This document shows positions 1-34,937 of a stretch of DNA of 34,937 nt, piece by piece. How positions within the stretch are numbered: the stretch's first letter is position 1; each line of letters begins with the position of its first letter. The notes under the pieces are model-generated. The model was not told where the DNA came from and made no database searches. It was given only the letters and a program-made list of their open reading frames with translations. The stretch comes from Alphaproteobacteria bacterium. GTDB lineage: Bacteria; Pseudomonadota; Alphaproteobacteria; UBA9219; RGZA01. The DNA is taken from contig JAKFVN010000010.1 in the NCBI GenBank assembly GCA_021732145.1, positions 1 through 34,937 of the forward strand, read 5' to 3'. A program made the translations under genes and the position numbers.

Positions 1-756
1 GCCGCTATTGCGGCCTTTGCCTGTATTCGCATCGCGTTTGGTTGGCGCGGCAGGTGCGGCGGCAACCTTGCCAGCTGTGCGGCGCTTATTGGCGCGCGGC
101 GCATCATCTTCGTCATCATCCTGCGTGCGCTTCATGCCCTTTGGCAGGATTTGCGCGCGCGCGGGTTCTTCCTTCTTGCGCTTGCTTTCGTCTTCGACGC
201 GCTTTGCTTCAATATCTTTGGCTTGCTGCTTTTCAAATTCCTGAATTTGACGCAGTTCTTCCAATTCACGTGCACGAAGCGTATCGGCGGAAATGCCGGA
301 TGGTTTTTCGCGGGTTACAATATCGCCGGGGCGCGGGCCGGTTTGCGTGGTCGGCGGCGCATTGCGCATTTCTTCTTCACGGCGTGATTCATCATCAATC
401 GCGCCGCGCAGGGCTTGAACGCGAGCTGCGCGTTCTTCGTTGGTGAGTGTGCGGATAACCGCGCTGCGCGAGCGGCCCTGTTCGCTTAACCCCACCAGGG
501 TCTGACCGTTGGACGTTGTGGATGTAGTGGTAGGTGCAGTGGTTTGCGTTGGTTTGGCTTCGCCCGGTGCCGGGTCGCGCTTGCGCTTGATTTCCACGGC
601 AACAGTCTTGCTGCGGCCATGCGTGAAGCTTTGCTTCACAGTACCCACAACCGCCGCCGGTTCAACCGGAGCAGCAGCACCTTTGAGCTGAAGCTTGCCG
701 CCAAGGCTCAGCTTCTTTCCTTCTTTAGGTTTTTCGTCTTTGGCTTCGTTGCTCAT
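1..756 (-). CDS. infB: Translation initiation factor IF-2, N-terminal part (runs off left edge)
   Basis: The minus-strand frame opens with ATG at 756 and stays open to base 1, giving the first 252 residues. IF-2 is the GTPase that brings initiator fMet-tRNA to the small ribosomal subunit. The visible part holds the short N-terminal module typical of alphaproteobacterial IF-2 (SFTHGRSKTVAVEIKRKR at about residues 43-60). A charged, Ala/Pro/Arg/Glu-rich linker follows, with a coiled-coil-like stretch around residues 140-200. The GTPase, G2 and C-terminal domains lie outside the window. It is the last gene seen in the rimP-nusA-infB operon, 85 bases after nusA. No strong Shine-Dalgarno sequence precedes the ATG. 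The small ylxR-type RNA-binding gene often found between nusA and infB is absent. Assignment is firm from the N-terminal module and position. Confidence 0.93.
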   Translation of the reverse strand, partial: MSNEAKDEKPKEGKKLSLGGKLQLKGAAAPVEPAAVVGTVKQSFTHGRSKTVAVEIKRKRDPAPGEAKPTQTTAPTTTSTTSNGQTLVGLSEQGRSRSAVIRTLTNEERAARVQALRGAIDDESRREEEMRNAPPTTQTGPRPGDIVTREKPSGISADTLRARELEELRQIQEFEKQQAKDIEAKRVEDESKRKKEEPARAQILPKGMKRTQDDDEDDAPRANKRRTAGKVAAAPAAPTKRDANTGKGRNSG

Positions 757-841
757 GTGTGTTTTTGTTTTCTTTTGGCGGTTAGGTTACATGGTGTTAA
801 TTCGTCATTTGTGGTTATGAACTATGCGATGTAGTGGGCGA

Positions 842-2341
842 TTACTTCTTCACTTCACCGTTCTCATCAAACCAGTGCGCACGTGCCGCCATGATGATGT
901 CATTGGCCTGGCGTTCATTGAGGTTGGTTTCGCCCACAAGTTCGCGCAGTTCATCGCTGGCCAAATCGGCCAGATCGTCACGGGTTTTAACGCCGCCTTC
1001 GCCCAGCTTGACCTTCATTTCAAGGGTCAGGCCGTTCAATGACAGCAGGCTTTCATCAATGCCGAGTTCCTTGATGCGTGCATTCATTTGTGCCGCCTTT
1101 TCGGTTAGCCAGTTTTTTGCGCGGCTTTGCAATTCGGCCGCAACATCGGCATCAAAGCCTTCAATGCCAGCCAATTCGCCATCGGGAGCTTCTGCGATGT
1201 GTTCAACCTTGGTATAGCCTTCAGCAACCAGCAAATGCGCAATCACATCATCTACATCGAGTGCTTCGATGAAGAGGGTGGAGCGAACACGCAGTTCTTC
1301 CTGACGGCGTTCGGATTCTTCTTTTTCGGTGAGGATATCAATCGCCCAGCCGGTGAGCATGGATGCCAGGCGAACATTTTGTCCGCGGCGGCCAATCGCC
1401 TGTGACAATTGTTCATCAGGAACCACAACTTCGATACGTTGGTTTTCTTCATCCAAAACAACTTTGGAAACTTCGGCGGGTGCCAGTGAGTTTACAACGA
1501 AGGTTGCTGGTTCAGGTGACCAGGGAATGATGTCGATTTTTTCGCCGCCCAGTTCAGCAACAACCGCTTGAACGCGGCTGCCGCGCATACCCACGCAAGC
1601 GCCCACAGGGTCAATGGAGTTGTCGTTGGAAATAACGGCAATCTTTGCACGGCTGCCGGGATCACGGGCAACGGATTTAATCTCAATCACGCCGTCATAA
1701 ATTTCCGGAACTTCAGCAGTAAACAGTTTTGCCATGAACAATGGATGAGTACGTGACAGGAAAATTTGCGGGCCACGTGTTTCTTCGCGCACGTCGTAGA
1801 TATAGGCGCGAACGCGGTCACCATTTTTGAGGTGTTCGCGCGGCAATAATTCATCGCGGCGAACGACGGCTTCTGCTCTACCAAGGTCAACGGTCACGTT
1901 GCCGAATTCAACACGCTTCACGATGCCGTTTACCACTTCGCCAATACGGTCGCGGTATTCACGGAATTGACGGGCGCGTTCAGCGTCGCGAACCTTTTGC
2001 ACGATAACCTGCTTTGCGGTTTGCGCAGCGATGCGGCCGAAATCAATCGGGGGAAGGGTATCCACGAGGAAATCACCAACCTTCACATCCTGCTTAATCT
2101 TGCGCGCTGCATCGACCAGAATTTGGGTGAATTCGTTTTCAATGGCTTCGGATACCTGCAAATAGCGCATCAGCTGGATTTCGCCGGTTTTGCGGTCGAT
2201 GCTGGCACGGATATCGTGCTCGGCGCCGTATTTGGAGCGACCAGCCTTTTGAATGGCCTGTTCCATGGCGGACAGCACTTCATCGCGGTCGATGCTTTTT
2301 TCACGTGCTACGGCATCGGCTACTTGCAAAATCTCGGTCAT
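842..2341 (-). CDS. nusA: Transcription termination/antitermination factor NusA
   Basis: This 499-residue protein binds RNA polymerase and nascent RNA and modulates pausing, termination and antitermination. Domains in order: an N-terminal polymerase-binding domain (about 1-130), an S1 domain (about 135-200), tandem KH domains (about 230-350, including [12 protein letters not shown] and [11 protein letters not shown]), and C-terminal helix-hairpin-helix repeats (about 365 to the end). The length is usual for proteobacterial NusA with its C-terminal repeats. The ATG at 2341 has an AGAGGAAT ribosome-binding site. It sits between rimP and infB, the classical operon. Confidence 0.98.
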
Positions 2342-2388
2342 CGTATTCCTCTCTCGTTACTTCAACTGACTCAATTAAATTTTTGTTT

Positions 2389-2931
2389 CTAAACAGTTTC
2401 CCGTTGTTCTTGGTTTTTCCCAGTTTTTGAATCCAGGGCTGCGCGCATCAATTCATCGGTCATAATCAACTTCGCTTGATCGATGGCATCAAACGGCAGG
2501 GTCACCTTTGCAGGTGCTTCGCCTTTTTTCTCAGGCATGATTTCAATGGCGACATCTTTGCCTTCAACGCCCAGCACAATCCCACGGAAATTACGGCGGC
2601 CATCGCGCGGCGCGGTTAGCTGAACTTTTGCTTCAAAGCCAGCAAAACGCTGGAAATCCTTTAAGCGCGTCAGCGGGCGGTCGATACCGGGCGAGCTGAC
2701 TTCGAGGCTGTAGGCCGATGAAATCGGGTCTGCGACATCAAGCTGCGCAGAAACAGTGTGGCTGATGGTTTCGCAATCATCCACGGTAATCGTCGCGCCA
2801 TCTTGGCGTTCCGCCATGATTTGCAGCGTTTGATTAGCCTTGCCGCCGGAGATATGCACGCGCACCAATTCATACCCCATTGATAGAAGGGTAGGCGTAA
2901 TAAGCTCTGCAATTTTTTCGGTTACAGCCAT
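2389..2931 (-). CDS. rimP: Ribosome maturation factor RimP
   Basis: This 180-residue protein is needed for maturation of the 30S subunit. The N-terminal domain contains GYELVRVHISGG and the motif SLEVSSPGIDRPL, which is diagnostic for RimP. The SH3-like C-terminal domain follows. I start at the ATG at 2931. The frame also continues upstream to a TTG at 2958, but that would lie on the arm of a terminator-like hairpin (2957-2988) and is unlikely. The gene leads the rimP-nusA-infB operon. A candidate promoter at 3026-3054 would give a leader of about 90 bases that includes the hairpin. Confidence 0.96.
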   Translation of the reverse strand: MAVTEKIAELITPTLLSMGYELVRVHISGGKANQTLQIMAERQDGATITVDDCETISHTVSAQLDVADPISSAYSLEVSSPGIDRPLTRLKDFQRFAGFEAKVQLTAPRDGRRNFRGIVLGVEGKDVAIEIMPEKKGEAPAKVTLPFDAIDQAKLIMTDELMRAALDSKTGKNQEQRETV

Positions 2932-2956
2932 GTCATTTCTCAAAAACCGTTTAGGC

Positions 2957-2988
2957 AATAAAAAAGGCGGGCTCTTTTGAAGCCCACC
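2957..2988 (-). terminator. Intrinsic-terminator hairpin just before rimP (candidate attenuator)
   Basis: On the minus strand GGTGGGCT pairs with AGCCCGCC (8 bp, one G-T pair) around a 7-base loop, followed by TTTTTTATT. The hairpin ends about 26 bases before the rimP ATG. It could terminate transcripts from the gene at 3164-3547. If the promoter at 3026-3054 is real, it lies inside the rimP leader and could act as an attenuator. Structured leaders in front of rimP are known in enterobacteria. The link to this sequence is inference. Confidence 0.7.
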
Positions 2989-3025
2989 TCATCATTTCTA
3001 TGACGGGTATTTATATGTTGATGCG

Positions 3026-3054
3026 ACATTATCAGGCGTGAATGGCGTTTGCAA
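3026..3054 (-). promoter_or_regulatory. Candidate promoter for the rimP-nusA-infB operon
   Basis: Minus-strand TTGCAA (3049-3054) is separated by 17 bases from TAATGT (3026-3031). The alternative -10 GATAAT (3028-3033) has a 15-base spacer. It would start transcription near 3020, in an otherwise empty gap of about 230 bases between 2932 and 3163. Sequence match is moderate. Confidence 0.4.
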
Positions 3055-3163
3055 GAGGGGATATGCTGTTTAAGCCATTGAACTAGCGTGTATTTCAACT
3101 TTTTTGGCAGTTTTTTAGGTGATTCCGGAAAATGCGGCCATCACCAGAAATATTTTATACTTT

Positions 3164-3547
3164 TTATGGTGAGATATGCGGCGCACGGATTTGGGGCAAT
3201 CCTTCCATGCTAAGCGGTTTGAACGGGGTGCGGTTGGCGTTGTATTTCGAATAAACCGTCCATGTAATGTTACCCGTATCAGGGTCGCAAATCATGTTGA
3301 TGCCCTTTGCGCCATGTTCGTTGGTGGCATTGGCCAGCGTTGCCTGAATAAGCAAACCGCGTGTTGCGGGATTATCAAAAAAGCTCAGGAATTTTTCAGA
3401 TGCAGCATTGCGGCCAGTCGCGTTTGCATAATCGCCTGCGGGCACATCAATAATAATCTGGTCTTTGCGCTCGCACAAATTCAGCGCCGCGATATGGATC
3501 GCAAGGCCGTCATTGTAATTGCTGCTTTTGATTGCTGCGTCGCTCAT
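3164..3547 (-). CDS. Hypothetical protein, 127 residues
   Basis: I do not recognise the family. The product is soluble, with no signal peptide or membrane segment. It contains two cysteines (around residues 25 and 86), a short hydrophobic strand DQIIIDVPAG at about 28-37 and a proline-rich C-terminus. The ATG at 3547 has no strong Shine-Dalgarno sequence. It lies between trmB and rimP in the same direction, 55 bases after trmB. A short hairpin (AAAACTG/CGGTTTT, about 3550-3566) sits in that gap and may weakly terminate trmB transcripts. Its codon use does not stand out from its neighbours. It is probably a real gene because no better frame covers the stretch, but it could be lineage-specific. 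Confidence 0.6.
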   Translation of the reverse strand: MSDAAIKSSNYNDGLAIHIAALNLCERKDQIIIDVPAGDYANATGRNAASEKFLSFFDNPATRGLLIQATLANATNEHGAKGINMICDPDTGNITWTVYSKYNANRTPFKPLSMEGLPQIRAPHISP

Positions 3548-3602
3548 GAAAAAAACCGTAGCAGTTTTTTACGACCCTGGTTTTACGTTTTTAGTTTCAT
3601 GC

Positions 3603-4301
3603 CTATTTACGAATGAAAACGTAATACTCCGGCCCTTTCCAGTTGGGGCGTTTTTTGGCTAGTTCCTTAATTTCATAACGCGTAGCTGGCCAATCATCGA
3701 GCCGCGTTTTGCGCATGCCGTGTTCGGTATCGGGCGCTGGTTTGAAATCAGGCGATGCACGCAAATGTTCCAGCATGTATTCCTGCAATGTTGGATCATC
3801 GCTGGCAACGCGCAATTGCGCGCCGGATTTCATGATGCGCGCCAGCTTGGGCAGATTTTCAGGCCCGATGAAACGGCGATTGGCGTGGCGGTTTTTTGGC
3901 CAAGGGTCGGGGAATAAAACAAACGCACGGGAAATGGAATTATCGGGCAAGGCGTCAATCACAATGCGCGCATCATCGTCCCAGACGCGGATGTTTTGAA
4001 GCGCGCCTTCATCAATGTGTTTCAATAAACTGGCAACTGCATTCACGTAAGGCTCGCAGCCAATCATGCCGACATTCGGATTTTCTTTGGCTTGCCATGC
4101 CAGATGTTCGCCGCCGCCAAAGCCAACTTCCAGCCAGATATCCTTACCGCTGAAATAATCGGCGGGGTTGGATTGCTGTTCGAGATTGATTTCGATGCGC
4201 GGCAGCAGCGTTTGCATCAATGCGGTCTTGCCGGTGCGAAGCGGGCGGCCTTTACGCCGCCCGTGTAGAATGTAGCTCGCCTTTTCGAAGAAGGACGGCA
4301 T
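3603..4301 (-). CDS. trmB: tRNA (guanine-N7-)-methyltransferase
   Basis: The protein has 232 residues and makes m7G46 in tRNA using S-adenosylmethionine. The SAM-binding motif EVGFGGGEHL lies at about 58-67, the catalytic/tRNA-binding FPDPWPKNRHANRR at about 129-143, and the C-terminal TRYE motif near 206. Its ATG overlaps the metK stop as TAATG at 4301, so translation is probably coupled. Placing a SAM-dependent enzyme directly behind the SAM synthetase fits its substrate need. Confidence 0.97.
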   Translation of the reverse strand: MPSFFEKASYILHGRRKGRPLRTGKTALMQTLLPRIEINLEQQSNPADYFSGKDIWLEVGFGGGEHLAWQAKENPNVGMIGCEPYVNAVASLLKHIDEGALQNIRVWDDDARIVIDALPDNSISRAFVLFPDPWPKNRHANRRFIGPENLPKLARIMKSGAQLRVASDDPTLQEYMLEHLRASPDFKPAPDTEHGMRKTRLDDWPATRYEIKELAKKRPNWKGPEYYVFIRK

Positions 4302-5467
4302 TAAAGCTTAAATGCGCGTTTCAAATCCGCTGCGATATCGGTTTTTTCCCAGCTGAATGAACCATCTTCGCCGGGTGTGCGGCCAAAGTGACCATACGCA
4401 GCGGTCTTTGCGTAAATCGGGCGGTTGAGGTTCAAGTATTCGCGAATACGGCGCGGGGTAAGGGGCACGATTTCCTGCAATACCTTGGAAATCTGCGCTT
4501 CATCGGCTTTGCCTGTGCCGTGCGTGTTGATATACACCGCAATCGGGTGGGACACGCCAATCGCGTAAGCGATTTGAATGGTGCATTTATCAGCCAGACC
4601 GGCAGCGACCACGTTCTTTGCAAGATAGCGTGCAACATAAGCAGCTGAGCGATCCACCTTGGTGGGATCCTTGCCGGAGAATGCGCCGCCGCCATGGGGC
4701 GCTGCGCCGCCATAGGTATCAACGATAATCTTGCGGCCTGTTAAGCCGGTATCGCCATCCGGGCCGCCAATGACGAAGCGGCCGGTTGGGTTGACGTAGA
4801 AATTCTTGTCATCGCACATCCAGCCAGCGGGAAGAACTTTTTCAACATAAGGGCGGATGATTTGGCGAACCGCATCGGTATCCACCTTTTCGCTGTGCTG
4901 GTGTGACACAACGATGGAGTGCGCGCGCACGGGCTTGCCATCAACATATTCCAGCGTGACTTGGCTTTTCGCATCGGGGCCCAGCATGGGCACTTTGCCG
5001 GCATGGCGTGCATCGGCAAGGCCGCGCAGAATGTTATGCGCATACATGATTGGCGCGGGCATTAATTCAGGTGTTTCATTGCACGCATAACCAAACATGA
5101 TGCCTTGGTCGCCTGCGCCTTCATCCTTGTTGTCTTTGGCATCAACGCCAACCGCGATGTCTTCCGATTGCGCGTGAACCAATACGTCGATGTTGACCCA
5201 TTGCCAGTGAAAGCCGCGCTGCGCGTAACCAATATCGCGAATGGCTTCGCGCGCCACGTTTTGCATATCAAGCGGCGTTACGCTTTCCGGCCCGCGCACT
5301 TCGCCGGCCAAGGTGACGTGATTGGTGGTTGCCAAGGTTTCAACAGCGATGCGTGAATAGGGGTCAGCCTTGAGCAGCAAATCAACGATGGTATCGGAAA
5401 TGCGGTCGCATACCTTATCGGGATGGCCTTCGGAAACGGATTCACTGGTAAAGAGGTAATTTTTCAT
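4301..5467 (-). CDS. metK: S-adenosylmethionine synthase
   Basis: This 388-residue enzyme makes SAM from methionine and ATP. Signature motifs are present: [12 protein letters not shown] near residue 14, [12 protein letters not shown] near 118, and [19 protein letters not shown] near 259. It is followed by trmB with a TAATG overlap and preceded by a helix-turn-helix gene 57 bases upstream. That short gap shows no SAM-II or other SAM-riboswitch pattern that I can recognise. Confidence 0.98.
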
Positions 5468-5524
5468 AGGTCTCGAATGCTCAAAAAGTAAGGAACAGGA
5501 AGGGGGAGTGGCAGGGCGCTGATA

Positions 5525-6013
5525 TTAGAAAACCCAGCTAAAAGCGCAAGAAAAGAATAAAACCACACCTCGTATGCCTTCATCCGTCATGGCGCGGATT
5601 AAATCGAGGATTTTTTTGCGTTTCCTGGGGTCTTCGATGCGGTAATAGGCACGCACCAGATCGGCGGTTTCGCGGCTGGCCATGTCGATTTTTGCGGCAT
5701 CGTCCAAGCCTTCAATTGCGTCCTGGCCGGATTCTGCCATGCCGGGAACCGATGGCTGTTCAATACCCAATTGCTCGAAGAAGTAATTTACGGGAACTTT
5801 CAATGCCTGCGCGATTTCATGCAGGCGGCTGGCGCTGATGCGGTTGGCACCGTGTTCGTATTTCTGCACTTGCTGGAATGTTAAGCCCACAAGGCCAGCC
5901 AATTTTTCCTGTGTTAAATTCAGGCTTAAGCGGCGCATGCGCAACCGGTTGCCCACATGCAAATCGGTCGGGTGAATATCGTTATTCTGTTCCTGGCGCA
6001 GCGGCGAAGCCAT
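5525..6013 (-). CDS. XRE/Cro-type helix-turn-helix transcriptional regulator
   Basis: This 162-residue protein has an N-terminal HTH_3 domain (about 22-76, LTQEKLAGLVGLTFQQVQKY being the recognition region). A short dimerisation-type tail includes DLVRAYYRIEDPRKRKKIL. Regulators of this size just upstream of metK are common in alphaproteobacteria, so it may act on the metK region or on itself. The final residues (VVLFFSCAFSWVF) are unusually hydrophobic for the family and may reflect a changed 3' end. The repeated GTATGCA at 6052-6058 and 6086-6092 upstream could be an operator, but this is inference. Confidence 0.88.
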   Translation of the reverse strand: MASPLRQEQNNDIHPTDLHVGNRLRMRRLSLNLTQEKLAGLVGLTFQQVQKYEHGANRISASRLHEIAQALKVPVNYFFEQLGIEQPSVPGMAESGQDAIEGLDDAAKIDMASRETADLVRAYYRIEDPRKRKKILDLIRAMTDEGIRGVVLFFSCAFSWVF

Positions 6014-6076
6014 TTTGGTGGAAACCTGCTTAAAAAAACGTGGTTACAATAGTATGCAGTCGTGAGATGCATAAAA

Positions 6077-6105
6077 CATATATTCGTATGCAACCGTAAT
6101 TGCAA
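6077..6105 (-). promoter_or_regulatory. Candidate promoter of the helix-turn-helix/metK genes
   Basis: On the minus strand TTGCAA (6100-6105), a 17-base spacer and TATATG (6077-6082) precede the regulator gene. Two copies of GTATGCA flank the -10 element. Match quality is moderate. Confidence 0.35.
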
Positions 6106-6144
6106 CGAATTAGCAAGGCTTAAATTATTTTCATTGTGAAGCGC

Positions 6145-7644
6145 TTAGAAAATAGCGTGTTGAAGTTTTATGAAAGTGGGCGCGGTTTCAAGCGCCTTGG
6201 GCAATGCGCTGTCGATAATACCGCTTTTGTTTAAATCGAGTGATGTGATGATGCGCCCCAGCGGGTCAACAATTGCACTGATACCGGAATTGGCGGCGCG
6301 GATAAGCGGAATGCCTTCTTCAATGGCGCGCACACGTGCCATTGCAAAATGTTGATAGGGCCCTGATGTATCGCCAAACCATGCATCATTGGTAATTTGT
6401 AAAAGCGCTTCGGGGCGATCGGTTTCATCCACCACCTGCCCGCTGAAAATCGCTTCGTAGCAAATCATAGTGCTAAACGGCGGTAAGCCTGGTGCGCGCA
6501 ATGTTTTAGCGCCAGCGCCCGGCGTGAAGTCACCGGAACCAATCACATCAACCGCAACGGGCATGGTTTGCAGAATGCTGCGCAGCGGCACGAATTCACC
6601 AAACGGAACAAGGTGCGATTTATCATAGCTGCCGATGATGCTGCCTTTGTCATTCATCACTACCAGTGAATTGAAATAGGTGCGCCGCCCGTTTTCAATG
6701 ACACGTGATGCGCTGCCCGTTAAAATGGCACCGTCCTTTGGTACGATGTGTTTTAAAATGGCGCGGGCTTCCGCATCTTCATTCAGGAAAAACGGTGATG
6801 CGGTTTCAGGCCAGATGATATGCGTGATCGGTGTTTCAGCCTTTTGCTGCGACATAGCGATGGTTTTGGTCAGGGCCGCGACGCGCTGGTCGTGGGTGCG
6901 GCGCTCGGATTGCTCAATGGCGGGCTGGACAAGGCGCAGCATCACTTTATCGTGATACGCAATCGGCGTTGCTTCCAAACGCTGCATGCCCCAAAGGGCG
7001 ATGCCTGAGAATAGAATGCCAATACAGGCCAGTGTGATAATGGCGGGTTTATCAAGCGGCTTGAAAAGGAAGCTGAATGCAGCGGCCGCCAGAAGTGTGA
7101 GGAAGGTAAGCCCTTCTATTCCAAATACGCTCACGCTCTGGATAACCGGCAAGGTATCAGCCCAGATATAGCCGAATAGATTCCACGGGAAACCGCCCCA
7201 CAGCCAGCCGCGATTATGTTCACACAAGGACAGCAAGACAGATAAAGCGATGATATGCAAAACAGGGTTGCCGCGCAGCTTGTGAACCACGCAACATGCC
7301 GCGCCAAAAATCAAACCAAGATAAGCGGGAAGGGCGAGTAGTGAAAACGGCAACACCCATACATAACGCGCAATGTCGATGAACAGGGATGCGGATATCC
7401 AGTATAGCCCCGCCAGATGAAAGCCGACCGCCCAGCACCAGCCAGCGATAAAGCAGTGCTTAAAGCTGGCGGTGGAGGTAAGTAATACAACAAAGCCGCC
7501 AAAGCCAATTAGGAAAAGGATTGGCCATGACAACGGTGGCAACGCGAAGGCGCTGAGAATGCCCAATGCAACGCACAGAATGTTTTTATGAAGCGGGCGA
7601 AGCTGCGTGAGCTTGGTTACAAGCTGATAGGATTGCTCCAGCAC
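6145..7644 (-). CDS. lnt: Apolipoprotein N-acyltransferase
   Basis: This 499-residue inner-membrane enzyme adds the third acyl chain to lipoproteins. The N-terminal half has about eight hydrophobic segments (about 20-220). The C-terminal half is a periplasmic carbon-nitrogen hydrolase domain with the catalytic triad visible as E280 (IIWPE), K342 (DKSHLVPFGEF) and C395 (MICYEAIF). The start is GTG at 7644, one base after the corC stop, so expression is probably coupled to corC. Confidence 0.96.
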   Translation of the reverse strand: MLEQSYQLVTKLTQLRPLHKNILCVALGILSAFALPPLSWPILFLIGFGGFVVLLTSTASFKHCFIAGWCWAVGFHLAGLYWISASLFIDIARYVWVLPFSLLALPAYLGLIFGAACCVVHKLRGNPVLHIIALSVLLSLCEHNRGWLWGGFPWNLFGYIWADTLPVIQSVSVFGIEGLTFLTLLAAAAFSFLFKPLDKPAIITLACIGILFSGIALWGMQRLEATPIAYHDKVMLRLVQPAIEQSERRTHDQRVAALTKTIAMSQQKAETPITHIIWPETASPFFLNEDAEARAILKHIVPKDGAILTGSASRVIENGRRTYFNSLVVMNDKGSIIGSYDKSHLVPFGEFVPLRSILQTMPVAVDVIGSGDFTPGAGAKTLRAPGLPPFSTMICYEAIFSGQVVDETDRPEALLQITNDAWFGDTSGPYQHFAMARVRAIEEGIPLIRAANSGISAIVDPLGRIITSLDLNKSGIIDSALPKALETAPTFIKLQHAIF

Positions 7645-7645
7645 G

Positions 7646-8608
7646 CTACACGCTTGCCTTTAATGGCGCGGCTGCGTCATCGGGTGTGTATTCGTTTTTA
7701 GGCACATTGTGCACGCGAAGACGCTTGATACGGCGCGTATCGGCGTCAAGCACTTCAAATGAAATGCCAGAGGCGTGGCGCAGCGTTTCACCCTTTAACG
7801 GCACGCGGCCAGCCAGCGTGAACACCAGACCGCCCAGCGTATCAATCGCCTGCCGTTCGTCTTCTTTCAGGATATTTCCAATTTGCTCTTCAAACGCATC
7901 AACGGGCATGCGCGCATCGACCACAATGCTGCCATCCGCTCTGCGTTGCAGTTGAATGACGTTGGCCGGATCATCATGCTCATCATCAATATCGCCAACG
8001 ATTTCCTCAACCACGTCTTCAATGGTCACCAGGCCGTCAATGCCGCCGAATTCATCCACCACCAATGCCATGTGCTGGCGCTTTTGGCGCATTTGTAATA
8101 AAAGACGCGTGACCGGCATCGAGGGTGGGACAAATAGCAGTTTGCGCAGAATATCAGGAATTAAAACCGGCTTATCATCCACCAGCCCCGCCGTTACGTC
8201 CTTGATGTGCACAAAGCCAATGACATCATCCAGTGTTTTGCGGAAAACGGGCACGCGGCTATGGCCGCTTTTTGCCATCATCGCGGCGAGTTTTTTAAGC
8301 GTGGTCGTTTCATCGGCCGCAAAAATATCAGCGCGCGGTATCATAATATCGGAAATGCGGCGTTCGCGCGCATTGAGCAAATTGGTGAGTAGTTCTTTTT
8401 CACCGGTGTTGGAACCGGGCGCGCCTTCTGGCTCCTCCATGATTTCTTCAACGGCTTCGATAATTGCTACTTCCTCGCGCTTTTTGGAGATGAAGGAGCG
8501 GATGCTTTCAAATGCCGCGCCCAGCCATGACGGGTGTGCTTCGTCGGGTTCGTGAGCTGCTTCTGGCCGTGGAGAAGGGGAAGAATTAGGCGGGTTACCA
8601 TCAATCAT
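7646..8608 (-). CDS. corC: CBS-domain protein of the CorC/YbeX (hemolysin-like) family
   Basis: The protein has 320 residues. Two CBS domains (about 85-140 and 150-205) are followed by a CorC/HlyC transporter-associated domain (about 215-300). There is no N-terminal DUF21 membrane domain, so this is the short soluble form found next to ybeY and lnt. Family members are linked to magnesium/cobalt handling and, through the ybeY-ybeX-lnt cluster, to ribosome and heat-stress physiology. The exact molecular role is not established. It starts two bases after the ybeY stop. Confidence 0.93.
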   Translation of the reverse strand: MIDGNPPNSSPSPRPEAAHEPDEAHPSWLGAAFESIRSFISKKREEVAIIEAVEEIMEEPEGAPGSNTGEKELLTNLLNARERRISDIMIPRADIFAADETTTLKKLAAMMAKSGHSRVPVFRKTLDDVIGFVHIKDVTAGLVDDKPVLIPDILRKLLFVPPSMPVTRLLLQMRQKRQHMALVVDEFGGIDGLVTIEDVVEEIVGDIDDEHDDPANVIQLQRRADGSIVVDARMPVDAFEEQIGNILKEDERQAIDTLGGLVFTLAGRVPLKGETLRHASGISFEVLDADTRRIKRLRVHNVPKNEYTPDDAAAPLKASV

Positions 8609-8610
8609 AT

Positions 8611-9123
8611 TTATTTCTTCTTGCGCTCTCTTTTCGGCTCATCAATCACGTAAGGATCTTTAATGCCAAGGCCGGCCAGAATAACTTTTTCAAGTGTTTC
8701 CATGCGAAGGCTTTCAGCATTGTTCATGTGATCATACCCTAACAGATGCAGGACGCCATGCACAACCAGATGAATAAGATGATGATTTAGTGGCTTTTTT
8801 AGCTTTAACGTTTCGCTAACAATAACTGTTTTGCATAAAATGATATCGCCCAAATAAATCGTTTGTTTTGCAGATGGTTTCAGCTTTTTTAATTCAGCAG
8901 TCGTGAATTGCGGAAATGACAAAACATTGGTCGGTTTGTTCTTGCCGCGGAAATCATGGTTCAGCGACTGTATGGTTTTGGGCGGTACAAACGCCAATGC
9001 CGCTTCGAATGATTTTTTTTCAAACCCCAGATGCGTTGAGCAATGCGCGGCAATTTTTTTGAGCATGGCGGGCGGGAGCAGTTTTTTGTCAGCGCCCGAT
9101 GCGTTCAGCGATAGCACAAGCAT
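8611..9123 (-). CDS. ybeY: Endoribonuclease YbeY, rRNA maturation factor
   Basis: This 170-residue metal-dependent RNase is involved in 16S rRNA 3'-end processing and ribosome quality control. The zinc-binding HGVLHLLGYDH motif is intact, with H122, H126 and H132. The C-terminus carries a basic KRERKKK tail. Its ATG overlaps the miaB stop (TAATG). In many relatives a phoH gene lies between miaB and ybeY; here it is absent. Confidence 0.97.
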   Translation of the reverse strand: MLVLSLNASGADKKLLPPAMLKKIAAHCSTHLGFEKKSFEAALAFVPPKTIQSLNHDFRGKNKPTNVLSFPQFTTAELKKLKPSAKQTIYLGDIILCKTVIVSETLKLKKPLNHHLIHLVVHGVLHLLGYDHMNNAESLRMETLEKVILAGLGIKDPYVIDEPKRERKKK

Positions 9124-10505
9124 TAAACGATAACCCCTTCAAGGCTATTGGTGGTGACTTTCTCAATTTTTACATGCGCCGTTTGGCCAAACATGTCTTT
9201 GCCGTTTTGTACATACAGCGATTGCATATGGGGGGTGCGGCCCAATAGCTGGCCGTCCAGCTTACCGTGGCGGTCGAATAGCACGGGGATGGTTTGGCCG
9301 ATAAAGCCTTCATTAAAGCTGCGTTGCTGGGCAAACAGCAGTTCCTGCAAGGCGGCGAGGCGCGCGGTCTTCACATCTTCCGGAATTTGGCCAGCCATAT
9401 TGGCGGCGGGGGTGCCGGGGCGTTCGCTGTATTTGAATGAATAGGCCTGCGCAAAATTCACGTCGCGGATGAGTTGCAGCGTACTTTCAAAATCCTTATC
9501 GCTTTCATTGGGAAAGCCCACGATGAAATCGGATGAGAATGCGATATCCGGGGAGGCCGCGCGCGTTTTTTCAATGATGCGCATGTAATCATCGCGCGTA
9601 TGCTTGCGGTTCATGGCTTCCAGCATGATGTTGCTGCCGCTTTGCACCGGCAGGTGCATGAAGGGCATCAATTGCGGAATGTCGCGGTGCGCGGCAATTA
9701 ATGCATCATCCATATCGCGCGGGTGCGATGTGGTGTAACGAATGCGTTCCACGTTTAATGTTGCAACCGCTGCAATCAATTGGCCCAAGCCCCAGGTGGA
9801 GCCATCATCGGCGATGCCGTGATAGGCATTTACATTCTGGCCTAGCAGGGAGATTTCTTTCGCGCCGCTGTCAATCAGGCGTTGCGCTTCGGCAAGAATG
9901 GCGTTCACTGGCCGCGAATATTCCGCGCCGCGCGTATAGGGCACCACGCAGAAGGTGCAGAATTTATCGCAGCCTTCCTGCACCGATAAAAACGCCGATG
10001 GGCCTTGGCCGGCAGTTTGCGCAGGCAGATGGTCAAATTTGGATTCCGCCGGAAAATCGGTATCAATCACGCCGCCACCTATTTGACCGCCTTTGGCGCG
10101 CATGGCTTTGGCCACCATTTCCGGCAGGCGGTGATAGGTTTGCGGGCCAAACACCATATCGACATAGGGGGCGCGCGCCAGAATTTGCTCGCCTTCGGCC
10201 TGTGCAACGCAGCCTGCAACGCCAATCATCTTCGGGCCGGCAGCATTGGCTTCTTTTTGCTGCTTATGCAAACGGCCAAGTTCAGAGAAAATCTTTTCCG
10301 ATGCTTTTTCGCGGATATGGCAGGTGTTAAGGATGACTAAATCCGCGCCTTCGGCATCATCGCTCAGACCAAAGCCAAGCGGGCTGAGCAGGTCAGCCAT
10401 TTTGGCGCTGTCATAGACATTCATCTGGCAGCCCCATGTCATGATATGGAGCTTCTTGTCTTTTTTAGCAGGTGATGGAACAGGTGCAGTCACGTTAATC
10501 ATCAT
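9123..10505 (-). CDS. miaB: tRNA-2-methylthio-N6-dimethylallyladenosine synthase
   Basis: This radical-SAM methylthiotransferase converts i6A37 to ms2i6A37 in tRNA. Numbering from the ATG at 10505 (460 residues), the N-terminal UPF0004 domain has C26, C62 and C99 for one iron-sulfur cluster. The radical-SAM motif CDKFCTFC gives C179, C183 and C186. A TRAM domain closes the protein. A TTG two codons further up is less likely. It lies 50 bases after olsA and overlaps ybeY by the TAATG junction. Confidence 0.97.
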
Positions 10506-10554
10506 GGGCAATGGTTTAGCCGACCATATTTAGTTGGGAAAGGGCTTTGATTTC

Positions 10555-11319
10555 CTATTCGCTTAATATGCCGTAAGGGCCGTTTTTAACTTGGCTATGG
10601 GCAAATTCGGCCAGCTGCTTGCGGTCGGTAAAGCGGCTGGCCTTGAACGCTTCATGGAAGGTAACCACCACATGCAAGCCACTGGTTTCAAACACCGTCC
10701 ATAAATGCGGCATTAATGTCATGTCGCCATACCATGCATACCGGTTTTGAATTCCGTTGCTGCCAAAGCATGCGATGGACACAGGCTGGATAACTAAATC
10801 CAAATCCTTCACATTCATGAAGGATTGCAATAATCCGCTTTTAAACGGCTTTACGTCGCTGCCATCGGTCGATGTTCCTTCAGGGAATAGCATGATGTTT
10901 TTTTCTTCGCGCATCACATTGATGATGGCTTCGGCTTGTTCGGTTGCGCCGCGCTTATTATTGCGGTCGATAAATACCGTGCCTTGCAGCTTCGTCAGAT
11001 AGCCGAATATGGGCCAATCGGCAACCTCGGCTTTGGCCACAAAATCGGTTGGGATAATGCTGGCGAGGGTAATGGTGTCGAGATATGAAAGGTGATTGGA
11101 TAGAAATAAGGTAGGCACGCTGGTTGACATGGTGCCGCGGGTTTCAATGCGCATGCCCAGAATAGCCTGTGTCAGTACCTTGTGGAAATAAATCGGCAGA
11201 ATGTTTTGAATGCGCCAGTTAAAAAACTTCACCACAATTTGAATGGGCACGCACAAGGCAAGCCAGCCCGCAAACATCACGAAACGCAGCGCAGCAAGTG
11301 TGGCGAATAGGAGCTTCAT
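10555..11319 (-). CDS. olsA: Lyso-ornithine lipid / 1-acylglycerol-phosphate O-acyltransferase
   Basis: This PlsC-type acyltransferase has 254 residues. The catalytic HX4D motif is NHLSYLD (H76, D81), and FPEGTSTDG at 145-153 is the second conserved block. An N-terminal hydrophobic segment (about 5-30) anchors it in the inner membrane. It overlaps the end of the OlsB-like gene as TAATG. That pairing favours the second step of ornithine-lipid synthesis (O-acylation of lyso-ornithine lipid) over general phosphatidic acid synthesis, although OlsA proteins can do both. Confidence 0.85.
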   Translation of the reverse strand: MKLLFATLAALRFVMFAGWLALCVPIQIVVKFFNWRIQNILPIYFHKVLTQAILGMRIETRGTMSTSVPTLFLSNHLSYLDTITLASIIPTDFVAKAEVADWPIFGYLTKLQGTVFIDRNNKRGATEQAEAIINVMREEKNIMLFPEGTSTDGSDVKPFKSGLLQSFMNVKDLDLVIQPVSIACFGSNGIQNRYAWYGDMTLMPHLWTVFETSGLHVVVTFHEAFKASRFTDRKQLAEFAHSQVKNGPYGILSE

Positions 11320-12155
11320 TAAATGATAGGGTCGCGGTTCTTGAGTTCATAATGACGCGAGTATTTTTGCGCAATCAAATCGGTCTTCACAATCACGCAC
11401 ACATCGGTGGTGTTGAATTGTTCATCAACCACTGCGCCATCGCCCACAAAGCCGCCAAGGCGCAGATAGCCTTTTAGCAGCGGCGGCAGCAGGTTTAACG
11501 GCGCCATTTGCGCAAGGCCCTTTTCAGGGTCAACGTCGCCGGGATCCATCAGGCGCATATCGACATAGCGGTGCGGCAATGCGGTGGTGCGCAGATAAGG
11601 CGCGGCAAGATGGTAGTAATAAAGATAGGTGAGGGGAACCGCCAAAGCTTTCGGGTCGGTTCCCGGCAGGCTGGCGCAGCCAAACAAAATATCAATGCCG
11701 TAGGCCGCGATGTAATCGGCAATGCCGCGCCACAGTAATTGCATGGTAGGGCGGTTACGGAAATCAACCGCAACACAGGAACGCCCCACTTCCAGAATTT
11801 CACCGGGGTAGGCGATAAGGCGCGAGATGTCATATTCGCTGCTGGAATAGAAACCGCCATGACGCTGCGCCGCGCCGCGGCGCACCAGGCGATAGGTTCC
11901 AATCACGGCAGGCGGTAAATCACCGGTGCCGTGGTCAATCACAATCAGGTGGTCGCAGAATTTATCAAGGCTGTCGAAATCGACCTTGCCTGCCGCCATT
12001 TCAGCGGTCGCTTTGGCGCCCATTTCCTCGTAAAACACCTTATAGCGCAGGTGCTGCGCGGCCAATACTTCCTTGCTGTCTTGCGCAATGCGCACTTCAA
12101 GGCGGCCAAGGCGAAGCCCGTGCGGGCCAAGTACAGATTGTTCATCAGGGTTCAT
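11319..12155 (-). CDS. olsB: L-ornithine N-acyltransferase, GNAT-like (OlsB family)
   Basis: The protein has 278 residues and belongs to the OlsB/hemolysin-like acyltransferase group. Members transfer a 3-hydroxyacyl chain from acyl carrier protein to the alpha-amino group of ornithine. Family-like features are LRYKVFYEEMGAKA at about 37-50, DHLIVID near 89-95, EVGRSCVAVDFRNRPTMQLLW near 122-142 and LFGCASLPGTDP near 156-167. A good promoter and an AGGA ribosome-binding site precede it. It is translationally coupled to olsA, which together would give ornithine lipid. Confidence 0.85.
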   Translation of the reverse strand: MNPDEQSVLGPHGLRLGRLEVRIAQDSKEVLAAQHLRYKVFYEEMGAKATAEMAAGKVDFDSLDKFCDHLIVIDHGTGDLPPAVIGTYRLVRRGAAQRHGGFYSSSEYDISRLIAYPGEILEVGRSCVAVDFRNRPTMQLLWRGIADYIAAYGIDILFGCASLPGTDPKALAVPLTYLYYYHLAAPYLRTTALPHRYVDMRLMDPGDVDPEKGLAQMAPLNLLPPLLKGYLRLGGFVGDGAVVDEQFNTTDVCVIVKTDLIAQKYSRHYELKNRDPII

Positions 12156-12179
12156 TGCTTAATCCTATCGCAGGCGCGC

Positions 12180-12208
12180 ATCATATGTGAAGTGCGTTTT
12201 AGAAGCAA
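12180..12208 (-). promoter_or_regulatory. Candidate promoter of olsB-olsA
   Basis: On the minus strand TTGCTT (12203-12208), 17 bases, then TATGAT (12180-12185), which matches the -10 consensus at five of six positions. Transcription would start near 12173, about 18 bases before the olsB ATG. Confidence 0.5.
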
Positions 12209-12221
12209 ATCACGGCTTTAT

Positions 12222-12638
12222 TCAGGCATTGCCTTTGGTTTTGGTGCCAAGCCCGATGTCTTTGGCAAGTTTGCTGCGCTCCTTGGCGTAGCTTGGCGCG
12301 GTCATTGGATAATCAGAAGGAAGATTCCAGCGTTCGCGGTATTGTTCCGGCGTCATGTTATACGATGTTTGCAAATGACGTTTCAGCATCTTCAGTTTTT
12401 TGCCATCTTCCAAACAAATAATATATTCGGGTGTGACGGATTTTTTAATAGCTACGGCTGGTTCTGGTCTATCAATTGAGGACACTGCACCGCTGGTTAC
12501 GCCATCAAGTCGCAGGAAGCTATGATACACCTGCTGCACCAAATTCGGCAATTCGCTCATCTCAACTTTGTTATTGGAAACATAGGATGCAACAACATCC
12601 GCAACTAGGCGTGCTAAGTCTGGTTTTTGATTAATCAT
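12222..12638 (-). CDS. mucR: MucR/Ros family transcriptional regulator
   Basis: This 138-residue protein belongs to the alphaproteobacterial zinc-finger-like regulators that control envelope polysaccharide, motility and host interaction genes. The diagnostic block is IICLEDGKKLKMLKRHL (73-89) followed by MTPEQYRERWNLPSDYP. At the metal site C75 and H88 are present. The second cysteine of Ros is an aspartate (D78), as in other MucR proteins, and the last histidine appears to be replaced (T91-S92-Y93). This may therefore be a weak-metal or metal-free member. It sits directly upstream of the olsB promoter in the same direction. Confidence 0.93.
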   Translation of the reverse strand: MINQKPDLARLVADVVASYVSNNKVEMSELPNLVQQVYHSFLRLDGVTSGAVSSIDRPEPAVAIKKSVTPEYIICLEDGKKLKMLKRHLQTSYNMTPEQYRERWNLPSDYPMTAPSYAKERSKLAKDIGLGTKTKGNA

Positions 12639-12723
12639 TTGGTTCTAAGAAAATGCGCAACGCCCATGCGATGCAGATGGCAAATTAATAACGCGTTTTT
12701 TTTCAAAAGCAATCACAAAAAAA

Positions 12724-13236
12724 TTAAGGTGATTTATGAATGTGTTGAGATGTGGGCAACTTTTTGTTCATCACATATCCATCCATCGCTTTTTGCGCGT
12801 GACCTGCGGGCATCTGATAATAATTTGCACGTTTTGAAATTACTTCGAAGCCGTGCGCTTTATAAAAATCGATTGCAGGTTGGTTCGTCACCATCACTTC
12901 AAGAAACAGACTTTGCAGATTATGCGTTGTTTCTTTTTCAATGAAGGCGTGCAGCAATCGTGATGCGATGCCATTGCGGCGGTAATCGGGGTGCACGGCC
13001 AGCGTTAGAATCTCCCCTTCGCCTGCCACATTGCGCGCCATGATAAATCCAGCGGGGATGCCATGAATGCTGATGCCAATTGCACGGGTGAGCGGTTGCC
13101 GCAATAAGCCCGCCATCGCGCTGGCGCTCCAGCGTTGCAGTTCATCAAAGCATTGCGCATGCATGCCCGCCATCCATGCGCTGTCGGCCGCATTCAGTTC
13201 ATGCGCATCAGGCAACTTGCTTGGGAATGTTGACAT
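12724..13236 (-). CDS. rimI: Ribosomal protein alanine N-acetyltransferase RimI (GNAT)
   Basis: This GNAT acetyltransferase has 170 residues. The acetyl-CoA-binding motif A lies in LAVHPDYRRNGIASRLL (RRNGIA being the pyrophosphate loop). LFLEVMVTNQPAIDFYKAHGF is the typical RimI C-terminal block. I use the ATG at 13236. The frame runs further upstream to 13341, but that extension lies wholly inside tsaB and does not look like RimI. The gene overlaps the 3' end of tsaB by 29 bases, and the tsaB-rimI pair is a standard arrangement. Confidence 0.92.
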   Translation of the reverse strand: MSTFPSKLPDAHELNAADSAWMAGMHAQCFDELQRWSASAMAGLLRQPLTRAIGISIHGIPAGFIMARNVAGEGEILTLAVHPDYRRNGIASRLLHAFIEKETTHNLQSLFLEVMVTNQPAIDFYKAHGFEVISKRANYYQMPAGHAQKAMDGYVMNKKLPTSQHIHKSP

Positions 13237-13861
13237 CGGCGTTGCGGAGATAAAGGGGCTGGGGCGGCGTGCTCGTATCGCCTGTTTCGTTTTGTGTGAG
13301 TTCGCAAAGGCTTTGCATGAACGCGCTGTCAGACACATCAAGCATATTGTTTTTTAATGCAGCGTTGATGTGCGTCAGCATCGGCGCGCCATTGCCCGTG
13401 ATGGCAAAAGGTTTATCCTTGGGAAGGCTTTCAATCAAACCATGCGCAGGGCTAAGAAAATAATCACCCAGCTTGCCGTTTTCAAGCCATGCGCAGAATA
13501 AATCCTCACGCTTTGACTCGCGGATAATCAGGATAGGCTGCTGTTGCGCTGCTAATGCGCCAGCGATGATTTTGAAATGATCAAAGCCATAGGTGTGTTT
13601 ACCGCTTGCCAGCGCAAGGCCGCGAATAAAGGCCAAACCCACACGAAGCCCTGTAAAACTGCCAGGCCCAATGGCGATGGCGAAGCGGTCAATATCGCTG
13701 ACCTGCAATGTTTGGGCGGATAATAATTCCGATGTCAGCGGCGCAAGGATTTTGGCCTGGTCGCGCTGCGTTTGAATTATTTTTTCTGCGGCAATCTTCC
13801 CGTTTATTTGCAGGGTGACGGCGCATGTATCGCCGCCTGTATCAATTGCCAGAATTTTCAT
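13208..13861 (-). CDS. tsaB: tRNA threonylcarbamoyladenosine biosynthesis protein TsaB
   Basis: The protein has 217 residues of the ASKHA fold. TsaB partners TsaD and TsaE in making t6A37 in tRNA. N-terminal MKILAIDTGGDTCAVTL and the motif AIGPGSFTGLRVGLAF near residue 63 are diagnostic. It precedes and overlaps rimI. Confidence 0.96.
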   Translation of the reverse strand: MKILAIDTGGDTCAVTLQINGKIAAEKIIQTQRDQAKILAPLTSELLSAQTLQVSDIDRFAIAIGPGSFTGLRVGLAFIRGLALASGKHTYGFDHFKIIAGALAAQQQPILIIRESKREDLFCAWLENGKLGDYFLSPAHGLIESLPKDKPFAITGNGAPMLTHINAALKNNMLDVSDSAFMQSLCELTQNETGDTSTPPQPLYLRNADVNIPKQVA

Positions 13862-13873
13862 TACATTCCGCCA

Positions 13874-14479
13874 TTACATACCGTTGGCGAATTCCGGATT
13901 ATCCAGACCCGCAGCGCGAATGGTTTTGAAGCTTTCGGTATAGGCAAATAATGTCTTCAAGCTGAAATCGATGCGGCGACGAATATAACCATCATTCTTA
14001 TCGGCTTCGGTTTCACCGTTCAGCACATCCTTCACTGTCTGCACCAAGACGTGGTCAGGCGTATAAACAAGGCGCGTATTCTTATATCCGCTGGTGCGCA
14101 GTTCATTGTTGGGATAAGAGCCACCGCGGCTGGCCGAAACCCCAACAATCATCGCGGGCTTATGGCCCATTTCCTTCGGGCTGCAATGCAGAAGAAAATT
14201 CTTGAGGCCCGGGGGCGCCATGCCCGCCCATTCAGGCGATACGATGACGAAGCCATCTGCTTTTTCCACGCGGGGCTGAATGGGTTGCCAAGCCGCCGCT
14301 TTGCCCGGCACAAATCCGCCATCGCCTTCCCATAAGGGCAGTTTTAATTCGAACAAATCAATTAAATCGACAGTCATCGATTTATCAAGTTTTGCAATCG
14401 CGCCAGCAATGTAATCGGAAACTTTGCGCGATTGGGATTGCGGGCGGTGCGAACCGCAGATGATAACAATATGGCTCAT
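13874..14479 (-). CDS. NADPH-dependent FMN reductase family oxidoreductase
   Basis: This flavodoxin-fold protein has 201 residues. The phosphate-binding loop GSHRPQSQSRKV lies at 9-20, and SPEWAGMAPPGLKNFL near 80-96 is the conserved flavin-contact region. Family members reduce FMN, quinones or azo compounds; the substrate cannot be told here. Its ATG overlaps the stop of the upstream nfu gene (ATGA). Confidence 0.88.
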   Translation of the reverse strand: MSHIVIICGSHRPQSQSRKVSDYIAGAIAKLDKSMTVDLIDLFELKLPLWEGDGGFVPGKAAAWQPIQPRVEKADGFVIVSPEWAGMAPPGLKNFLLHCSPKEMGHKPAMIVGVSASRGGSYPNNELRTSGYKNTRLVYTPDHVLVQTVKDVLNGETEADKNDGYIRRRIDFSLKTLFAYTESFKTIRAAGLDNPEFANGM

Positions 14480-15030
14480 GCGACTTGTCTCACTTCCTTC
14501 ACTTCGGGGATGTAGTGTTTCAGCATGTTTTCAATGCCGGATTTCAGCGTAGCGGTGGAAGAAGGGCAGCCCGCGCATGAACCTTGCAAATTCAAATACA
14601 CAACGCCTTCTTCAAAGCGGTTAAAGGTAATATCACCGCCATCTTGCGCAACTGCTGGGCGTACGCGGGTTTCAATCAATTCGCGGATTTGTTTGATGAC
14701 GTCGCTATCGCCTTCATTGCTGGCGGCAGCGGCAACGGGCGCGTTATCGCTAACGGCGGGAAGGCCGGATAAAAAGAAATCCATAATCGCGGCAAGCACA
14801 TGGGGTTTTAATGTTGCCCAATCCTTATCCGCTTTTTTGGTGATGGTGATGAAATCGGAACCCAAAAACACGCCCGCTACACCTTCCACTGCAAACAGGC
14901 CCTTCGCCAATGGCGATGTTGCCGCCTTGGCTGCATCGGTGAAATCGGCAACGCCGGATGCGAGCACGGCTTGGCCAGGCAAAAATTTCAAGGTTGCGGG
15001 GTTGGGTGTTTGTTCGGTTTGGATGAACAT
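14476..15030 (-). CDS. nfuA: NifU-like iron-sulfur scaffold protein (Nfu type)
   Basis: This iron-sulfur carrier has 184 residues. An N-terminal Nfu_N domain (about 1-87, opening FIQTEQTPNPATLKFLPG) is followed by a C-terminal NifU domain with the cluster-binding C152-A-G-C155. Such carriers deliver 4Fe-4S clusters to client enzymes; MiaB, in the same gene run, is one such type of client. A GGAG ribosome-binding site precedes the ATG at 15030. Confidence 0.94.
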   Translation of the reverse strand: MFIQTEQTPNPATLKFLPGQAVLASGVADFTDAAKAATSPLAKGLFAVEGVAGVFLGSDFITITKKADKDWATLKPHVLAAIMDFFLSGLPAVSDNAPVAAAASNEGDSDVIKQIRELIETRVRPAVAQDGGDITFNRFEEGVVYLNLQGSCAGCPSSTATLKSGIENMLKHYIPEVKEVRQVA

Positions 15031-15122
15031 ATGTTACTCCAGTGGGCTGCTCCGGTTTATGGCAAATCAGTCAGTAAACTGGTGCGAACAGCATCAAGCG
15101 TCAAGCGGCTTTGATGGTCTTT

Positions 15123-16256
15123 TTACGTATTCTTGATGCGGCCGTTTTCAATGCTTAAAAACTGTGCCTTTTGCTTGAAAGCGGTAAAGAAACTGTCATC
15201 CGTCCCGGAAAGCCATGCTTGCCCGCCTAACGCTAAAAGCTGCTGGGCAAGCGCATCGCGCCGCATTTCATCCAGATGCGCGGTAATATCATCCAGCAAA
15301 ATCAGCGGCGTGGATTGGTGAATGGATGACAAAAGCCGCGCTTGTGCCAACACCAGACTAATCAGCAATGCTTTTTGTTCGCCCGTTGAACATAAATGTG
15401 CAGGCATGTCTTTCGTCACATGGTGCACTTCCAAATCGGAACGGTGCGTTCCGGTAGTGGTTGTGCCGCTGGCGGCATCGGTTTCGCGGTTTTGCTTGAG
15501 CATGGTTTTGAAAAGCTGTTCGGCATCCAGCGCGTCATGCGTTTCCAGATATTTTTCAAGAAAGCCGTTGATGGTGACAAAAACGCGCGGGAAGGGGTGG
15601 GGGTCATCGTTCAGATGATGGCAAATATGCGTCACCCAATCATTGCGCGCGGCGGCAATGGCAATGCCATCATGTGCCATGCTGGTTTCCAAAGCATTCA
15701 GCCACGCATCGTCCATCATATTATCGCGCAATAAACGCGCGCGGGAACGCATGGCTTCTTCATAGCGATTAATGCGCGTTGAATGCGTGGAGTCGAGCGC
15801 GAAGGCAAGACGGTCAGCAAAGCGGCGGCGTTCGCCCGCGCTTTCGGCCAGCAGCCTATCCATTTCCGGTGTCACCCAAATAACATTGGCGTGGTCGGCA
15901 AGGGCCGTTTGGCTTTTGGCTGTTTTGCCATCAATGCGCAGCAGCCTGCGTTCTTTTTCTAAGCTGCTTTCGGGGTCGCGCCCCATGCCGATATTGACGC
16001 TGCCTTGCTTGCCGTGTAGTTCAAAAAAGGCTGACCACGGTTTTTCAGGCGGGATATGGGTGTTGTGCAATTCCGCAATCGCGGCGCGGCGCAAACCGCG
16101 GCCGGGGCTGAGCAAGCTGATGGCTTCCAGGACATTGGTTTTGCCAGCGCCATTTTCGCCAACCAGAATGACGGGCGCAGCGCCCAATTCAAGATTGAGG
16201 AAGTCATAATTACGGAATGCTTCAAGATGGAGGCGGTGTATCGCCTGCGCGGTCAT
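15123..16256 (-). CDS. recF: DNA replication and repair protein RecF
   Basis: The protein has 377 residues. RecF is an SMC-like ATPase that helps RecOR load RecA at single-strand gaps. Walker A is GENGAGKT (33-40). The signature STGEQKALLISLVLAQ lies near 289-305 and Walker B is PLILLDDITAHLD. It starts six bases after the dnaN stop, with AAGG as ribosome-binding site. Confidence 0.97.
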   Translation of the reverse strand: MTAQAIHRLHLEAFRNYDFLNLELGAAPVILVGENGAGKTNVLEAISLLSPGRGLRRAAIAELHNTHIPPEKPWSAFFELHGKQGSVNIGMGRDPESSLEKERRLLRIDGKTAKSQTALADHANVIWVTPEMDRLLAESAGERRRFADRLAFALDSTHSTRINRYEEAMRSRARLLRDNMMDDAWLNALETSMAHDGIAIAAARNDWVTHICHHLNDDPHPFPRVFVTINGFLEKYLETHDALDAEQLFKTMLKQNRETDAASGTTTTGTHRSDLEVHHVTKDMPAHLCSTGEQKALLISLVLAQARLLSSIHQSTPLILLDDITAHLDEMRRDALAQQLLALGGQAWLSGTDDSFFTAFKQKAQFLSIENGRIKNT

Positions 16257-16262
16257 TGCGCC

Positions 16263-17384
16263 TTATACACGCATCGGCATCAGCACATAAAGCGCGCTGG
16301 CATCCGACACATCCTGGACAATGGTGGGGGATGCTGCATCGGCCATGCTGAAACGTGCGCCTTCGCCTTCAATCTGCGAAAGGATGTCGAGCAGGTAACG
16401 GGCATTAAACCCAATTTCAATCGCTTCGCCCTTGTAGGAAACTTCCAGTTCTTCCACGGCGCTGCCGGCTTCCGGGCTGCTTGCGGAAAGCGTAAGCAAG
16501 TTTTTGGAAAGGGCGATTTTAATGGCGCGTGATTTTTCAGATGAAATGGTCGCAACGCGGTCAACGGCATTTGCCAATACTTTGGCTGGAACTTCCAGAA
16601 CCTTGTCATTCCCCGTTGGGATAACGCGTTCGTAATCAGGGAAGGTTCCGTCAATCAGCTTCGATGTCATAACCACATTGTCAAAGCTGACGCGCGCCTT
16701 GCTGGCGGAAAGGGCAATGGTGATGTCTGCCGTGGTTTCATCCAGCAATTTGCGGATTTCGGCAACGGCCTTGCGTGGCAGAATAACGCCGGACATCGCG
16801 CCCGCTTCGCGCGGCGCAGGCATTTCAAGACGTGCCAGGCGGTGACCATCGGTTGCAACGGCCCGCAATACAGCAAGGTCGCCTTTGGTTTTGGTGGTAT
16901 GAATATAAATGCCGTTTAAGTAATAACGGGTTTCTTCCACCGACATCGCAAAGCGCGTGCGGTCAATCAATGTTTTGAAATCAGCGGATGAAAGGGTGAA
17001 GCGGTGCTGCAAATCGCCTTCCGACATGGTCGGGAAATCATCAACCGGCAAGCAGCCCAGTTTGAAGTTGGAGCGGCCCGATGACAGCGACATTTGATTG
17101 CCGCTATCGGTTGCAGAGAGTTCCACCTGCGCGCCTTCGGGAAGTTTGCGCACGATGTCATAAAGAGTGTGGGCGGGAGCGGTTTTGGAACCCGGCTTGC
17201 TGACTTGCGCCGCGACCTTTTCGGTCATTTCCAAATCCATGTCGGTGGCGACGAATGAAACGCCGTCCTTATCCGCGCGGATCAGAACATTAGCCAGAAT
17301 GGGGATGGTATTGCGCCGTTCCACCACACTTTGCACGTGACCGAGTGTTTTAAGGAGAACGTTACGTTCCAGAACAACCTTCAT
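16263..17384 (-). CDS. dnaN: DNA polymerase III beta sliding clamp
   Basis: This 373-residue protein forms the ring that tethers the replicative polymerase. The N-terminus MKVVLERNVLLKTLGHVQSV and the C-terminus ending YVLMPMRV are typical, and the length is standard. I start at the ATG at 17384. The 17-codon extension upstream is not conserved-looking. recF follows immediately. dnaA is upstream but separated by an OsmC-family gene. Confidence 0.98.
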   Translation of the reverse strand: MKVVLERNVLLKTLGHVQSVVERRNTIPILANVLIRADKDGVSFVATDMDLEMTEKVAAQVSKPGSKTAPAHTLYDIVRKLPEGAQVELSATDSGNQMSLSSGRSNFKLGCLPVDDFPTMSEGDLQHRFTLSSADFKTLIDRTRFAMSVEETRYYLNGIYIHTTKTKGDLAVLRAVATDGHRLARLEMPAPREAGAMSGVILPRKAVAEIRKLLDETTADITIALSASKARVSFDNVVMTSKLIDGTFPDYERVIPTGNDKVLEVPAKVLANAVDRVATISSEKSRAIKIALSKNLLTLSASSPEAGSAVEELEVSYKGEAIEIGFNARYLLDILSQIEGEGARFSMADAASPTIVQDVSDASALYVLMPMRV

Positions 17385-17479
17385 GAGGGAATCCGAATAG
17401 GTGAGAGGCGAGAAATACTTCTTCTTTCGTAACAAGACTTTAGCCGATTGGCAAGGGCTTATGCCCGTTTAAAAAAAGC

Positions 17480-17887
17480 TTATGCCCAGTCAAAAGTAAT
17501 AGGTATCTGCACATCAGGATGCATGCTTTTATGCACAGGGCAGGCATGGGCGGCGGCTTCCAGCTTTTGTCTGTCGGTATCGCTGACTTTCACCGGAATA
17601 CGGATATGAACCGCAAGCTTGCCAATTTTGCGCGTGGGTTGTGTGGCCATTTCCTTGATGACACTAGCGGTTGCGCCATCGAGCGCCAGGTTCATGCGTC
17701 GCGCCATGATTTCCATCGTGGTCAAAATGCAGGTGCCCAGCGCGGTTGCGACCAAATCGGTTGGCGAGAAGCTGGCCGCCATGCCCTGATTATCCTTGGG
17801 CGCGTCGGTGACCAGCGTGGTGCCGGATGGCTCATGCGTTGCTTCGCAGCGAAGCTGGTTTTTATAAACGATATTGATTTGGACCAT
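17480..17887 (-). CDS. OsmC family protein
   Basis: This 135-residue protein belongs to the OsmC/YhfA group. The two conserved cysteines are present, C53 (GTCILTTM) and C116 (ACPVHKS). These act as peroxidatic and resolving residues in Ohr/OsmC peroxidases; in the YhfA branch the substrate is less clear. An AAAGGGG ribosome-binding site precedes the ATG at 17887. It sits between dnaA and dnaN, which are usually adjacent. Confidence 0.9.
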   Translation of the reverse strand: MVQINIVYKNQLRCEATHEPSGTTLVTDAPKDNQGMAASFSPTDLVATALGTCILTTMEIMARRMNLALDGATASVIKEMATQPTRKIGKLAVHIRIPVKVSDTDRQKLEAAAHACPVHKSMHPDVQIPITFDWA

Positions 17888-17918
17888 AAAAGCCCCTTTA
17901 GGCGCTTATTGTTGGAGC

Positions 17919-19355
17919 CTATTGTTGTAAGAGGCGCTTCAACAATTCTACGTCTTCAGAAAGGGTCGCATCGCCGCCGCGTAGTTCTTCGATTTTGCGA
18001 ACAGCATGGATAACGGTGGTGTGGTCGCGGCCACCGAATTTACGGCCAATTTCAGGAAGTGAACGGGTGGTGAGCTGCTTGGCGAGATACATCGCAACCT
18101 GACGTGGACGGGCAACCGCGCGCGCGCGGCGAGGGGAGTGCATGTCAGCGAGCTTAACATTGTAATGTTCGGCAACCTTCTTCTGGATTTCTTCAATCGT
18201 CACGCGGCGTGATGTTGCGCGCAGCAAATCTTGCAGCAATTCTTGCGTGGTTTCCAGGGTGATGGGGCGGCCAATCAATTGCGAATGGGCGATAATGCGG
18301 TTTAATGCGCCTTCGAGTTCGCGCACGTTGGAGGTAATGCGGTGGCCCAAGAATTCCAGAACCTTTTCCGGAACCTGGCATTTCATTGCTTCGGCTTTGG
18401 TGTGCAGGATGCCAAGGCGTAATTCATAGCTGGTCGGGTGAAGGTCAGCGCATAGACCCCAGCCAAGGCGGGAGCGAAGACGTTCTTCAATCTTTTCCAG
18501 ATCGTGCGGGGATTTGTCGGCCGACACAATTACCTGACGGTTCTGGTCAACCAATGTATTAAAGGTATGGAAGAATTCTTCCTGCGTTGAATCCTTGCCG
18601 CTGATGAATTGAATATCATCAATCATCAATACGTCGATGGAGCGGAACTGTTCCTTAAACGCCATCGTGTCTTTAAAGCGCAGGGCGCGCACGAACTGAT
18701 ACATGAACTTTTCAGCCGATAGATACATCACGCGGCGGGCAGGGTTGCTCTTGCGGATATGCCATGCAATTGCATGCATCAAATGGGTTTTACCCAGACC
18801 AACGCCGCCATAGAGGAAGAGTGGGTTGAAGCTAACTTGGTTTGCTTCGGCAACGCGGCGCGCCGCTGCGTATGCAAGTTCGTTGGGCTTGCCAACGACG
18901 AAGCTTTCGAAGGTGAAGCGTGGATCAAGCGGGGAAGAAATATCATCACGGTCGCCAGTGAAACCACCAGCAGCGTTTGAAAGACCAGATTGTGCAATGG
19001 AAGATGAGCGGGAATTTTTATCATCGCTGCGAATGGGAAGAACATTGGTGGCAGCGGGACGGGAATTGTCAGAAGTGCTAAGCGGGCTTTCGACGGTGAC
19101 CTGAATTTCCTTGACCGAAGCATCGACTTCCTGGAACAGGGTCTTGAGCTTGTCGAGATAGTGGGTGTCCACCCAATCCTTCATGAAGCGGGTTGGCAGG
19201 GTTAGCTGCGTTTCAGCGCCCCATTGCTTGCAGGACAAGGGTTCCAGCCAGCGCTTGAAGATTGTATCACCGAATTGCTCACGGATTTTGCCCTTTACCA
19301 TCTCCCAGGATGGTGAAGCAGAAACGGAGCTTGGTGATGTAAACGATGAGGACAT
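17919..19355 (-). CDS. dnaA: Chromosomal replication initiator protein DnaA
   Basis: The protein has 478 residues. Domain I (about 15-90) is followed by a Ser-rich linker (about 95-145). The AAA+ domain has Walker A GGVGLGKTH (183-191) and Walker B LMIDDIQF (243-250). The C-terminal DNA-binding domain ends with the DnaA signature GRDHTTVIHAVRKIEEL near 440-458. The start is ATG at 19355. A 38-codon ORF with a good ribosome-binding site lies just upstream in the same direction. Confidence 0.98.
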   Translation of the reverse strand: MSSSFTSPSSVSASPSWEMVKGKIREQFGDTIFKRWLEPLSCKQWGAETQLTLPTRFMKDWVDTHYLDKLKTLFQEVDASVKEIQVTVESPLSTSDNSRPAATNVLPIRSDDKNSRSSSIAQSGLSNAAGGFTGDRDDISSPLDPRFTFESFVVGKPNELAYAAARRVAEANQVSFNPLFLYGGVGLGKTHLMHAIAWHIRKSNPARRVMYLSAEKFMYQFVRALRFKDTMAFKEQFRSIDVLMIDDIQFISGKDSTQEEFFHTFNTLVDQNRQVIVSADKSPHDLEKIEERLRSRLGWGLCADLHPTSYELRLGILHTKAEAMKCQVPEKVLEFLGHRITSNVRELEGALNRIIAHSQLIGRPITLETTQELLQDLLRATSRRVTIEEIQKKVAEHYNVKLADMHSPRRARAVARPRQVAMYLAKQLTTRSLPEIGRKFGGRDHTTVIHAVRKIEELRGGDATLSEDVELLKRLLQQ

Positions 19356-19441
19356 ATTTAATTTCTTTCAACCAGAAGCAAACATAAAAACCAGACCCAG
19401 CATTGGGCGCAAGCGAGCGTTATTCGATTAACGTCTTTTTA

Positions 19442-19558
19442 TTAGTGCGAAGGGGTTGCTGATGAAACAGGAGATGACAACGGTGATGCATCTTTAGGTT
19501 CAGCGCGTCCCGTCTTGAATGAAGGGAAAAAACAAATTTGCTGAACACGTTGCATCAT
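19442..19558 (-). CDS. Small ORF (38 residues) in the dnaA leader
   Basis: ATG at 19558 is preceded by GAGGT at ideal spacing (TGAGGTCACTATG). The frame runs 38 codons to TAA at 19442, 86 bases before the dnaA ATG. The product begins MMQRVQQICFFPSF and ends in a Ser/Pro-rich tail. It resembles no family I know. It may be a leader peptide, a small protein or chance. The ribosome-binding site is clearly better than that of dnaA itself. Confidence 0.4.
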   Translation of the reverse strand: MMQRVQQICFFPSFKTGRAEPKDASPLSSPVSSATPSH

Positions 19559-20063
19559 AGTGACCTCATTTAAAATTAAAACGCGGGCTTCCAACGTTGT
19601 CCTTTGTTTCCATCAGGGGGAGCGCTTCAAGTGAAGGTCCAAAAGGTCAAATTGTAAAAACGTTTTAAATGGTTGGTTTCAAATAGCAGTGTGTCGAAGG
19701 AGGGATTGTTAGAAGCAACAAGCGAGGTGATTTTTTCAAACCATTTTCCGTCTTTTTGCTCCGCCAAAAAACAAACTGCATCGAGAGATGCGCGATTATT
19801 TTTTCTGACAAACCGTCTTAACAAAAACACCTTAGACCACTCGAAAGCCAGCCCGCAAGAGGATAAAAGCGGAACAAAAATTTTTATTTAAAACAGCATT
19901 TTTGGAAACATTTCACGTTGACAGAAATGCAAAAATCTTCATCACCCCGTGAAACGCGCGTGTGATGATTGCAGAAATTTTTCTGTTAGACTTTTTGATT
20001 AGTTTTGCTGCAACGGTTTTTTGCGGCGAATTATTTTTTAATTCGGTTCTGAAAAATAAGCAT
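19559..20063. other. AT-rich intergenic region upstream of dnaA, no convincing gene
   Basis: About 500 bases between the small ORF and the rpsT terminator. A minus-strand frame from a GTG at 19830 to 19627 (67 codons, open further up without a usable start) has protein-like composition but no ribosome-binding site and no family I recognise. The stretch could be a gene remnant. I find no DnaA-box (TTATNCACA-type) sequences on either strand, so an origin of replication is not supported. Confidence 0.5.
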
Positions 20064-20096
20064 AAAAAAACACCGCTGTGAAGCAGCAGTGTTTTT
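20064..20096 (-). terminator. Intrinsic terminator of rpsT
   Basis: Arms 20066-20078 and 20084-20096 (AAAAACACCGCTG / CAGCAGTGTTTTT) pair over 13 bases with one mismatch and a 5-base loop. A run of seven T follows on the minus strand. It lies 33 bases after the rpsT stop and could work in both directions. Confidence 0.85.
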
Positions 20097-20128
20097 AAAC
20101 GTATCGAATTCTACTTGGGCGTGCAAGC

Positions 20129-20398
20129 TTACGCGTGTTTCAATTTTTTCACGCGAGCAGAGAGGCGTGACATTTTGCGCGCTGCGCGTTTTTTCGGGAT
20201 GATGCCCTTGCTGGCTGCGCGTGCAAGTTCTGGTTGCGCCAAACGAAGCGCTTCGTGCGCTGCCTTGTAGTCTTTCTTTGCAACGGCTTCATCGATTTTG
20301 CGTGTTGCCGTGTGAACGCGTGACTTGCGTGCTTTGTTGCGAGCAGTGCGGACGATGGATTGGCGTGCGCGTTTCTCTGCGGATTTATGGGTAGCCAT
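20129..20398 (-). CDS. rpsT: 30S ribosomal protein S20
   Basis: This 89-residue, Lys/Arg/Ala-rich protein has the typical S20 start (ATHKSAEKRARQS) and the GIIPKKRAARKMSRL block near 64-78. S20 binds 16S rRNA in the 30S subunit. It is a single-gene unit with its own promoter and terminator, next to dnaA as often seen in alphaproteobacteria. Confidence 0.98.
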   Translation of the reverse strand: MATHKSAEKRARQSIVRTARNKARKSRVHTATRKIDEAVAKKDYKAAHEALRLAQPELARAASKGIIPKKRAARKMSRLSARVKKLKHA

Positions 20399-20436
20399 TG
20401 GTGTCTTTCTTTCCGTTTAACTGTACAAGACCGTTT

Positions 20437-20465
20437 TGTATAAAGGGGGCGCGTGGGGCCGTCAA
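20437..20465 (-). promoter_or_regulatory. Promoter of rpsT
   Basis: Minus-strand TTGACG (20460-20465), exactly 17 bases, then TATACA (20437-20442). Both hexamers match consensus at five of six positions. Transcription would start near 20430, about 30 bases before the rpsT ATG. Confidence 0.75.
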
Positions 20466-20513
20466 CAGCTATATGCGCCACCGCTTAGCGCAACTATTAA
20501 TATGAAGTTGGGC

Positions 20514-20542
20514 TTGGCGGAAGCAAGCTGGAATGCTACAAG
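20514..20542 (+). promoter_or_regulatory. Candidate promoter of prs
   Basis: TTGGCG (20514-20519), 17 bases, then TACAAG (20537-20542) preceded by TG as an extended -10. The start point would be near 20549. Confidence 0.45.
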
Positions 20543-20578
20543 ATGAGAGGTAATTCACACCTATATATATGAGTGCCT

Positions 20579-21511
20579 ATGAAGCTGATTGCAGGTAATA
20601 GTAACCGTGTTCTAGCCGAAGCGATTGCCAGCCATCTGGGCATGGCCCTGACCAAGGCCGTTGTCCGCCGCTTTGCGGATATGGAAGTCTTTGTTGAAAT
20701 CCTTGAAAATGTTCGCGGCGAAGATGTGTTTGTTATCCAGCCTACGTCATTCCCGACCAACGATAATTTAATGGAATTGCTGATTACGATGGATGCGTTA
20801 AAGCGCGGGTCAGCCCGCCGCATTACCGCCGTGGTTCCGTATTACGGTTATGCGCGCCAAGACCGCAAGACGGGGCCGCGTTCCCCCATTTCCGCAAAGC
20901 TGGTTGCAAACCTTTTAACCGTTGCCGGCGCTGACCGCATGCTGACGATGGATTTGCATGCCGGCCAAATCCAGGGCTTTTTTGATATTCCATTGGATAA
21001 TCTTCACGCGGCCCCTGTGTTCATCAAACACATTAAGCAGACGATGAAAGACCAGAATATTGTTGTGGTTTCGCCGGATGTTGGCGGCGTGGTGCGCGCG
21101 CGTTCGCTTGCAAAGCGCATTGATGCCGACCTTGCGATTATTGATAAACGCCGCGAGCAAGCTGGCGTTTCGGAAGTCATGAACATTATCGGCGAAGTAA
21201 AAGGCAAGGCCTGCATTCTGGTCGATGACATTGCCGACAGCGCCGGAACCCTTTGCAACGCCGCTGTCGCTTTGATGGATGCCGGGGCAAAATCGGTAAA
21301 ATCCTATATAACTCATGGGGTTCTGTCCGGTGAGGCCGTAACCCGCGTTAATAAATCTCCGCTGGAAAAGCTGGTAATTACTGATAGTATCCTCGCCACT
21401 CCCGAGGTGAAAGCCTCTGGAAAAATTGAACAACTGAGCGTTGCTCCATTACTCGCCGAAGCCGTTTTACGGATCAGCGAGGAGCGTTCCGTTTCCAGCT
21501 TGTTCGAATAA
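20579..21511 (+). CDS. prs: Ribose-phosphate pyrophosphokinase (PRPP synthetase)
   Basis: This 310-residue enzyme makes PRPP from ribose-5-phosphate and ATP, feeding purine, pyrimidine, histidine, tryptophan and NAD synthesis. Typical blocks are the start [42 protein letters not shown] and the PRPP-binding loop [14 protein letters not shown] use the ATG at 20579, which matches family N-termini; a GTG two codons up is possible. Another ATG at 20569 in a different frame opens a 9-codon ORF across the start. prs leads the run prs-rplY-pth-ychF. Confidence 0.97.
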
Positions 21512-21604
21512 ACTAAATCGACAACACAATGTTTGTGATGTTGGTGCGATACATGCACCCCTGGAGGTATGGTCGCAAAGAAGTGCGTTTAATAGGAGAA
21601 TAAC

Positions 21605-22366
21605 ATGTCAACGCAAGTTCAAAAACTAAAAGCAGAAGTACGCCAACGGGCCGGTAAGGGGAATGCTCGTGCGGTGCGTGCTGAGGGCCGTGTTCCAGCC
21701 GTTGTGTACGGTGGTAAGGAAACGCCTGTTATGATTTCCCTTGAAGAAAAAGTTATCGTTCAACTCAGCCAGAAAGCGGGTTTCTTTACCCACTTGATTG
21801 ATATCGATGCAAACGGCAAGGCTATTCGCGCTATTCCGCGCGATGTGCAGTATGATCCGGTTACAGACCGCGTGGTGCACGTTGATTTCTTGCGCGTTAC
21901 CGCAGGTACATTGGTGCGTGTATTCGTACCGGTTGTATTCATCAATCAGGATAAGTCACCTGGTTTGAAGCGCGGTGGTGCATTGAACGTTGTGCAGCAT
22001 CAAATTCAATTGAGCTGTTCACCTGAAAAAATCCCTGAAAAAATCACCATCGATTTGGAAGGCAAGAACATTGGCGACACCATCCACTTGGAAGACATCA
22101 AGCTTCCAGCGGACGTAACCCCAATTCTTGGCGCGAAAGATACAACGATTGCTTCAGTTGCTGCTCCAACGGTTGTTAAGGAAGAAGAAACAACAACCGC
22201 TGCGGCTGCGACCGATGCGGCTGCAGCTCCTGCGGCTGGCGCTGCTGGTGCGGCTCCTGCTGCTGCGGCAGCTGGCGCGAAGCCAGGCGCGGCTCCGGCT
22301 GCGGCTGCGGGTGCGAAACCAGGCGCGGCTCCGGCTGCGGCTGCGAAAGCTCCGGCGAAGAAGTAA
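21605..22366 (+). CDS. rplY: 50S ribosomal protein L25 (Ctc form)
   Basis: The protein has 253 residues. An N-terminal 5S-rRNA-binding L25 domain (about 1-95) is followed by a C-terminal beta domain (about 100-190). An unusually long low-complexity tail of Ala, Pro, Gly and Lys runs from about 198 to the end. The tail contains two near-identical copies of GAKPGAAPAAAA. AGGAGA at ideal spacing precedes the ATG at 21605. Confidence 0.97.
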   Translation: MSTQVQKLKAEVRQRAGKGNARAVRAEGRVPAVVYGGKETPVMISLEEKVIVQLSQKAGFFTHLIDIDANGKAIRAIPRDVQYDPVTDRVVHVDFLRVTAGTLVRVFVPVVFINQDKSPGLKRGGALNVVQHQIQLSCSPEKIPEKITIDLEGKNIGDTIHLEDIKLPADVTPILGAKDTTIASVAAPTVVKEEETTTAAAATDAAAAPAAGAAGAAPAAAAAGAKPGAAPAAAAGAKPGAAPAAAAKAPAKK

Positions 22367-22372
22367 GACATC

Positions 22373-22963
22373 ATGTGGCTATTGGTTGGCCTGGGTAATC
22401 CCGGTTCAAAGTACCAAGATAACCGCCACAATATCGGCTTCATGGCGGTGGATGAGATCCACCGCCATTTTGCTTTTGGCGTTTGGAAAAAAAAGTTCCA
22501 GGCGGAAATGGCCGAAGGAAGCATTAAGGGCATCGACGACAAGGTCGTTCTTCTAAAACCCCAAACCTATATGAATTTATCCGGCGGCAGCGTTCAGGCA
22601 GCCGCGCAGTTTTATAAAATCCCCTTATCCAATATTTTCGTGTTCCACGATGAACTGGATATTCCGCCCGCCAAGGTTAAAATCAAGCAAGGCGGCGGGG
22701 CAGGCGGGCATAACGGCATTAAGTCGATTGATGAGCATATGGGCCAGAATTACTGGCGCGTGCGTTTGGGTATTGGTCACCCCGATCCTCAAGCGCCCGA
22801 TAAATCAGAAATCGTTTCCAATTATGTGTTATCGGATTTTTCCAAGGCAGACTGCGCGATTGTGGAGCCGCTGTTGGATAAATGCGCAGAGCATATTGCA
22901 TTGTTGCTAAATGGTAAGGCGAGCGACTATATCAATAAGCTTGTCAGTAATAATCAGGAGTAG
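22373..22963 (+). CDS. pth: Peptidyl-tRNA hydrolase
   Basis: This 196-residue enzyme releases tRNA from peptidyl-tRNA dropped by ribosomes. Conserved VGLGNPGSKYQDNRHNIGF gives N9 and the catalytic H19, and FHDELDIP gives D93. GGGAGGHNGIKSI is the substrate-binding loop. It starts six bases after rplY, a conserved pairing. Confidence 0.98.
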   Translation: MWLLVGLGNPGSKYQDNRHNIGFMAVDEIHRHFAFGVWKKKFQAEMAEGSIKGIDDKVVLLKPQTYMNLSGGSVQAAAQFYKIPLSNIFVFHDELDIPPAKVKIKQGGGAGGHNGIKSIDEHMGQNYWRVRLGIGHPDPQAPDKSEIVSNYVLSDFSKADCAIVEPLLDKCAEHIALLLNGKASDYINKLVSNNQE

Positions 22964-22965
22964 TT

Positions 22966-24072
22966 ATGGGTTTTAATTGTGGAATTGTTGGATTGCCGAA
23001 TGTCGGGAAATCCACCTTGTTTAATGCGCTGACCAGCACGCAAGCTGCGCAGGCTGCCAATTATCCATTCTGCACCATTGAACCGAATACTGGCCGCGTA
23101 TCGGTTCCCGATGAACGCGTGGATCATCTGGCGAAGATTGCTGCATCCGTCAAGATCGTTCCAACGCAATTGGAATTTGTGGACATCGCCGGGCTTGTGC
23201 GCGGCGCAAGCAAGGGCGAAGGATTGGGCAATCAGTTCCTTGGCAATATCCGTGAAGTGGATGCAATCATCCACGTATTGCGCTGCTTTGAAGATGGGGA
23301 TATTACCCATGTTGAAGGCTCGGTTGATCCCATCCGCGATGCGGAAACCGTTGATACCGAATTGATGATTTCCGATATGGATAATTTGGAAAAGCGTTTA
23401 ACCGCCATTGCCAAGAAAGCCAAAGGCGGCGATATGGAAGCCAAAACTGCACAGGAAGTCATGGAAGCAGCGTTAAAGCTGCTGCAAGCAGGCGAGCCCG
23501 CGCGCAAAATGATTGGTACGCTAACGGTTGCGCAAGAACCGCATTTCCGTAACCTGCAACTGATTACCGCGAAGCCCGTATTATATGTATGCAATGTGGA
23601 AGAAAGCGCCGCCGCACATGGCAATGCCCATTCCGCCAAAGTGTTCGAACGCGCGAAAAATGAGAAAACCCAAGCAGTTGTAATCTCCGCCGCAATTGAA
23701 GCGGAAGTTGCGCAGTTGGGTTCAGATGAAGAAAAGAAAGAATATCTGGGCAGCATGGGTTTGAATGAACCCGGCCTTAACCGCATCATCCGCGCTGGTT
23801 ATGCGTTGCTGAACCTGATTACGTTCTTCACGGTGGGGCCGAAAGAAACCCATGCGTGGACGCTGAAACGCAATTCCAAAGCGCCGCAGGCTGCAGGCGT
23901 GATTCATACCGATTTCGAAAAAGGTTTCATCAAAGCCGAAATCATCGACTATGACAGCTTTGTGAAGCTGGGCGGGGAAGCTGCCTGCCGTGACGCAGGC
24001 AAACTGCGCATGGAAGGCAAGGAATACGTTATGAATGATGGCGATATCTGCCATTTCCGCTTCAACGTCTAA
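22966..24072 (+). CDS. ychF: Ribosome-associated ATPase YchF (Obg family)
   Basis: The protein has 368 residues. G1 motif GLPNVGKST (9-17) and the switch block DIAGLVRGASKGEGLGNQFL are intact. A helical insertion follows, and the C-terminal TGS domain ends with CHFRFNV. YchF prefers ATP over GTP and is linked to oxidative stress and translation. AGGAG overlaps the pth stop, giving coupled expression. A perfect 16-base AT-rich palindrome (24073-24088) follows the stop codon. Confidence 0.97.
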   Translation: MGFNCGIVGLPNVGKSTLFNALTSTQAAQAANYPFCTIEPNTGRVSVPDERVDHLAKIAASVKIVPTQLEFVDIAGLVRGASKGEGLGNQFLGNIREVDAIIHVLRCFEDGDITHVEGSVDPIRDAETVDTELMISDMDNLEKRLTAIAKKAKGGDMEAKTAQEVMEAALKLLQAGEPARKMIGTLTVAQEPHFRNLQLITAKPVLYVCNVEESAAAHGNAHSAKVFERAKNEKTQAVVISAAIEAEVAQLGSDEEKKEYLGSMGLNEPGLNRIIRAGYALLNLITFFTVGPKETHAWTLKRNSKAPQAAGVIHTDFEKGFIKAEIIDYDSFVKLGGEAACRDAGKLRMEGKEYVMNDGDICHFRFNV

Positions 24073-24149
24073 CACATATATATATGTGGGTAGCTTAAGG
24101 CCGCCTTACCCCTGACACCGCTCCGCCGCAATTTTTTGCTAAGCTCTAC

Positions 24150-24178
24150 TAGTCAAAGAGGGCAGAGCTTGCTATACA
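24150..24178 (+). promoter_or_regulatory. Candidate promoter of the mlaC-like gene
   Basis: TAGTCA (24150-24155), 17 bases, then TATACA (24173-24178) with an upstream TG as extended -10. The start would be near 24185. Confidence 0.45.
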
Positions 24179-24230
24179 AATCACGCTTCTTTTTCCCTAA
24201 ACGAAATCCACCTTCAGGAGTTCTGAAATC

Positions 24231-24887
24231 ATGGTTCTGTTAACATCATTTTCTCGCCGCGCGTTTTTTCTAACCTTGGTTGCAAGCTTGATTGCAATGC
24301 TAAGCTTTGGTGGCAATGCCCGCGCTGACCAAGCTGATAATGCGCGCAAGTTCATTCAAAATCTGGGCGATAAAGCCATTTCAACTCTGGCTGATAAAAG
24401 CGTAACCCCGGAAGCCGCGGCCAAAACATTCCATGATATGCTGGTGGATAGTTTTGATTTGGATTTGCTAGGCAAATTCGCCCTTGGCTCAAGCACATGG
24501 AAGTCGGCATCTGCTTCACAACGTCAAGAATACCTGAAGCTGTTTGAAAAACTGGTGGTTCAAATCTATTCCGACCGCTTCAGCCTTTATCATGGTGAAA
24601 CATGGAAAGTGGCCGATGCAAAGGTAGAAAACGATACTGACAGCTATGTATCTGGCCTTATTATCAAGCCAAACCCATCAGCGCCTCCGGTCAAGGTTGA
24701 CTGGCGTGTGCGCAATAAAGGCGGCAAACAGCAAGTCATTGACGTGATTGTGGAAGGCGTAAGCATGACCGTGACCCAGCGTTCCGAATTTGCAGCCGTT
24801 ATCCAAAAGAACGGCGGCGACTTTGATGCATTCATTAAAACCTTGCAGGAACGCACGGCTCGCCCGCCTGTTGATCCCAAGGACTAA
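24231..24887 (+). CDS. mlaC: MlaC/Ttg2D family phospholipid-binding periplasmic protein
   Basis: This 218-residue protein has an N-terminal export signal ending at GNARA (cleavage after about residue 32). A Tgt2/MlaC domain covers the rest. MlaC shuttles phospholipid between the outer membrane and the MlaFEDB complex. No other mla genes lie nearby. The signal contains SRRAFFL, which fits the twin-arginine consensus. CAGGAG precedes the ATG. A strong terminator follows, so it is a single-gene unit. Confidence 0.9.
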   Translation: MVLLTSFSRRAFFLTLVASLIAMLSFGGNARADQADNARKFIQNLGDKAISTLADKSVTPEAAAKTFHDMLVDSFDLDLLGKFALGSSTWKSASASQRQEYLKLFEKLVVQIYSDRFSLYHGETWKVADAKVENDTDSYVSGLIIKPNPSAPPVKVDWRVRNKGGKQQVIDVIVEGVSMTVTQRSEFAAVIQKNGGDFDAFIKTLQERTARPPVDPKD

Positions 24888-24917
24888 GCCGCGCAGGTCT
24901 GAAATTTAAGTTTTAAA

Positions 24918-24956
24918 GGGGCTGCCCGCAGTAAAAGCTGGCAGCCTCTTTTTTTT
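24918..24956 (+). terminator. Intrinsic terminator of mlaC
   Basis: GGGGCTGCC (24918-24926) pairs with GGCAGCCTC (24940-24948), with one G-T pair, followed by eight T. Confidence 0.9.
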
Positions 24957-24977
24957 GATTTTTTTCGTGTTTCCCGT

Positions 24978-25007
24978 TTGACTCATATTCTAAATGCTTG
25001 TTAGTCT
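24978..25007 (+). promoter_or_regulatory. Candidate promoter of serC
   Basis: TTGACT (24978-24983), 18 bases, then TAGTCT (25002-25007) with TG at 24999-25000. The -10 match is weak but the extended TG and the strong -35 support it. Confidence 0.4.
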
Positions 25008-25013
25008 AGGAAT

Positions 25014-25064
25014 TGGGTCACATTCCCCCAACGGAATGCTTCTATTCTGGAAGGAATAGCTACA
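25014..25064 (+). promoter_or_regulatory. Structured serC leader (candidate serC motif RNA)
   Basis: Two small hairpins sit directly before the serC ATG: ATTCC-CCCAAC-GGAAT (25022-25037) and CTATTC-TGGAAG-GAATAG (25042-25059). The loop and arm of the second hold the ribosome-binding site GGAAGGA, so folding would hide it. A short two-hairpin element called the serC motif is described upstream of serC in alphaproteobacteria. I infer that this is a member from position and layout, not from a consensus match. Confidence 0.5.
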
Positions 25065-26276
25065 ATGTTAGATACGGCAAATACACTAGATACTAAACAA
25101 ATGACGACTGTTAACAAACCAGCGCAAAAACCAAAGAACCCCGGGTTTTCCTGTGGGCCTACCGCCAAGCGTCCGGGTTGGACATTCGATGCAATTAAGG
25201 GCGCATTACTGGGCCGTTCCCACCGCGCCAAGGAAGCCAAAGTAAAGCTCCAGCAAATTATTGATTTGTCGCGCGAAACGCTCGGCATTCCGGCGGATTA
25301 TAAGATCGCCATCACCGCTGCTTCCGATACCGGCGCAGTTGAACTTGCGATGTGGAATCTTTTGGGTGCGCGCCCCGTGGATGTCTTCGCATGGGAAGCA
25401 TTCGGCAAGGACTGGGTTGTCGATATTATTGACGAATTGAAAATTCCAAATGCCCGCAAATTTGTGCCTGCATACGGCCAATTGCCGGACATGAAGCAGG
25501 CAAACCCTGCGCATGACATCGTGTTCACATGGAACGGCACGGCTTCCGGCGTGAAGGTTGCGAATGCTGACTGGATTTCGGATAACCGCGAAGGCCTGAC
25601 CATTTGCGATGCGACATCTGCAGTTTACGCAATGCCGTTGCCGTGGGATAAGCTGGATGTCGTGACCTACTCATGGCAAAAGGTTCTGGGCAGCGAAGCG
25701 GCGCATGGCATGGTGGTGATGAGCCCACGCGCGATTAAGCGCCTTGAAACCCACACGCCAACATGGCCGGTTCCAAAAATCTTCCGCATCACCAAAAAGG
25801 GCAAGGTCAATGAGGCCTTCTTTACCGGTGAAGTGATTAACACCCCATCCATGATGTGCGTTGAAGACGTGATTGACGCGCTGAACTGGGTTAAATCCAT
25901 TGGCGGCGCGGCAGGCATGGTTCAACGCAACCAGGCCAATTACAAAGTGTTGGCTGACTGGATTGAACGCACCCCGTGGGTTGATTTCCTTGCACAAGAC
26001 CCAGCCACGCGTTCCACCACATCGGTATGCTTTGTGTTTACCGATCCCGATTATCTGAAGTTGAACGATGAAGGCCGCGCGGCTTTTGCAAAACGTATCA
26101 ACAGCCTGCTTGAAAAAGAAGGCGCAGCGTTGGATGCAAACTCGTACCGCGATGCTCCTCCGGGCTTGCGCATCTGGGTTGGCAGCACAGTTGAAACATC
26201 AGACGTTCAGGCGTTGTTGCCGTGGATTGACTGGGCATTTGCCACAGCCAAGTCCGAGCTTCGCGCCGCTGCTTAA
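25065..26276 (+). CDS. serC: Phosphoserine aminotransferase
   Basis: This 403-residue PLP enzyme converts 3-phosphohydroxypyruvate and glutamate to phosphoserine. It belongs to the alphaproteobacterial/archaeal-type SerC group. The probable Schiff-base lysine is K206 in YSWQKVLGSEAAHG, and CDATSAVYAM precedes it. It is followed by serA, the previous enzyme of the pathway, 98 bases downstream. Confidence 0.95.
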   Translation: MLDTANTLDTKQMTTVNKPAQKPKNPGFSCGPTAKRPGWTFDAIKGALLGRSHRAKEAKVKLQQIIDLSRETLGIPADYKIAITAASDTGAVELAMWNLLGARPVDVFAWEAFGKDWVVDIIDELKIPNARKFVPAYGQLPDMKQANPAHDIVFTWNGTASGVKVANADWISDNREGLTICDATSAVYAMPLPWDKLDVVTYSWQKVLGSEAAHGMVVMSPRAIKRLETHTPTWPVPKIFRITKKGKVNEAFFTGEVINTPSMMCVEDVIDALNWVKSIGGAAGMVQRNQANYKVLADWIERTPWVDFLAQDPATRSTTSVCFVFTDPDYLKLNDEGRAAFAKRINSLLEKEGAALDANSYRDAPPGLRIWVGSTVETSDVQALLPWIDWAFATAKSELRAAA

Positions 26277-26329
26277 AGAACCTGCCAGAACATTCATCGG
26301 CAGCTTTCTTCCGTTTCTCAAAATTCCAA

Positions 26330-26363
26330 TCTGTAAACTTATACATTCTGTAAACTTATACAT
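26330..26363 (+). repeat. Perfect tandem 17-base duplication upstream of serA
   Basis: TCTGTAAACTTATACAT occurs twice back to back (26330-26346 and 26347-26363). Each copy contains TGTA-N6-TACA, a twofold-symmetric site, and a TATACA that could serve as -10. The second copy ends 11 bases before the serA ATG. It could be a double operator or a duplicated promoter element. Confidence 0.8.
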
Positions 26364-26374
26364 AAGGTGATCCC

Positions 26375-27976
26375 ATGACTGCTAACGCCAATAAACCAAA
26401 AGTGCTTATTTCCGATGAACTCTCCCCGCGTGCCGTTGAAATCTTCAAGGAACGCGGTGTGGATGTGGATGTGAAGACAGGCCTGAAGCCTGATGAACTG
26501 AACGCCATCATCAATGATTATGATGGTCTGGCCATTCGTTCCGCGACCAAGGTGACGAAGGCGATTTTATCGACCGCCAAGCGTTTGAAAGTGGTTGGCC
26601 GCGCAGGTATCGGCGTTGATAACGTGGATATTCCGGAAGCAACCGGCCGTGGCGTTGTTGTAATGAACACCCCGTTTGGCAATTCCATCACCACCGCAGA
26701 ACATGCGATTGCGATGATGTTTGCATTGGCGCGCGAATTGCCAGCAGCGAACGCATCGACCCATGCAGGCAAGTGGGAAAAGAACCGCTTTATGGGCGTG
26801 GAACTGTTCGGCAAGACCCTTGGCGTGATTGGTTGCGGTAACATCGGTTCCATCGTTGCCGATCGCGGCGTTGGCTTGAAGATGAAGGTGGTGGCGTTTG
26901 ACCCCTATTTGTCGGAAGAACGCGCACGTGATCTGGGCGTTGAAAAGGTTGAACTGGATGCGCTGTTTGCCCGTGCCGATTTCATCACGCTGCACACGCC
27001 GCTTACTGAAACCACCAAGAACATTATTGATGCCAAATCCTTGGCGAAGTGCAAGAAGGGTATCCGCATCATTAACTGCGCACGCGGCGGTTTGGTGAAC
27101 GAAGCCGATTTGAAGGCGGCGATTGATAGCGGTCATTGCGCAGGCGCGGCTTTGGACGTGTTCCCGGTTGAACCAGCCAAGGAAAACATCTTCTTTGGCA
27201 ATGAAAAGGTTATCTGCACCCCGCATTTGGGCGCATCAACCACCGAAGCGCAAGAAAACGTTGCGCTGCAAATTGCAGAACAAATGTCGGATTATCTGGT
27301 CAGCGGCGCGGTTGTAAATGCGCTCAATATGCCATCCCTTTCGGCGGAAGACGCTGTGAAGCTGCGCCCATACATGCGCCTTGCGGAATTCCTTGGCAGC
27401 TATTGCGGCCAGGTGATTGAAAACGGCATCAAGGAAATCGCGATTGACTATGAAGGTCATGCGGCCAGCCTGAATACCAAGCCGATGACCGCGCTGATCC
27501 TCATGTCCATCCTGCGCCCGCAATTGGACAGCGTGAACATGATCAACGCACCAGTGGTTGCACGTGAACGCAACATCCAGATTTCGGAAACGAAGCGTGA
27601 AGTAAACCGCGATTACCCGACCTTGCTGCGCATTACGCTGACAACAGAACAGGGCAAATACAAGATTGCCGGTTCATTGATTGGCGCGGAACGCCCGCGC
27701 ATCGTTGCATTGGGCGATTTCAACGTGGAGGTTGAGCCATCGGCGCACATGCTGTATGTGCGCAACGAAGATAAGCCGGGTCTTATTGGCCGTTTGGGCA
27801 CCTTCCTTGGCGATAACAAAATTAATATCGCGAACTTCAACCTTGGCCGCACGGGCGACCAGGCCCTGGCGCTGATTGCGGTTGACCAGCCTGTTGGCCC
27901 TGAATTGATTGAGAAAATCAGCAAGTTGCAGGGTGTTCTCAAGGCGCGCGAACTGAAGTTCACGTTTGCCAAGTAA
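26375..27976 (+). CDS. serA: D-3-phosphoglycerate dehydrogenase
   Basis: This 533-residue enzyme carries out the first step of serine synthesis. Substrate- and NAD-binding domains include the nucleotide loop GCGNIG (153-158) and the catalytic residues R237, E266 and H284. The extra allosteric-substrate-binding domain of long SerA proteins follows. A C-terminal ACT domain (about 458-533) suggests serine feedback. AAGGTGA precedes the ATG. Confidence 0.97.
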   Translation: MTANANKPKVLISDELSPRAVEIFKERGVDVDVKTGLKPDELNAIINDYDGLAIRSATKVTKAILSTAKRLKVVGRAGIGVDNVDIPEATGRGVVVMNTPFGNSITTAEHAIAMMFALARELPAANASTHAGKWEKNRFMGVELFGKTLGVIGCGNIGSIVADRGVGLKMKVVAFDPYLSEERARDLGVEKVELDALFARADFITLHTPLTETTKNIIDAKSLAKCKKGIRIINCARGGLVNEADLKAAIDSGHCAGAALDVFPVEPAKENIFFGNEKVICTPHLGASTTEAQENVALQIAEQMSDYLVSGAVVNALNMPSLSAEDAVKLRPYMRLAEFLGSYCGQVIENGIKEIAIDYEGHAASLNTKPMTALILMSILRPQLDSVNMINAPVVARERNIQISETKREVNRDYPTLLRITLTTEQGKYKIAGSLIGAERPRIVALGDFNVEVEPSAHMLYVRNEDKPGLIGRLGTFLGDNKINIANFNLGRTGDQALALIAVDQPVGPELIEKISKLQGVLKARELKFTFAK

Positions 27977-28017
27977 TCGCGCCGTTAGGTGATTTGCCCA
28001 TCGTCTGGACACGAATC

Positions 28018-28050
28018 CAAAAATCCTGCACCTTGAATGCGGGATTTTTG
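28018..28050 (+). terminator. Intrinsic terminator of serA
   Basis: CAAAAATCCTGC (28018-28029) pairs over 12 bases with GCGGGATTTTTG (28039-28050), with one G-T pair and a 9-base loop. The T-run is in the 3' arm. It ends 12 bases before the ATG of the next gene. Confidence 0.7.
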
Positions 28051-28062
28051 ATTGATGTGGGG

Positions 28063-28485
28063 ATGATGAATTCCAACGCGTTAGACAAGTTAAGCAAGGT
28101 ATTGGCGCTCGCCGATAGCGGGCATGATGGCGAAGCCATTGCCGCATTGCGCGCCGCGCGTTCCATGCTGCACAGCGACGGCTTAAACCTTTCCGGCGTG
28201 CTGCAGACAGCGATTGCCGAGCGTCGCAATGAAGTGGTGCAGCAGCGCGGTGGCGTGGTGACATCGCTGCAAAAGGAAGTCGTGCAATTGCAGTTCCAGA
28301 TTGCCAAGTTGCAGCGCGATTTACGCGAGCAGCAGGCCGAGACCCAGCATTGGAAAAAGCAGGCGGAGGAGGGCAGCCGCAAGTTCAAAAAGCTGACCGT
28401 GGATGTGGATTTGCGCCAGCGGCGCTTGGCACAAGCAGCAGCGAATTTGGCCGATATTGCTAAAGGGCTGGAAGAACAAGGTTAA
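28063..28485 (+). CDS. Hypothetical coiled-coil protein, 140 residues
   Basis: I do not recognise a named family. The N-terminal region (about 5-45, KLSKVLALADSGHDGEAIAA) looks like the short helical-pair domain seen in DUF2786-type proteins. A long charged coiled coil covers about 55-120. There is no signal peptide or membrane segment. I use the ATG at 28063; the TTG at 27994 would put the serA terminator inside the coding region. The next codon is also ATG. Confidence 0.7.
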   Translation: MMNSNALDKLSKVLALADSGHDGEAIAALRAARSMLHSDGLNLSGVLQTAIAERRNEVVQQRGGVVTSLQKEVVQLQFQIAKLQRDLREQQAETQHWKKQAEEGSRKFKKLTVDVDLRQRRLAQAAANLADIAKGLEEQG

Positions 28486-28606
28486 AAGCTGTTAGAGGTC
28501 TGCTATCCCCTTCCAATTATGTCAAAATTGGCTATTCGAACTTTGTTAACCGTTTAAAAATATACTGGTTTTATTGGCGTTTTTCTCTTTTGGGCGGGTG
28601 TTGGAC

Positions 28607-28966
28607 ATGGTGCGCTTATCGGGCTTTTTTATCGCTGCACTCATGGTGATGGGCATCACCTGCGGCGCAAGCGCTTGGGCGCAATCAACCCCGCCATCTG
28701 AAATCAAATGCGCGTTGGATGAAGCGCCAGTAAAAGAAGGCACAGTGACCATTTGCCGTAAGGTTCCATCGTGCAATAAGAAAGATGAAGCCATTTCCTA
28801 TGACACGGCCACGCAGAAATTCATGTGCAAGAAACTGGTGCTGTGTGACCCTAAGCGCCAGCAGGCCGCTTATGTGGATGGCAAGAATGTGTGCATTGAT
28901 ATTCCGAATTGCGAAGCACAGGGCCGTTCCTATGCATTCGATGGCGTTAGAATGGTTTGTAAATAA
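28607..28966 (+). CDS. Secreted cysteine-repeat protein, 119 residues
   Basis: The ATG at 28607 gives a clear Sec signal peptide (about 25 residues, ending ASAWA before QSTPP). The mature part holds eight cysteines. Three C-x5-C pairs (ICRKVPSC, MCKKLVLC, VCIDIPNC) recur roughly every 25 residues and a final VCK completes the pattern. This points to an exported disulfide-bonded repeat protein. I know no family match. An inverted repeat CCAATT-N7-AATTGG lies about 80 bases upstream. It converges with gap through a shared terminator. Confidence 0.75.
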   Translation: MVRLSGFFIAALMVMGITCGASAWAQSTPPSEIKCALDEAPVKEGTVTICRKVPSCNKKDEAISYDTATQKFMCKKLVLCDPKRQQAAYVDGKNVCIDIPNCEAQGRSYAFDGVRMVCK

Positions 28967-28984
28967 CCATCCTGCTTAACGCAT

Positions 28985-29018
28985 AAAAAAAGCCGCCTTC
29001 TGCAAGGCGGCTTTTTTG
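28985..29018. terminator. Bidirectional terminator between the cysteine-repeat gene and gap
   Basis: AAAAAAGCCGCCTT (28986-28999) pairs perfectly over 14 bases with AAGGCGGCTTTTTT (29004-29017), with a four-base loop. There are T-runs on both strands, and it separates two convergent genes. Confidence 0.95.
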
Positions 29019-29034
29019 TTGAGCGGCTAAAGCA

Positions 29035-30042
29035 TTAGCCAACCTTATGCATCGCAACGGCTGTATCCGCCATGCGGTTGGAAAAGCCCCATTCATTGTC
29101 GTACCAGGTTAAAATACGCACCAGATTGCCTTCAATCACCTTGGTTTCATGCAAGGCAAAAGTGGAGGAGTGCGGGTCGTGGTTGAAGTCGGTTGATACC
29201 AACGGAACATCATAGGTGCCCAGAATGCCCTTCAGGCTGCCAGTGGCGGCCTTGGTAATCGCAGCGTTTACTTCTTCGACGGTGGTTGGTTTCTTGGTAA
29301 TGAACTTGAAATCCACAACCGATACATTGGCCGTTGGCACGCGGATGGATGTGCCATCCAGCTTGCCTTTCAGCTCCGGCAATACCTTGCCAACCGCTTT
29401 GGCCGCGCCAGTGGAGGTTGGAATCATGTTCAATGCTGCCGCGCGTGCACGGGCATAATCCTTGTGCATCGTATCCACCGTGCGTTGGTCACCCGTATAG
29501 GAGTGGATGGTGGTCATGAAGCCTTTTTCAATACCGATGGCCTGGTGCAGTACATGCACAACTGGCGCAAGGCAATTGGTGGTGCATGATGCGTTGGACA
29601 CAACCGTGTGTTCCGGCTTCAGCAAGTGGTGGTTCACGCCATATACAACTGTAATATCTTCTTCTTCGGCGGGCGCTGAAATCAGCACTTTTTTTGCGCC
29701 TGCGGTGATGTGTTTCGCGGCGTCGGCGCGCTTGGTAAAAATGCCGGAGCATTCCAGGGCGATATCAATCTTGTGATCTTTCCACGGCAAAGCTGCCGGG
29801 TCTTTGACATTTAAAACCTTTACGGGCTTGCCGTTCACGGTCATTACATCGCCCGAAACGGTCACCTCGCCGGGGAAGCGGCCATGCACGGAATCATATT
29901 TCAAAAGATGGGCGTTGGTTTCTGCATCTGCCAAATCATTAATCGCAACCACTTCAATATCCTTGCGGCCCGATTCAAAAATTGCACGAAATACCAGACG
30001 GCCAATGCGGCCGAAACCATTAATAGCTACGCGAACGGTCAT
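29035..30042 (-). CDS. gap: Glyceraldehyde-3-phosphate dehydrogenase, type I
   Basis: This 335-residue enzyme has the NAD-binding start [10 protein letters not shown]36 (NAD preference), catalytic C153 in [12 protein letters not shown], and H180. It works in glycolysis/gluconeogenesis and follows tkt by 58 bases in the same direction. AAGGA precedes the ATG. Confidence 0.98.
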
Positions 30043-30100
30043 ACCATTTATTCCTTAAAGCTTGGGTTGTCGTTTGAACGGCTATTTAAGCAAAGCCACG

Positions 30101-32113
30101 TTATTTAAGCAAGCTGTGGGCCGTGCTGACAATAGCATCATCGGTAATGCCGAAATGCTTATACAAGGTGGGCGCTGGCGCTGACTCCCCGAAGCTGCTC
30201 ATGCCAATAAAGGCATCCGTGCTACGCAAATATCTGTCCCAGCTCATGCGAATGCCCGCTTCAATCGCGATGCGTGGCGCGTTGCCCAGAACCGAATTGC
30301 GGTAGCCTTCGCTTTGCTGGTTGAAGATTTCCATGCATGGCATCGACACAACAGCGGCTGATATGCCAGCGGCTTTCAGTTTTTCATGCGCCGCAACGGC
30401 AATGGATAGTTCAGAGCCAGTAGAAATCAACGTGACCTGGCGTTTCGTGCTATCGCCGCACAGAACATAACCGCCCTTGGCGGACAGGTTTTCATCGCCC
30501 GTTTCGCTGCGCAGGGTTGGCAAGTTTTGGCGGCACAGCGCCAAAAGGGAAGGGCCTGTTTTGTAATTCAGCGCAAGTTCCCAGCATTCTGCGGTTTCAA
30601 TGCTGTCGCATGGACGCATGGTGAGCAAATTTGGAATTGCGCGCAGGGATGATAAATGTTCAACCGGTTGGTGCGTTGGGCCATCTTCGCCCAGGCCAAT
30701 GCTGTCATGCGTCATAATATGAATGACTTGCTGTTTCATCAGCGCGCCAAGACGAATGGCAGGGCGCGAGTAATCAGCAAACTGAAGGAAGGTGCCGCTG
30801 TACGGAATAATGCCGCCATGCAACGCTAAACCGTTCATCGCAGCCGCCATGCCATGTTCACGCACGCCGTAATGGATATAACGGCCTTTAAAATCGGGCA
30901 TGATGTTGCCAAAGCCCTTCACCAGCGTGTTGACCGAACCCGTTAAATCGGCTGAACCGCCAACCAGTTCCGGCACGTTCGGTAGCAATGCTTCCAGCGT
31001 GTTGCCGGAACATACGCGTGTGGCGAGGGTTGGCTTGTCTTGTTTTGCTTTTGCCTTGAATGCTTTTAATGCGTCCTTCGCGGCGCTGCTGATATCGCCC
31101 TTAATGGCGGTATCAAATGCTGCGCGGTTGGCGGATGCCTGATGGCGTTTCGTCCATGCCTGATATTCAGCTTGTGAACGCGTACCAAAGCTGCGCCATG
31201 CGGCCAATACATCATCCGGAACTACGAAAGCGGGTGATGACCAGCCAAGCTTTTCACGTGTACCGGCAATTTCTTCCGCGCCAAGCGGGGAGCCATGCAC
31301 GCTATGCGTACCTGCCTTTTTCGGTGCGCCAAAACCAATAACGGTGCGGCATGAAATAATCGTTGGGCGCGGGTCGCGCTGCGCGGCGGCAATGGCGGCT
31401 TCAATCGCGGCATGGTCGTGACCATCGCAGCGCAGAGTTTGCCAGCCATAGGCTTCAAAGCGTTTCGCGGTATCTTCGGTAAAGGCGAGGGATGTCGCGC
31501 CATCAATTGAAATCAGATTATCATCATATAATACGATGAGTTTGCCGAGCTTCATATGGCCAGCCAATGACGCTGCTTCGTGGCTGATGCCTTCCATCAA
31601 ATCGCCATCGCCGCACATGACATAGGTGGTGTGGTTCACCAGCTCATCACCAAAGCGCGCATGCATCAGGCGTTCGGCAATGGCATAACCAACGGATGTG
31701 GCAATGCCTTGACCCAATGGGCCTGTGGTCATTTCAATGCCTGCGCTTGGCATAACTTCCGGATGGCCAGCGGTAATCGCGTGCAACTGGCGGAATTTTT
31801 TCAATTCCTCAATCGTCATTTTTTCATAGCCCGTGAGATAGTTCACGGCATAAAGCAGCATGGAACCATGACCACCCGATAAAATAAAACGGTCGCGGTC
31901 AGGCCATGTAGGATCTTTCGGATTAAATTTTAAAAACTTGCCCCACAGCACCGCGGCAACATCGGCCATGCCCATCGGCATGCCGGGGTGACCGGATTTG
32001 GCAGCTTCCACGGCATCCATCGCAAGGACGCGGATGGCATTTGCAAGCGTGAGGAGGGCAGGTGAATTTGCCGTGTTTTGAGACATATCTTTTGGGGCTG
32101 TGTTGTTTTGCAT
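30101..32113 (-). CDS. tkt: Transketolase
   Basis: This 670-residue thiamine-diphosphate enzyme transfers two-carbon units in the pentose phosphate pathway. SGHPGMPMGMADVA near 40, the cofactor-binding GDGDLMEGISHEAASLAGH near 166, and the pyrimidine domain are intact. Two starts are possible, ATG at 32113 and ATG at 32086. The candidate promoter (TTGCCA-16-TAAAAA with extended TG) ends only six bases before the first, so that start would be nearly leaderless. gap follows. Confidence 0.97.
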   Translation of the reverse strand: MQNNTAPKDMSQNTANSPALLTLANAIRVLAMDAVEAAKSGHPGMPMGMADVAAVLWGKFLKFNPKDPTWPDRDRFILSGGHGSMLLYAVNYLTGYEKMTIEELKKFRQLHAITAGHPEVMPSAGIEMTTGPLGQGIATSVGYAIAERLMHARFGDELVNHTTYVMCGDGDLMEGISHEAASLAGHMKLGKLIVLYDDNLISIDGATSLAFTEDTAKRFEAYGWQTLRCDGHDHAAIEAAIAAAQRDPRPTIISCRTVIGFGAPKKAGTHSVHGSPLGAEEIAGTREKLGWSSPAFVVPDDVLAAWRSFGTRSQAEYQAWTKRHQASANRAAFDTAIKGDISSAAKDALKAFKAKAKQDKPTLATRVCSGNTLEALLPNVPELVGGSADLTGSVNTLVKGFGNIMPDFKGRYIHYGVREHGMAAAMNGLALHGGIIPYSGTFLQFADYSRPAIRLGALMKQQVIHIMTHDSIGLGEDGPTHQPVEHLSSLRAIPNLLTMRPCDSIETAECWELALNYKTGPSLLALCRQNLPTLRSETGDENLSAKGGYVLCGDSTKRQVTLISTGSELSIAVAAHEKLKAAGISAAVVSMPCMEIFNQQSEGYRNSVLGNAPRIAIEAGIRMSWDRYLRSTDAFIGMSSFGESAPAPTLYKHFGITDDAIVSTAHSLLK

Positions 32114-32243
32114 GTATTCTTTTTAGCATGCGAAACCACGTTGGCAAGGGCTGCTATGAGCCTTGTTAAAGCCCATATAAAACGAGGCGAAATAAGGGTT
32201 TTTTTACCCGCCAACTTCTGCTAACAAAGTGCCTTCCAGTTAA

Positions 32244-32256
32244 GGAGGGGTGGCCG
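32244..32256 (+). repeat. 13-base copy of the tRNA-Ser 5' end
   Basis: GGAGGGGTGGCCG occurs here and again at 32326-32338 as the first 13 bases of tRNA-Ser. The sequence after it does not fold as a tRNA. It may be a remnant of a duplicated tRNA or a recombination scar. Confidence 0.4.
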
Positions 32257-32325
32257 GGCGTAAGCGGTTGCGCGGTGCGTAGAGCAAAGCCAATTAAACC
32301 ACGAGGCCTTATCGGATTTTGGTGT

Positions 32326-32415
32326 GGAGGGGTGGCCGAGTGGTTGAAGGCGCACGCCTGGAAAGTGTGTAAACGGGAAACTGTTTCGTGAGTTCGAATC
32401 TCATCCCCTCCGCCA
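32326..32415 (+). tRNA. tRNA-Ser (anticodon GGA)
   Basis: The gene is 90 bases including an encoded CCA. The acceptor stem GGAGGGG/CCCCTCC is perfect with discriminator G. The anticodon stem CACGC/GTGTG holds loop CTGGAAA with anticodon GGA at 32360-32362. A long variable arm and the TTCGAATC T-loop are present. It reads UCC and UCU codons. Confidence 0.97.
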
Positions 32416-32455
32416 ACAAGGCTCTTTTCCATTTTACAAATCAGGGGATTAAGGC

Positions 32456-32584
32456 ATGAACGCTTTTGCCAAAGTTTTTGCGCGTCTGGTTTTTGTATAT
32501 TGTGTAGTAGCGGCTATTCCTGCATGGGCGCTTGATGATGCGCCGACTGCTGAGGTTCTGGCTAGACCGCAAAATCCTGTCTGA
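32456..32584 (+). pseudogene. Signal-peptide ORF cut off by the first CRISPR repeat
   Basis: ATG at 32456 follows GGGGATTAAGG. The product starts with a convincing Sec signal (MNAFAKVF, hydrophobic core LVFVYCVVAA, cleavage after AIPAWA). About eight mature residues (LDDAPTAE) follow. Codon 34 is the first base of repeat 1, and the frame stops at TGA inside that repeat. Only 42 codons remain. It looks like the 5' stub of a gene for an exported protein whose remainder was replaced by the array. Chance is possible but the signal peptide is strong. Confidence 0.5.
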
Positions 32585-32590
32585 TATAAT
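32563..32590 (+). promoter_or_regulatory. Promoter embedded in each CRISPR repeat (shown for repeat 1)
   Basis: Repeat positions 28-36 read TGATATAAT, a perfect extended -10 (TG-N-TATAAT). Repeat positions 9-14 (TAGACC) match the -35 consensus at four of six with a 16-base spacer. Transcription would start about 7-9 bases into each spacer, leaving about 22-24 guide bases. The same element occurs at the end of every repeat in the array. Confidence 0.7.
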
Positions 32591-34398
32591 TTGACATAAC
32601 GGTGATCTAATGGCCACGGCGTTCTGGCTAGACCGCAAAATCCTGTCTGATATAATGAATGTGTGGGGCGTTCAGCTTACACCAGAGTTCTGGCTAGACC
32701 GCAAAATCCTGTCTGATATAATCAAGTCGGTATTAATTGGAACGTGCGCGGCGTTCTGGCTAGACCGCAAAATCCTGTCTGATATAATTAGAAGGTCGCC
32801 CGATCAAGGAAGTCATGGGTTCTGGCTAGACCGCAAAATCCTGTCTGATATAATGTTCGTTAAAATATCTTGCAAACGTTGAATGTTCTGGCTAGACCGC
32901 AAAATCCTGTCTGATATAATAATCGAAAAATTTATGTCTACATACCGGAGGTTCTGGCTAGACCGCAAAATCCTGTCTGATATAATAACGATTGCGCGGG
33001 ATCACATACCAGCGAAGTTCTGGCTAGACCGCAAAATCCTGTCTGATATAATGTTGGACTTGTATATGCCACAAGCATTTTAGTTCTGGCTAGACCGCAA
33101 AATCCTGTCTGATATAATCCATACCTTGGTGGGTAGCATGTCCTTGCGGTTCTGGCTAGACCGCAAAATCCTGTCTGATATAATAGTGCTCAAATCCGTT
33201 CAATCCACTGTGGCGTTCTGGCTAGACCGCAAAATCCTGTCTGATATAATTGGTTTGCGGACAAGGCGGCTAATTACTTTGTTCTGGCTAGACCGCAAAA
33301 TCCTGTCTGATATAATGGATGGCAATACGATACCAACTGCCACCGTGTTCTGGCTAGACCGCAAAATCCTGTCTGATATAATTGAACGCTAATTGTTTTG
33401 AATTGCTGAATGGTTCTGGCTAGACCGCAAAATCCTGTCTGATATAATCGGTATTCGTGAACTTGAGCAGCGCAATGGTTCTGGCTAGACCGCAAAATCC
33501 TGTCTGATATAATTTCGAAAGATTGTTGTTCTGCGTTGCGTAGTTCTGGCTAGACCGCAAAATCCTGTCTGATATAATTTGTCTTGTTTCCTTGTCTCTT
33601 GTGGGTTGGTTCTGGCTAGACCGCAAAATCCTGTCTGATATAATCGGTTGAGCGTTGGAACACGAAATTATAGAGTTCTGGCTAGACCGCAAAATCCTGT
33701 CTGATATAATAGCGCCTTCTTTTTCATCATCGCCAGCCCGGTTCTGGCTAGACCGCAAAATCCTGTCTGATATAATAAAACCGGTTTAATACCGCTGACA
33801 CAAACAGTTCTGGCTAGACCGCAAAATCCTGTCTGATATAATACCATGACCACGCACCCCGCGCCTGAGTTGGTTCTGGCTAGACCGCAAAATCCTGTCT
33901 GATATAATTTTGATTGGATGAAGGCCAATAACACGCAGGTTCTGGCTAGACCGCAAAATCCTGTCTGATATAATCCGGGAATGTTTGTGCTGCCATCAAC
34001 CGGTTCTGGCTAGACCGCAAAATCCTGTCTGATATAATTGATCTTGCTACCGGGGAAATAGCTGAACAGTTCTGGCTAGACCGCAAAATCCTGTCTGATA
34101 TAATGTGAGGCCGGCGCGGGCGTTCGGGCCAATGGTTCTGGCTAGACCGCAAAATCCTGTCTGATATAATTTGAAGCCCTCCACTGTTGCGCTTTAGAGA
34201 GTTCTGGCTAGACCGCAAAATCCTGTCTGATATAATATCACCCAAGACGGAATCAGCGATAATGAGGTTCTGGCTAGACCGCAAAATCCTGTCTGATATA
34301 ATCATCGCGCTTTAATAACGCATGGGGTGGATGTTCTGGCTAGACCGCAAAATCCTGTCTGATATAATTAGATGCCCTTTTCTTCGTTGTAAGTTGGG

Positions 34399-34434
34399 GT
34401 TCTGGCTATACCGCAAAATCCTGTCTGATATAAT
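34399..34434 (+). repeat. Variant CRISPR repeat (29th copy)
   Basis: This copy has T instead of G at repeat position 11 (GGCTATACC instead of GGCTAGACC). The change falls in the -35-like element and in the part of the repeat expected to pair with tracrRNA. The extended -10 at the 3' end is unchanged. It is the only differing full copy among 36. Confidence 0.95.
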
Positions 34435-34937
34435 CACCTGCCAAGCCGAACCAAGGTTCCACAAGTTCTGGCTAGACCGCAAAATCCTGTCTGATATAAT
34501 GTGATGGCCGATTTGATGTAGTCTTGGTTGGTTCTGGCTAGACCGCAAAATCCTGTCTGATATAATACAATCAGACCAGAAGAAGAACAACGGCTAGTTC
34601 TGGCTAGACCGCAAAATCCTGTCTGATATAATTGGTTACTTGTTGCACCATTGTTGCGGTAGGTTCTGGCTAGACCGCAAAATCCTGTCTGATATAATCG
34701 CACGTTGATGAATGGGCGTGTAGCATCGGTTCTGGCTAGACCGCAAAATCCTGTCTGATATAATTCAGGTTTCAACTGCGTAGCGTTGGCAACGGTTCTG
34801 GCTAGACCGCAAAATCCTGTCTGATATAATATTTTAGGGATCGAACGATATATAGTTACGGTTCTGGCTAGACCGCAAAATCCTGTCTGATATAATAATT
34901 TGAATATTTGGTTACACACCCTAATGGTTCTGGCTAG

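Follow-up and report, generated by a model that had tools for sequence, protein, structure and literature searches.

The CRISPR-Cas locus and the reading frame at its edge

The window (34,937 nt) lies at the right-hand end of contig C24, in a genome of 2.09 Mb. Its right-hand part is occupied by a CRISPR array (32555-34937, + strand) with 36 complete repeats, which runs on into contig C21, where the 37th repeat ends at position 204. The whole array holds 37 repeats and 36 spacers; every spacer is distinct, and 33 of the 36 are 30 nt long. The join between the two contigs rests on a 180-nt overlap of 99.4% identity and is also backed by synteny with a related genome (G002) beyond the cas genes. 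Within this overlap (window positions 34758-34937 against positions 1-179 of L024), a one-base difference falls in a repeat and is probably an assembly-end artefact. Repeat 1 (32555-32590, + strand), the terminal repeat on the cas-distal side, is an intact 36-nt unit with no mismatch to the consensus. The sole substituted repeat of the 37 (34399-34434, one mismatch) is internal to the array rather than terminal.

Beyond the array end at C21:204, a strong hairpin and a T-run precede cas2 (TIGR01573), which lies on the opposite strand to the array together with cas1 (TIGR03639, type II) and a cas9 gene encoding a 1089-aa protein (TIGR01865). In the ORF table for C21:1-5000 the three genes follow one another without an intervening cas4 or csn2. 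A 28-nt antisense match to the repeat (C21:4880-4907, 93%) is followed by hairpins and a T-run terminator on the divergent strand; this segment is a putative tracrRNA by its anti-repeat, and an Rfam search of it returned no match. The CRISPR-Cas locus is an ordinary, complete type II-C system. Beside the tracrRNA-like segment lies a gene for a GmrSD-type restriction endonuclease (C21:5231-6943; L024, genome G000), which suggests that this gene and the CRISPR-Cas locus form a small defence cluster after tRNA-Ser.

On the other side of the array, the window contains a transketolase gene (30101-32113, - strand; NCBIfam TIGR00232, E 1.9e-249), which has DNA matches in relatives, and a tRNA-Ser (GGA) gene (32326-32415, + strand) located by ARAGORN, 139 nt from the array. 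Between tRNA-Ser and the array begins a 42-codon ORF (32456-32584, + strand), of which 33 codons lie outside the array and nine codons plus the stop within repeat 1. The frame from the ATG at 32456 crosses into the repeat without a shift and ends at a TGA (32582-32584), giving the translation MNAFAKVFARLVFVYCVVAAIPAWALDDAPTAE-VLARPQNPV*. The first-pass annotation had described a frame with a signal peptide that enters repeat 1 uninterrupted and stops within it, and both the sequence and its translation bear this out. It had also noted a ribosome-binding-like sequence, and the AGGGG at 32443-32447 (+ strand), 8 nt before the ATG, does form a moderate Shine-Dalgarno-like site. The TGA falls within TGATATAAT, which closes the repeat and resembles an extended -10. 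Repeat 1 contains a promoter-like site (32563-32590, + strand) in which TAGACC and a TATAAT preceded by TG are separated by 16 nt, and the same arrangement is found at the sequence level in all four of the repeats that were scanned.

Residues 1-25 of the ORF (32456-32530, + strand) make up a putative Sec signal peptide with a positive n-region, a hydrophobic core and an AxA site, and cleavage is predicted between AWA and LDD, after residue 25; these features were scored with a home-made heuristic of uncalibrated sensitivity rather than with SignalP. The signal peptide is better than expected by chance. Among simulated frames conditioned on 33 open codons, one as good (hydrophobicity at least that of the ORF, an AxA site and a positive n-region) occurred in 19 of 15,437 when the dinucleotide composition of the flank was used (0.12%) and in 3 of 20,978 with the composition of the window (0.014%), and none of the 288 real ATG ORFs of 33-79 codons in the window and contig C21 reached it. 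Given the many ORFs that a reader might choose, this result is suggestive and falls short of proof. The heuristic also overlooks cases, as it flagged no ORF in the flanks of the relatives. One ORF in the flank of G010 (L184), 619 nt past the tRNA, has a signal-like stretch that is visible by eye after an internal start and that the heuristic missed; the short match of our ORF in L184 is situated away from that stretch.

Array polarity and the tRNA-Ser site

The polarity of the array was read from related systems. Of 34 cas9 loci fetched from the class, 22 have an array, and its cas-distal end is readable in 17; left out were L131 (partial consensus), L145 (array cut by a contig end), L159 (different repeat), the second array of L149, and L129 and L157 (no trailer flank). 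The cas-distal terminal repeat carries at least one mismatch in 12 of the 17 comparators, as against one of 17 for the terminal repeat on the cas2 side. In 11 of the 17, as at the present locus, a perfect hairpin of six pairs or more comes after the cas2-side repeat. The comparison gives a clear polarity for alphaproteobacterial type II-C arrays, with the old end away from cas2. Trailer repeats are described as often mutated in PMC8047081, and PMC12638026, PMC6008519 and PMC8092290 report for type II-C systems both spacer acquisition at the 3', or cas2, end and transcription from promoters within the repeats; array orientation in type II-C is presented as disputed in PMC12638026, which gives the polarity seen here its use. 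Because the cas-distal repeats of the comparators are mostly mutated and published acquisition is on the cas2 side, the ORF probably lies beside the old (trailer) end of the array and not beside a leader.

Both terminal repeats of the present array are intact. This fits a loss of older units at the ORF end, and proves nothing. Set against the 12 of 17 comparators with a mutated unit, the intact repeat 1 indicates that the joint may be younger than assumed, or that the polarity may differ here. A scan of genome contigs with Cas1 yielded only three distant loci and no close sister system.

With the transketolase gene as syntenic neighbour, the same site was sought in 39 relatives, and the flank past tRNA-Ser could be read in 23, three of these flanks being short (76, 150 and 467 nt). 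The genes downstream of tRNA-Ser vary across the 23: a tyrosine-integrase-like ORF follows directly in G001, recombinase-like ORFs are present in G016 and G017, unrelated genes occur in G002, and the remaining flanks hold other genes. In these relatives tRNA-Ser marks a variable insertion site. Two segments of contig C21 (9917-11008 and 14568-15437) match G002 downstream of the same tRNA-Ser, and the CRISPR-Cas locus is therefore placed between tRNA-Ser and conserved chromosomal genes. The 139-bp flank between the tRNA and the array has no relative among 385 genomes of the class, where matches extend over at most 27 bases.

A tRNA-integrated genomic island would be expected to bring an integrase and a copy of the tRNA end, and the search of the locus turned up neither. 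Reading the ORFs of C21:1-11000 by eye revealed no recognisable integrase-like gene between the array and the syntenic genes. A 21-nt pattern from the tRNA end (up to two mismatches) has two sites in the genome, tRNA-Ser itself and one on contig C38 that falls in another tRNA-Ser-like match, and neither C21 nor the window holds a second copy of any 13-mer from the 3' end of the tRNA. Among 18 alphaproteobacterial type II-C arrays, a tRNA gene lies within 400 nt of the trailer in three (window positions 32326-32554, L156 of G003, and L148); by impression rather than formal statistics, this proximity looks like more than chance.

Origin of the reading frame

The 33-residue start of the ORF has no clear homologue in 33 genomes of the order, 385 of the class and 398 of the phylum, each set including the window's own genome, and plasmids and phages gave no clear match either. 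The first-pass annotation had named an intact exported-protein gene at this site as support for its reading and a stub conserved in relatives as evidence against it. Neither turned up: among the 23 relatives, none has a gene matching the stub after tRNA-Ser, the searches elsewhere gave no clear homologue, and no relative examined carries the stub. When eight weakly matching loci were aligned, the matches proved to be mostly N-terminal signal peptides belonging to unrelated exported proteins, a DegP/HtrA-like protease among them; those in L112 and L115 are not obviously of this kind. A match in L185 (E 0.006) falls in a 40-codon open frame and is a short hydrophobic stretch in the alignment, and an 18-residue match in L058 (E 0.008) lies on the opposite strand, some 1.6 kb away from the tRNA. 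Because signal peptides diverge quickly, a distant full-length homologue could be missed.

We favour, with a probability of roughly 0.55, the reading in which an ordinary type II-C locus has its trailer end joined to a bystander, the 5' remnant of an exported-protein gene. Repeat 1 would be the cas-distal, oldest end of the array, lying between tRNA-Ser and conserved chromosomal genes, new spacers would probably enter at the opposite end beside cas2, and crRNAs would be transcribed rightward from the promoters in the repeats. Since the ORF would lie outside the leader and upstream of all in-repeat promoters, it would have no role in CRISPR function. The hypervariable DNA after the tRNA may have brought in or retained the start of the exported-protein gene, whose 3' part may have disappeared as the trailer was joined to it, through an insertion or through the deletion of older array units. 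The first-pass annotation had proposed that the array or its locus replaced the rest of such a gene. Part of this proposal holds up, in that the signal peptide looks genuine and an array abutting a broken gene has a precedent (L155, below); its other part, a longer gene, found no homologue, and we infer both that gene and its replacement by the array. If the bystander reading is right, the locus illustrates on a small scale how CRISPR arrays meet the chromosome at their old end, namely at a hot spot beside a tRNA gene and in some cases with a gene cut through, and the understanding of CRISPR mechanism is unchanged by it.

A serious rival to the bystander reading, which we consider less likely, is that the ORF was never a gene and that a T-rich, non-coding flank happens to read as a hydrophobic peptide. 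An open frame of 33 codons is by itself not rare, as 26-35% of simulated frames stay open over this length. Among the 17 comparable arrays, 8 likewise have an ORF (25 codons or more; ATG, GTG or TTG start) that enters the terminal repeat. This count uses the first-called array starts (L135, L136 and L138 have one more degenerate unit outside), and some of the genomes appear rich in GC, a condition under which chance ORFs become longer. Since a stop is present in frames 1 and 3 of the 36-nt repeat, termination inside the repeat is uninformative; with open frames common and stops in two of three repeat frames, entry into the array and a stop there mean little. The codon usage of the ORF is indecisive, neutral between coding and non-coding: of 511 true in-frame windows, only 3.3% score no higher than its log-odds of 0.56 bits, and 8.4% of 813 off-frame windows reach this value. 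Its GC3 is 0.33, as against 0.58 in genes, and the missing homologues also agree with a chance frame. What weighs against chance is the quality of the signal peptide, which so few simulated open frames and none of the 288 short ORFs equal, together with best protein matches that are mostly the N-terminal signal peptides of true exported proteins.

A second alternative appears quite unlikely, namely that the ORF encodes a small functional peptide, secreted or in the membrane, to which the first CRISPR repeat contributes the last nine residues and the stop. The first-pass annotation had entertained a secreted peptide with a repeat-encoded end, to which the open frame would point, and the moderate Shine-Dalgarno-like site and the signal peptide are consistent with it. 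Read-through transcription into the ORF is conceivable, because no terminator-like site was found between tRNA-Ser and the ORF. Against a functional peptide, no relative carries the ORF, only about eight residues lie beyond the signal peptide before the repeat-coded tail, and no promoter-like site was detected upstream in 32100-32455. Were the peptide made, the stop of its translation would coincide with the extended -10 of the first promoter within the repeats, and its expression could be coupled to transcription of the array, a prospect to which we give very little credence.

It is highly improbable that the flank serves as a leader for the array, carrying an adaptation signal, and that the ORF is only apparent. 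The TGAG before the repeat is reminiscent of the end of type II-A leaders, and the flank directly adjoins an intact terminal repeat. The comparators speak for the opposite polarity, as it is on the cas2 side that they have the conserved hairpin (11 of 17) and an intact terminal repeat (16 of 17); the hairpin of the present locus also lies there, and it is on the comparator polarity that the leader reading was rejected. Published type II-C acquisition on the cas2 side, as reported in PMC12638026, PMC6008519 and PMC8092290, and a 139-bp flank that matches the 385 genomes of the class over 27 bases at most argue in the same direction.

Finally, the codons just before repeat 1 could be the remnant of an older spacer to which a gene start became fused, given that a deletion within one of the mostly 30-nt spacers would leave at most 30 nt before an intact repeat, but this is scarcely credible, since the matches that the last 18 nt have in viral contigs reach no further than 23 of 30 bases, as chance would give (five stretches match the 18-mer exactly without extension), a 26-mer from further upstream has no match in the viral contigs, and no degenerate repeat lies upstream of repeat 1 (best candidate, 22 mismatches in 36).

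Comparison with other alphaproteobacterial type II-C loci

The present locus shares with other alphaproteobacterial type II-C systems the gene order (tracrRNA, cas9, cas1, cas2, array), an array that is convergent with the cas genes, a 36-nt repeat of the GTTGCGGCTGGACCGC...TATAAT kind, and a hairpin by the last cas2-side repeat. It differs from them in a repeat that starts GTTCTGGCTAGACC, in its Cas9, for which the closest protein found is 43% identical, in its intact terminal trailer repeat, and in the signal-peptide ORF in its flank.

Two of these systems have edges that resemble the one described here. In L148 (G073), the type II-C trailer also lies near the 3' end of a tRNA gene, at 23 nt as compared to 139 nt here. 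Within the tRNA-Met element at this locus (5323-15922), an integrase-like ORF occupies 14233-15192 and the tRNA end is repeated over 50 nt, exactly and in direct orientation, at 5351 and 15873. The type II-C locus appears to be cargo of this tRNA-Met-integrated element of about 10.5 kb; neither an integrase-like gene nor such a direct repeat was found at the present locus. The other system is L155 (G019), of the same order. Its fragment at the array flank (position 6300) matches positions 1-45 of the 146 in the Pfam DDE_3 profile (E 5e-5, below the curated cut-off) and presumably derives from an IS630-type transposase, so that its gene family is recognisable, albeit below the Pfam cut-off, whereas that of the present stub is not. 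In L155, as in the array described here, the coding fragment reads directly into the terminal repeat.
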